Positions 1 through 46,190 of a DNA stretch of 46,190 nt are shown here, piece by piece; within the stretch, counting starts at the first letter, position 1; every line of letters starts with the position of its first letter. The position numbers were made by a program, and so were the translations under genes. Below the pieces are notes generated by a model, which was given only the letters and a program-made list of their open reading frames with translations, was not told the origin of the DNA and did no database searches. This DNA comes from Thermoplasmata archaeon (GTDB lineage: Archaea > Thermoplasmatota > Thermoplasmata > Methanomassiliicoccales > Methanomethylophilaceae), in assembly GCA_015063235.1 (NCBI GenBank), contig SUSW01000007.1, forward strand, positions 1-46,190, written 5' to 3'.

Positions 1-145
1 CAGGACCCATGATGTTCCTTGTAATGATCCTTCCCTTGTCGCGGCCATCGAGAACACGGACTTTGACCTGAGTTGCCTCGCCGGTCATTCCGGTCCTTCC
101 GATGATCTCAACGACTTCAGAAGGGATGCTGTCAGTGTCGACCAT
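1..145 (-). CDS. rps28e: 30S ribosomal protein S28e (3' part beyond window)
   Basis: Reading the minus strand from the ATG at 145 gives 48 residues beginning [19 protein letters not shown] and running through the family core [27 protein letters not shown], which I recognise as S28e, a small-subunit protein of archaea and eukaryotes. The family is about 65-70 residues long, so roughly the last 20 lie outside the left edge. It is 10 nt downstream of L7Ae on the same strand, the usual archaeal L7Ae-S28e operon order. It is certainly cotranscribed with L7Ae from the promoter near 605. Nothing is odd about it apart from the truncation by the window. Confidence 0.95.
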
Positions 146-155
146 TCAGCTCACC

Positions 156-521
156 TCAGTTCTTGAGAGCTGCTGTAGCCTGTGCGATCTCTTCACAAAG
201 TGCTTTTCCCTTTCCGACGTCCATGATAGCGACGGATGCAGCAGGCTTGTTGAGTCCGATTGCGGCTCCAAGCTCGACTTTGCTGGGGACATAAACGTAA
301 GGAACGTTCCTCTCGTCACAGAGAGCAGGCATGTGTGCGAGGATCTCTGGGGGCTCGACATCGACAGCCATAATGACCATTGCTGCGGCTCCGCGCTCGA
401 CGGCCTTTGTGACCTCGTTGGTTCCTTTCTTGATCTTTCCGCCGTCCCTTGCAGCCTCTGCCAGTGCGTATGCCTTGTCAGAGAGCTCCTTAGGGGTCTC
501 GAATTTAACAAATACAGACAT
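156..521 (-). CDS. rpl7ae: Ribosomal protein L7Ae
   Basis: A protein of 121 residues, [18 protein letters not shown] onward, matching archaeal L7Ae through [13 protein letters not shown] (RNA-contacting loop), [34 protein letters not shown] and the C-terminal alpha helix. L7Ae binds kink-turn RNA and is shared by the large ribosomal subunit, box C/D and H/ACA guide RNPs and RNase P in archaea. The frame is open to an upstream ATG at 566. I chose 521 because the family begins MSVFVKFE and a GAGGT Shine-Dalgarno sits 7 nt before this ATG. First gene of the L7Ae-S28e operon. Confidence 0.95.
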
Positions 522-602
522 TTCAATTACCTCTTTCGGGCGTACAAAGACGCCGTCATCATTCATCGGCTCTGTAAGAGCAGGATGGCCTATCTTATTA
601 TG

Positions 603-612
603 ATATAAAAAG
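603..612 (-). promoter_or_regulatory. TATA box of the L7Ae-S28e operon
   Basis: On the minus strand the sequence TTTTTATATC lies about 85 nt before the L7Ae start. An archaeal transcript would begin about 25 nt further on, near 580, leaving a leader of roughly 60 nt that contains the GAGGT ribosome site. The assignment is by motif and spacing only. Confidence 0.5.
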
Positions 613-652
613 AAGACGTCGATCGGACATTCTCCCGTATATGGTTATGTGA

Positions 653-674
653 GGTGAAGGGGATACCCTTCACC
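653..674 (-). terminator. Hairpin after the NhaC-type gene
   Basis: Nine-base arms GGTGAAGGG and CCCTTCACC are perfectly complementary around a 4-nt loop, immediately after the antiporter stop codon at 682. It is probably a transcription end for that gene, though no long T run follows. It also precedes the L7Ae promoter and could insulate the two units. Confidence 0.45.
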
Positions 675-681
675 GTTGAGA

Positions 682-2013
682 TCATTCCGCAGCGACCTCT
701 GCCGGACGTTTCCTGTCCGAGAAGAAGAATATGAAGACCAGCATGCTTATGAGCAGCATGAATTGGTAGATGAGGAACGGAATTATCTGGAATGCGGACA
801 CCGCATAACCTGCCGCTGCGACTCCCGAAAGGGCTAGAAGCATCTGCGCACCGTAGGGGATTATGCCCTGCATGACGCATGCGAATGTGTCCAATATCGA
901 CGCTGTCCGCCTAGGTGACAGGCCGTACTCCTTCGATATGTCCTTTGCGATAGGATTTGCCATCACAATGGCAACGGTATTGTTGGCCGTCGCGACATCC
1001 ATGGCACTGACCAGCAGACCTGTACCGATCATACCGCCCTTCTTTCCTTTGAAAGCCCTCTTGATCCAAGCCAAGAGGGCCTCGAACCCGCCGTTGTGGG
1101 CTATGAGGGCGCATATCGCCGATACCAGCATGGCGACCATAGCCGTCTCCAGCATTCCAGCCATACCGGATCCTATCGCCGGGAATATGTCTATAACCTC
1201 TGTTGTCCCGGTACCCACCATGACGATGACACCTGTAACTATCCCCGCGGCAAGGACGATAAAGACGTTGATACCGATTATTCCGCCAATGAGGACCACC
1301 AGATACGGTATTACAAGAATCAGGTCGTAGGGCCCTACCTCAGAAGATGTTCCAGATGCGGATATCGTCAGCAGGAACAGAATGATCACCGTTGCTATGG
1401 CCGCAGGCAATGCTATCTTGAAATTCTCCCGGAATTTGTCCTTCATCCCGCAACCCTGTCCGTTACAAGCTGCAATGGTGGTGTCGGAAATGAATGAAAG
1501 ATTATCACCGAACATCGCTCCGCCTATGACGGATGCGACGCACAGCGGTATGCCGAAGTCCGTTGTTTCCGCTATGGATACTGCGATCGGTGTCAGAACG
1601 GCTATGGTTCCGCATGAAGTACCCATTGACAATGATACGAAAGCCGCCACCAGGAAAACCACAATGACGGCAAAATCTGCAGGAATGATAGTTAACACGA
1701 AGTTCGCTACACTCTCCGCCCCGGCACGGTTCATCACACCGGTGAAGATACCAGCGGTCAGGAAGATGAGTATCATCATGAATACATTGGGATCGCCTGC
1801 ACCTCTGGCCATTATGGAGAACTTACCGTTGTAGTCCGTCCCCTCGGTCTGTTTGAAAGCCAGAGCGAGAGCAATGAGGAATACGAATAGGACCGGGATA
1901 GTGTAGAATCCCATCTCCACATGCAATCCGTATTCCAGCAGCACCCCCAATCCCAGATACAGTACCACGAATACCAAGATTGGCAGGAGGGCCTTCGCAT
2001 TTCCCTGAACCAT
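682..2013 (-). CDS. NhaC-family Na+/H+ antiporter-like membrane transporter
   Basis: A polytopic protein of 443 residues with about 11-12 hydrophobic segments. It resembles the NhaC/ion-transporter superfamily in SMGTSCGTIAVLTPIA (half-way) and the later DVATANNTVAIVMANPIAKDI with the following RRTASILDTFACVMQGIIPYGAQ, both typical of NhaC-type Na+:H+ or amino-acid:cation antiporters. It acts in the cytoplasmic membrane; the exact substrate cannot be read. The frame is open 63 nt further upstream, but the residues there do not look like family sequence and I start at ATG 2013 (MVQGNAKALLPIL). It stands alone between L7Ae and the divergent DUF368 gene. Confidence 0.8.
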   Translation of the reverse strand: MVQGNAKALLPILVFVVLYLGLGVLLEYGLHVEMGFYTIPVLFVFLIALALAFKQTEGTDYNGKFSIMARGAGDPNVFMMILIFLTAGIFTGVMNRAGAESVANFVLTIIPADFAVIVVFLVAAFVSLSMGTSCGTIAVLTPIAVSIAETTDFGIPLCVASVIGGAMFGDNLSFISDTTIAACNGQGCGMKDKFRENFKIALPAAIATVIILFLLTISASGTSSEVGPYDLILVIPYLVVLIGGIIGINVFIVLAAGIVTGVIVMVGTGTTEVIDIFPAIGSGMAGMLETAMVAMLVSAICALIAHNGGFEALLAWIKRAFKGKKGGMIGTGLLVSAMDVATANNTVAIVMANPIAKDISKEYGLSPRRTASILDTFACVMQGIIPYGAQMLLALSGVAAAGYAVSAFQIIPFLIYQFMLLISMLVFIFFFSDRKRPAEVAAE

Positions 2014-2200
2014 TAAATCATCTTGATACTGCGCAAGGATTACTGTTATTAAACAACTTATCAGACGGACAACCACCTACGAGAGCAAGAGGACTTTGGA
2101 CCAAGGATACATCCCTGACGAATCTCTGATCCGTTAATAATCTCCAATAATCGACCGGGATATACCCGCTTTAAAATATGACCGCCCCATAGGGAGTTGT

Positions 2201-3049
2201 ATGAAGGCTGCAGAAGCAGTGAAGAACGTCGTCGTCGGAACGCTCATAGGCATATTCATGATGCTGCCCGGCGCCAGCGGTGCCACCATGGCGGTCATTT
2301 TCGGAGTATACGAGAGACTCATCCGCGACGTATCGAAGCTGACCAAGTACCTTATCTCCGATCTGCCCTTCATAATTACCATTGGTATCGGTGGAGTCAT
2401 CGGTTTCCTGATATGCGCCAAAGGCCTGGATGCCCTCATCGATTCTTACGCGATACCTGCGATGTTCTTCTTCGCAGCACTGATAACCGTCCAGATCCCC
2501 GATCTCAAGAAGAATGTTGATGAGGAGGGCGGCAAGCTCACCACACACAACATCCTGGCGATGGTCGGAGGTTTCGCAGTGATGATGGTAGTACTCTTCA
2601 TGAGCACCGTCGACGGCATCGAGGATGTCGAATACGGTACCGCAGGAATGCTCATCGCCGGATTGCTCTACGCCATCTGCGCCCTGTCACCCGGGATCAG
2701 CGGTTCCACAATTCTTCTCACGCTGGGTCTTCTCACACCGGTGCTCGAGGCCGTGACCGAATTCAAGCTCATGTCCATCCTTCCGTTACTCATCGGAGCC
2801 ATAGTCGGAGTACTCTGCTTCTCCAAGATCATCAACCACTTCATGACCCACAACAGAAGGTCCACCTACTGCGCAATCCTAGGTCTGACCGTCGGATCCA
2901 TAGTCACCGTGGTTGCCCAGGCGTTCATGGAAATGGAAGCCGGGAAGGATTACCTCCTGCCCTGCATCATCGCAATCGCAGGCGGATTAGCCATCGGATG
3001 GTGCCTGCACCTGTTCACCAGACGCTTTGCATCGACCGAAGAAGTCTGA
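2201..3049 (+). CDS. DUF368 membrane protein, candidate polyprenyl-phosphate translocase (PopT family)
   Basis: A membrane protein of 282 residues. The two DUF368 signatures are visible: PGASGATMAVIFGVYERLI near residue 23 and the inverted-repeat counterpart SPGISGSTILLTLGLLTPVLEAV near residue 164. About eight membrane segments are predicted by eye. DUF368 proteins (PopT) have been reported to return undecaprenyl phosphate across bacterial membranes; in an archaeon the substrate would be dolichyl-type phosphate, which is my inference. Its position directly before a GT-C glycosyltransferase and an oligosaccharide flippase fits a lipid-carrier recycling role. ATG chosen by family start MKAAEAVKNVVVG. 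Confidence 0.85.
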   Translation: MKAAEAVKNVVVGTLIGIFMMLPGASGATMAVIFGVYERLIRDVSKLTKYLISDLPFIITIGIGGVIGFLICAKGLDALIDSYAIPAMFFFAALITVQIPDLKKNVDEEGGKLTTHNILAMVGGFAVMMVVLFMSTVDGIEDVEYGTAGMLIAGLLYAICALSPGISGSTILLTLGLLTPVLEAVTEFKLMSILPLLIGAIVGVLCFSKIINHFMTHNRRSTYCAILGLTVGSIVTVVAQAFMEMEAGKDYLLPCIIAIAGGLAIGWCLHLFTRRFASTEEV

Positions 3050-3086
3050 ACCATTATCTATGACAGACTGACTACGTCTACACGGA

Positions 3087-4367
3087 ATGAGCCTAGAATA
3101 CTCTGCTTTGATGACCAAAGTCAAGGATAATCCGGACCTTTCGTTCTATATCCTGTACACGTTTCTGTACGTGTTCATCATAGGGCTCACCAACGTCGTC
3201 AACGGGGTCGTGGGGAACAACTACGGATGGTATGACGTCCACTTCTACTGGGAGAACACCAATTTCATCTTCGAAGGGCTCTGGCCTTACAGGGATTTCA
3301 ATACGGCCTACCCGCCCTTCTCGCTTGCAGTCTACCTCATACCTTACCTCCTGGCCCCTGACGAGGGTGCATTCTACTACACATTTACCATCTTCACGTA
3401 CATATTCTCGCTTTTAGCAATCCACGGATTGCTGAAGTTCTGCGATGCGAAGGGCCTGGACCACAAGTACGTCTATATCACGTTCCTGCTCCTGATCATC
3501 GGGGTCAACAACTTCTTCATCGCGAGGAACGACACCATCACGACAGTGTTCGTCGTACTGTGCATTCTGCTTTACTGGAAGCAGAAATACGCACCTGCGT
3601 TCATAATACTGGCACTGGGAATAATGACGAAGATATACCCTGTATTCCTTCTGCCGGTGCTTCTCACCCCGTTCCTGGTGAAGAAGGATTGGAACAGCCT
3701 CTTCAGGTACGGTCTGATCACAGTAGGGGTATGTTTTATCATCGAGCTCCCTTTCATCATCAACGACCCTTCCACCGCGTTCAACTATCTGTCGCAGCAT
3801 TCAGGGAGAGGATTGGAGATAGAGAGCATCGTTGCCATCCCCCTCATGGTCGTGAGCATGATCGACCCTTCGTTGGTCTACGTCGGCATGGACGAGTCCT
3901 GGGACCTGTTCGGACCCTGGGCAGAAGCTGTCGCACCCTTCATCATGCCTTTCACGTTAGCGGTAATACTGGCATTCATGATCTATTTCCTGGTCAGGAT
4001 GTGGAAGACCGATGCGGACCTGGAGAAGAGACTTTGCCTTACGCTGATGGCCTGTTCCGTGGTACTGATGCTCTTTATGTCGTTCAACAAGGTGTTCTGC
4101 GCACAGTATGTCATGTGGATCATAATGCTGTACCCGCTCCTGATCTACTCCTTCAAGACGTTCGGGATAAACTACAGGAGACTCCTTTACCATCTGGTCG
4201 CACTGGCAGCTACATCGCTTCTCACCGTAGCATTCATGGATGGTGCAACGGACGGCATAACGATACAGTACCTTCTGGCCGATATACTGAAGGGAATCGC
4301 GGCACTGTCACTCCTGTACTATCTTTTCAAAGCACTCAGGACCGCACTGGACTCATGCTCGGAATGA
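3087..4367 (+). CDS. GT-C-type membrane glycosyltransferase (DUF2029/GT87-like)
   Basis: A polytopic protein of 426 residues with about ten hydrophobic helices. The first outside loop holds YDVHFYWENTNFIFEGLWPYRDFNTAYPPF, the pattern of GT87/GT39-like polyprenyl-phosphate-sugar transferases (acidic residue after the first helix, then a YPPF motif). It would transfer a sugar from a polyprenyl-phosphate donor on the outer face of the membrane; donor and acceptor are unknown. It starts 38 nt after the DUF368 gene and probably shares its transcript. Its end abuts the convergent flippase gene with no space between stop codons. Related to, but clearly different from, the GT-C genes at 14513 and 22056. 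Confidence 0.75.
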   Translation: MSLEYSALMTKVKDNPDLSFYILYTFLYVFIIGLTNVVNGVVGNNYGWYDVHFYWENTNFIFEGLWPYRDFNTAYPPFSLAVYLIPYLLAPDEGAFYYTFTIFTYIFSLLAIHGLLKFCDAKGLDHKYVYITFLLLIIGVNNFFIARNDTITTVFVVLCILLYWKQKYAPAFIILALGIMTKIYPVFLLPVLLTPFLVKKDWNSLFRYGLITVGVCFIIELPFIINDPSTAFNYLSQHSGRGLEIESIVAIPLMVVSMIDPSLVYVGMDESWDLFGPWAEAVAPFIMPFTLAVILAFMIYFLVRMWKTDADLEKRLCLTLMACSVVLMLFMSFNKVFCAQYVMWIIMLYPLLIYSFKTFGINYRRLLYHLVALAATSLLTVAFMDGATDGITIQYLLADILKGIAALSLLYYLFKALRTALDSCSE

Positions 4368-5828
4368 TCAGTCCTCATCATCCCTGAACTTCTTCCAGAT
4401 CAGGCCGATATCCTTCTTTTTCAATTCCTTCACAAGATAGAGCAGCGAAAGGAATATCACTTCACAGACGAAGCCTTCGAAGGCAAGCCCGATGAATCCA
4501 TGGACCGGCATGATCTGGTCCAATCCCCAAATGGCGACAGTGGTCACGATAAACACAAGCGCAATCTTCCAGATCTTAGGATACAGCCTATATCCGGTAG
4601 CCTTCTTCACCATATAGATGAGTGTTATGGTGAACATGACGTACGCGATGACTACTGAAGCCGCCGCTCCGACTCCTCCGTATCCCATTCCGACGTTCAT
4701 GTACCCCAAGGGAGGGATGAGGATGAAGAAACCCACGACCGCTACCACGCAGAGAACTATGGAGGCCCTCATGTAGGCGGCCCCTCTGTTCAGTGCGTAA
4801 AGGACCTGAGTCATTATCCCTGCAAATACGAACGGGATGATCTGTATGGAAAGCACAGCCATCATCTGTCCGCTGGGGCCGAAACCTCCGCCAAACAGGA
4901 CGATAGCGACCTCCTCTCCCAAGATCATGAAGAATATGATGAACGGGCAGAGGATGAAGCACAATGCCCTCTCGAGACCCCACAATGTCTTCTCCATAGC
5001 TTTCCTGTCCGTTACATTCTTGGACAGATGGGGGAGGAGGACATTGTTGAGAGAGACTCCGACTGCTGTGAACGTAGCGATCATCCCCACTGCTGTACTG
5101 TAGTACGAGACCTCGATGGGGTCGTAGAACAGTCCGATTACGACCTTATCCAGATTGGTCACGACGGATGATAGGATCAGAGCGACCGCAAGAGGCGCTG
5201 CGAACACTGCGTACTCCTTCAGATAAATGGGCTTGGTCAGCCTGATTCCTACCTTGTAGATCATGTAGATGCTCAGCAGTCCGGAAACCGCTGTCGCGAT
5301 GACATATGATGTACTCAGCGTCACGGCATCCACGTAATAGAGAGCCATTACAATCAGGATGACATTCCTTATGGAACATTCCACCAATGTCAGAATCGAG
5401 CTCTTTCCACTCAGCATCATGCCGTCCAACGTGTAATAGATAGCGAACTGGACGTTGGAGATGATCTGGTAGACGACGAACACCAGACAGACCTGGAACC
5501 CCTCATCGTTGATCGACCCACCCTGGAGCATGAGGAATGCCGTTACCAAGGTACCTGCGATCATGATCAGGGTCAGCAGGAGCTTGATCACGATGAACGT
5601 GCTGAAACAGGCCGACTGATCGTACCCTTTCTTTGCTATGAACTTGAGGTTCGCAGAGTTGAAACCGATGTCGGCCACCGTGTTGATGAGGCTGACGAGG
5701 GCCAGACCCCACATCATGATACCGTATTCCTCCGCAACGTACCTGGCCATCACTAGGAGCGAGACGAAGGCCATGACGGCCGCCAGGAACTGGGATGATA
5801 CCTTGAAGGTAAAATTGCGGACGAACAA
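4368..5828 (-). CDS. Polysaccharide/oligosaccharide flippase (Wzx-like, MOP superfamily)
   Basis: A membrane protein of 486 residues with about 14 hydrophobic helices. The N-terminal FKVSSQFLAAVMAFVSLLVMARYVAEEYGIMMWGLALVSLINTVADIGF and the two-half layout are those of Wzx/RfbX-type lipid-linked oligosaccharide flippases. It would move polyprenyl-linked glycan across the cytoplasmic membrane. The start is TTG at 5828, supported by an AGAAGGT ribosome site 8 nt upstream; no ATG is available near the family start. It faces the phosphonate operon across a 338-nt divergent promoter region and converges with the GT-C gene. Confidence 0.85.
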   Translation of the reverse strand: MFVRNFTFKVSSQFLAAVMAFVSLLVMARYVAEEYGIMMWGLALVSLINTVADIGFNSANLKFIAKKGYDQSACFSTFIVIKLLLTLIMIAGTLVTAFLMLQGGSINDEGFQVCLVFVVYQIISNVQFAIYYTLDGMMLSGKSSILTLVECSIRNVILIVMALYYVDAVTLSTSYVIATAVSGLLSIYMIYKVGIRLTKPIYLKEYAVFAAPLAVALILSSVVTNLDKVVIGLFYDPIEVSYYSTAVGMIATFTAVGVSLNNVLLPHLSKNVTDRKAMEKTLWGLERALCFILCPFIIFFMILGEEVAIVLFGGGFGPSGQMMAVLSIQIIPFVFAGIMTQVLYALNRGAAYMRASIVLCVVAVVGFFILIPPLGYMNVGMGYGGVGAAASVVIAYVMFTITLIYMVKKATGYRLYPKIWKIALVFIVTTVAIWGLDQIMPVHGFIGLAFEGFVCEVIFLSLLYLVKELKKKDIGLIWKKFRDDED

Positions 5829-6166
5829 AATCAGATACCTTCTGGAAAGTCCATCGCCCTTTAATTAAAAAATAATATTGATAGGAAATGTACCCGTTAT
5901 GGAACGATTTCTGGCTATTATGTACCATATAGGGTCCGATTCGGGCTGCCTTAGGTTCAGAGCAGTATTTTTCATATCGGCGATGACACGATTCAAAACT
6001 ATCCATAAGAATATGTGAAGCCCTGATCGACTCATTGCAAACGACTAAAATTTGTTTTAGTTATCGAATTGCTTATAAATCAATAACAGACGCCCGAGCA
6101 GGATATATCCAAGTACACAACATTATTAAGGTTGGTCCAACTCTCAGTACTCAGTCAGTTGATATC
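5829..6166. promoter_or_regulatory. Divergent intergenic region between flippase and phosphonate operon
   Basis: These 338 nt hold no convincing gene. A TATA-like CTTATAAAT at 6072-6080 precedes the PEP mutase gene and would start transcription near 6105, giving a leader of about 60 nt. The open frame upstream of the mutase ATG (from 6035) shows no family sequence. The flippase side has its AGAAGGT ribosome site at 5837-5843. I see no clear operator. Confidence 0.45.
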
Positions 6167-7471
6167 ATGACAGATGGCTTTTCCTATGTGACCCTTATCG
6201 GGGATGTCATACACCCCGGGAATCTGAACGTTATATCCGAAGCCAGCAAGAGGGGCGAGGTCATCGTGGGACTCCTCACGGACAAGGCGATCGCAGAGCG
6301 CGAGAGACCTCCGTTCCTGGATTTCCAGCAGAGGGAGACCATCATCAAGAACATAGTAGGCGTATCCAAAGTGGTCCCGCAGCACGACTGGTGCGGTGAG
6401 GACAACCTCCGCAAGTTCAAACCCAAGTATGTGATACACGGCGATGACTGGATCCACAACAACCTCAGCCCCGTCAGGGAGAAGACCATCAAGATCATGT
6501 CGGAATGGGGCGGAGAGGTCATCGACATCCCATATACGCAAGGTATCAATTCATCGGTCATCATGACCGCTCGCCGGGAGTTCGGTACCACACCGGAACT
6601 TAGGCTCAAGATGCTGAGGAGGCTCATCGATTCCAAGCCTCTGATAAGGATAATGGAGGTGCATTCAGGCATCTCCGGCCTCATAGTGGAGCATGCTGAG
6701 ATCGAGAAAGAGGACGGACTGCACTACTTCGACGGCATGTGGTCATCGAGCCTCACGGATTCCACCAGCAAAGGAAAACCCGACATCGAGGCGGTGGACC
6801 TGACCACACGTCTCCAGGACCTCACCAACGTACTGGAATGCACAACTAAGCCCATCATCTACGACGGGGACACCGGCGGAAAGCTGGAACACTTCGTCTT
6901 CACGGTACGCACGCTGGAGCGCAACGGTATCTCCGCAGTCATAATAGAGGACAAGATGGGTCTTAAGAGGAACTCCCTCTACGGCACATCCGTCCAGCAG
7001 ACCCTGGCTCCCGTCGAGGACTTCTGCGCCAAGATACAGGCCGGGAAGAGGGCGCAGCTTACAAAGGATTTCATGATCATAGCACGTCTGGAAAGCCTCA
7101 TCGCAGGCCACTCGGTGGACGAGGCGTTGGAACGTGCCAGGGCATATGTGGAAGCAGGTGCTGACGGAATAATGATCCACAGCAAGGAGAAATCCGGGAT
7201 GGACATCAAGGAATTCTGCCAGAGATTCCGCAAGGAGTTCGAGCGCATCCCGATCGTCCTTGTCCCCACCACGTACAACCAGTTCAGGGAGAAGGAGTTC
7301 CAGGAATGGGGTGCGAACATAATCATATACGCCAACCACATGCTCAGAGCATCATATCCCGCGATGGTCAAGGTGGCCAACTCGATCCTCGAGAACGAGA
7401 GGTCTCTGGAAGCAGACGAGCTGTGCATGCCCATCAAGGAGATACTCAACCTCATACCCTATTACGAGTGA
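6167..7471 (+). CDS. pepM: Phosphoenolpyruvate phosphomutase with N-terminal cytidylyltransferase-like domain
   Basis: A protein of 434 residues. Residues about 160-434 form the isocitrate-lyase-like PEP mutase: WSSS at 192-195, the metal-site DGDTGG at 233-238 and the diagnostic EDKMGLKRNS at 261-270 (family EDKxxxKxNS). It converts PEP to phosphonopyruvate, the committed step that makes the C-P bond. Residues 1-140 are a nucleotidyltransferase-like domain with IHPGN (15-19, where HxGH is usual), HGDDW (91-95) and INSSVI (127-132); this fusion is known in some PEP mutases, but its role is unclear. I start at ATG 6167, where the N-terminal domain begins. First gene of a tight three-gene phosphonate operon. 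Confidence 0.93.
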   Translation: MTDGFSYVTLIGDVIHPGNLNVISEASKRGEVIVGLLTDKAIAERERPPFLDFQQRETIIKNIVGVSKVVPQHDWCGEDNLRKFKPKYVIHGDDWIHNNLSPVREKTIKIMSEWGGEVIDIPYTQGINSSVIMTARREFGTTPELRLKMLRRLIDSKPLIRIMEVHSGISGLIVEHAEIEKEDGLHYFDGMWSSSLTDSTSKGKPDIEAVDLTTRLQDLTNVLECTTKPIIYDGDTGGKLEHFVFTVRTLERNGISAVIIEDKMGLKRNSLYGTSVQQTLAPVEDFCAKIQAGKRAQLTKDFMIIARLESLIAGHSVDEALERARAYVEAGADGIMIHSKEKSGMDIKEFCQRFRKEFERIPIVLVPTTYNQFREKEFQEWGANIIIYANHMLRASYPAMVKVANSILENERSLEADELCMPIKEILNLIPYYE

Positions 7472-7476
7472 TCCCG

Positions 7477-8598
7477 ATGATTTCCCCTGAGTTCTTCTAC
7501 AAAGGACTGGAGCAGATGGGAGTGGGCTTCTTCACAGGAGTCCCTGATTCCCTCCTCAAACAGTTCTGCGCATATCTGAAAGACAACGTTCCCAAAGAGA
7601 GGAACATCATCGCGGCCAACGAAGGCTGCGCCGTGGGACTCGCTGCCGGCTATCATCTGGCAACCGGAAAGGTCCCGCTGGTCTACATGCAGAACTCGGG
7701 AATGGGCAATGCCACCAATCCCCTTCTCTCCCTGACCGATCCGGACGTGTACAACATCCCCCTGGTCCTGGTGATCGGATGGCGCGGAGAGCCCGGAGTG
7801 CACGACGAGCCCCAGCATGTCAAGCAGGGGAAGATCACATGCTCGCTTCTGGACACCATGGGCATACCGTATTCCGTGCTTCCCGAGGACGAGGAAGGAT
7901 GCAGGACCGTGCTTAAGGAATGCTCCGAGCATCTCTGCAGGAACAATTCAGCTTATGCGATAGTAGTCAGGAAGAACACTTTCTCGGATTACACCCCTGC
8001 GAAGAAGACCGAGGAAACCCCATATGAGATGTCCCGCGAAGAGGCGATAGAAGTCATAGCGAACAGGATGAAGGGTTCCCTGTTCGTATCCACCACTGGA
8101 ATGGCATCGAGGGAGCTGTACGAGATAAGGGACAGGAACGGGGAATCACACGAAAGCGATTTCCTCACCGTAGGCTCCATGGGGCATTCGTCTCAGATCG
8201 CATTGGGCATCGCCCTGAACCTTCCTGACCGCAGGGTGGTCTGCATAGACGGCGACGGAGCCGCGATAATGCACATGGGAGGGATGGCGACGATTGCATC
8301 GGAATCCCCCTACAACCTCACACACATCATAATCAACAACGGGGTCCACGACTCGGTAGGCGGACAGCCCACGGTATCACGCGAGATAGACCTTCATGAG
8401 ATCGCCGAGGCCATGGGATATGCCAACGTCTTCACCGTGGAGGACAGAGCATCTCTGGAAAAGGCCCTGGGATGCACGGAGGGCCCGGTGCTCATACAGG
8501 TCATGGTCCACCGCGGGGCAAGGAAGGATCTGGGAAGGCCCAAGTCCACCCCTGCCGAGAACAAGGATTCATTCATGAAAAACATAGGAAGCATCTGA
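7477..8598 (+). CDS. ppd: Phosphonopyruvate decarboxylase
   Basis: A thiamine-diphosphate enzyme of 373 residues. The N-terminal half carries GVPDSLLKQFCAYL and the catalytic-glutamate region AANEGCAVGLAAGYHLATG; the C-terminal half carries the ThDP/Mg motif GDGAAIMHMGGMATIA to INNGVHDSVGGQPT (about 258-292). It decarboxylates phosphonopyruvate to phosphonoacetaldehyde, pulling the unfavourable mutase equilibrium forward. It begins 5 nt after the mutase stop (ATG 7477) and ends 1 nt before the next gene, so the three are translated as a unit. The family length of about 370-380 fits the chosen start; the longer open frame upstream overlaps pepM. Confidence 0.93.
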   Translation: MISPEFFYKGLEQMGVGFFTGVPDSLLKQFCAYLKDNVPKERNIIAANEGCAVGLAAGYHLATGKVPLVYMQNSGMGNATNPLLSLTDPDVYNIPLVLVIGWRGEPGVHDEPQHVKQGKITCSLLDTMGIPYSVLPEDEEGCRTVLKECSEHLCRNNSAYAIVVRKNTFSDYTPAKKTEETPYEMSREEAIEVIANRMKGSLFVSTTGMASRELYEIRDRNGESHESDFLTVGSMGHSSQIALGIALNLPDRRVVCIDGDGAAIMHMGGMATIASESPYNLTHIIINNGVHDSVGGQPTVSREIDLHEIAEAMGYANVFTVEDRASLEKALGCTEGPVLIQVMVHRGARKDLGRPKSTPAENKDSFMKNIGSI

Positions 8599-8599
8599 T

Positions 8600-10432
8600 A
8601 TGATAGCTCAAGCAGTCATTATGGCCGGGGGCCTCGGTTCGAGGCTCGGCGATCGTACGAAAGCAATGCCCAAGGGATTCCTCGAGATCGGAGGGATGCC
8701 CATCGTGGAGCAGTCGGTCAGGAAGCTGATCGCCGCAGGGATCGAGGAGATCATCATCGGCACCGGATATCACAAGGAATTCTACGAGGACCTTGCGAAG
8801 AAGTACACATGCATCAAGCTGGCGCATAATGCAGCATATGCGGATGCCGGAAGCATGAGGACCCTCGCGGCATGTGTTCCTCTCGTCAAAGAGGACTGCC
8901 TCGTGCTGGAATCCGATCTCCTCTACGACAGCATCGGACTCAACGTGCTCATCAACGAGACCCGCAGGAACGTCATCCTGTCGTCCGGGAAGACCGGATC
9001 CGGGGACGAGGTCTATCTGCAGGTCGACAATGATTGCAACCTGGTCAAGCACTCCAAGAAGAAGGAGGAACTGGAATCCGTCTATTCCGAGCTTGTAGGG
9101 ATCACCAAGCTCAGCAGGAAGACATTGGACCTCATGGTCGCATATATGGACGATCACAGACAGGACATCCCCATGATGGAGTATGAGGTTGCGATGTCCG
9201 CCGTATCCTCATCCGGAAACCCCATAGCGGTCCGCAAGGTCGAATACTACACATGGTGCGAGATCGACGACGAGAACCATCTCAGGAGGGCTGTGGAGCA
9301 GATCTTCCCCCGCATCGCCGAGAATGAGTCCCTCCGCGGTATCCGCCGTGAAGTCCTCCTCAATCCGGGACCCGCCACCACGACTGACAGCGTCAAGTAC
9401 GCTCAGGTCCAGGCCGATATCTGTCCCAGGGAGAACGAGTTCGGGGACGTCATGGGCTGGATCTCGAAAGAACTGTCACTGATGGTGGGGGCGCCCGGAA
9501 GGGTCGAGACCGTACTGTTCGGAGGCTCCGGAACAGCGGGAGACGAGGCGATGATATCGTCATGCGTCCCCCAGGACGGGAAGCTCCTGATCGTCGACAA
9601 CGGCGCATACGGGAAGCGCATGGCCAAGATGGCCTCCATATACAAGATAAATTACGAGACCTTCGCCAGCGACGGCATTCACAGGATGGATGTCGAGGCC
9701 CTCAAATCAAGGCTGTTGGATGGGAAATTCACACATCTGGCTATTGTGTACCATGAGACCACCACAGGGATCCTCAACCCCGTTCCCGAGGTATGCAGGT
9801 TCTGCCACGAGCACAATATTGTCACCATCGTGGATGCGGTCAGCGCATTCGCTGCGATCCCCATTGACATGGACAGGGACTGCATAGACTTCATGTCATC
9901 CACATCCAACAAGAACATCCAGGGAATGGCCGGACTAGCGTTCGTGTTCTGCAGGAAGGAGGCGCTGGAGTCCATCAAGGACTATCCTATGAGGAACTAC
10001 TACCTCAACATATACGACCAGCACCACTACTTCATCAAGAACAACCAGATGAGGTTCACTCCCCCGGTCCAGACCGCCTATGCTTTGAGGCAGGCCATAA
10101 TCGAGACCAAGATAGAGACCATCGAAGGCAGGTACGAGCGTTACACGGCTTGCTGGAAAGTGCTGATCAAAGCGATCAAGGAGCTCGGGCTGGAGATGCC
10201 AGTTCCCGAATCGGAGCAATCGCATCTGATAGTCACCATAATGGACCCAAGGAGCCCGAAGTACTCGTTCAACGATATGCACGACCTCTCCAGGGAGCAC
10301 GGTTACACCATATATCCCGGAAAGCTGAGCGATGCCCCCACGTTCCGCATAGCGAACATAGGGGATATCAGACCCGAGGAGATGGAAGGATTCACCAAGA
10401 TCCTGGCGCAATATATGCGCTCGATCCAGTGA
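8600..10432 (+). CDS. pntC: Cytidylyltransferase / 2-aminoethylphosphonate-pyruvate transaminase fusion (PntC-AEPT type)
   Basis: A fusion of 610 residues. Residues 1-~240 are a sugar-nucleotidyltransferase-fold domain with the signature MAGGLGSRLGDRTKAMPK (8-25) and acidic metal residues near ESDLLYD. Residues ~248-610 are a class V aminotransferase like PhnW: LNPGPATTTDSVKYAQ, GGSGTAGDEAMISS, VDAVSAFAAIPID and SNKNIQG with the PLP lysine at 438. The transaminase makes 2-aminoethylphosphonate (AEP) from phosphonoacetaldehyde; the cytidylyltransferase half would activate it to CMP-AEP, as described for bacterial PntC enzymes. This points to AEP decoration of a glycan or lipid rather than phosphonate catabolism. 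The attaching transferase is not seen in this window. Confidence 0.88.
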   Translation: MIAQAVIMAGGLGSRLGDRTKAMPKGFLEIGGMPIVEQSVRKLIAAGIEEIIIGTGYHKEFYEDLAKKYTCIKLAHNAAYADAGSMRTLAACVPLVKEDCLVLESDLLYDSIGLNVLINETRRNVILSSGKTGSGDEVYLQVDNDCNLVKHSKKKEELESVYSELVGITKLSRKTLDLMVAYMDDHRQDIPMMEYEVAMSAVSSSGNPIAVRKVEYYTWCEIDDENHLRRAVEQIFPRIAENESLRGIRREVLLNPGPATTTDSVKYAQVQADICPRENEFGDVMGWISKELSLMVGAPGRVETVLFGGSGTAGDEAMISSCVPQDGKLLIVDNGAYGKRMAKMASIYKINYETFASDGIHRMDVEALKSRLLDGKFTHLAIVYHETTTGILNPVPEVCRFCHEHNIVTIVDAVSAFAAIPIDMDRDCIDFMSSTSNKNIQGMAGLAFVFCRKEALESIKDYPMRNYYLNIYDQHHYFIKNNQMRFTPPVQTAYALRQAIIETKIETIEGRYERYTACWKVLIKAIKELGLEMPVPESEQSHLIVTIMDPRSPKYSFNDMHDLSREHGYTIYPGKLSDAPTFRIANIGDIRPEEMEGFTKILAQYMRSIQ

Positions 10433-11182
10433 TCAGTCGTCGTAGAAGTAGTCGATTCCCTTGATCTTGGCGTAGATCTTCGCCAAGAACCTTCCGAAGC
10501 ATCCGCACTGGTGAAGGGTCATCATAGGGACCTTGGGGCTGATGTGGGATTCTCCCACCTCCCTCTTCTCGAAGATGTAGTGCTCCTCGGCAATCTTCAC
10601 ATCCTTGGGACCCCACCTGAGCAGGTCGAGTAGGACCTTCCAGCCCTGCATCTCCAGCTTATCCCAGTTCTCCTTGATGACTGGAACGTACACCGAAGTC
10701 CTTCCGGCGATGAGTCCGCTCATGTTGTCCTTGGACCTGGGCTTTCCGTGCCAGAGAAGGAAGAGGTTAGCGAAAATCGTGAAGCACCAGGAACCAGCCC
10801 AGCGCTTGAATCCCATGGCGGTCCTGTCATCCCTTGTACCGATGACGAGATCCGCTCCCGCCTCCAGCTTGTCGTACATACCCTTGATGGTATGGAGAGG
10901 GTGCTGGAAGTCGCAGTCTATTGTCATGAAGTAATCGGTGCCGCATTCCAGAATACCCTGGAACACGCTGGCAGCAAGACCTCTGTCGTTCGGGTCCCTT
11001 ACGACCATCTTGGTGAGAGGATCGTTCAATTCATCGATGAACTGCTTGGAACGATCGGTTGAGTTGTCATCCATGAACATGATCTGGAAGTCCGGATAGA
11101 GCTCCCTCAGTGCCTTCGCTATGTTAGGCGCATTAATCTCTTCGTTATAGGTCGGGATGACGATAGTACAAGTTCCTGCCAA
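10433..11182 (-). CDS. GT2 glycosyltransferase, dolichyl-phosphate hexose synthase-like
   Basis: A protein of 249 residues resembling DPM1/dolichyl-phosphate mannose synthase: VIPTYNEEINAPNIAKAL at 8-25, MDDNSTDRS at 37-45, DPNDRGLAASVFQGI and the DXD-type TIDCDFQHP (89-91), then GTRDDRT and the conserved MSGL. It would move a hexose from a nucleotide sugar to a polyprenyl phosphate on the cytoplasmic face, making donors for the GT-C enzymes nearby. No C-terminal membrane helices are present. The start is TTG at 11182 with GGTGA four nt upstream; there is no in-frame ATG earlier. It lies downstream of the heptose genes on the same strand and ends against the phosphonate operon (convergent, 0 nt). 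Confidence 0.85.
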   Translation of the reverse strand: MAGTCTIVIPTYNEEINAPNIAKALRELYPDFQIMFMDDNSTDRSKQFIDELNDPLTKMVVRDPNDRGLAASVFQGILECGTDYFMTIDCDFQHPLHTIKGMYDKLEAGADLVIGTRDDRTAMGFKRWAGSWCFTIFANLFLLWHGKPRSKDNMSGLIAGRTSVYVPVIKENWDKLEMQGWKVLLDLLRWGPKDVKIAEEHYIFEKREVGESHISPKVPMMTLHQCGCFGRFLAKIYAKIKGIDYFYDD

Positions 11183-11235
11183 ACTGTCACCAAGACAACT
11201 AAAAGCCTGATTCCTATTTAATGACTATAGGAAAG

Positions 11236-12273
11236 TCAGTTCATCCTCAGGATCATTTCCACAGCGTCCACGAATGTGAACTCTGGACTGACCTTGATGG
11301 ACCGGCATCCGAGACGCTTCCCGAACTCGATATCCTTGTCGTGATCGCCGACCATGAAGGATCTGTGGGGGTTGATCCCGTGCTTCATCACCGCCTGAAC
11401 ACCCATGCCGATCTCCGGTTTCCTGCATGAACAGTGGTCTTCGGGGGTGTGCGGGCAGTAGAATATGTCGTCCAGATGTCCGCCTTTGGCCTCGATCTCC
11501 CTGCACATCTTGGAATTGACAGCGTTGAGCTCGTCCAAGGTGAAGTATCCCCTGCCTATTCCGGATTGGTTGGTTATCATTATGACCTTGAATCCGGCTT
11601 CGTTCAGGCGCCTGATGGCCTCCGGGACACCCTCATAAAGGTTGAAAAGGTCCGGATCGTGGCAGTAAGGCACATCCTTCGCGACAGTGTCGTCGCGGTC
11701 TATGAACACCGCTCGGTTCCCGAACATCTCCCTCTCGACGATGCCGCACATCGTGTGGCATGCGCAAAGGTATCCTTCCTGAATCCTGGGAGTCTCCTTC
11801 GAGGGGATTATTACAGCACAGTCGACCATGTCCCTCATCTTTCCGCCGTCTCCGGTGAACGAGATTGTCTTTGCTCCGATCTCCTTTGCCTTCTCCAATG
11901 CCAGAACCACGTTTTTGGAATTACCTGAGGTGGAAAGTCCGATGACTACGTCCCCTTTCCTGCAGTTGGCCTCGATCTGCCTCTTGAAGACTATGTCATA
12001 GGAGTAATCGTTGCCTATGGCCGTCACAGGGGCTATATTGGAAAGGCTGATGCTGGGCAGTGCGGGACGGTCTATCAGGTATTTTCCCGAGAATTCAGCC
12101 GCTATGTGCTGTGCATCGGCAGATGAACCTCCGTTTCCCATGAATATGACCTGTCCGCCGTTGCGGAAAGCTTCAAGGATTATGTCGGCCGCCTTCCTGA
12201 CCTGGGCGGGGTCGATCTTCGAGATTGTCTCTGCGCTTCTGTTGAACTCTGCTTGAATGGATTCAATCGTCAT
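11236..12273 (-). CDS. gmhA-gmhB: GmhA-GmhB fusion: sedoheptulose-7-phosphate isomerase / heptose-1,7-bisphosphate phosphatase
   Basis: A fusion of 345 residues. Residues 1-~185 are a GmhA-type SIS domain: FMGNGGSSADAQHIAAE (44-60), STSGNS (114-119) and the metal-region RIQEGYLCACHTMC (163-176). Residues ~187-345 are a GmhB-type HAD phosphatase: FIDRDDTVAKD (190-200), ITNQSGIGRG (233-242), the Zn-binding CPHTPEDHCSCRKP (273-286) and MVGDHDKDIEFG (307-318). Motif I reads DRDD where DRDG is usual. Together they would convert sedoheptulose 7-phosphate to heptose 7-phosphate and remove the 7-phosphate of the bisphosphate, on either side of the HddA step encoded upstream. The start overlaps the end of hddA by 11 nt. 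Confidence 0.9.
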   Translation of the reverse strand: MTIESIQAEFNRSAETISKIDPAQVRKAADIILEAFRNGGQVIFMGNGGSSADAQHIAAEFSGKYLIDRPALPSISLSNIAPVTAIGNDYSYDIVFKRQIEANCRKGDVVIGLSTSGNSKNVVLALEKAKEIGAKTISFTGDGGKMRDMVDCAVIIPSKETPRIQEGYLCACHTMCGIVEREMFGNRAVFIDRDDTVAKDVPYCHDPDLFNLYEGVPEAIRRLNEAGFKVIMITNQSGIGRGYFTLDELNAVNSKMCREIEAKGGHLDDIFYCPHTPEDHCSCRKPEIGMGVQAVMKHGINPHRSFMVGDHDKDIEFGKRLGCRSIKVSPEFTFVDAVEMILRMN

Positions 12274-13282
12274 TTGGATAACTCCATGAAATTACGCCGT
12301 TGGGCTCGAAAGCGAAATCGGTGACCTTCGCACCGCGCTTCTGCAGCGCCTTTGCGACACCGTACTTTGTGTCGTATTTGCATATGAAGTACATGAAACC
12401 CCCGCCTCCTGCTCCGGAGACCTTGCCTCCGATGGCACCCGCTTCCTTCGCGGCGTTGTATAGCTCATCTATCTTAGGGTTGGTGATCTTGTCCGAGAAC
12501 TCCTTCTTGAGCTGCCAGGACTCATCGAGGATCTTACCGGCCAGGTTGATGTCACCCTTACTGAGGGCATCGGACATGGGCCTAACCATGGCCTTGGTGG
12601 CATCGAGGGCCTCCTCGTTCTGACCCGATGCGAACTTCTTGACCTGGCTGTCTATGATGCTGGCGGATTCGCGGGATGTTCCGGTATAGCATAGAACGGA
12701 CCTGTACTGCAGTTCGTTGACGGTATCCTCATCGACCCTTACACGGTTGACATCCACCCAGTCGTCGGAGAACCTCATCACGTTGAAGCCGCCGAACACG
12801 GCTGTGTACTGATCCTGCTTGCCTCCCTTCAGACCGATGTCCTCCCTCTCCAGCTTTATCGCGAGTCTGGCCATCTCGTCTCCGGTCAGCCTGATCTTCT
12901 TCCATTCGCAGACCGCAGCGATAATGGACACGATGACGGCGGATGATCCGCCCAGTCCGGATCCCGGAGGCGCCTCCGACTGGAGGAACATCTTGAATCC
13001 GTCGGTGATGTTGAAATGGTTGGTGACGGCCTTGATGAGATCCATATTGCCGTCCAACGGGAGCGGTCCGCCATCAAGCGGAGCCTCGTACTTTCCGTAG
13101 TCGGTGGAATGGATCGACATGGAAGAATCGCCTGTCGGCGTGATGGTGCAGTATGCGTACTTGTTGATCGTTGTGTTGAATACCATACCGCCCTTCTGCG
13201 AAGCATACGGATTTACATCCGTTCCTCCGCCCACTAAACCGATACGGAGCGGAGCCTTTGCCCTGTAATGAATCCCATCCAT
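12263..13282 (-). CDS. hddA: GHMP kinase, D-glycero-alpha-D-manno-heptose-7-phosphate kinase-like
   Basis: A protein of 339 residues. It begins MDGIHYRAKAPLRIGLVGGGTDV, the HddA/GHMP N-terminus, followed by the ATP loop APPGSGLGGSSAVIVSIIAA, GGKQDQYTAVFGGFN and the C-terminal GAIGGKVSGAGGGGFMYF. This pattern fits heptose-7-phosphate 1-kinase of the GDP-heptose route. It is immediately upstream of, and overlaps, the GmhA-GmhB fusion, which supplies its substrate and uses its product. I start at ATG 13282, where the family begins; the frame is open to 13327. The expected heptose-1-phosphate nucleotidyltransferase is not adjacent; the nucleotidyltransferase at 29513 is one candidate. Confidence 0.88.
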   Translation of the reverse strand: MDGIHYRAKAPLRIGLVGGGTDVNPYASQKGGMVFNTTINKYAYCTITPTGDSSMSIHSTDYGKYEAPLDGGPLPLDGNMDLIKAVTNHFNITDGFKMFLQSEAPPGSGLGGSSAVIVSIIAAVCEWKKIRLTGDEMARLAIKLEREDIGLKGGKQDQYTAVFGGFNVMRFSDDWVDVNRVRVDEDTVNELQYRSVLCYTGTSRESASIIDSQVKKFASGQNEEALDATKAMVRPMSDALSKGDINLAGKILDESWQLKKEFSDKITNPKIDELYNAAKEAGAIGGKVSGAGGGGFMYFICKYDTKYGVAKALQKRGAKVTDFAFEPNGVISWSYPNDD

Positions 13283-13450
13283 GTAAGTGTCATCCCTGCA
13301 CTCTATAAGAGCTTGGAAATAGCACAATTTCCAGATATTAATAGTGTTTGGATTTTTTAGCAGTTATTCAATAAAATTCAGACGTACTCTGGCTATATTA
13401 GGATGAAAAATAGTAGGTAAAAGTACAGGCTTTTGAACCATCTTGGGAAA

Positions 13451-13500
13451 TCTCTTTTTATTACCCCGTTATGGGCACATCCAGAACTACAAGGAGGCTG
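13451..13500 (+). promoter_or_regulatory. Promoter and ribosome site for the membrane-protein/GT-C/GtrA operon
   Basis: A TATA-like TTTTTATTA at 13455-13463 is followed by a perfect AAGGAGG at 13491-13497, about 8 nt before the ATG at 13506. The preceding 13283-13450 stretch is AT-rich, lies between divergent genes and shows no gene. Confidence 0.5.
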
Positions 13501-13505
13501 TCTAG

Positions 13506-14513
13506 ATGAACATAAAGCTATCTGCACCGGTCGTCATCGCGATAGTCGTTCTTATCCTGATGGTCGGAGGAGAGGCTTTGGTACTGACCTCCGATCATGA
13601 CAGCTTTTCATCATCCGTCACTCACGACGGGGATTATGTTACTGTAAACGTCGATGCACACGGATCCCACCAGCTCAACGCCGTGTCACTGAAGGGCTCT
13701 TACCAGACTCCGCAGCAGGTCTACATCTACTACGACGAATCGTACAGGTCCGTCTACGATGATGTGAACGTGGCTGTAGGTGCCAGACCTTTGGATCAGA
13801 AGAGCTACGTGAACATGATGGTCGAGACCCTGAAAGTCAGGGATATCACCGATGTATCGATAATCGATGCCGGGAGACTCGCCGAGATAACTTCGTCCGA
13901 CGGCACGGACATCGCCCTGATATGCCTGTCGGGCGCATTCCCGGACACGGTGTACGATGGGACGGAGGATTCGAGGATCCTCGATTGGATCTCTTCGGGA
14001 GGAAGGCTCTATTGGGCCGGTAACATCATAGGAAAATACATTGCCCACACCGACAGCGTAGAGACGGTTAAGAACGGTACCACTCTGTTCTTCGGAAGCG
14101 AATGCGTGGACGATGTGGAGACCAAAGCTTATACCAAACACGAATACAACGGCGTCACCGAAGCCCTTTCTATCATCAATAACAACGTCAGGTACACGCC
14201 GAACACATACTATCTTCCCTCATACAGCAAATATCTGGAATTCGGATACACGGACGGGGACCGCTTCAGCTCCATAGTCGTGGCGAACGGCGAAGGATCG
14301 ATATGCGTGGTCGGAGGAGTCTATTCCGACTATCAGCGCATCGATATGGCCCAGATCATCGCCGCCGGGATATCGCCGTACACGGAAGTGGTGGATTCCT
14401 ACGAGGGAGCCGCCATTGGTAAGAAAACAGTGACCCTGAAGGAAGGGGACACCGTATACGTCAGCCTCGGAGGAGACCTGACAGTCTACGGAAAGCTCCA
14501 CGAGGTGGACTGA
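13506..14513 (+). CDS. Membrane-anchored extracytoplasmic protein, paralogue of the 23360-24388 gene
   Basis: A protein of 335 residues with one N-terminal membrane helix (about 7-28) and an outside domain starting DSFSSSVTHDGDYVTVNVDAHGSHQLNAV. The middle (PDTVYDGTEDSRILDWISSGGRLYWAGNIIGKYIAHTDSVETVKNGTTLFFGSECVDD) looks like a glutamine-amidotransferase-like/flavodoxin-like fold, a guess from the glycine-rich turns. I do not recognise a named family. It is clearly homologous over its full length to the protein at 23360-24388, and in both places the next gene is the same kind of GT-C transferase. Its stop TGA shares one base with the next ATG. It probably cooperates with that enzyme at the outer face of the membrane. 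Confidence 0.8.
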   Translation: MNIKLSAPVVIAIVVLILMVGGEALVLTSDHDSFSSSVTHDGDYVTVNVDAHGSHQLNAVSLKGSYQTPQQVYIYYDESYRSVYDDVNVAVGARPLDQKSYVNMMVETLKVRDITDVSIIDAGRLAEITSSDGTDIALICLSGAFPDTVYDGTEDSRILDWISSGGRLYWAGNIIGKYIAHTDSVETVKNGTTLFFGSECVDDVETKAYTKHEYNGVTEALSIINNNVRYTPNTYYLPSYSKYLEFGYTDGDRFSSIVVANGEGSICVVGGVYSDYQRIDMAQIIAAGISPYTEVVDSYEGAAIGKKTVTLKEGDTVYVSLGGDLTVYGKLHEVD

Positions 14514-15835
14514 TGCTCGGAGAGAAGATAAGGTTCTTCTGCCCGTGGATGATAGCCGCCATTGTCATAGGAGTCGCGGTCAGACTGATCATCGGAGGGC
14601 TTCTTTCATACAACTACGACGTCTTCTCCTGGGCACTGATAATATCGAACATCCAGGCAGGGAGCGGACTCTATGACGTAACGGGATACAACTATCCTCC
14701 TGTCTGGGGCTACATCCTGGGATTGGTGGCACAGCTCACCGACCTGTTCGGAATGGATGTCCTCGCAGAGAGGTTCCCGGACCTCATCTTCACCGAGAGC
14801 GAGATAGCGAACAACCCTCATCTCGCATTCACCACGACCGTCGAGTTCAACGTCCTCATGGCAGGGGTCATCGCTATATTCGATATACTCGCATCGTACC
14901 TCATATACTACGTGATAAGAGAGGTCTTCAAGGATGACAGGAAAGCGATCCTGGGTGCAGCGCTCTGGATGCTGTGTCCTTTCATCATCGCTGTAGGTTC
15001 GGCCGGAGTCATGTTCGACTGCCTCTCAGGTGCGCTGGCACTGCTGTGCGTGATACTATTGATCAAGGACCAGGAGTTCCTGGCAGGATCCATATTCGCG
15101 GTAGCAGTATTCCTCAAGTTCTTCCCCGCATTCCTCATCTTCATCCTCATAGCATACATATTCGTGAAGCACAGGGAGGATTTCCCCATGAGGTTAGGCA
15201 AGGCCGCTCTGGGAGCTGCGATATTCACAGCGGTGATCATGGTCCCCCAAATAATGGACGGACACCTCTTGGACAGCGGCTCGTTCCTCCTCTCGAGAGC
15301 GACAGTGTCGACTAATGTCTTCGATCAATACGGTACAATAATCGCATACGCTGTCGCAATAATACTGGAGATCGTCCTCGCTTGGTACTTCACCAAGAGG
15401 AAGTCCGAAAACCTGGACATGGATTTCCTTTTCTTCTCATTCGTAGCAGCACTTCTCACACTGATCTATCCCAGCTCCTCCCAGTATGTGCTCTTCATGG
15501 CACCGTTCCTCATCATCACGGCATTATGCGTCGATGGAAGATACAGGGTCGGCTTGGCCATAATAACCGTCGGCACTACGATATACGTCCTGGGCTCCAG
15601 TGCGGCGCTGCTCACATCCGTCATGGAATACACGGATCTGATCTCATTCAGCTCATGGTTCGCCTTCGACACATGGCTCCTGGACACCAAGGTCCTGGGC
15701 CTCAACATGTACAACTTCATCTCAGGCATAGGAGGATTTCTGCAATATTCTGCGATCCTGATTTGCTATTATTTCATTGCAAAAACATTCATATATAGAG
15801 AGCGGGAGTTCAAAGAAGATGGGTTTCATCACTGA
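14513..15835 (+). CDS. GT-C-type membrane glycosyltransferase (GT87/DUF2029-like), copy 1
   Basis: A polytopic protein of 440 residues with about ten hydrophobic helices. The first outside loop reads YNYDVFSWALIISNIQAGSGLYDVTGYNYPPVWGYILG, with the acidic residue and YPP motif of polyprenyl-phosphate-sugar-dependent transferases. It would glycosylate an acceptor outside the membrane. It aligns from the first residue with the protein at 22056-23384, proving the start. Start and stop of the neighbouring genes overlap (TGATG upstream; 17 nt with GtrA downstream), so the three genes form one translational unit. The paired membrane-anchored protein upstream may be its partner or acceptor. Confidence 0.8.
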   Translation: MLGEKIRFFCPWMIAAIVIGVAVRLIIGGLLSYNYDVFSWALIISNIQAGSGLYDVTGYNYPPVWGYILGLVAQLTDLFGMDVLAERFPDLIFTESEIANNPHLAFTTTVEFNVLMAGVIAIFDILASYLIYYVIREVFKDDRKAILGAALWMLCPFIIAVGSAGVMFDCLSGALALLCVILLIKDQEFLAGSIFAVAVFLKFFPAFLIFILIAYIFVKHREDFPMRLGKAALGAAIFTAVIMVPQIMDGHLLDSGSFLLSRATVSTNVFDQYGTIIAYAVAIILEIVLAWYFTKRKSENLDMDFLFFSFVAALLTLIYPSSSQYVLFMAPFLIITALCVDGRYRVGLAIITVGTTIYVLGSSAALLTSVMEYTDLISFSSWFAFDTWLLDTKVLGLNMYNFISGIGGFLQYSAILICYYFIAKTFIYREREFKEDGFHH

Positions 15836-16268
15836 CATGTACACAAAATACAGGGAGCTGATACTCTACGGAATCTACGGAGTACTGACCACCCTTGTCA
15901 CCTGGGTGTCCTACGCCATTTTCGTAAACCTGGGCATGGAACTCAACCTCGGAAACATCCTCTCGTGGATCTGCGGTGTGGCCTTCGCTTTCGTCACCAA
16001 CAAATGGTTCGTGTTCGAGAGCAAGTCCCTTAAGACCACCAAGGTCCTTACGGAATTGTCCCTGTTCGTCGGTGCGAGGATATTCACAGGAGTCATCGCA
16101 TGGATACTGTTCCCGATCCTTCTGTGGCTCGGAATGGATCAGATGCTTTTCGGAACCGAGGGATTCGTAGCGAAGATAGTCGTCTCAGTCATCGAGATAG
16201 TCCTCAACTGGGTCCTCAGCAAGTACATGGTCTTCAGGAAGAAGAAGCCTGAGCAGACCAAAGAATAA
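15819..16268 (+). CDS. GtrA-family membrane protein
   Basis: A protein of 149 residues with four hydrophobic helices. GtrA features are visible: YGIYGVLTTLVTWVSYAIFV in helix 1, the inter-helix VTNKWFVFES and the C-terminal NWVLSKYMVFRKK (paired K-W/Y-x-F motifs). GtrA proteins are thought to help flip polyprenyl-phosphate-linked sugars to the outside. I start at ATG 15819 because the family begins just before TDMYTKYRELILYG; the gene then overlaps the GT-C gene by 17 nt, pointing to translational coupling. With the GT2 at 10433 and the GT-C enzyme it would complete a donor-making, flipping and transfer set. Confidence 0.85.
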   Translation: MGFITDMYTKYRELILYGIYGVLTTLVTWVSYAIFVNLGMELNLGNILSWICGVAFAFVTNKWFVFESKSLKTTKVLTELSLFVGARIFTGVIAWILFPILLWLGMDQMLFGTEGFVAKIVVSVIEIVLNWVLSKYMVFRKKKPEQTKE

Positions 16269-16289
16269 ATCTTTTTCAAAAGAGAAAAG

Positions 16290-16303
16290 CCCCCGAAGGG
16301 GCA
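16290..16303 (+). terminator. Hairpin between convergent gtrA and ilvE
   Basis: GCCCC and GGGGC pair around a 4-nt loop, 22 nt after the gtrA stop and 8 nt before the ilvE stop. It is symmetrical and could end transcripts from both directions. Confidence 0.45.
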
Positions 16304-16310
16304 ATGAGTT

Positions 16311-17249
16311 TCAGTTGACGTAGTCGAGCCAGTCGTCGTACTTGGAATCCTTTCCGGTGGCGATGTCAACGAACTTCTGGTGAATCTTCGTCGCGACCTC
16401 TCCGACCTTTCCGGTTCCGATGACCCTGCCGTCGATCATGGTGACGGGTCCGATCTCTGCTGCGGTTCCGGTCATCCATACCTCATCTGCGGAGATGAGT
16501 TCGGATCTAGTGATGTCCTTCTCGATGACGGTGTATCCCATGTCCCTTGCGACCTTTATGATGGAGTCCCTTGTGATTCCCTCGAGGATGCACTCGGAGA
16601 CTGCAGGGGTGTATATGACTCCCTTCCTGTAGATGAAGATGTTCTCACCGGTACACTCTGCGACGTGTCCGTCCGAGTTGAGCATGACCGCTTCGTCAGC
16701 TCCCTGACGGAGAGCCTCCCTCTTTGCAAGGGTGGATGTGACGTATGTTCCGTTGACCTTCGCTCCTGCAGGTGCGCAGAGGTTATCGGGCCTGTGCCAG
16801 GATGATGTGATGAGCTTTGCTCCTGCGTTGGCGCCCTCACCGAGGTAGGATCCCATGTAGATACAGCAGATGGACATTGAGGAAGGGACCTTCGTAGGGT
16901 TGAGTCCGACCTCTTCTCCGGAGAGGAACACTGTGGGTTTGATGTAATCGGTGGTGAATCCGAGCTTGAGGTTCTCCCTGATGATGGTCTTGTGTGCCTC
17001 AATGATATCCTCAGCGGTCATCATCTTTCCGCAGATCTTGGGCTCGATTCCCATGATCTTGCATCCGTCCATGAGTCTCTTGATGTGATCCTTGAGCCTG
17101 AAAACTGCAGGTCCCTTGGGCGTGTTGTAAACCCTGATACCCTCGAACACACCGGTTCCGTAGTTGAGGGCGTGGCAGAGGACGTGGACCTTCGCGTCTT
17201 CCCAGTTGATGATGTTTCCGTCGAGCCAAATCTTCTTCGCTTTCTCCAT
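16311..17249 (-). CDS. ilvE: Branched-chain amino acid aminotransferase
   Basis: A fold-type IV PLP aminotransferase of 312 residues. The N-terminus KIWLDGNIINWEDAKVHVLCHALNYGTGVFEGIRVYNT is characteristic of IlvE, followed by AGAKVNGTYVTS with the PLP lysine at 164, ECTGENIFIYRKG and the C-terminal EVWMTGTAAEIGPVTMIDGR. It performs the last step of leucine, isoleucine and valine synthesis, or the first of their breakdown. The ATG at 17249 is preceded by GGTGTT. It stands alone between the glycan region and the ABC transporter operon and converges with gtrA. Confidence 0.95.
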   Translation of the reverse strand: MEKAKKIWLDGNIINWEDAKVHVLCHALNYGTGVFEGIRVYNTPKGPAVFRLKDHIKRLMDGCKIMGIEPKICGKMMTAEDIIEAHKTIIRENLKLGFTTDYIKPTVFLSGEEVGLNPTKVPSSMSICCIYMGSYLGEGANAGAKLITSSWHRPDNLCAPAGAKVNGTYVTSTLAKREALRQGADEAVMLNSDGHVAECTGENIFIYRKGVIYTPAVSECILEGITRDSIIKVARDMGYTVIEKDITRSELISADEVWMTGTAAEIGPVTMIDGRVIGTGKVGEVATKIHQKFVDIATGKDSKYDDWLDYVN

Positions 17250-17539
17250 ATGAACACCTTTTGGTATTGTAAGTGTGAGTCGGGGGTCAGAGGACCCTAT
17301 CGGCTTGCTCTATGGACCTCGTACTTTCGCGCGATTATAAACAATTATTGTAAAGAAAGATGCTCGAAGGACGAAAATATACCTGAGATACCAGGTGAAT
17401 CCTAAGGATTTGAGTAACACGAATTTTGATTTTTTATGTCGTTATATATAAAATAGCAAAGCATTTTTTTCCAATCGACTCAGATGAGTAACACGTTTTT
17501 TATCTAACATAACAATTGGCTAACTAATCCAACGATATC
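17250..17539. promoter_or_regulatory. Divergent promoter region of ilvE and the ABC importer, with AGTAACACG motifs
   Basis: An AT-rich 290-nt spacer. For the plus-strand importer a TATA box TTATATATAA is seen at about 17442-17451, and a second T-rich candidate near 17496-17503. The motif AGTAACACGAAT (17413-17424) lies upstream and AGTAACACG (17487-17495) downstream of the first TATA box; the same 12-mer occurs as a palindrome at 34198-34226. This spacing suits an operator, but the regulator is unknown. Confidence 0.45.
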
Positions 17540-19024
17540 ATGGGAATCAAGACGTCGATAGTAATTGTATCCATTGCGGTCGCGATAGCGGTATCAGTTG
17601 TCGCCATATCGACGGATTTCGGCGGTTCTTCCCCTGATGACGAGGGATCCCTCAACAAGAAAGCCTGGAACGACGTCTGGTCAGAACGGTACAACGACGG
17701 GAACGAACAGTATCCTGCCCGCCTTCTCGTTCTCGGCAACGCGGATGGGAACGATGTCATCGACGGGAACGACATAACGGTCATCGAATCCCTGATAGCT
17801 AACGGATACAACTATGTCGAGGATTTCATGGCCGATGCGAACTACGACGGATTGATCGACTCGGCCGACATAGAGAGAACTAGAGAACTCATCGACTACA
17901 ACGGATACAAAGGGATGGCTTACTATTTCAACTGCGGTTTCGAGATCGCCGGCTACGATATGAGCCGTCCCCTTCACACCTCGAACATCCTGACGCAGAC
18001 ATTGGAGATGCTCTGCATCCTCGCCCCCGAGAGCATCGTGGCGGTGGATGACAGATGCTCCAACGGCGATGTGAAAGGAGCCAATCCTCAGGGAACCTAC
18101 TGGAAGGAATACGCTTCCGTGATCGACTACAGCAAAATGGGGAGCGTAGGTTCCCATAAGTCTCCGAACGTGGAGAGGTACCTGCAGGTCGCCACGGAAT
18201 ACGGCGACGGATACCTCACCGCAGTGATGAACGCAAAGGATGCACAGAACACCGGTTACATGGAGAAGATCCTGAAAGGTCAGTCCCGCGTACAGATCGT
18301 CCGTGTACCTTCTTGGGAAAGGGGAGGGATTGCCAACGGCATGCTCACTCTGGGATTCCTCATACACAAATTCGACAGAGCGACCGAATGGGTCGAGTGG
18401 CATGACGGATACTACAACGACATCATGCAGAAGGTATCCGAACTGACCGACGATCAGAGGAAGAAGGTCGCCATCGCTGTGCTCGGAGACACCGACATCT
18501 CCACACTGAACGAATTCCAGATGAACTACACAACATCCGGCGAATGGCAGGGCCTCAAGAGGATGGGAGTGATAGACGTAGGCGGCGATTACATCACGAA
18601 GCACAGTCCAGGAGGGATCGCCTACGGAGCATGGGAAGTCGCACTCAGCAAGGAGAGCTTCATAGCCATGTGCAAGGAGGCAGGAGGCCTGGATTACCTG
18701 ATAGGTTCCATACCTGGACCCTACAACGTATCTCCTATCAATCCCTCTAAACTGCCGGCAAAGGACTACATGGACAAGGTCCAGGATTTCCTCAATAAGA
18801 GCTGCGGCGGAGCAACGCTGCAGATCATCGGATGGGAGTACGCCACAGGTCCGAACGACCTGATGTACTATGCGATGCTCGCCAACGTCCTGTATGACTG
18901 GGGATATGACATCGAGAAGATAGTCAACGAGAGCCTGCAGTGGATGGGAGTGTACGGAGAGGGCGAATATCAGTGGACCTTCGAGAAGATAAAAGAGAGC
19001 AGTCTGCTGCCTTATGACATATGA
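17540..19024 (+). CDS. ABC-importer substrate-binding protein with dockerin-like calcium repeats
   Basis: A protein of 494 residues with an N-terminal membrane anchor/signal (about 5-24). Residues about 66-80 (GNADGNDVIDGNDI) and 98-112 (ADANYDGLIDSADI) are two EF-hand-like repeats of the dockerin type. The rest (MLCILAPESIVAVDDRC, GSVGSHKSPNVERYL, then a long helical C-terminal lobe) resembles FecB/BtuF-type periplasmic binding proteins of class III. With the FecCD permease and ATPase that follow it should bring in an iron complex, haem or corrinoid; which one cannot be told. It is 15 nt upstream of the permease. The dockerin pair may only stabilise the fold with calcium, since no cohesin is seen here. 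Confidence 0.75.
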   Translation: MGIKTSIVIVSIAVAIAVSVVAISTDFGGSSPDDEGSLNKKAWNDVWSERYNDGNEQYPARLLVLGNADGNDVIDGNDITVIESLIANGYNYVEDFMADANYDGLIDSADIERTRELIDYNGYKGMAYYFNCGFEIAGYDMSRPLHTSNILTQTLEMLCILAPESIVAVDDRCSNGDVKGANPQGTYWKEYASVIDYSKMGSVGSHKSPNVERYLQVATEYGDGYLTAVMNAKDAQNTGYMEKILKGQSRVQIVRVPSWERGGIANGMLTLGFLIHKFDRATEWVEWHDGYYNDIMQKVSELTDDQRKKVAIAVLGDTDISTLNEFQMNYTTSGEWQGLKRMGVIDVGGDYITKHSPGGIAYGAWEVALSKESFIAMCKEAGGLDYLIGSIPGPYNVSPINPSKLPAKDYMDKVQDFLNKSCGGATLQIIGWEYATGPNDLMYYAMLANVLYDWGYDIEKIVNESLQWMGVYGEGEYQWTFEKIKESSLLPYDI

Positions 19025-19039
19025 CGGAGAAACGATGAA

Positions 19040-20182
19040 ATGGCCAAGATAAAGTACAGGAACGGATTGAAGAACTTAGGCCAGAAGCTGCGCCTCTCCG
19101 ATACTGCCAGGAAGCATCATCTCGGCAATTCCGAGAATCAGACAGAGGAGATAATCAGCCAATACCGCGCATACAAATACGCCAAGGCGATGATGCTCCT
19201 CGTAGTGTTCCTGCTGTGCGCATTGGCATTCGGAATAGACATAGGATTGGGACCGTATTCCATCGATTTCCTGGAGGTCTACAGATGCATAATCGACAGG
19301 CTAACGGACTGGGGCCAGGACCTGACGAATGAGATGTTCATCGTTTGGGAACTGAGGATGCCCCGCGTGCTCACAGCATTCCTTGCAGGAGTAGGTCTGG
19401 CGATGGCCGGAGCGGCGATGCAGAGCATGATGAAGAACCCTCTTGCCGACCCTTACACGACCGGGATCTCATCGGGTGCGGCGCTAGGTGCAACGCTTGC
19501 GATAACGATGGGAATCTGCATCGTCGGCGGCGAATTCGGAACCGTGATAAACGCATTCGTTTTCGCACTCATCCCCGCTGCTGTGATCGTTCTGATTTCC
19601 ACATACCGCAGACCTTCGCCTGCTATGATAATCCTTACGGGAATATCCCTCATGTACATCTTCAACGCAGCACAGTCATACCTCATGATCGTAGCCGATC
19701 CCAACTCGGCTTCCGCTGTGTACAATTGGACGGTCGGTTCACTGAACAACGCAAGTTGGGATAACGTTCCTTTCATCTTCGCAGTCTCTCTCATAGGAGG
19801 GACCCTACTGATGCAGATGGCGAGGATCCTCAACACGATGAACTCCGGAGACGCGTATTCGAAGAGCATCGGAATCGATGTTAACAAGTCACGCATAATC
19901 GTTCTTGTCACAATATCGCTCGTTGCCGCAGGTATAATCTCATTCACCGGGATCATCGGATTCATAGGACTTGTAGCGCCTCACATCGCACGTATATTCG
20001 TAGGGTCGGACAACAAGATCCTGATACCAGCAGCGGGACTCATGGGAGCGGGACTCATGCTCCTTGCGGACTGCGCCGTGCAGCTCGTTGCAGAGACCAT
20101 GCCGATAGGAATTATCACATCGCTGATAGGAGGTCCGATCTTCATGATCCTTATCCTCAAACAGAAGAAGGAGGTGTGGTGA
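19040..20182 (+). CDS. FecCD-family ABC transporter permease
   Basis: A permease of 380 residues. After a cytoplasmic N-terminal extension of about 50 residues come about ten helices with FecCD/BtuC motifs: WELRMPRVLTAFLAGVGLAMAGAAMQSMMKNPLADPYTTGISSGAALGAT and near the end GIIGFIGLVAPHIARIFVG (the ATPase-coupling region). It forms the membrane channel for the uptake system with the binding protein upstream and ATPase downstream (1-nt gap). Family members import ferric siderophores, haem or vitamin B12. The N-terminal extension is longer than usual. Confidence 0.92.
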   Translation: MAKIKYRNGLKNLGQKLRLSDTARKHHLGNSENQTEEIISQYRAYKYAKAMMLLVVFLLCALAFGIDIGLGPYSIDFLEVYRCIIDRLTDWGQDLTNEMFIVWELRMPRVLTAFLAGVGLAMAGAAMQSMMKNPLADPYTTGISSGAALGATLAITMGICIVGGEFGTVINAFVFALIPAAVIVLISTYRRPSPAMIILTGISLMYIFNAAQSYLMIVADPNSASAVYNWTVGSLNNASWDNVPFIFAVSLIGGTLLMQMARILNTMNSGDAYSKSIGIDVNKSRIIVLVTISLVAAGIISFTGIIGFIGLVAPHIARIFVGSDNKILIPAAGLMGAGLMLLADCAVQLVAETMPIGIITSLIGGPIFMILILKQKKEVW

Positions 20183-20183
20183 G

Positions 20184-20966
20184 ATGGCGGTGCGCATACA
20201 GGCAGAGGACTTGGGAGTCTCGTACGGAGATACCCTCGTATGGGAGAACATAAACCTCGATATCGACGAGCCCGGACTCGTGAGCATACTCGGTCCCAAC
20301 GGAGTCGGCAAATCCACATTCATGTACACCATCAACAAGATCCTTGAGCCTACGAAAGGACGCGTACTCCTCGATGGAAAGGATGTCATGGAGATGACTT
20401 TCAAAGATATCGCGAAGAAGGTCGCATACGTGCCTCAGGCTTCCGGGGAAACCTTCGCGATGACGGTAATGGATACGGTACTCATGGGTAGATATCCTCA
20501 TTCAGGATACACGGTCACACAGGAGGATCTCGAGATCGCGGCCGACTGTCTGCAGAAGATGAACATGGGCAATTATGCGATGAGGATGTTCAACGAACTT
20601 TCAGCAGGACAGCATCAGAGAGTGATGATCGCACGCGGTCTTGCACAGGAGCCTGAACTGCTGATGCTGGACGAACCCACGTCAAACCTCGACATCTATC
20701 ATCAGATACACACGATGAGACTGCTGCGCGACATCGCTCATCAGAAAGGAATCGTGGTGCTGATCATCTGCCACGATCTTAACATCGCTTCCAGATTCTC
20801 AGACCGTGTGATCATGTTCAGCAAGGGGACCGTGCACTCGGACGGACCTGCAGAGAAGGTGCTCACCGCAGAGACGATCCAAGACGTCTACAACGTCAAA
20901 GCGGAGATAGTCCCTGTCGACGGAAGACCCTATGTCATATTCCATGCGGATGAGACTTCGGAATGA
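20184..20966 (+). CDS. FecE/BtuD-type ABC transporter ATPase
   Basis: A protein of 260 residues with all ABC motifs: Walker A GPNGVGKST, Q-loop VPQASGETF, signature LSAGQHQRVMIARGL, Walker B LLMLDEPTSNLD and the switch histidine ICHDLN. Sequence style matches ATPases of iron-complex/cobalamin importers. It starts directly after the permease stop and energises that permease. The signature reads LSAGQ rather than LSGGQ, a common variant in this subfamily. The CbiX-like gene follows 48 nt later. Confidence 0.95.
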   Translation: MAVRIQAEDLGVSYGDTLVWENINLDIDEPGLVSILGPNGVGKSTFMYTINKILEPTKGRVLLDGKDVMEMTFKDIAKKVAYVPQASGETFAMTVMDTVLMGRYPHSGYTVTQEDLEIAADCLQKMNMGNYAMRMFNELSAGQHQRVMIARGLAQEPELLMLDEPTSNLDIYHQIHTMRLLRDIAHQKGIVVLIICHDLNIASRFSDRVIMFSKGTVHSDGPAEKVLTAETIQDVYNVKAEIVPVDGRPYVIFHADETSE

Positions 20967-21014
20967 TGGGCTGCATTCGATACTTTCTTTTCATCCTCCG
21001 GTATTGTACCCGTC

Positions 21015-21752
21015 ATGAAGACAGGTGTGATCCTCTACTCGCACAGGGCGGATTCGCTCTCGCACGACATCACCGAATGGTATGCCGAAGAGCTCCGCAG
21101 AAGAGGACACACCGATGTCAACACCGCTTATCGTAAAGGAGATCCCGGGATCGATGAGACGATGAGGAGGATGAACGTACGCGGTATGAACAACACGTTC
21201 GTCGTCATCCCCATGGTGATATCCGAAGGCAGTCTTTCAACATGGATACTTCCCAAGGAGATGGACATGCCGGACAACTCCTGCTCCTTCACGTATCTGA
21301 CGGGAATGCACACCGCGATACGCTTCTCCACAGCGTTGGGAGAATCGGAGAACATCTCAAAGCTCATCATCAAACGTCTGAAGGAAGCAGGGGCGGAGAA
21401 GGACGACGGCATCCTTCTTGTCTCGAAAGGTTCCGTGCTGAAAATGAATCTGGAATTCATGAAGAGGAATTCCGTATACGTACAAGACAGTGGCTTCCCG
21501 AATACCGCTTTCGCGGTGCTCGATCATGAGGGTCCGAACGTCGCATCGGCCGTAGGCGATCTGATGGAGAAGGGCGCTGAGAGACTCGTAGTGCTTCCTG
21601 TGTTCCTCACAGAGTGCAGGAGCGTCACGGAGACTATACCGTCGCTTGTAAGGGACTCCGGACCGCTTGTAACGGTCGTTTTCGCCAAGTGCCTGGGGAA
21701 GGACAGCCTCATCCTGGACGCCATGGAGGAAAGGATCCCGGAAGGATGGTAA
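21015..21752 (+). CDS. CbiX/SirB-like chelatase-family protein lacking the usual metal ligands
   Basis: A protein of 245 residues made of two similar halves, the layout of class II chelatases (CbiX, SirB, CfbA fusions). Half 1 opens ILYSHRADS where LVGHGSR is usual; half 2 opens LLVSKGSVLKMN. The second metal-ligand region, normally PxFLxxGxHxxxDIP, reads VIPMVISEGSLSTWILP in half 1 and VLPVFLTECRSVTETIP in half 2, so the histidine is missing in both. It may therefore bind a tetrapyrrole or act as a regulator rather than insert metal. It follows a FecBCD-type importer, supporting a corrinoid/haem theme. No clear ribosome site precedes the ATG. Confidence 0.6.
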   Translation: MKTGVILYSHRADSLSHDITEWYAEELRRRGHTDVNTAYRKGDPGIDETMRRMNVRGMNNTFVVIPMVISEGSLSTWILPKEMDMPDNSCSFTYLTGMHTAIRFSTALGESENISKLIIKRLKEAGAEKDDGILLVSKGSVLKMNLEFMKRNSVYVQDSGFPNTAFAVLDHEGPNVASAVGDLMEKGAERLVVLPVFLTECRSVTETIPSLVRDSGPLVTVVFAKCLGKDSLILDAMEERIPEGW

Positions 21753-22055
21753 TCACTCTAAGAATAATTGTATAGCAACTTATACAATCTCTGACAATCC
21801 CGTCTTCTGTTTCTTATATCTTAATAGATTATACCGAATTAGCGTCAAAAGAACCGGGAACGGCCGCATCCCACCCTATCCATACGCAAATCCCAGATGC
21901 GACCGACTGAGAGCCCTGTTCGAAGACGGCCTCTTTACAGACCGGCGCCGACCGCAGAACGGTGCCGGCCTGGCGGGAGGGGGTCGGGCACGAAAATAGC
22001 ACCATCCCAATTAGTAACAGAGCCTGACCCCCTCCCGCTGGTACTATAATCATTC
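21753..22055. repeat. Intergenic region with a long inverted repeat
   Basis: No gene is supported in these 303 nt between convergent genes. A TATA-like TTATATCTTAATA near 21813-21825 is followed by a GC-rich stretch. Two inverted repeats are seen: CCGGCGCCG / CGGTGCCGG (21942-21950 and 21960-21968) and a 17-bp pair at 21973-21989 and 22022-22038 with a single G-T wobble and a 32-nt loop. It could be a two-way terminator, a small structured RNA or a remnant of a short mobile element. The 214-residue open frame on the minus strand here is only read-through of repeat sequence. Confidence 0.5.
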
Positions 22056-23384
22056 TCAAGACTGTTCCTGTCCGGACGGCAGTCTGATGACCTTCTGAAG
22101 TTTCCTGCGAAGGTCTATGCCCTTGCTCTCGAGCGCAAGGTACCCCATCCAAAGGATGGCAAGATACTGCGTTACCGCAGCAACCAAAGCGATGATGTTG
22201 TGAAGGCCGAACGGTCCTGTATAGAATATGTCGTACAGCGACCTCCATGTATCGTAATCCATCAGACCGTTGTAGAACGTCACCGTTCCCAGTTCCATCG
22301 GCAGCGAAGGGAACATGAACAGAGTCGAACCCGCCATCAGGAGGAAATACGGTTTGACCAGTCTGCTGTCGTGGACCATGGCGCTTATGATGACGAACGG
22401 TGTTAGTAGGATGACGTACTGAGGCGTGCTCGGATACAGGAAGATGACCACAGCGGAAAGGAACACGAACCATACAAAACTGCTGTCGATATCCTCACCG
22501 TGACGCCTGACGAACCATCTGGCGACAAGGATCTCCAATATCAGGATGATCGGGTAGATTATGAGAGAGCTGTACTTCAGCAGATCTGCAGGTCCTGCTC
22601 CCGAACCTTCGGCACGGGCTGTTAGGAATGTCATGCTGTCCATGACCGTTCCGTTAAGGATCGACGGCAGCATGATCACAGCGGCCATGATGAGGCCTCC
22701 AGCGATGGCCATGCCGCATCTATGCTTCCATCTCTCACCGCCCTTCACTAGGATGTATGCGATGAATATGAAGAAGAACATGGCCGGGAACAGCTTCAGC
22801 AATACCGCCAATGCGAACATCATCCCTGCCATGAAATCGTTGCCTCTGAGAAGCAGGCATACACATATGACGGCCATGAGAGCAGAGAATGAATCGAACT
22901 GTCCGAAGCATCCGCAGACGAACATCACATGCAGTCCGATGAAGAATAATGTGAATCCGATCTTCGCCTTGACCATGTCGCCGGTGAGGTGGTCCACGAT
23001 CCAATACACTCCGCAGGCCGCTAGGAAATCCGATACGGTAAGAAGGATCATGAGAGCGATGTTGAAGGCGGGAGTGGAAAGCGTTGCATCATCGAAGTCC
23101 TCGACGAAGAGCAACTCGGGGAATATATCTGCCCACGAGTCGACACCGAAGAAACCTATGAACTCGGAGAATACTCCGAGGATGTATCCCCAGACGGGAG
23201 GATAGTAGTATCCGGCCATATTGTACAGGCCCGCTCCCGCTTCTATGTTGGCCAATGTCTGTGTCCATGCGGTGACATCGTTGTTGTACTCGAGCATGAA
23301 TCCCAGGAACACCCTGAACAGGAGTCCGATGACGACGACAAAAATCATCCCTCTGCATATCAAACGGGTGTCGCTGAAGAACAT
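22056..23384 (-). CDS. GT-C-type membrane glycosyltransferase (GT87/DUF2029-like), copy 2
   Basis: A polytopic protein of 442 residues, about ten helices. The first loop reads YNNDVTAWTQTLANIEAGAGLYNMAGYYYPPVWGYILG, closely matching the protein at 14513-15835, with which it aligns from residue 1. It should be a polyprenyl-phosphate-sugar transferase acting outside the membrane. It overlaps the upstream gene by 25 nt because that gene has lost the ancestral stop codon. No gtrA follows this copy; an inverted-repeat region does. Sequence divergence between copies is substantial, so the duplication is not recent. Confidence 0.8.
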   Translation of the reverse strand: MFFSDTRLICRGMIFVVVIGLLFRVFLGFMLEYNNDVTAWTQTLANIEAGAGLYNMAGYYYPPVWGYILGVFSEFIGFFGVDSWADIFPELLFVEDFDDATLSTPAFNIALMILLTVSDFLAACGVYWIVDHLTGDMVKAKIGFTLFFIGLHVMFVCGCFGQFDSFSALMAVICVCLLLRGNDFMAGMMFALAVLLKLFPAMFFFIFIAYILVKGGERWKHRCGMAIAGGLIMAAVIMLPSILNGTVMDSMTFLTARAEGSGAGPADLLKYSSLIIYPIILILEILVARWFVRRHGEDIDSSFVWFVFLSAVVIFLYPSTPQYVILLTPFVIISAMVHDSRLVKPYFLLMAGSTLFMFPSLPMELGTVTFYNGLMDYDTWRSLYDIFYTGPFGLHNIIALVAAVTQYLAILWMGYLALESKGIDLRRKLQKVIRLPSGQEQS

Positions 23385-24388
23385 CGGTCCACCTCGTGGT
23401 TCTGACAGTACACCGGATAGAATCCTCCCATCGTGATGTACACCGAATCCGCCTTTGCGATCGTTTCTTTGACCGTTCCGTTCACCGTTCCGTCGGCGAT
23501 ACCGACGATCTCCGTATCGGGAGAAATGCCTGATGCTACCAGCTGTGCGAGGTCAATACGCTGACGTATCGTGTACTCGCCGCCGATGACGCATACCGCA
23601 CCGTCTCCTTCCTTCACTGTTACAATGCTTGAACGCTTACCGTCGGTGAACCCCATGCTGAGGTAGTCGGTTCCCGCAGGAAGCTTGGAAACATCTATCG
23701 AGAATGTGGTTAGGTTGCTCTGAATGTACAATGCGTCGCGGAATCCGTTCTCGATCATGTCGTATCCCCTGCTGACCTCGTCGTCTATGCACTCCGAGCC
23801 AAGGAACAGCGTTGTTCCGTTCTCGACGGTCTCGAGGCCATCCGTGTGGGAGATGAATTTACCGAGGATTCCCCCGATCCAATAGAGCCTTCCTCCGGAT
23901 TCCATCCATTCGAAAATCTTGGAATCCGCAGTACCGTCGTAGACCGTATCGGGAAGCGAACCGGATATCACGATGACAGCAACCCCGTCACCGTCCTTCC
24001 CCATGACATCGGCGAGACCTTTCGCGCCAACGATCTCGGAATAATCGATTCCGCGTACCTTCAGAGTATCATGCATCTGATCCACATAGTACCTCTCATC
24101 GAGAGGCCTTCCGCCTGTAGATGACACTCCTGTAGCGGCCGCGGACACATAGTCCGTATCAAAATAGACGCAGACCCTTTCGGGAATGCCGAACGTGCCG
24201 TCCAGGGCCACAGCCCTGTAGATGTGGGAACCGTGGGAATCCATCGTTATCTCTACTGAATCCCCCTGGACCGCGATGGATGACGAGAAACTGTCACGGG
24301 AATCGACAGTCACTATGACTTCTCCGACTAACACCAATGCTATGATGAACAAAGCGGCTATGATCGGAAATCTGTCCTTAAACCCCAT
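23360..24388 (-). CDS. Membrane-anchored extracytoplasmic protein, paralogue of the 13506-14513 gene
   Basis: A protein of 342 residues with one N-terminal membrane helix and an outside domain (DSFSSSIAVQGDSVEITMDSHGSHIYRAV; PDTVYDGTADSKIFEWMESGGRLYWIGGILGKFISHTDGLETVENGTTLFLGSECIDD) matching the 13506 gene along its length. Start ATG 24388 is chosen because both paralogues then have exactly 37 residues to the shared DSFSSS; an ATG at 24397 is possible. After the shared end HEVD it continues for eight residues (RCSSATPV), because the TGA present in copy 1 is CGA here. Function unknown; probably works with the GT-C transferase encoded next. Confidence 0.8.
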   Translation of the reverse strand: MGFKDRFPIIAALFIIALVLVGEVIVTVDSRDSFSSSIAVQGDSVEITMDSHGSHIYRAVALDGTFGIPERVCVYFDTDYVSAAATGVSSTGGRPLDERYYVDQMHDTLKVRGIDYSEIVGAKGLADVMGKDGDGVAVIVISGSLPDTVYDGTADSKIFEWMESGGRLYWIGGILGKFISHTDGLETVENGTTLFLGSECIDDEVSRGYDMIENGFRDALYIQSNLTTFSIDVSKLPAGTDYLSMGFTDGKRSSIVTVKEGDGAVCVIGGEYTIRQRIDLAQLVASGISPDTEIVGIADGTVNGTVKETIAKADSVYITMGGFYPVYCQNHEVDRCSSATPV

Positions 24389-24489
24389 CGGTATCATCGT
24401 TCCGGAAGCCGTATACAGCTGATACCAAATAAGCCTCTCGGTTTAAAATACTTAGACGAAGCCCGTCCAAACATACTAAATGCTTGGTC

Positions 24490-24502
24490 GGAGGTTACCT
24501 CC
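24490..24502 (+). promoter_or_regulatory. Ribosome site inside a small palindrome
   Basis: GGAGG-TTA-CCTCC: the perfect GGAGGT ribosome site of the following gene lies 8 nt before its ATG (24504) and is also the left arm of a short hairpin whose right arm is CCTCC. Such folding could hide the ribosome site. Confidence 0.5.
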
Positions 24503-24503
24503 T

Positions 24504-24986
24504 ATGGACAATTTCGGGAACAAAGGCGTGGCCATAGTGCTCATAATCCTCATCATGGGAGGCTCTCTCGCATTGTTCTTCATGATGCAGGTCATGAATC
24601 AGGTGAATCCCGATGTTCATGAGGAGACCCATAATTACGACGTTGTCGGAGTCCTTTACGATGAGGACTGCACCGGAACAGGTACTACGAAGTACGCTCC
24701 CGAGAGCGCCAAAGCCTACGTCTATTCTTTCGAGCTCAGAATCTCTTCTAAGTCTCACAGCGAGACGATAAGAATGCCGCTGATCTTCACTACGGACGAT
24801 AAGATGAAGGACATGTTCCATTACGTCGGTGAGGAGACCATCGGCGATGTCGCCGTATCCGTGTACACGCAGGAGAACCAAGAAGGATTCTGCACGTTCT
24901 ACATCGGAGAGAAATGCAAGATGATCCGCTGCACCATCGTGTCCGATGATTACTCGGTAACAGCGGATATAATCGAATCATCCTAA
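24504..24986 (+). CDS. Small membrane-anchored protein of unknown function
   Basis: A protein of 160 residues: a basic start (MDNFGNKG), one membrane helix (VAIVLIILIMGGSLALFFMMQVM) and an outside domain of about 130 residues with four cysteines (DEDCTGTG, EGFCTFYIGEKCKMIRCTIV). I do not recognise the family. The ATG at 24504 is set by the GGAGGT ribosome site. The gene is single, divergent from the 24388 membrane protein and convergent with the phosphohexomutase gene, overlapping it by 9 nt at the 3' ends. The helix-plus-domain design resembles the other anchored proteins of this glycan region, so an envelope role is plausible but unproven. Confidence 0.65.
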   Translation: MDNFGNKGVAIVLIILIMGGSLALFFMMQVMNQVNPDVHEETHNYDVVGVLYDEDCTGTGTTKYAPESAKAYVYSFELRISSKSHSETIRMPLIFTTDDKMKDMFHYVGEETIGDVAVSVYTQENQEGFCTFYIGEKCKMIRCTIVSDDYSVTADIIESS

Positions 24987-26330
24987 GATCGACGCTACGT
25001 CCTCGACGAAACTTTGAGACCTGTCCTTGGCAACCTTGGGGTCCTTCGATTCCGAATATATCCTGAATTTCGGTTCCGTGCCTGAAGGTCTGAGGAGCAC
25101 CCATCCGTCGGAGAAAATTATCTTGAGTCCGTCTGTCCTGTCGATCTTCTCGGAAGCATACTTCTCTGCGAGTCTGTCGATGACATATGATTTCCTGTTT
25201 TCGTCGCAGTAGACAGCAGTCTTGATAGTGCAGTATTCCGGAAGGGCGTCGACATGCTTCTGTATGGATCCGTACCTTGCGGCGAACTCGATCATCCTCG
25301 CGGCCGCCAATGCTCCGTCGCGGCAGAACTGATGGTCGGCGAAGATTATTCCGCCGTTGTCCTCGCCTCCTATCGGAGCACCGTCCTCGATCATCCTGCG
25401 GGCCACCACCGGAGAACCTACCGCCGTACGTGTGAGCGTCCCGCCGGCCTCGATGATGGCATCCTCGACCATATCGGACAGCGCTACGGTCGAGACCACC
25501 TGCTTCTTGCCTTCGGTGGTCTTCATGCAAAGGATGGACAGAAGGGCCAGACCTACGTCTCCGGGAAGATACTTCCCTGTGTCCGATACGAACACGCATC
25601 TGTCCGCATCGCCGTCATGCGCGATCCCCAGATCCGCTCCGACCCTCACGACCTCCGATTTCAGTTCCGAGAGGTTCTCCTCCACGGGCTCGCTGTAATG
25701 CCCTGGGAACATGCCGTCAGGTTCTCCATTAAGGACGACCGCACGGACTCCGAGCTTCTCCATTAACAAAGGTGATGTATGAACGGATGCACCGTTCGCA
25801 CAATCCAACACGACGGTGAGATCCGCCTTGCGTATGAGGTCCGCATCCACCTTCGATACGACTGCATCGATGTATGCTTCGCCTGCGCCTTCGATCGTAA
25901 TGACGCTTCCTATCCTGTCCCATGGAACGGTTTTGAGATCCCTGTCGTAAGCATCCTCTATAGCGGACTCCTCCTCATGGGAGCATTCCGTTCCGTCCGC
26001 GGATATACATTTGATACCGTTGAACTCCGGAGGGTTGTGGGAAGCGGTTATCATCACGCCTCCGGTGACGTCCTCATTGATCTTGACATAATACTGAAGC
26101 GCGGGAGTTGGGACCATTCCGAGATCGTGGACCTCGACGCCCATGGACATCAGCCCTGCAGATACCGCAGAACGGATCATATCCGATGATACCCTGGTAT
26201 CCATCGCAATCGCAATCGGACCAGGTCCGAGGACCTCCGCTATCGCCTTCCCCGTCTTCAGGGAAAGCTCGCAGCTGAGATACCCGTTCGCCTCTCCGCG
26301 GATCCCGTTGGTACCGAACATCTTGGACAT
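24978..26330 (-). CDS. glmM: Phosphoglucosamine mutase / phosphohexomutase
   Basis: A protein of 450 residues with every alpha-D-phosphohexomutase motif: MFGTNGIRGEANG at the start, the phosphoserine loop TASHNP (95-100), the metal loop DGDADR, the sugar loop GEDNGG and the phosphate loop RPSGTEPKFR. Archaeal proteins beginning KMFGTNGIRG are usually called phosphoglucosamine mutase, but some act as phosphomannomutase/phosphoglucomutase. It would interconvert hexose 6- and 1-phosphates, feeding the nucleotidyltransferase at 29513. It follows the two SIS isomerase genes on the same strand with a 1-nt gap, so isomerase and mutase are made together. Confidence 0.9.
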   Translation of the reverse strand: MSKMFGTNGIRGEANGYLSCELSLKTGKAIAEVLGPGPIAIAMDTRVSSDMIRSAVSAGLMSMGVEVHDLGMVPTPALQYYVKINEDVTGGVMITASHNPPEFNGIKCISADGTECSHEEESAIEDAYDRDLKTVPWDRIGSVITIEGAGEAYIDAVVSKVDADLIRKADLTVVLDCANGASVHTSPLLMEKLGVRAVVLNGEPDGMFPGHYSEPVEENLSELKSEVVRVGADLGIAHDGDADRCVFVSDTGKYLPGDVGLALLSILCMKTTEGKKQVVSTVALSDMVEDAIIEAGGTLTRTAVGSPVVARRMIEDGAPIGGEDNGGIIFADHQFCRDGALAAARMIEFAARYGSIQKHVDALPEYCTIKTAVYCDENRKSYVIDRLAEKYASEKIDRTDGLKIIFSDGWVLLRPSGTEPKFRIYSESKDPKVAKDRSQSFVEDVASILG

Positions 26331-26331
26331 C

Positions 26332-27231
26332 TCACTTCTCTCCGCGTATGCGCTCCTTCAATTCGGTGATGACCGGTGTGGTCTCCGGATCGATACCGGC
26401 GGCCTCAGCCATGTAGACCGTTACATAATCTCCGAGTATCAACGCGCGGAACACTCTCTCCTCGTGCGACGAGCCTGCCACGGCGACGAGGTCGAACGGG
26501 AATTCGAGGGATTCGATGTTCTTCACCGCATTGTTCACGGGACCGCCTGCTGCGAGGTCGTTCTCTCCTGTTAGGACTATAAGCCTCAGATTCTTCCCCT
26601 TGTACTCCGCCCAGGGATTCTGCTCGCAGTACCTGAATTCTGATAGAGCCGTATCGAAGCATATGGTCTTGGCGTTCTCGTTGAATGCAGCCTTCCATCT
26701 TAGGGAGACGCACTTGTACTTGCTCTCCGTGCATATCACGGGTACGGACCCTTTGTACTTGTCCGCAAGAAGGTATGCGAGCGAGCCCGGGGATTCCAGA
26801 TAGTTGCGGTAGTTCTCCAGCGATGCTAGGCATCCTTTGAGTCTGTTCTTGAATTCCGGAAGGCCTATGGATGACATTATGGCCGCGATGTATCCGATCA
26901 TGAATCCCGCGGAGTATCTGGGCTGGAATCCTGTGGGAACGGTGAGGACCGGGATGCCGTCCTTCTCCGCTATGCCCTTTATCTTCCCGCCTGAAGTGAT
27001 GACCACCATGACGGCCCCTGTCGCCTTCACCTTACGGTACATCTCAAGGGTCTCGTCTGTGTTGCCCGAATATGTGGCGATTATCGACAGCGTCTCCTTC
27101 CCGACCCACTTGGGGATTATAGGGGACCTGTTGGTCGTAAGGGGCATGTCCAAGTAGTGGGCGCAGCAGTTAGCGACGATGTTCGAAGCTATTGCCGAAC
27201 CTCCCATCGCACCCATGAAGATACCGTTCAC
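26332..27231 (-). CDS. PGI/PMI-like SIS isomerase, paralogue B (start uncertain)
   Basis: Like archaeal bifunctional phosphoglucose/phosphomannose isomerase: FMGAMGGSAIASNIV, ATYSGNTDETLEMY, ITSGGKIKGIA and FNENAKTICFD with the catalytic-type glutamate. The usual HNEIVGW histidine motif is replaced (SEFRYCEQNPWAEY). The first usable start codon is GTG at 27231, giving 299 residues, about 30 short. The frame stays open to 27339 and encodes plausible family sequence (ARSRLHNFLEDIRYSIDTEIDLGTRKV), but contains no ATG, GTG or TTG. A strong GGAGG ribosome site lies 8 nt before an in-frame ACG at 27324. Either an unusual start or a small frame error is present. Middle gene of an operon with paralogue A and the mutase. 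Confidence 0.75.
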   Translation of the reverse strand: MNGIFMGAMGGSAIASNIVANCCAHYLDMPLTTNRSPIIPKWVGKETLSIIATYSGNTDETLEMYRKVKATGAVMVVITSGGKIKGIAEKDGIPVLTVPTGFQPRYSAGFMIGYIAAIMSSIGLPEFKNRLKGCLASLENYRNYLESPGSLAYLLADKYKGSVPVICTESKYKCVSLRWKAAFNENAKTICFDTALSEFRYCEQNPWAEYKGKNLRLIVLTGENDLAAGGPVNNAVKNIESLEFPFDLVAVAGSSHEERVFRALILGDYVTVYMAEAAGIDPETTPVITELKERIRGEK

Positions 27232-27325
27232 CTTCCTCGTGCCGAGATCGATCTCGGTATCGATGCTGTACCTGATGTCTTCAAGGAAATTGTGGAGTCT
27301 GGATCTTGCCTGCGTCTGCTCCGTT

Positions 27326-28315
27326 TCACTCCCCTCCTTTCATGTTGCAGACCACCGCATCGGCAAGGATTATCCCTTTGATGGCGCGTTCCATCAGTCC
27401 GCCTTCGATGTCGATGACCTGCATCTTCAGATCGTACTCCGGCAGCAGCTCCATCACAGTATCCTGGATCCTGTTGAGAAGTTCCGAATCGGTCTTTATC
27501 CTGAACATCAGGATGATGAACTCGTCGCTATTGCTGTCCTCGGTCCAGCTGACTATCTCGTTATGATCGAATTCAGGCAGCTCCCCGGCGAACGCCAGTC
27601 TGCCCAGGACCTGATTGACCAGCATCTTGCATCTCTTGTGGACGGCTCTCAGCTCTCCCACGCTGTAGATCACCGGGACTCTGTCTCTCATCTCCGCCGA
27701 TATCTTCAGGGTCCGGCAGTCGTCCCATACCGAATCGCGGTACTCCGTCAGTGAAGGAAGCACTGCTGTCATGGCATCCTTGATGCCTGCGATCCCCATG
27801 GCCTCGTAGAGGTTGACCAGCGCCCCGATCTCGTATCCGGTGGCATCGAAGTTGTTCAGACCCGCCGGGATCGTCAATAGGTTGCCACTGTTGCTCCTGC
27901 ACAGCTCTGCCAGCTTTCCGCCGGATGTGATACAGTGGATCCTGGCCTTCTTCCTCATGGCCACATCGTATATCGTCTCGATCTCGGGACTGTTGCCCGA
28001 ATATGACATTATGATGACATCCGTCTTCTCGGTCACCCATGCGGGGACGGACCTGTCGACCATGGTGTGAACCTGAACTTCGGAATTGCTGAAAACGTAT
28101 GAGGAGACCGTGTCTCCGGCGATACCCGATGCCTCGAAGTTGAACAGACAGATCATGGATGCCTTCGCCTGTTCGGGGACCTTGATCTCAAGGGATTCCC
28201 TGATATGCTCCGGTAATGATCTGCTGGGTACATCGGACATCATGTCTGCCGTCACTTTCCTTCCGTATTGCTCGGAAATAGCTTTGGATATATTATAAGG
28301 TAGCAAAACCATCAT
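27326..28315 (-). CDS. PGI/PMI-like SIS isomerase, paralogue A
   Basis: A protein of 329 residues of the archaeal bifunctional PGI/PMI type. It has SYSGNSPEIETIYDVA and ITSGGKLAELC in the sugar-phosphate site and retains the late motif LPEFDHNEIVSW. The usual GMGGSAIAGD loop reads FNFEASGIAGD and the catalytic NENxK segment reads NQVLGRL, so the glutamate is glutamine. The neighbour downstream has the opposite pattern. Starts at 28321, 28315 or 28312 are all possible; I prefer 28315 with AAGG six nt upstream. First gene of an operon of two isomerase-like proteins and a mutase. Confidence 0.78.
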   Translation of the reverse strand: MMVLLPYNISKAISEQYGRKVTADMMSDVPSRSLPEHIRESLEIKVPEQAKASMICLFNFEASGIAGDTVSSYVFSNSEVQVHTMVDRSVPAWVTEKTDVIIMSYSGNSPEIETIYDVAMRKKARIHCITSGGKLAELCRSNSGNLLTIPAGLNNFDATGYEIGALVNLYEAMGIAGIKDAMTAVLPSLTEYRDSVWDDCRTLKISAEMRDRVPVIYSVGELRAVHKRCKMLVNQVLGRLAFAGELPEFDHNEIVSWTEDSNSDEFIILMFRIKTDSELLNRIQDTVMELLPEYDLKMQVIDIEGGLMERAIKGIILADAVVCNMKGGE

Positions 28316-28367
28316 AATCATCCTTGGGTATGACTCATCCAATCCCCTATCTCAGGAGGCCCGTGAA

Positions 28368-29510
28368 ATGAAGATCGCCATAGTGACCGACAGCTACTTC
28401 CCCACGCGCGACGGGGTCGCCACGCAGGTCCTCACCACCAGGCAGTGCCTGGAGAGGATGGGGCACGAGGTCTTTATCATCGCTCCGGACCCGGGAGAGA
28501 AGGACAGAGAGGAAGGCATCTACTACGTCAAAGCCAAGCCCTTCAAATCCTACGAGGGATACTTCCTTCCGACGTTCAGGCACAACAACCTGAAGATCAT
28601 CAAAGAGTTGCAGCCTGATATCATCCACATGCACGGATGCACCGTGATGACACTGAAGGGATTGATAACGGGTCATTTCACCAAGATACCGACGATACAG
28701 ACCTTCGTCACGATGGTGAACGAGGTAGCATACCAATATTCCCCTATCAAACTCCCGCCGAACTTCCTGAACAAGCTTGTCCAGATATACCTTAGACAGG
28801 AACTGAAGAGGCCAGACGCGATAATAGTCCCCACACCTCCGATTGCGAAAGAACTTCTTGCAATGGGGGTCAAGCCGAAGAGGATGGAGATAATCCCTGT
28901 CGGTGTAGACATAGACAGGTTCAAGAAGAACGACAAGGGCGACGAGATACGCCAGAGGCACGGTCTTGTAGGAAAGAAGGTGCTCATAACCGTGGGCCGC
29001 ATGTCCTTCGAGAAGAAGGTGGACCTTCTGATAGAGACGATGAAGGTCGTTCCCGACGATGTCGCTCTGCTGGTGTGCGGAAAGGGCCCGTGCGACAAGG
29101 AATGGAGACAGCTCGCCGTCGACCTGGGGGTCCAGGACAAGGTTGTGTTCGCAGGATTCGTTCCGGATGATGAGCTCATCTCGTACTACTCATGCGCGGA
29201 CATCTTCATCACCGCATCCAAGTTCGAGACCCAAGGTCTGACGACCCTAGAAGCGATGGCCTGCGAGATCCCTGCGATGTGCGCCAACGGAAGGGCATTC
29301 ACCGATGTGATCAAGAACGGTGTCAACGGATACCTGTTCGAGACCACGGTAGAGGATTGCGCCAGAGTCATCAACGAAGGTCTGGCCCATATCGATGACC
29401 TCAAGAAGGGGGCCAGAGAGACCGCTGAGATCTATTCCATTCAGAACACAGCGGATGCTCTTGACAAGTTATACAAGGAAGTCGTTGCCGAGAAGAAGAG
29501 CAGATCCTGA
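28368..29510 (+). CDS. GT4-family glycosyltransferase
   Basis: A GT-B glycosyltransferase of 380 residues. Seen are MKIAIVTDSYFPTRDGVATQVL (N-terminal Rossmann, GT4 type), PDIIHMHG, the hinge IIPVGVDIDRFKK, LITVGRMSFEKKVDLLIE and the donor-site EX7E motif in FETQGLTTLEAMA (about 287-295). It resembles archaeal PimB/diacylglycerol-glucosyltransferase-like enzymes that add hexose from GDP- or UDP-sugars to lipids or glycans. AGGAGG lies 8 nt before the ATG. It is divergent from the isomerase/mutase operon and convergent with the nucleotidyltransferase gene, all of which supply sugar donors. Confidence 0.88.
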   Translation: MKIAIVTDSYFPTRDGVATQVLTTRQCLERMGHEVFIIAPDPGEKDREEGIYYVKAKPFKSYEGYFLPTFRHNNLKIIKELQPDIIHMHGCTVMTLKGLITGHFTKIPTIQTFVTMVNEVAYQYSPIKLPPNFLNKLVQIYLRQELKRPDAIIVPTPPIAKELLAMGVKPKRMEIIPVGVDIDRFKKNDKGDEIRQRHGLVGKKVLITVGRMSFEKKVDLLIETMKVVPDDVALLVCGKGPCDKEWRQLAVDLGVQDKVVFAGFVPDDELISYYSCADIFITASKFETQGLTTLEAMACEIPAMCANGRAFTDVIKNGVNGYLFETTVEDCARVINEGLAHIDDLKKGARETAEIYSIQNTADALDKLYKEVVAEKKSRS

Positions 29511-29512
29511 TC

Positions 29513-30535
29513 TCAGACGATCCTGTCGCCCTGTATCTTCTCGCCTTCCCCTACGACGGTCCCGTCTGCGAGGACCGCATCACGGATCTCCGCGCCTTTC
29601 TTCACGACACACCCGTCCCCGAGGATGGAATTGACTATCTTCGCACCGTCGACCTTGCAGCCCTTCAATATCAGGACGCGATCCAGATTGGAATCCTTGA
29701 CGCATGAGCCTTCGGAGATTACCGTCTTCTTTGTTGATGAATTGGCTATCGATGCTCCGGGTCCGAGATAGAACTGGTCCCTCGTGCAGCATTCCACAGC
29801 TGAATCGAACCTCTTCAGACCGTACTCGCGCTCCGCTACGGCAAGATTGGCCTCCAGAAGATCGTGGGGGCGTCCCACATCCATCCACATGCCATTCAGC
29901 GGATAGGACTGGATGCGCTTGTCCTCTTTCATGAGGACATTGAGCAGATCCTTGGAGAAATCGTAGAATGAATTGTCGGGTACCCGGGACATAACGGATC
30001 TGTCGACCACGTAGACTCCCGCGTTGATCAGGTTGGAGAACACCTCCTCTGGTTTGGGCTTCTCCTTGAATTCCAGGATACGGCCGTCACCGTCGACACG
30101 TGCGATCCCGAACTCGCAGGGATTCTCAACGGGAGTCAACGCGATGGTCACCGTGGCATTGTTCTGGAAGTGAGTCTCGATCTCCTTCCTCACGTCGATG
30201 TCCGCGAACACGTCCCCGTTGGCCGCGACGAACACCTCGTCCAGCCTGGACTCCACGTTCTTGATCGCGCCTGCCGTTCCCAAAGGCTCGTCCTCGTAGG
30301 AGTAGACGATCCTGATTCCTAGATCGCTTCCGTCGCCCAGGGACTCCATCATGCCCGGCTTATACCCGCATGCGAGGATCACTTCCTCTATGCCTGCACG
30401 TGCCAGAGATCTCATCAGATACCATATGCAGGGCTTATCGGCCACCGACAGCATCGGCTTGGGCTTGTTCTCTGTCAAGGGGCGGAGACGGGTCCCCATC
30501 CCTCCTACCATCACTACTGCCTGTCTGACCTTCAT
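29513..30535 (-). CDS. Sugar-1-phosphate nucleotidyltransferase with left-handed beta-helix tail
   Basis: A protein of 340 residues. The N-terminal signature VVMVGGMGTRLRPLTENKPKPMLSVADKP (8-36) and AANGDVFAD place it among mannose-1-phosphate guanylyltransferase/glucose-1-phosphate nucleotidyltransferases; the last ~90 residues (IVNSILGDGCVVKKGAEIRDAVLADGTVVGEG) are hexapeptide repeats. It would make a GDP-, UDP- or dTDP-sugar for the surrounding glycosyltransferases; it could also serve the heptose pathway, whose nucleotidyltransferase is otherwise missing. The start ATG at 30535 overlaps the stop of the DUF89 gene (ATGA). The open frame upstream is not family sequence. Confidence 0.87.
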   Translation of the reverse strand: MKVRQAVVMVGGMGTRLRPLTENKPKPMLSVADKPCIWYLMRSLARAGIEEVILACGYKPGMMESLGDGSDLGIRIVYSYEDEPLGTAGAIKNVESRLDEVFVAANGDVFADIDVRKEIETHFQNNATVTIALTPVENPCEFGIARVDGDGRILEFKEKPKPEEVFSNLINAGVYVVDRSVMSRVPDNSFYDFSKDLLNVLMKEDKRIQSYPLNGMWMDVGRPHDLLEANLAVAEREYGLKRFDSAVECCTRDQFYLGPGASIANSSTKKTVISEGSCVKDSNLDRVLILKGCKVDGAKIVNSILGDGCVVKKGAEIRDAVLADGTVVGEGEKIQGDRIV

Positions 30536-31407
30536 TGACCTGCCTCGCGTACAAAGACGATATTCCTGTCCAGCGGGACCCCGACGGAATCCGCCACGGG
30601 CCTGCATTTGGTGCGCATCACATGCACTATAGGAACCGGAAGGGCTTCATCCGATAAAGACTCGTAGTTGCCCATGCCCTTGGCAATTATCATGTCGCAT
30701 CCTTCGATCTCCCTCATGAGTTCGTCCGGGACACACCTCCAATCGATACCGATGTAGAACGTTCCCGTATCCAGAAGGAGATCCACCTCCCTGTCCAATC
30801 CGGAACGGACCGCATCCTCTCTGGTGACATCGTTCAGTACCGGTCTCCCTCTGACCATTCCGACGACCCTCTTCCCGCGGGAGCGGAGGTATCTTATCAG
30901 GATCTTGTCCAGCTGGGATTCGCCGCAGTTGTCGAACATGTAAACTATGGTCCCGGGCTTATCCAGCAAAGCTTCGATCTTGTCGGAATCGTCGTGTCCC
31001 AACCCCTGATCCATAAGGTCGTCGAACATCTCCCTGAACAGCTCCGGGTCATCTATGCCCCCGGTGGATCCGAAATCCATGATGTTACCGATGACTGCCA
31101 CCATCAGGCATGCCCTGAGCTTATCTTCGGCTCTGTCAACATACCTCTGGGCGATGTCCATGTACTGCTCCGCTATGATGTCGGCGCGGACCTTCAGATC
31201 GTGGTACGGATCCTCTCCCAGTACGGCGTAGGATGCCTTATGCACCTCTGTGGCGACATCCACCGACTTCCTGCTGTAATCGAACTCCTGTGCGAACACC
31301 TTCAGGCTGTTCTCCACGGATGTCCTCTCGTCGGCGCCTTCAACCAATCTGGATTGGAAAAGGACACGCTTCATCAGACATGGTACGCAGTCGGTATGGA
31401 TCCTCAT
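30532..31407 (-). CDS. DUF89/ARMT1-like metal-dependent phosphatase
   Basis: A protein of 291 residues of the archaeal DUF89 subfamily: MRIHTDCVPCLMKRVLFQSR with the CxxC pair at 7 and 10, MVAVIGNIMDFGS, the metal-site YMFDNCGESQLDKILI and KGMGNYESL near the end. DUF89 proteins are metal-dependent damage-control phosphatases acting on sugar phosphates or phospho-metabolites. It overlaps the sugar nucleotidyltransferase by 4 nt, so the two are translationally coupled; removing unwanted sugar phosphates in that pathway is a reasonable inference. Start ATG 31407 is where the family begins. Confidence 0.85.
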   Translation of the reverse strand: MRIHTDCVPCLMKRVLFQSRLVEGADERTSVENSLKVFAQEFDYSRKSVDVATEVHKASYAVLGEDPYHDLKVRADIIAEQYMDIAQRYVDRAEDKLRACLMVAVIGNIMDFGSTGGIDDPELFREMFDDLMDQGLGHDDSDKIEALLDKPGTIVYMFDNCGESQLDKILIRYLRSRGKRVVGMVRGRPVLNDVTREDAVRSGLDREVDLLLDTGTFYIGIDWRCVPDELMREIEGCDMIIAKGMGNYESLSDEALPVPIVHVMRTKCRPVADSVGVPLDRNIVFVREAGQ

Positions 31408-31611
31408 GATACTCACGATGGAATCAACATATTCATAATCATCGATAGCCACGGTCGGTTCTTGGTTTTATCTCCTATCACATTTTCATTTTTCCCAATC
31501 AATGAAATCGATAGCAATTATCCATTGCTGGCTCTTTTCAGGATCCTCGGATTATCTGATCAGGATTCACAGTCTTCGTCAGATGTCCTCCAACGGGCCT
31601 TCTCGCCGGAT

Positions 31612-31650
31612 TTAAATACATCTATGATTATTATCATAATTGATAATAAT
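31612..31650 (+). promoter_or_regulatory. TATA box and palindromic operator of the regulator/hydrolase operon
   Basis: TTTAAATA at 31612-31619 is a TATA box; the start point should fall near 31640. Overlapping that point is a perfect 10-bp inverted repeat, ATTATTATCA (31627-31636) and TGATAATAAT (31641-31650), with a 4-nt centre. The position would block the polymerase, and the gene downstream encodes a winged-helix regulator, so autoregulation is likely. Confidence 0.6.
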
Positions 31651-31677
31651 ATCAAATAATGATAATGATGTGATCCG

Positions 31678-32187
31678 ATGAAACTGACCGACGTCCTTTC
31701 CAATCCCGTAAGAATGAGGATAATGCAGCACCTGCAGATCAGCGGCGATGCCACGACAAAGCAGATTGCCGAAGCACTGAAGGACGTCCCGGCCCCGACG
31801 ATCTACCGCCACATCAACTTCCTTCTGAAAGAGGGCGTTATGATCGTGAAAGAGGAGAGGAAGATCAGAGGCACTACGGAAAGGCTGCTCTCCATCAACA
31901 CAGAGATGTGGTCGGCCGAGGTCAACAGAGACATCGCAAACACATCCTACCAGTTCCTGATGTCACTCTACGGGCAGTTCCAGAGATACGCCTCGAAGGA
32001 AGACGCCGATCCTATGGCCGATAGGCTTTGCCTCAGGACATGCATGATGCGCCTCACCGACGGATCATTCGACGCATTCCTCAAAGAATATGCGGAGCTC
32101 ATCGGAAGATACCAGAGGAACGAGGAGAACGGAAAGGTCAGGAGCGTATCGATAATATCGGCACCTGTCGAAGAGGAGGCGGAGTGA
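31678..32187 (+). CDS. ArsR-like winged-helix transcription regulator
   Basis: A protein of 169 residues. Residues about 1-75 form a winged helix: LSNPVRMRIMQHLQISGDATTKQIAEALKDVPAPTIYRHINFLLKEGVMIVKEERKIRGTTERLLSI, with PAPTIYRHINFL as recognition helix. The C-terminal half is helical and unassigned, perhaps for dimerisation or ligand sensing. A 24-nt inverted repeat over its own start of transcription suggests it represses itself and the hydrolase. The stop codon is followed directly by the hydrolase ATG (TGAATG), so the two are one operon. Confidence 0.85.
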   Translation: MKLTDVLSNPVRMRIMQHLQISGDATTKQIAEALKDVPAPTIYRHINFLLKEGVMIVKEERKIRGTTERLLSINTEMWSAEVNRDIANTSYQFLMSLYGQFQRYASKEDADPMADRLCLRTCMMRLTDGSFDAFLKEYAELIGRYQRNEENGKVRSVSIISAPVEEEAE

Positions 32188-33138
32188 ATGGAATTCAGCG
32201 AGGAGAGAGTGAATATCGAAGGGAAAGTACGCCTGGGAGCCACAGTCACCAGGAACGGCAGGGAAGTGAGTCCGGCCATCGTGCTGATCATGGGCACCGG
32301 GAAACTGGACCGCGACGGGAACGGGACGGGTTACAAGATGAACCTCTACAAGAACATGGCATACATGTTCGCGGAGCACGGGTACGTTGTGGTCCGCTAC
32401 GACAAGAGGGGGACGCACGGATCCGAAGGCGACTTCAACAGCGCCGGTCTCAGCGATATCGTTGACGATGCGGTTTCTGTCGTGCAGTACACCAAATCGC
32501 TTCCGTATGTGGATGAGAGCAGGATCATCGTATGCGGGCACAGCGAAGGTTCCATGATAGCCACCCTGCTGTCCCGGAAAGAGGATGTTGCAGGACTGAT
32601 ACTCCTCGGCGGAGCTGGCATATGCCTCAGGGAGGCCCTGGATTACCAACAGATGCTACTTGATAAGGAGGCCAGCGAGAGGAAGGGCATAGTCGGTGCC
32701 ATCATGCGCAGGACAGCCAACGCGGAGAAGACGGCTGCCAAGACCGATGCTCTCTTCGAGAAATGCAGGAATAGCAGTGAAGATACGATACGTATCAGCG
32801 GTTCCAAGGTCAGCGCCAAATGGTTCAGGGAGCACGGATCCTATACCAGCAACGACTTCGAAGAAATGATCAGGTCCTTCGGAAAACCTGTGCTGGCTAT
32901 CACCGGTACCGCAGACCTGCACATGGACTACAGGAGATTGGATGCCCTTAGAGACATCCCCTCTGTACAATGCTTCACCCCTGAGGGCGTGAACCATATC
33001 CTCAGGAAGGTAGATGACGACAACAGGATTACGGGCATCAGGAAGCAGTACGCCCGTCTGGCCTCCCGGCCGATGGACCAAGACACCGCAGAAACCATCT
33101 TCAGGTGGTTGTCCGCTGTTGCCCCTGCAGGGGAATGA
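32188..33138 (+). CDS. Alpha/beta hydrolase
   Basis: A protein of 316 residues with the alpha/beta hydrolase pattern: oxyanion region LIMGTGKLDRDGNG, VVVRYDKRGTHGSEGDF, nucleophile elbow GHSEGS (serine 119), acid in ITGTADLHMDYRRL and histidine in EGVNHILRKV. It resembles cytoplasmic esterase/acyl-peptidase-like hydrolases (COG1073 type); the substrate is unknown. The start is fused to the stop of the regulator gene, with GGAGGCGGAG as ribosome site, so its level is tied to that regulator. It may remove the compound that the regulator senses, which is inference. Confidence 0.83.
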   Translation: MEFSEERVNIEGKVRLGATVTRNGREVSPAIVLIMGTGKLDRDGNGTGYKMNLYKNMAYMFAEHGYVVVRYDKRGTHGSEGDFNSAGLSDIVDDAVSVVQYTKSLPYVDESRIIVCGHSEGSMIATLLSRKEDVAGLILLGGAGICLREALDYQQMLLDKEASERKGIVGAIMRRTANAEKTAAKTDALFEKCRNSSEDTIRISGSKVSAKWFREHGSYTSNDFEEMIRSFGKPVLAITGTADLHMDYRRLDALRDIPSVQCFTPEGVNHILRKVDDDNRITGIRKQYARLASRPMDQDTAETIFRWLSAVAPAGE

Positions 33139-33159
33139 GAGTTCAGCTACCCCGCATTA

Positions 33160-33187
33160 AAAGGGGTCGAAGGGCCCTTTCTTTTTT
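33160..33187 (+). terminator. Terminator after the hydrolase gene
   Basis: AAAGGG and CCCTTT pair around a 9-nt loop, followed by a T run (33182-33187). The T run runs directly into the TATA box of the next operon. Confidence 0.55.
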
Positions 33188-33192
33188 ATATA
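33185..33192 (+). promoter_or_regulatory. TATA box of the Zn-ribbon/EF-1beta operon, leaderless start
   Basis: TTTATATA is centred 25 nt before the ATG at 33214, and no ribosome site lies between, so the transcript most likely begins at the start codon itself. Confidence 0.6.
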
Positions 33193-33213
33193 ACCTATAT
33201 TATCGCACAATAC

Positions 33214-33381
33214 ATGGCAGCTGACAAAATATGCTCTTCATGCGGTAAGAGGCTCATCGGCCACGGCAACACTTTCTTCAAGTGCCCCAAATGCGGGGAG
33301 TACGAGATCGGAAGGTGCGACCAGTGCCGTGACCAGAGTGTACCCTACGAGTGCAAGAAATGCGGATTTATAGGACCATGA
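33214..33381 (+). CDS. Zn-ribbon protein of the HVO_2753/COG2888 type
   Basis: A protein of 55 residues, MAADKICSSCGKRLIGHGNT onward, with four CxxC pairs (CSSC, CPKC, CDQC, CKKC), enough to bind two zinc ions. It belongs to the small archaeal Zn-ribbon family predicted to bind RNA and usually encoded directly before EF-1beta, as here (9 nt gap). Its role in translation is inferred from that conserved neighbourhood. It is too short for most gene lists but the start is set by the leaderless promoter. Confidence 0.88.
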   Translation: MAADKICSSCGKRLIGHGNTFFKCPKCGEYEIGRCDQCRDQSVPYECKKCGFIGP

Positions 33382-33390
33382 GGTGTTGAA

Positions 33391-33660
33391 ATGGGACAGA
33401 TTGTTGCAGGATATGACCTCATGCCCGAGGGAACAGAAGTGGATCTCCAGACTATCATCGATAAGCTCCCCACCCTCATCCCGGCAGGTATACAGATCAC
33501 TGAGACCAGCATCAACCCTGTTGCATTCGGTCTCATGAAGATCACAGCCGGTTTCGTTGTTGACGACACCGACCAGGAAATCGGAAGCAAGCTTGAGGAA
33601 GCACTCCGCGCTATACCCGGAATCGCCGAGATCGAGTGCGTTGCATCCACGGTTCTCTGA
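33391..33660 (+). CDS. ef1b: Translation elongation factor 1-beta
   Basis: A protein of 89 residues, full family length. The archaeal EF-1beta pattern is clear: YDLMPEGTEVDLQTIIDKLPTLIP, INPVAFGLMKITAGFVVDD and the C-terminal IPGIAEIECVASTVL. It exchanges GDP for GTP on EF-1alpha. AGGTG stands just before the ATG. It is in one operon with the Zn-ribbon protein and is closed by a hairpin terminator. Confidence 0.95.
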   Translation: MGQIVAGYDLMPEGTEVDLQTIIDKLPTLIPAGIQITETSINPVAFGLMKITAGFVVDDTDQEIGSKLEEALRAIPGIAEIECVASTVL

Positions 33661-33674
33661 AGAAACATCTCACG

Positions 33675-33702
33675 GAGGGTAACACCCTCTGTTCTTTTCT
33701 TT
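33675..33702 (+). terminator. Terminator after EF-1beta
   Basis: GAGGGT (33675-33680) and ACCCTC (33684-33689) pair around AAC, followed by the pyrimidine run TGTTCTTTTCTTTTC. Confidence 0.65.
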
Positions 33703-33712
33703 TCAGGATATC

Positions 33713-33889
33713 ATGACCCTTTACAAGTTCCCGTCGGGAAAAATAGTGTCCGACGAGGACTACAAAGCGACCTTTGCTGAGGAGTACCCCTCCGACAGGC
33801 CCGAGGCCGCGCCGGATTACGTGCCGCCCTCGAACGACGGGAACAAGCAGGTCGTCTTCGACGAAAACGATGAGGAAGACGAGGAATAA
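33713..33889 (+). CDS. Small acidic protein of unknown function
   Basis: A frame of 58 residues from ATG 33713: MTLYKFPSGKIVSDEDYKA, then a proline-rich middle (SDRPEAAPDYVPPSN) and an all-acidic end (VVFDENDEEDEE). Codon use looks coding (GC-rich third positions: GAC, GAG, GTC). I do not recognise a family. No clear ribosome site precedes it; the T-rich end of the EF-1beta terminator is just upstream. It stands alone, followed by a second microprotein. It is moderately likely to be real. Confidence 0.5.
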   Translation: MTLYKFPSGKIVSDEDYKATFAEEYPSDRPEAAPDYVPPSNDGNKQVVFDENDEEDEE

Positions 33890-33971
33890 GGCTTATCCTG
33901 CGGACAAAATTTCAGCGGTTAAGTTCCGACCTTTAGACCTCAATAAATATGGTAAGTACCATTAAGGAATC

Positions 33972-34082
33972 ATGGGATGCGTATGCAAGTACTGCGGCAC
34001 TATGAATGATGAGTTGAACCCATTCTCAAGATGCATGATCTGCGGTCAGCCTCTCGAGATGAGATTCGAGCCAGCATTCTGA
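33972..34082 (+). CDS. Zinc-ribbon microprotein, 36 residues
   Basis: From ATG 33972: MGCVCKYCGTMNDELNPFSR, then CMICGQPLEMRFEPAF. Two pairs, CKYC and CMIC, spaced like a zinc ribbon, in only 36 residues. AAGGA lies four nt before the ATG, and a very strong hairpin closes the unit 25 nt after the stop, both signs that it is expressed. Function unknown; such mini zinc ribbons in archaea often bind nucleic acid or partner proteins. Confidence 0.6.
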   Translation: MGCVCKYCGTMNDELNPFSRCMICGQPLEMRFEPAF

Positions 34083-34106
34083 ATATACTTTAAGATTGAA
34101 CCAAGA

Positions 34107-34128
34107 CAGGGGGCTTTTTCGCCCCCTG
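34107..34128 (+). terminator. Strong hairpin after the zinc microprotein
   Basis: CAGGGGGC and GCCCCCTG pair perfectly around TTTTTC, 25 nt after the stop of the microprotein. There is no T run after it, but the stem is the strongest in the area. Confidence 0.55.
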
Positions 34129-34197
34129 CACCTACACCTAAAGAACCATCCGAAAACCTTTCATCACAGGTTCCCTCCTTTCGGGATACCCGCTCTT

Positions 34198-34226
34198 AGT
34201 AACACGAATTCTATATTCGTGTTACT
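34198..34226. repeat. Palindromic AGTAACACGAAT element
   Basis: AGTAACACGAAT (34198-34209) is followed after 5 nt by its exact reverse complement (34215-34226). A further half site, AATCGTGTTACT, is at 34284-34295. The same 12-mer stands before the ABC importer at 17413-17424 with a 9-nt match at 17487-17495. It looks like a protein-binding palindrome; the protein is unknown. The 220-nt stretch around it (34129-34350) holds no supported gene. Confidence 0.55.
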
Positions 34227-34330
34227 GTATTTTTCATCTGGACAATAGCTCCAACTCGGTTTGAAAAAGGCATGAAATGATCGAATCGTGTTACTGCAGC
34301 AGGAACCTCTGCCAAAACCTTTCCCAAGAT

Positions 34331-34351
34331 TAACTCTAAATAAATTAGAGT
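34331..34351. terminator. Hairpin at the end of the nuclease remnant
   Basis: AACTCTAA and TTAGAGTT (34331-34338, 34344-34351) pair around ATAAA, touching the stop of the truncated nuclease copy. It is probably the old transcript end of that gene, read on the minus strand. Confidence 0.45.
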
Positions 34352-34598
34352 TCACTCTTCTGAAAATCTCTGCCTGACTTCTGCACGGATGTCAGCGGGA
34401 ATATAATCATCAATTACTTCATCGATCAGTATACCATTCTGCGTCAGCTTAAGGGCAATTTGGTATATTTCAGAAATCCTCTATTCCTTCATTTCCTCGT
34501 ATTGCTCCTTCGTATAGAGCTCCCCATCTTGGATAGCATCTTCAATGGCATGCTTGCCCCATGAAGCGTGAAGTTCCTCTTCTATCGACATCGATATC
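34351..34598 (-). pseudogene. Truncated second copy of the Rpn-type nuclease C-terminus
   Basis: On the minus strand from 34591 the sequence reads MSIEEELHASWGKHAIEDAI, QDGELYTKEQYEEMKE, stop (TAG), then RISEIYQIALKLTQNGILIDEVI and DDYIPADIRAEVRQRFSEE before TGA. This is the C-terminal part of the nuclease encoded at 34597-35673, without its heptad repeats and with one in-frame stop. A stretch of 54 nt (34545-34598) is identical to 34916-34969 in the intact gene. The remnant begins right at the intact gene's stop codon, so it is a tandem partial duplication or the leftover of a deleted neighbour gene. It lacks a nuclease domain and cannot be active by itself. Confidence 0.85.
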
Positions 34599-35673
34599 AC
34601 TCGTTTGTCAACTTCCTTCTGATCTCAGTACGGATGTCATCGGGAACGCACATATCTATCGCTTCATCCATCGGCATACCATTTTGAATCATCTTAAGGA
34701 CAATACGGTATATGTCGGCAATTCTCTTTGCCTTGACCTCCTCATACCGGTCTTTCATTTCCCCGTATTGGTTCTTCATTTCCCCGTATTGGTTCTTCAT
34801 TTCCCCGTACTGGTTCTTCATTTCCCCGTACTGGTCCTTCAACTCCTCATATTGACCTTTCACTTCCTCGTATTGGTCCTTAGTATAGATGTCACCGGCC
34901 TCGATACCGTCCTCGATGGCATGCTTGCCCCATGAAGCGTGAAGTTCCTCTTCTATCGACATCGATATCCCTCTTATCTGTCCGTAAATATAATCCGCGT
35001 CAGGGATATTATACTTGCTTTCCAGCCTTTCCGCGCGTTCTCTGTCATTCAGACCGCCCCCGAAAAGGGTGTTCAATACACCGTGGACAAAATCAGGAGA
35101 GTCATCGGGATCGCTTATGTTGATGGTGATGATGTGCTCCCTGTCATAGAAACAATCATCCGAATTCCTGTCACACAGAACATAATCCGTAACCTTGTTC
35201 CTATCCTTCTTGCTGGGGTCCAAGATCACCCAGAGACTCACCGTCTTACGCAGCCCGCTGTAATCCGACTTCTCGAAGTATATCCCCTTCTGATTTGAGA
35301 TCATCGTCGATGTGTAGTATACGGCACGGTCTATCAGAGAATAACCGCTGGGATTCGGGTCCCCCTGTCCCTCCAGATCCATCAGAATACCTATCTTACG
35401 GTTATCCGGGGAATCGATCTCGAAGAAGTTGTCCAGTTCTATCTTCTCGTTGTTAGCGTTGATGAACTCCGTATTGCCTTTGGCCACCTTCCTGCCTTCC
35501 CTGATGGGCAGACACGCACGGATCTCCTCGATCTCCATATCCCTGTACTCGTCCACCAGACCCTTCAGGATGGTGGCCAGGATGTAGGAGTCCTCCATGG
35601 CGTTCTTGAATATCGTATCTAGGTTTCCTTTATTCGATGATGCTCCCGTCGGGTTTTCGCTTCCGCTGATCAT
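34597..35673 (-). CDS. Rpn-family PD-(D/E)XK nuclease / putative transposase with heptad repeats
   Basis: A protein of 358 residues. The N-terminal part matches the Rpn/PD-(D/E)XK transposase family: DTIFKNAMEDSYILATILKGLVDEY, then INANNEKIELDNFFEIDS and the catalytic-type GILMDLEGQGD (D99, E101, Q103), followed by DRAVYYTSTMIS and LYVWVILD-like SLWVILDP. After GISMSIEEELHASWG comes a coiled coil of seven-residue repeats (about 263-313; QYGEMKN four times). Rpn proteins promote recombination and are mobile. No ribosome site is present; a TATA-like TTATTTACTT lies about 25 nt before the ATG, so it is probably leaderless. A truncated second C-terminus follows directly. Confidence 0.82.
   Translation of the reverse strand: MISGSENPTGASSNKGNLDTIFKNAMEDSYILATILKGLVDEYRDMEIEEIRACLPIREGRKVAKGNTEFINANNEKIELDNFFEIDSPDNRKIGILMDLEGQGDPNPSGYSLIDRAVYYTSTMISNQKGIYFEKSDYSGLRKTVSLWVILDPSKKDRNKVTDYVLCDRNSDDCFYDREHIITINISDPDDSPDFVHGVLNTLFGGGLNDRERAERLESKYNIPDADYIYGQIRGISMSIEEELHASWGKHAIEDGIEAGDIYTKDQYEEVKGQYEELKDQYGEMKNQYGEMKNQYGEMKNQYGEMKDRYEEVKAKRIADIYRIVLKMIQNGMPMDEAIDMCVPDDIRTEIRRKLTNE
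34733..34879 (-). repeat. Seven 21-nt tandem repeats inside the Rpn nuclease gene
   Basis: Units of 21 nt start at 34733, 34754, 34775, 34796, 34817, 34838 and 34859. The four from 34754 to 34837 are nearly identical; the outer ones have diverged. Each unit encodes seven residues of a coiled coil, so unit number can change by slippage without shifting the frame. Confidence 0.9.
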
Positions 35674-35885
35674 GATACGTAGGATGAATCGAAGTAAATA
35701 ACATGAGAGGGCTTTTTCTAGGCTCTTTAATCTGAGACCTCCCGAGCGCCCATCCTTTATCTAGGACATATCCATGTAACGGTGCCACTGTGATGATCGT
35801 TTTCGAGCTGATCATGATGATAGACGGGCGAGCTGAGTGGCATCTTCTGATAAACGACGAACGACGAATCGTCTGTAAATATGCG

Positions 35886-35892
35886 TATATAT
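35886..35892 (+). promoter_or_regulatory. TATA box for the HPS-RraA gene, leaderless start
   Basis: GTATATATT is centred 25 nt before the ATG at 35914, with no ribosome site between, so the transcript probably begins at or next to the start codon. The 240-nt spacer 35674-35913 otherwise holds only the divergent nuclease promoter. Confidence 0.55.
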
Positions 35893-35913
35893 TGAGATTG
35901 GATTGGCCGGAAC

Positions 35914-37206
35914 ATGCCCGTATTGCAGATAGCCTTGGATCTGATGCAACTGAACAGAGCCGTCGTCATAGCCCATGAAGCGGTGGACGGCGGAGCCGAC
36001 TGGGTCGAAGTGGGGACCCCTCTCATAAAGAGCGAAGGGGCGGAAGCGGTACGCACGCTCCGCAGGGAATTCCCCGGCAAGAAGATCATCGCCGACACCA
36101 AGACCATGGATGTCGGAGGCGTGGAAGTTGAGATCATGGCCAAAGCCGGTGCCAACATCATCACCGTGCTGGGTCTTTCCGAGGATTCCACCATAGAGGA
36201 GGCTGTCATGGCAGGAAGGAAGTACGGAGCGGAGGTCATGGTCGACATGATCAACGTCCCCGATAAGCTCCAGCGTTCAATCGAGGTCGAGAAGCTGGGC
36301 GTCGCATACATCTGTCTCCATATGGGCATAGACACGCAGATGAAGGGCGAGGAACCGCCCATCGACATCCTCAGGAAAGTCGTCGAAGCGGTATCCATAC
36401 CGATCGCGGTCGCAGGAGGCATCACGGCCGAGAGCGTAGGGCAGTATGTGGAGGCGGGAGCCACCGACATCATAGTCGGCGGGGCAATAATCAAGACAGG
36501 AAACATCAAGGAAGCCGCCGAGAACGTGAAGAAGGCGATGGCCGGAGCGAAGATCGATACGGGTATATCGAAGAAATACACCGAGGATCAGCTGTTCGAA
36601 GCATTTTCTAAAGTGTCCACATGCAACATATCTGATGCGTTCCACAAGCAAGGTGTCATGATCGGGATCCTTCCGCAGTCGCTGCAGCACAGGCAGAGGA
36701 TGGTCGGTCGCGCTCTGACGGTCCAGACAACCAACGGGGACTGGGCCAAGCCTGTCGAGGCGATAGACCATGTGAAGAAAGGCGATGTCATAGTAGTGGA
36801 TGTCGGCGGAGCCCCCGTTGCGGTATGGGGCGAGCTCGCCACATGCTCTGCGATGGTCATGGGTGCCGCAGGTATCGTCATAGACGGCGCCATAAGGGAC
36901 ATCGATGACATCAGGGATCTGAAGTTCCCGGCGTTCTCGAGGACAGTCGCACCCTGTGCAGGCGAACCCAAAGGATACGGGGGAATCGGTATCGAGGTCA
37001 CCGTCGGGGGCCAGAAGGTCAGGACGGGAGATTGGATCATAGGTGACGAGAGCGGAATCGTCGTGGTCCCGAAGGAAATGGCCGTGGAAGTGGCCAACCG
37101 TTCCCTGGATGTCCATGAAAGGGAGAACCGTACGAGAGAAGAGATCAAAAGGGGATCCACTCTCTCGAAGGTAAATGAATTGTCAAAATGGGAACCCGTT
37201 CAGTAA
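35914..37206 (+). CDS. 3-hexulose-6-phosphate synthase fused to an RraA-like domain
   Basis: A fusion of 430 residues. Residues 1-~208 are hexulose-6-phosphate synthase (OMP-decarboxylase fold): LQIALDLMQLNRAV, the metal/catalytic DTKTMD (61-66), CLHMGID and IAVAGGITAESV. Residues ~225-430 are an RraA-like domain (STCNISDAFHKQGVM, GDVIVVDVGG, AAGIVIDGAIRDIDDI, GDWIIGDESGIVVVP). In archaea lacking the oxidative pentose pathway, the synthase run in reverse with 6-phospho-3-hexuloisomerase makes ribulose 5-phosphate and formaldehyde. The RraA-like half may be an aldolase/decarboxylase or lyase of unknown substrate; the name ribonuclease regulator is historical. No isomerase partner is adjacent. 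Confidence 0.88.
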   Translation: MPVLQIALDLMQLNRAVVIAHEAVDGGADWVEVGTPLIKSEGAEAVRTLRREFPGKKIIADTKTMDVGGVEVEIMAKAGANIITVLGLSEDSTIEEAVMAGRKYGAEVMVDMINVPDKLQRSIEVEKLGVAYICLHMGIDTQMKGEEPPIDILRKVVEAVSIPIAVAGGITAESVGQYVEAGATDIIVGGAIIKTGNIKEAAENVKKAMAGAKIDTGISKKYTEDQLFEAFSKVSTCNISDAFHKQGVMIGILPQSLQHRQRMVGRALTVQTTNGDWAKPVEAIDHVKKGDVIVVDVGGAPVAVWGELATCSAMVMGAAGIVIDGAIRDIDDIRDLKFPAFSRTVAPCAGEPKGYGGIGIEVTVGGQKVRTGDWIIGDESGIVVVPKEMAVEVANRSLDVHERENRTREEIKRGSTLSKVNELSKWEPVQ

Positions 37207-38090
37207 TAGTGACGGGTCCCGTTGAGCTCCTCATCGAGCTTCTTGAGCCTCTCGATACGCTCTGCGGTCGGAGGGTGAGTACTGAAGAGAGCAGCGAATG
37301 CAGAGACCTTCTTCAGTCCGAATGGATTGCTGATCCACATGCCCGCACTGGATGTGTTGCTGTAATCGTTGGATTGGGCAGAGCATCCCGTTTCCAGCCT
37401 GATGAGGGCGTTCGCCAATGCCATGGGCTTGCCGGTCAGCCTTCCCCCGGCCTCGTCGGCGTAGTACTCCCTGTTCCTCGAAATTCCCAACTGGACGAGC
37501 ATCGCTGCGAATGGCAGGGTTATGTCCGCTATGATCGCGATTATCAGACCCGAGGGGTTGTCCCTGTCGTTGAAGATCGCGCTCCAGACCGCCATCCTTG
37601 TGACGAACGTGATCATAGATGCCATCGCCGATGCTGCGGACATCACGAAGATATCTCTATGCTTGACGTGTGACAGCTCGTGCGCCAGCACTCCTTCGAG
37701 CTCATCATCGGAAAGCAGGTTCAGAAGGGGCCTTGTAGCTACGACCGCCGCATTGCTCGGACTGCGCCCGGTAGCGAACGCATTCGGCATGTTAACCTCT
37801 GATATTCCGACCTCAGGCATGGGAAGCCCCGCCTTCTGGGAGAGCCTGTAAACGGTGTCGTAGAGCCTGGGCTCCTCCTCGCGTGATATGATATGGACGT
37901 TGTTCGCCCTCAGCGCCATCTGTTTGGAGAAGAAGAACGAGGCGAACGTGATCATCAGGGATATGCCCAGCATCACATAGAATCCGACCCAGGTGTTGTT
38001 GAATATCGCACCTACCACGGATCCCAGTGCGACTAGGATACCCGTCATAGCGACGAACATGAATGCCGTCCTAAAATGCCATTGCCACAT
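37200..38090 (-). CDS. htpX: HtpX-like M48 membrane metalloprotease
   Basis: A protein of 296 residues. Two N-terminal helices, then SEVNMPNAFATGRSPSNAAVVATRPLLNLLSDDELEGVLAHELSHVKHRD with the zinc motif HELSH (137-141), two more helices, and the third ligand region NREYYADEAGGRLTGKP. HtpX proteases degrade damaged membrane proteins on the cytoplasmic side. Start ATG 38090 is chosen because the family begins shortly before the first helix; the open frame continues to 38183. The 3' end overlaps that of the HPS-RraA gene by 7 nt (convergent). A TATA box (TTTTTATA on the minus strand near 38120) precedes it. Confidence 0.9.
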   Translation of the reverse strand: MWQWHFRTAFMFVAMTGILVALGSVVGAIFNNTWVGFYVMLGISLMITFASFFFSKQMALRANNVHIISREEEPRLYDTVYRLSQKAGLPMPEVGISEVNMPNAFATGRSPSNAAVVATRPLLNLLSDDELEGVLAHELSHVKHRDIFVMSAASAMASMITFVTRMAVWSAIFNDRDNPSGLIIAIIADITLPFAAMLVQLGISRNREYYADEAGGRLTGKPMALANALIRLETGCSAQSNDYSNTSSAGMWISNPFGLKKVSAFAALFSTHPPTAERIERLKKLDEELNGTRHYY

Positions 38091-38211
38091 TTCGATCGAT
38101 AAGGATTTGTTAGTACTTGTATAAAAATATATCTGATAATCGGACACAGACGTCGTACTTATAGGGATCAAGATACGATTCACTGAAACTCACTGGAATG
38201 AAGAAGGGAAT

Positions 38212-38284
38212 GCCGGTAACGGCGGGGGTCGAACCCGCACACCCATGCGGACATGGGTGCTCTGCCGAGAGCCACGTTACCGGC
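38212..38284 (-). ncRNA. tRNA-like domain (not a standard tRNA)
   Basis: Cloverleaf with a 10-bp outer stem, where a tRNA has 7, a 6-nt loop in the anticodon position (GTCCGC), a 6-nt D-loop-like loop without the usual AG start, and a fully standard T-arm (TTCGACC fits TTCRANY). Spacer lengths between arms (2, 0, 2 nt) are tRNA-like. An automatic tRNA search may call this a low-score or pseudo tRNA. I treat it as the 3' domain of the larger RNA. Confidence 0.55.
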
Positions 38285-38359
38285 TGGTTAACGGATGCTG
38301 CAGTTGTCTGCGCCGCCACCTTGGCGGTGGTCGGCCAGCTTGACGCTGTGCGACGATCG

Positions 38360-38410
38360 CGGCAGCGAACCCAGTCCCCGACCCCTGGTGGGCCGCGGGA
38401 CTTTGCCTGC
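38360..38410 (-). repeat. Direct repeat in the RNA region, copy 2
   Basis: This 51-nt stretch and 38511-38560 are near-identical, differing at about five positions. On the minus strand each contains AGTCCCGCGGCCCACCAGG, then GGTCGGGGAC, forming a GTCCC/GGGAC stem with an inner GCCC-ACCA-GGGG loop, flanked by GCAGG and GCTGCCG that can pair as GCAG/CTGC. Probably a repeated structural domain. Confidence 0.8.
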
Positions 38411-38510
38411 TGTGTTGTGACGATCGGTTCCATTGCTGCATAATGCGCGGGGGTCGAACCCGCTCCCCCTGCGTGAGACGCAAGGTTCTGCCGAGAACTG
38501 ATCTGATGGC

Positions 38511-38560
38511 CGGCAGCTAACCTGTCCCCGACCCCTGGTGGGCCGCGGGACTGTGCCTGC
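38511..38560 (-). repeat. Direct repeat in the RNA region, copy 1
   Basis: Partner of 38360-38410, starting 151 nt further upstream in the transcript. Changes between copies fall mainly outside the inner stem. Confidence 0.8.
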
Positions 38561-38643
38561 TGCGGTTATTGCTAACCCTGGTGCCTCACACCGCTGCCCC
38601 CCAGGGGGCGCGGTTGGGGCTGCTTATGTCCGAACGGGCGCTG

Positions 38644-38660
38644 CACCAGCGTGGTGCTGG
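38644..38660 (-). repeat. 17-nt hairpin repeat, copy 2
   Basis: CCAGCACCACGCTGGTG on the minus strand, identical to 38734-38750. It can fold as CCAGC-ACCAC-GCTGG or as CACCA-CGC-TGGTG. Both copies are preceded by TCGAGCT. Confidence 0.8.
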
Positions 38661-38733
38661 CACAGCTCGAAGCTGAACGGACTGATACGGACCATGATCA
38701 TATTATGCGAACCGCACGGGTGCTGAACCCGCT

Positions 38734-38750
38734 CACCAGCGTGGTGCTGG
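38734..38750 (-). repeat. 17-nt hairpin repeat, copy 1
   Basis: Identical to 38644-38660. It is followed by a third T-arm-like hairpin, GCGGG-TTCAGCA-CCCGT (38716-38732). Confidence 0.8.
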
Positions 38751-38910
38751 CGAGCTCGATGAGCTATGACGGTTGTACAACAGATATTCCGTTAACGCGC
38801 AGGACTTTCGCCTGCGCCCAAGTCTCCGAAGCCGCTTGTGGCGGTGACGGTCGACAATCCTACAAACGAGGAGTTGTTTTCTCTTGGTCGAAAATAGACT
38901 TGGTTTGTGA

Positions 38911-38921
38911 GTATATAAAGG
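38911..38921 (-). promoter_or_regulatory. TATA box of the structured RNA
   Basis: CCTTTATATAC on the minus strand. An archaeal start point 25-27 nt on would fall near 38890, exactly where the AT-rich spacer gives way to GC-rich, hairpin-rich sequence. Confidence 0.55.
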
Positions 38922-38999
38922 TTTTGGGGTAATGGTTTAGACAGTATAAACAATCAGACAGTCCATTGGAGACTAACTATTTTTATTATAATTAAATAA

Positions 39000-39031
39000 T
39001 AAAAAAGAGCCATAATTAGACGTACTGGCTC
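39000..39031 (-). terminator. Terminator of the TatD/MBL-fold pair
   Basis: GAGCCA and TGGCTC (39026-39031 and 39007-39012, minus-strand order) pair around 13 nt and are followed by TTTTTTATTATT, 9 nt after the MBL-fold stop codon. It separates that operon from the structured RNA promoter. Confidence 0.65.
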
Positions 39032-39039
39032 AGTTTCGT

Positions 39040-39783
39040 TCATTTCAACTGGTAGACGTTGCCGACGTAAAAGTCGTTGACCCCTTCAAGGCCCAGATGG
39101 ACCCTGAGATTGACGATACCGTCCCTTCCGACGCAGTGGTTGATGTAGAGCTCCGGGATGGATTCCAACATCTCCGCATATTCCTTAGCGACAGGCTTCT
39201 TCTTCTTTTCAAGGAAGACCGGTCCGATGAATACGGTGATCTTCTTGCCGATGTGCTCCTGCACGTCGGAGATGACCTTATCGGGCATGCACGAGCAGCG
39301 TCCGCTGATCAATGCGACCTTCATACCGTCTTCCACGACGAGGAACGTCTCTCCGTATCCCTTTTCGTCGTAGAAGAAGGGTGTGATGTGAATACCGGGA
39401 AGGACCTCCGTCCATACTCCGATGTCATGGAAAACAGTCTTTCCCATGTTCTCCTCGGACAGCCCGGTCCTTGACAGCAGCGTCCTCTTCCCGTACAGTC
39501 CTTCGGGACAGTGGACATCGATGGATGAGGATCTGTTCTTCAGGAGGCCGTTGAGACCTCCCGAGTCGCATGGATTGCTCTGGGAAACGACGACCAGATC
39601 GATGGAGTCCGGTTCGATGCTAAGCCATTCCAGATTGTGTGCAAGGTATCTGGGGCGCATACCTGTGTTGAAAAGTACCCTCTTCCCGTCCTTCTCGATG
39701 AGCATGGCGGTGCCTTTGGCGCCGATCAGACTGGTACCGGGTATAGAGCCCTCGTCGTAAACACATGTGATCTTCGTCGTCAT
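39040..39783 (-). CDS. MBL-fold protein with a lost metal-binding motif
   Basis: A protein of 247 residues resembling the MBL subgroup that includes methanopterin-related dihydropterin synthases: FNTGMRPRYLAHNLEWLSIEPDSIDLVVVS...SGGL, GMKVALISG and YINHCVG. In active members the text between VVVS and GGL is HGHWDHT; here it is QSNPCDS (68-74), so all histidines of the HxHxDH motif are gone. It is probably not a zinc hydrolase and may bind a ligand or partner. The start at 39783 rather than 39789 is preferred because GAGGT lies 6 nt before it. It is the second gene of a pair with the TatD-like hydrolase, 9 nt apart. Confidence 0.75.
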   Translation of the reverse strand: MTTKITCVYDEGSIPGTSLIGAKGTAMLIEKDGKRVLFNTGMRPRYLAHNLEWLSIEPDSIDLVVVSQSNPCDSGGLNGLLKNRSSSIDVHCPEGLYGKRTLLSRTGLSEENMGKTVFHDIGVWTEVLPGIHITPFFYDEKGYGETFLVVEDGMKVALISGRCSCMPDKVISDVQEHIGKKITVFIGPVFLEKKKKPVAKEYAEMLESIPELYINHCVGRDGIVNLRVHLGLEGVNDFYVGNVYQLK

Positions 39784-39792
39784 CGTCATACC

Positions 39793-40629
39793 TCAGCGGT
39801 GGTAGAGTGAATCGGGTATATCCTTACAAATCCTATAAATGGATTCCAAGGGGACCTGCCCATTGGCAACCCAGGCGTTGACCCTCTTGGGGACTGTGGT
39901 CACCGCCATTATGGCGGTGGGCTTGTCCGGATCGTCGATGTAGTCGGTCTCGATCATGAATCTGTCCGTTCCCTTGGACAGCGCTTCCTTCGTATTGGAT
40001 TTGGATGCTGGGATGGACGGCATCACGCCGCAGGTCTCCTCAGGTGTCACCCATGGCGGCGAGGAATGCTTGACGACCAGTCCTCTGTCCAATCCCGCCC
40101 TGTCGGCGATCTCGGCCAAAGATGAGTCCGTATCATTCTCGTTCTCGCAATGGATTATGACTGGCACGTCATTCTCCCTTGCCAATTCCATGCCTCTCAG
40201 GAGCACCCTGTTGGAGGCATCCCAAATATCCCTATCCACAGGGAAATGGGGTCTTCCGATCTCCCCGATGGCGCATGCGCGTCCCTCGGCGACGTCCTTC
40301 GCCGCTAGCTCCATTCCCTCGATCATAATCTCCTCGGCCTTCTCCAATCCGTATACCTCGGCCAGGGATATCAGAAGGATGGGATACGGACCTACTGCGA
40401 TGTTGATCTCCAGATCGGTCTGCTCCTTTGCTTTGTCAGCCAATGAGTATGTGACCTCGTAGGACCTGGCGAAATCCTGCCCGCATGTGATCGGCACCTC
40501 CTTATGAGGAAGCGTCACAAGCGTGAGCCCGGTACCGCCTGCGGCCTGGAATTCCTTCAGAGCATCCACATTCCTCCCCGAGGGGCTCATGTGGAGATGA
40601 TTGTCGTAGACGGGTACTCTGTCGCTCAT
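39793..40629 (-). CDS. TatD-like metal-dependent hydrolase
   Basis: A protein of 278 residues of the amidohydrolase/TatD type: metal ligands in YDNHLHM (11 and 13), glutamate in CAIGEIGRPH, histidines in VIIHCENEN and VVKHSSPP, and aspartate in MIETDYIDD. TatD proteins are metal-dependent nucleases or hydrolases; this archaeal subgroup has no assigned substrate. It is the first gene of a two-gene unit with the altered MBL-fold protein and is divergent from primase; the 53-nt spacer must hold both promoters. Confidence 0.83.
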   Translation of the reverse strand: MSDRVPVYDNHLHMSPSGRNVDALKEFQAAGGTGLTLVTLPHKEVPITCGQDFARSYEVTYSLADKAKEQTDLEINIAVGPYPILLISLAEVYGLEKAEEIMIEGMELAAKDVAEGRACAIGEIGRPHFPVDRDIWDASNRVLLRGMELARENDVPVIIHCENENDTDSSLAEIADRAGLDRGLVVKHSSPPWVTPEETCGVMPSIPASKSNTKEALSKGTDRFMIETDYIDDPDKPTAIMAVTTVPKRVNAWVANGQVPLESIYRICKDIPDSLYHR

Positions 40630-40682
40630 GTTCCGATGAACGGCATAAGATATTAAATCAGACTCGGTCCATCCATCAGTAT

Positions 40683-41912
40683 ATGGATTCGAATCAACGC
40701 TTCCTGCTGAAGGCGTTCAGGAAATACTACAAGGTGAACACCCCCATCCTACCGGACAGGTTCACCCGCAGGGAGTTCGGATTCATGTTCTTCGACAAGA
40801 CATATGTGCAGAGGCACATGGGATTCACCAGCCCCCAGGACCTCCACAGGTTCATGATGGGTCAGGTGCCGTCCCACAGCTACTACTCCACCTCCTACTA
40901 CAGGAAACCGGATGCACCGACCATGGATGAGAAGGGATGGATGGGCGCGGAGCTGATCTTCGATCTGGATGCGGACCACTTGGAGGGAGCGGAGAACATG
41001 ACCTATGCGGAGATGCTGATAGAGATCCGCAGCCAGATGATGCATCTGGTCGATACGTTCCTGATGGACAACCTGGGATTCCAGGAGGACCAGATCCACA
41101 TCACGTTCTCCGGGGGAAGGGGATACCACGCACATGTCAGGACCCCAGACATCATGGGTCTGGGTTCCCCGGAGAGGAGGGAACTGGTGGATTTCATCAC
41201 CGGTTCCGGTCTGAACATAGACTGGGTGTTCCCGTACAATAGGGTCGCGACATCCCAGATAGCCACTGGGAACGGTGTGAGGACCAACATCGCCAAGGAC
41301 AGGCTGATCCCTCCCGAGGATTCCGGAGGGTGGAAGCTGATGATGAGGCATGCCCTCATGGATGTCGTCACCGACATGTGCGATGGGGACATCAAGCAGT
41401 TCAAGAAGGAATATCCAAGTATCAAAGGAAGCCAGTCGACCACCCTGATCAAGGCCCAGGAGGAACTGAGGAAGACCAGGGGGATACTGTTCGAGAAGAA
41501 CACGATGGCCATCCTGTCACAGCCCACACAGAACATCCTCATCAAAATCATGAAGGAGGACATGGCCCCCAGGCTGTCGGGAGAGGTAGACGAGCCCGTA
41601 ACGGCGGATATCAAAAGGCTGATCCGTCTGCCGGGTTCCGTCCACGGGAAGAGCGGACTCAGGGTCACTCCTATTACGAGAGCGCAGCTGACCGATTTCG
41701 ACCCGCTGCAGATGGCCGTTCCCGACGAATATTCGGATGACGAGGTGAAGATAACGATGAGAAAGGATACCAAGTTGGATATGAAAGGACAGCATTTCGA
41801 CCTCAGCGGAGAGACCACCGTACCCGAATACGCTGCAATTTTCCTGATAGGCAGGAAGATGGCCTCATACGGTTTCGCGTCCGAGGAGAGCAAGAAAGAG
41901 AAATTGTTCTGA
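40683..41912 (+). CDS. priS: DNA primase small (catalytic) subunit PriS
   Basis: A protein of 409 residues. The archaeal/eukaryotic primase core is plain: REFGFMFFD, catalytic FDLDADH (aspartates 94 and 96), the nucleotide-binding SGGRGYHAHV (143-152) and the later RLIRLPGSVHGKSGLRVTPI. It makes primers with PriL for chromosome replication. The start ATG lies about 29 nt after a TATA-like ATATTAAATC, with no ribosome site, so the message is likely leaderless or nearly so. The large subunit is not in the window. Confidence 0.95.
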   Translation: MDSNQRFLLKAFRKYYKVNTPILPDRFTRREFGFMFFDKTYVQRHMGFTSPQDLHRFMMGQVPSHSYYSTSYYRKPDAPTMDEKGWMGAELIFDLDADHLEGAENMTYAEMLIEIRSQMMHLVDTFLMDNLGFQEDQIHITFSGGRGYHAHVRTPDIMGLGSPERRELVDFITGSGLNIDWVFPYNRVATSQIATGNGVRTNIAKDRLIPPEDSGGWKLMMRHALMDVVTDMCDGDIKQFKKEYPSIKGSQSTTLIKAQEELRKTRGILFEKNTMAILSQPTQNILIKIMKEDMAPRLSGEVDEPVTADIKRLIRLPGSVHGKSGLRVTPITRAQLTDFDPLQMAVPDEYSDDEVKITMRKDTKLDMKGQHFDLSGETTVPEYAAIFLIGRKMASYGFASEESKKEKLF

Positions 41913-42036
41913 TCTCCGACATCTGGCACATGTTATTTTTCCAGGCTTTGGCCCCATTCTTCTCCCTATGATACAGATAGGAACGCGCGATACTTTTATA
42001 AAGGACCCCTTTATCACGTCAAAACAGGTAATTAAA

Positions 42037-42264
42037 ATGAAAGCATTCCTCGTATCAGGAACCTATGCCGACCCCAGGCAGAACCAGCAGCCTTTCGCAA
42101 TCGAGATGGCAGCTGCCGATGAGGCCGCAGTAAAAGAGAAGGCACTCTCAACAATCGGAAGCAAGCACAAGCTCAAGAGATGGCAGATCAACATCGCCGA
42201 AGTCAAAGAGCTCTCTGCAGACGAAGTGACCAACCACGTCGTGAAATACCAGATCGGTGAGTGA
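42037..42264 (+). CDS. rpl18a: 50S ribosomal protein L18Ae (LX)
   Basis: A protein of 75 residues: MKAFLVSGTYADPRQNQQPFAIEMAAADEAAVKEKALSTIGSKHKLKRWQINIAEV, the archaeal L18Ae/LX sequence at normal length. ATG 42037 is set by the family start; the frame is open upstream to 41968. A TATA box (CTTTTATAA near 41994) lies about 43 nt before it. It begins the conserved archaeal order L18Ae-prefoldin alpha-FtsY, and its stop overlaps a possible GTG start of prefoldin. Confidence 0.94.
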   Translation: MKAFLVSGTYADPRQNQQPFAIEMAAADEAAVKEKALSTIGSKHKLKRWQINIAEVKELSADEVTNHVVKYQIGE

Positions 42265-42266
42265 AC

Positions 42267-42695
42267 GTGAACGACGACGAACTCCGTCAGATGTTAGCTC
42301 TGATGGAATCCTACAAGAACAGGACCGAAGCGCTGAGCCGCCAGGTCACTGTGCTTCGCAGCACCCTCGACGAGGTCAACATGGCCAACCAGTCCATCAA
42401 GGCTCTGATGGATGCGAAAGAGGGCGACGAGATCATGATTCCGATCGGAGCTTCGTCATTCATGAACGTCAAGGTCACCTCCAACAAGAACATCATCGTC
42501 GGCGTCGGATCCGGGATATCCGTTGAAAAGACCGCCGAGGACGCAAGCGCTTACATGGAGATGAACGCCGCTGAGCTCAACGAGGCGCTGAAGAAGACAG
42601 TCAACGCCCTCCAGGAAGTCCAGCAGGCGCTCTCGACCGTGTCTGAGGCCGTTCAGATCGAGTATCAGAACAGGCAGCAGGCCCCGAAGCAGTGA
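42267..42695 (+). CDS. pfdA: Prefoldin alpha subunit
   Basis: A protein of 142 residues with two long coiled-coil helices and the central beta region of prefoldin alpha: KNRTEALSRQVTVLRSTLDEVNMANQSIKAL, EGDEIMIPIGASSFMNVKV, NIIVGVGSGISVEKTAEDA. With the beta subunit it forms the jellyfish-like hexamer that hands unfolded proteins to the thermosome. GTG starts exist at 42261 and 42267; I take 42267 since GGTGA lies 6 nt before it. The stop TGA is followed by ftsY after 11 nt. Confidence 0.93.
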   Translation: MNDDELRQMLALMESYKNRTEALSRQVTVLRSTLDEVNMANQSIKALMDAKEGDEIMIPIGASSFMNVKVTSNKNIIVGVGSGISVEKTAEDASAYMEMNAAELNEALKKTVNALQEVQQALSTVSEAVQIEYQNRQQAPKQ

Positions 42696-42706
42696 GGCGG
42701 TATGGG

Positions 42707-43855
42707 ATGTTCGATTCTCTCAAATCCAAATTGAAAGGCATCTTCAGCAAAGCAGACAAGAAGCTCGATGAGGAGCAGATATACGGAAAGGAAGAAGAGA
42801 AACAATCCCAGCCTGCCGCTCCCACAGAAACCCCAGCCAAACCCATTCAGGATTCTAACGTTCCCGCACAGGAGCCCGTCAAGGCGGAGCCTGTGAAGGA
42901 ACAGCCCAAAGAGGAGCCGAAGCTCTCCAGGAAAGAGAGGCTCAAGCTCCAGAAGCAGCAGAAGGTCGCAGAGAGCGGACGCAGCTCAGAAGCGGTAGTA
43001 TCCGACAGCGGAAAGAAGATCAAGGAAGCGGCACTCGACGAGATCCTCGACGAGATCTACTTCACGCTTCTCGAAGCGGATGTGGCCGTTCCCGTTGCGG
43101 ACAAGATCAGGGAGGGCGTGAAACAGAACCTCCTCGGCAGGAAGTACGACCGTTCCTACTCTTTGGAAGAGGTCGTCGAGATGGCCGTCAAGGACGCGAT
43201 CAGGGATGTCCTCGAGATCAACGAGTTCGACTTCGACGACTGGATCACCAAGCAGAAGAAGCCCACGGTCATCATGTTCGTTGGAATCAACGGTACCGGC
43301 AAGACCACCGCCATCGCGAAGATCGCCAACCGCCTCCAGAACAGCGGAAAGTCAGTTGTGTTGGCAGCCTGCGATACGTTCAGGGCAGGCGCGATAGAGC
43401 AGCTGACGATCCACGCCGACAGGCTCGGATGCAAGATCGTCAAGCAGAACCAGGACGCCGACCCCGCAGCAGTCGCCTACGATGCAATCGAGCATGCCAA
43501 GACCAAGTTCAAGGACGTGGTCCTCGTGGACACTGCAGGGCGTATGCAGACCAACAGCAACCTCATCGAGGAGATGAAGAAGATCGTAAGGGTCTCCAAA
43601 CCTGACCTGAAGGTCTTCGTAGGAGATTCCCTGGCAGGCAACAACGCTATCGAGCAGGCCAAGGTCTTCGATGATGCTGTAGGTATCGATGCAGTGATCC
43701 TCACGAAGATCGACACCGACGCCAAGGGCGGTGCGGCGCTGTCCATAGCGCACACCATCGGAAAGCCCATCGCGTTCGTGTGCAACGGTCAGGAATACGA
43801 GGACATCGTCAAGTTCGACACCGAGTGGATGATCGCAAGGATGTTCGACGAGTGA
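42707..43855 (+). CDS. ftsY: Signal recognition particle receptor FtsY
   Basis: A protein of 382 residues. An acidic/basic, proline-rich N-terminal region (about 1-100, EEEKQSQPAAPTETPAKP) for membrane contact is followed by the N domain (ILDEIYFTLLEADVAVPVADKI) and the G domain with GINGTGKTT (about 193-201), ACDTFRAGAIEQL, DTAGRMQTNSNLI, TKIDTDAKGGAALS and the C-terminal FDTEWMIARMFDE. It docks ribosome-SRP complexes at the membrane. G1 reads GTGKTT where GVGKTT is usual. The start ATG 42707 is the family start (MFDSLKSKLKG). Confidence 0.95.
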   Translation: MFDSLKSKLKGIFSKADKKLDEEQIYGKEEEKQSQPAAPTETPAKPIQDSNVPAQEPVKAEPVKEQPKEEPKLSRKERLKLQKQQKVAESGRSSEAVVSDSGKKIKEAALDEILDEIYFTLLEADVAVPVADKIREGVKQNLLGRKYDRSYSLEEVVEMAVKDAIRDVLEINEFDFDDWITKQKKPTVIMFVGINGTGKTTAIAKIANRLQNSGKSVVLAACDTFRAGAIEQLTIHADRLGCKIVKQNQDADPAAVAYDAIEHAKTKFKDVVLVDTAGRMQTNSNLIEEMKKIVRVSKPDLKVFVGDSLAGNNAIEQAKVFDDAVGIDAVILTKIDTDAKGGAALSIAHTIGKPIAFVCNGQEYEDIVKFDTEWMIARMFDE

Positions 43856-43858
43856 CCG

Positions 43859-45082
43859 TCACATACAGAGCTTGTAGAACAGCGAAGCGAACACCTTCGT
43901 ATCGTCGATCAGATTATCGATCACCAGATACTCGTTCGGAGCGTGCAGGGAACCGTCTCCGGTCTGCCATGCGTAAGCGTCGAATCCCTTCAGCCTGAAG
44001 AAGTTGGCGCATGTGCCTCCTGAGATACCGACGGGGGAGGGCCTCCTTCCCCTTATCGATTCCACCGATTCGGACAGTGCTGTGAACCCTTCCGACTCCG
44101 ATGAGGAGGGCCTTCCCGCAACCGCCTTCTGCAGAACTTCGACTTTGATGCTGGCACCTGTGGATTCAGCATACACCTGTGCGATCTCCTCGGCCATCCT
44201 GATGATGATGTCGAGGTCGTATTCGGGTATGACGCGGATGTCCATGCAGAACTCGTCGTATCCGGGGATGGTGTTGACGTTCTCCACGGTCGCTATCCTC
44301 TTGGTGGGCTCGAAGGTGGAATTGCTCTGAAGGAATCTGTCATCAGTTCTGTCAAATCTGTTCTCGAACGATTCCATCAAGTCCATCAGGAGAAGGGTGG
44401 AGACCTTGTATGCGTTTATGCCCAGACTGGGCGTGGATGCGTGGGTGGTCCTGCCCTCGATACTGAATTTCAGCCATAGGATGTTCTTCTCGGCGACGGC
44501 TATATCCTCTCCGTCGGGAGAGCAATGGTCGGGGACCATGATGATGTCCCCCTTCTTGAAGATGCCTTGATCAAGGAGATACTGAATGCCGTAAACACTG
44601 GAAGTCTCCTCATCCGCCACCAATGCCAGTCCGATGGACATTCCGTTAAGTTCCTGGTCCAGGAACTGCTTCGCGGCGAACAGTGACGATATGACGGACT
44701 GCCCGTCGTCCTCCGACCCTCTGGCGTAGATCCTGCCATCCCTGATGGAGGGCTCGAAGGGGGGCGTATCCCAGAGATCCTCGTCCCCTGTGGGCACGAC
44801 GTCCATATGGGCGACCATCCAGACGGTGCCTTTCCCCCTGCCCTTCTTGACAGCGACGATATTGGACCTCATTATGCTCGGATCCAGCTCATCCGGAACG
44901 TCGTACCTCTGCACTTGATCGAAGCCGGACATATGGTTCATAAGGTAGTCCGCCTTCCTTCCCTCCCCGTCCCCATTGTTGACGGGGGCCAGAGCGGGGA
45001 TTCTAAGCATGCCGGCTGCGGTATCGATTATATCCTGGCGGGACGAGTCGATGTCCGAGAGGATCTGTTCCAGGGTCTTCAT
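43859..45082 (-). CDS. M20-family metallopeptidase/dipeptidase (ArgE/DapE-like)
   Basis: A protein of 407 residues of the M20 family: VWMVAHMDVVPTGDE with the first metal histidine and catalytic aspartate, GSEDDGQSVISS with the bridging aspartate, LVADEETSS with the catalytic glutamate pair, a lid domain (KFSIEGRTTHASTPSLGINAY) and SLHAPNEYLVIDNL near the end. Such enzymes cleave dipeptides or N-acyl amino acids; the exact substrate is not evident. The gene is single, convergent with ftsY (3 nt between stops). Confidence 0.9.
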   Translation of the reverse strand: MKTLEQILSDIDSSRQDIIDTAAGMLRIPALAPVNNGDGEGRKADYLMNHMSGFDQVQRYDVPDELDPSIMRSNIVAVKKGRGKGTVWMVAHMDVVPTGDEDLWDTPPFEPSIRDGRIYARGSEDDGQSVISSLFAAKQFLDQELNGMSIGLALVADEETSSVYGIQYLLDQGIFKKGDIIMVPDHCSPDGEDIAVAEKNILWLKFSIEGRTTHASTPSLGINAYKVSTLLLMDLMESFENRFDRTDDRFLQSNSTFEPTKRIATVENVNTIPGYDEFCMDIRVIPEYDLDIIIRMAEEIAQVYAESTGASIKVEVLQKAVAGRPSSSESEGFTALSESVESIRGRRPSPVGISGGTCANFFRLKGFDAYAWQTGDGSLHAPNEYLVIDNLIDDTKVFASLFYKLCM

Positions 45083-45175
45083 GCTGCGGGGATGCAGTTA
45101 ATCGTTTTTTTAGATAACTAACGGCTCGGAGGCGGGATATGGAGAGAAGAATGCCCCTTTCGGGACGTTTGTCCG

Positions 45176-45334
45176 TCAGACCCCGAAGAATGCCTTGACA
45201 CCGGGTCTAAACAGGTAGTACAGGATCAAACCATCGATCACCAGGGTGATGATACTCACGAAGACTCCTGTGAAGAGGGAAGCGATACCCAATATCAGGG
45301 AGATCGCAGTGAATATCACTCCGAGGTACCACAT
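45176..45334 (-). CDS. Small membrane protein with two helices
   Basis: A frame of 52 residues from ATG 45334: MWYLGVIFTAISLILGIASL, then FTGVFVSIITLVIDGLILYYLFRPGVKAFFGV. Two hydrophobic helices separated by a short turn, then a basic end. The frame is also open for 13 codons upstream (ITFPGGFWNGWKI), where a perfect AGGAGG lies but no start codon at proper spacing, so the start is uncertain. Family unknown. The 69-residue frame overlapping it at 45207-45416 has no such structure and is rejected. Confidence 0.55.
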   Translation of the reverse strand: MWYLGVIFTAISLILGIASLFTGVFVSIITLVIDGLILYYLFRPGVKAFFGV

Positions 45335-45451
45335 TATCTTCCAGCCGTTCCAGAATCCTCCTGGAAAGGTTATTCATTCCGGTATGCGCGGTACCGGATC
45401 TCTGAGGAAGAATCATGCCAGATGGATAAAAACCGACTGGATTGGTGGAAA

Positions 45452-45469
45452 GGGCGGGAGACCCCGCCC
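45452..45469 (-). terminator. Hairpin after the coiled-coil gene
   Basis: GGGCGGG and CCCGCCC pair perfectly around 4 nt, 17 nt after the stop of the 45486 gene on the minus strand. A second hairpin (TCCGGTA / TACCGGA, 45378-45398) lies further on. Confidence 0.5.
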
Positions 45470-45485
45470 GTATGATAAGATGGTT

Positions 45486-45896
45486 TCAGAAGAGGTCGTC
45501 CTTCTCTTTCTCGGCGGCCTTCTTCTCGGCCCTGGCCTGCTCGTCGGCCTCCTGGATCTCCCTGGCCCTGGCATCTGCCTCGGCCTTGATGTTCTCCCTG
45601 TCCTCCTTGGCCTTGGCCCTGACATCCTCGATCTGGCCCTCCAGCTCCTCGATGAGCTCTCTGGACTTGTTGATGTCGGCGATCATGGATTCGAAATTGT
45701 TCTTGTGGCTCTCGTCACCATCGACGGTGTAGCGGTAGTACTCCTTTCCGATGGTCTCGTAGAGCTCCCTTACCTTGTTCCTCTCGTCCTTGATCTGGGA
45801 CTCGAGAGCCCTGACCTGCTTGCTCTCATCATACTTGCTGCTTGTCGTATTAAATGTAGATTTGGCCTTGTTCTTTGCATTGTCCAAGAATCCCAT
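45486..45896 (-). CDS. Coiled-coil protein of unknown function
   Basis: A protein of 136 residues, MGFLDNAKNKAKSTFNTTSSKYDESKQVRALESQIKDERNKVRELYETIGKEYYRYTVDG followed by a long charged helix to the end (KAKEDRENIKAEADARAREIQEADEQARAEKKAAEKEKDD). The opening MGFLDNxKNK and YETIGKEYY recur in small coiled-coil proteins of bacteria and archaea, sometimes linked to a zinc ribbon that is absent here. GGTG lies 6 nt before the ATG at 45896. The role is unknown. Confidence 0.8.
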   Translation of the reverse strand: MGFLDNAKNKAKSTFNTTSSKYDESKQVRALESQIKDERNKVRELYETIGKEYYRYTVDGDESHKNNFESMIADINKSRELIEELEGQIEDVRAKAKEDRENIKAEADARAREIQEADEQARAEKKAAEKEKDDLF

Positions 45897-46044
45897 TCAT
45901 AACACCTTTGGTCATGAATCGTGTATAGCATATTTGATGTTAACTAGAATCGAAATCGAATCGAATCTGCTAATATTTCAGAATCCGGGATATAGAAAGA
46001 TTCACTTTCCATCGGTCCTGTGATGAAAACAGTACTTTAACCCG

Positions 46045-46114
46045 AGTTTGACAGATTTTCTCATCGGAACATCCGTCAAACTGCCAGTGCCCCTGCCCTT
46101 TTGGAGGGCGGGGC
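46045..46114 (-). mobile_element. Right-end hairpins / omega-RNA region of an IS605-type element
   Basis: Directly after the tnpB stop on the minus strand lie two strong hairpins: GCCCC-GCCCT pairing with AGGGC-A-GGGGC (46089-46114) and AGTTTGAC/GTCAAACT (46045-46052, 46075-46082). TnpB-guide (omega) RNAs and transposon right ends lie here in IS200/IS605 elements. The exact end of the element cannot be fixed without an empty-site comparison. Confidence 0.5.
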
Positions 46115-46117
46115 TGT

Positions 46118-46190
46118 TCACCCTGTTGTCGCAAGGGAAGGGTTGCGGGTCAACCCAAGGCGGAGTATGTTCACAGACGCGTTCAGATCG
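46118..46190 (-). CDS. tnpB: IS605-type TnpB, C-terminal end only
   Basis: The minus strand from the window edge reads DLNASVNILRLGLTRNPSLATTG, then TGA at 46120-46118. The text DLNASVNILRLGL matches the last RuvC motif of TnpB (DxNAAxNIL), the RNA-guided nuclease of IS200/IS605 elements. The rest of the gene lies outside the right edge. The final residues are short and variable as in the family. It marks a mobile element at this end of the window. Confidence 0.75.
   Translation of the reverse strand, partial: DLNASVNILRLGLTRNPSLATTG

Follow-up and report, generated by a model that had tools for sequence, protein, structure and literature searches.

Bacteria and phages are the sources of the best-known large ornate RNAs. 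In bacteria, Y RNAs of YrlA type contain tRNA-like modules, tmRNA and viral tRNA-like structures have a tRNA-like 3' domain, and the sponge RNAs CsrB and RsmZ display one hairpin loop motif many times per RNA. GOLLD and ROOL are large, heavily structured RNAs of bacteria and phages with Rfam models of their own. According to the accessible part of one study, GOLLD is built of one conserved and one less conserved region, tRNAs sometimes lie in its linker, and both RNAs are often found near tRNA islands (PMC12286853).

The RNA described here is encoded at 38893-38205 (-) of a window from an archaeon of the Methanomethylophilaceae, the window being the whole stretch of 46,190 nucleotides that was analysed. 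Like GOLLD and ROOL it is large and heavily structured, but its host is an archaeon, its constant part is a 5' head of about 70 nt, and the body that follows ranges within its family from almost nothing to more than 1 kb. The Rfam models of GOLLD and ROOL gave no match in the window or in the further loci; the new RNA seems nearest to them in style, without detectable relation. It shares tRNA-like modules with the Y RNAs of YrlA type; however, it has no Rfam match, and no Ro60/TROVE gene was matched in this genome, which is 87% complete, so a Y RNA route is unlikely. Repetition of one loop recalls CsrB and RsmZ, but that loop is ACCAN here and GGA there, and the common 5' head, the tRNA-like modules of some members and the archaeal host are further differences. 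The tRNA-like 3' domain is reminiscent of tmRNA and of the viral structures; unlike in tmRNA, no coding part or tag was seen in the window RNA. The preliminary description of this locus had set aside both tmRNA and RNase P, and rightly so: ARAGORN found no tmRNA, and the archaeal RNase P RNA of this genome lies elsewhere (G000:C47:41237-41531, 203.6 bits). The Rfam search proposed there, run here with Rfam 15, found no known-RNA family at the gathering cut-off in the window.

Architecture and locus of the window element

The region 38893-38205 (-) is strongly folded and apparently non-coding; it lies behind a TATA box and contains duplicated hairpins as well as four tRNA-like modules. Its G+C content is 63%, against 53% for the window. 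The minimum free energy is -322.9 kcal/mol (z -8.2), equalled by 0 of 20 shuffles; a repeat run with 10 shuffles gave z -8.9, and 120-nt windows inside the element gave z between -3.1 and +1.1. Because the plus strand folds slightly better overall (-329.5), folding energy cannot pick the strand of the element, and the T-loops, the TATA box and the paralogues assign it to the minus strand. Its parts are:

38912-38919 (-): TATA box TTTATATA, from the sequence; the TATA core begins 29 nt before the head
38817-38888 (-): conserved head, a three-way junction; helices from the fold, with family model and counts
38887-38883 / 38822-38818 (-): head P1, CCAAG / CUUGG, from the fold
38877-38854 (-): head P2 hairpin, from the fold
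38850-38826 (-): head P3 hairpin, with UCGACC (38854-38849) and GGAGA (38827-38823)
38797-38817 (-): hairpin right after the head, GCGCAGG/CCUGCGC, p 0.99
38788-38796 (-): closing helix of the body, 5' strand GUUAACGGA; 9 bp with 38287-38295, inverted repeat I1
38709-38775 (-): tRNA-like module 3, with acceptor AACCG/CGGUU (p 0.41), ACCAC hairpin and T-arm-like hairpin; alignment and fold
38628-38682 (-): tRNA-like module 4, with acceptor GUCCG/CGGAC (p 1.00) and ACCAC hairpin (p 1.00); alignment and fold
38513-38563 (-): repeat hairpin R1, ACCAG loop; direct repeat D1, fold and loop
38438-38504 (-): tRNA-like module 2, its 5' acceptor strand apart at 38708-38702; acceptor p 0.49
38363-38412 (-): repeat hairpin R2, ACCAG loop; repeat, fold and loop
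38287-38295 (-): closing helix of the body, 3' strand UCCGUUAAC; inverted repeat and fold
38212-38284 (-): tRNA-like module 1, at the 3' end; ARAGORN, fold and alignment

The TATA box at 38919-38912 (-) confirms the one noted in the preliminary description, and the 5' boundary given there (38890) was nearly right, the conserved head beginning at 38888. The long-range helix that had been suspected to close the structure is well predicted (38796-38788 with 38295-38287, mean pair probability 0.98), a figure that comes from the fold of one sequence, with no body homologue found.

By alignment, the four tRNA-like modules form two paralogous pairs, 1/2 and 3/4. Module 1 agrees with the 3' cloverleaf reported earlier: ARAGORN reads 38212-38282 (-) as 'tRNA-???' with an incomplete anticodon. 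It has a 10-bp acceptor, a short D arm with GG and a canonical T arm, the two arms being among the weaker helices (p 0.41 and 0.54). A 7-nt anticodon loop with an anticodon is absent from it; the fold puts a tetraloop on a 7-bp stem in that place. Modules 1 and 2 have D-loop and T-arm sequence in common, and by eye their middle arms are unlike in sequence and both pair. The 17-nt T arm was already known to be identical at 38222-38238 and 38447-38463, and a third copy, at 74%, lies at 38716-38738. The D stem shows a paired substitution between modules 1 and 2, GCUC/GAGC to GUUC/GAAC (by eye on alignment and fold). Modules 3 and 4 have the ACCAC hairpin in common, and their acceptors (AACCG/CGGUU versus GUCCG/CGGAC) differ, by eye, through paired substitutions; module 4 aligns as a paralogue of module 3 in which half the T arm is lacking. 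Hairpins R1 and R2 match each other at 95%, and the further repeats mentioned earlier comprise 42 nt present twice at 95% and 18 nt present twice at 100%. By eye, the core of the R hairpins looks similar to the anticodon arm that the tRNA-Cys-like units in member C, described below, possess.

At a lax Rfam threshold, Tymovirus tRNA-like matches fell on modules 1 and 2 (E 0.048 and 0.052; 21.7 bits versus a cut-off of 40), the rest being at chance level. The tRNA model gave 42 matches in the whole genome, 41 of them above its cut-off (29 bits), and the window modules (C54) are absent from these 42. On the 14 further loci, Rfam reported tRNA alone, with 8 matches, 3 of them inside members, and on L132 and L133 it gave 7 tRNA matches, 3 of them within member C; the matches over the tRNA cut-off in other members are thus three in C, two in L196 and one in L198. 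In a comparison that took 30 of the 42 tRNA loci, the remainder being read directly, the best own-genome match of the window T arm was to tRNA-Gly(ccc), nearly identical over 15 nt, whereas the anticodon loop is missing or malformed in the window modules. A match of this length is too short to show whether the modules arose from an own-genome tRNA.

The element lies between a gene at 39040-39789 (-) and an M48 peptidase gene at 37200-38183 (-). The former has no Pfam or NCBIfam match, and its product is taken as a putative metallo-beta-lactamase-fold protein. A homologue of it was found in 28 of 30 genus relatives; the M48 gene lies within the fetched flank in 24 of these 28 and is adjacent to it in 22, a pair that the element interrupts here. 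By our own reckoning the gap between the two genes is about 45-100 nt in 22 of the 24 relatives, and in L049 and L057 the two genes are 0.6-0.9 kb apart, with what by eye looks like coding sequence between them; L033, L034, L038 and L055 have other genes at the flank of the upstream gene (by eye). No counterpart of the element was found at these places, inspection of the 22 short gaps being that of L035.

Pfam was run on 10 window genes, and the neighbours with a match look like host genes; they encode, among others, the small subunit of an archaeal primase, an SRP54-type GTPase and a prefoldin subunit. Together with the archaeal RNase P RNA and the pylS gene of a relative in the order, these agree with a host in the Methanomassiliicoccales. 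Judging from genes read by eye and from these Pfam results, the loci seem unlike prophages, and blastn of three members against phages returned tRNA-like or chance pieces and nothing else. One window ORF, 34597-35673 (-), has a weak match (E 3e-4) to a transposase of the PD-(D/E)XK nuclease family, short of the curated cut-off. Separately, a member at L202 (1501-1567, G069:C116) directly precedes a gene 78% identical to the OMPdecase/RraA gene of the window (35914-37206), which is about 1 kb from the window member; the two members are on opposite sides of the gene.

A family with a common head and promoter

A DNA search for the window member found it in none of 59 relatives. Short pieces alone appeared in the 30 genus relatives (E 0.035 or worse) and in phages and plasmids, and two pieces of 35 and 30 nt from 388 other genomes of the phylum were rejected, as they read by eye as coding sequence. 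A model of the 42-nt repeat recovered its own two sites and nothing else in 147 genomes, and patterns of the body had no match in viral contigs. An 18-mer of the repeat hit 25 bacterial stretches among genome contigs; the first 40 BLAST matches listed for it were all short pieces. Patterns of the head hit 55 and 46 stretches of viral contigs (100 distinct loci), of which model R3, introduced below, kept one, L138 (26.9 bits, E 0.006); this locus was pattern-selected, has apparent coding sequence downstream and was judged a chance match.

Two paralogues of the window element came to light through the tRNA search of the genome, which picked out three tRNA-Cys-like units on C21 and, weakly, a match on C17. 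Common to them is the 5' sequence GTCGACC...GGAGACTTGG, with a TATA-like box at a similar distance. Model R2, built from three heads, added four members from 31 genomes of the genus (E 7e-4 to 0.06), and model R3, built from seven, returned 18 rows, spread over 7 of 147 genomes from the order. One row was dropped, L199 (1501-1567, -; G065:C13:226777-226843; 24 bits, E 0.09), because chance matches are expected at this E-value in 147 genomes and no TATA core was seen at the right place. The family then counts 17 members in 6 of the 147 genomes, in four genera of one family: five in the genome of the window (G000), seven in G069, which belongs to another genus, two in G012 and one each in G028, G081 and G123. 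Seven of the 17 are the training sequences of R3 and ten were not used to build it. Their R3 E-values run from 6e-15 to 3e-4, except for L204 of the window's genome (0.05), which was kept, in a choice made after looking, for its three helices, the hairpin behind its head and its TATA core; without it the counts become 16/16. The window head, one of the seven training sequences (and one of the three of R2), scores 61.6 bits in R3 (E 5.7e-12).

Among 389 genomes drawn across the phylum, matches fell in G000 and G081 alone, and 141 of the 147 genomes of the order, many of them drafts, have no member under strict filters. Since the filters are strict above 40 genomes, this absence is weak evidence. 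The rejected L199 match, probably a chance one, precedes a tRNA and a pylS gene (PylS_Cterm, 272.9 bits); if it were real, the family would be tied to the pyrrolysine system.

Our results showed that the head covaries, in line with the check on homologues proposed in the preliminary description. At P1 and P3, a structure-free alignment of seven heads has 13 double-change cells against 4.5 +/- 1.8 expected (0/500 shuffles), for a structure predicted from that same alignment; in A10, an alignment of all 17 fitted to the model, there are 24 against 8.5 +/- 2.3 (0/500 shuffles). When the partners are slid by one column, 45-53% of cells are paired, down from 93-94%. With just the first three heads, covariation was not above shuffles (340/500), and the energies of single-head folds are not unusual (z -0.6, -0.5 and -2.4). 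P2 shifts register and was excluded from the covariation counts; it or a similar hairpin appears by eye in 15 of 17 single folds, the exceptions being L133 and L203.

The promoter is part of no model. A TATA-like core begins 26-30 nt before the head in 17/17 members, including all ten non-training ones, and in any other 10-nt bin of the 130 nt upstream such a core occurs in at most four members; the list of TATA-like words is loose and was drawn up after viewing the upstream sequences. A stricter TATA consensus is matched near -30, at 7/7 positions, in 4 of 17. The constant spacing of the TATA-like core counts as indirect evidence for the transcript that the preliminary description called for.

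The window element is thus a member of a family with a constant three-way-junction head, a TATA-like core at fixed spacing, a hairpin and a variable body, and we hold that this family is almost certainly real and expressed. The earlier reading, an undescribed large structured archaeal RNA with tRNA-like domains, is supported; the family, its common head and its swappable bodies are what the present analysis adds to that single locus. The open-licence literature yielded no published description of the family, as far as the accessible parts of its papers go (including PMC4153887, PMC12286853 and PMC2864571). In 2014, a study of Methanomassiliicoccales genomes used Rfam to predict their non-coding RNAs (PMC4153887), and prediction of that kind would miss the present family.

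Bodies of variable length and content

In the members read by eye, a hairpin follows the head. Beyond it the bodies vary in length: two members seem to end near nt 115, and others extend to about 1.2 kb. The first run of at least four T lies at about nt 115 in L203 and L206, 171 in L202, 469 in L196, 498 in F, 698 in L200, 1020 in D, 1158 in C and 1219 in L197; the other eight members have none within their chosen extents, which, like the lengths that follow from them, were set by eye and partly from these T-runs.

The bodies often consist of repeated modules, whether tRNA-like cloverleafs, ACCAN pentaloop hairpins or other repeated hairpins. In 10,551 nt of members we counted 16 T-loop hairpins versus 0.14 expected and 17 ACCAN pentaloop hairpins versus 0.44 expected (maximum 2 in 200 shuffles for each). 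The former occur in seven members (A, B, C, E, L196, L198 and L202, one of the two in B being doubtful) and the latter in six or seven (A, B, D, L200, L201, L205 and doubtfully L202, where the case overlaps the D arm). As controls, the rest of the window (both strands, 45.5 kb) holds 3 T-loop and 6 ACCAN cases, and a further 27.7 kb from elsewhere in the genome holds 2 ACCAN cases. Folding z-scores of the 17 members range from -8.9 to +0.5, and E (-1.1), L198 (-1.1) and L202 (+0.5) fold no better than shuffles.

Member C (L132, G000:C21, -) contains three tRNA-Cys(gca)-like units at 7904-8448, scoring 51-53.5 bits. Another tRNA-Cys gene is present elsewhere in the genome (L123). At 8450-8740, C also has, by eye, tandem hairpins of GGGTCANNCCC type, a third kind of repeated module. 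In L196, L198 and L202 the terminal modules show a compact D arm of GGUCCGGGAACC type, by eye like that of the tRNA beside pylS in L199, a weak lead for the bolder reading given below. B and L200/L201 have a 3' hairpin in common (by eye).

The genes beside members differ between most loci. Members F and G, however, which come from two species, have neighbour genes that are homologous (65.6% identity over 294 aa); their aligned bodies have 114 predicted pairs, 23 with both sides changed, a raw count with no shuffle control. The F/G consensus is partly wrong, since it lacks head P1 and pairs part of P1 elsewhere. At 4 of the 14 further loci (L190, L196, L204 and L206) a true tRNA gene (Lys, Gln, Thr and Thr, respectively) is found no more than about 0.2 kb from the head or from the presumed 3' end.

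Possible roles of the RNA

The reading that we prefer, with a probability of a little under 0.4, is a trans-acting scaffold or decoy that joins a constant head to swappable, multivalent modules; the five explanations weighed here overlap in part, and their probabilities should be read accordingly. The RNA would be transcribed on its own, starting at the head, and would act in trans as a multivalent RNA. Its head may be the site recognised by one constant partner, or may assemble or protect the RNA, and the body may offer several tRNA-like surfaces, or copies of one loop, to the usual binders of tRNAs or of such loops, these presented surfaces giving it the role of scaffold or decoy. Several observations point this way, among them the covarying head, the TATA-like core of all 17 members, the repeated loops of the bodies and the paired changes between paralogous modules. 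The window modules have no normal 7-nt anticodon loop and are therefore unlikely to decode, the differing neighbour genes at most loci speak for action in trans, and a body that turns over quickly while its head stays fixed would seem to track a changing target. Against the scaffold or decoy we count L203 and L206, which are seemingly without an array, so that the core must do something without one; F and G, which have neither ACCAN nor T-loop hairpins; the three members that fold no better than shuffles; and the 141 of 147 genomes without a member. In addition, with 51-53.5 bits, three modules of C make good candidates for tRNA-Cys(gca), and some modules could therefore be working tRNAs.

A bolder version, which we put forward tentatively and think doubtful as it stands, would make the family a modular archaeal RNA class: a promoter-linked core of about 115 nt with lineage-specific, fast-evolving arrays of tRNA mimics or repeated loops, trapping or scaffolding the machinery that binds tRNA. 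Its targets could be tRNA-attacking effectors of parasites or tRNA-processing enzymes.

We consider it unlikely that the RNA instead forms an RNA-only assembly as GOLLD and ROOL do, the head and long-range helices building a homo-oligomer or cage with the tRNA-like modules as cargo or surface. The size is similar, the structure heavy, a long-range helix closes the body, and one conserved part is joined to one variable part, much as in the two-region build of GOLLD; tRNA genes lie close to 4/14 further loci, and PMC12286853 places ROOL and GOLLD often near tRNA islands, with tRNAs sometimes in the GOLLD linker. However, no Rfam match to GOLLD or ROOL was found, two members are only about 115 nt long, and by eye the loci seem unlike prophages.

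Several copies per genome at unrelated loci, and a patchy spread over genomes, are what a non-autonomous mobile or selfish element would produce, with the head and promoter marking a unit copied to new intergenic sites and the tRNA-like parts serving its life cycle. The absence of the window copy from the same place in genus relatives and the rearrangement of bodies by duplication would fit as well. We nevertheless rate such an element as improbable: copies within a single genome mostly have very little in common beyond the head, F and G beside their homologous genes (65.6%) look as though they descended in place, inspection by eye revealed neither terminal repeats nor target duplications, and no enzyme gene travels along.

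The ACCAN hairpins could also make the RNA a sponge for one RNA-binding protein that recognises these pentaloops, as CsrB-type RNAs sequester CsrA. Up to four such hairpins per RNA, on different stems (A, B and D), and further ones in L200, L201 and L205, i.e. in three genomes, would suit a sponge; yet C, E, F, G, L196, L197, L198, L203, L204 and L206 have none and the single case in L202 is doubtful, overlapping the D arm, which makes this a poor prospect for the family. Finally, decaying arrays of odd tRNA genes behind a common leader, with no function as one RNA, would account for modules that look degenerate (module 1 with its defective anticodon arm, module 4 with half of its T arm lost) and for the three tRNA-Cys-like units of C, but are very improbable given a covarying head and promoter in 17 members, ten of them without any T-loop hairpin, and the paired changes between paralogous modules and between the F and G bodies.

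The family is apparently undescribed: none of the tests made here tied it to a known family, although more loosely it can be grouped with the orphan structured RNAs. Its conserved core is clear, its members form a natural series of lengths between about 115 nt and about 1.2 kb, an archaeal genome can hold several copies, and in such a design the binding of the core and the binding of the modules are two separable questions. It is also a warning for tRNA annotation: some extra 'tRNA-Cys' genes in such genomes sit inside these RNAs.
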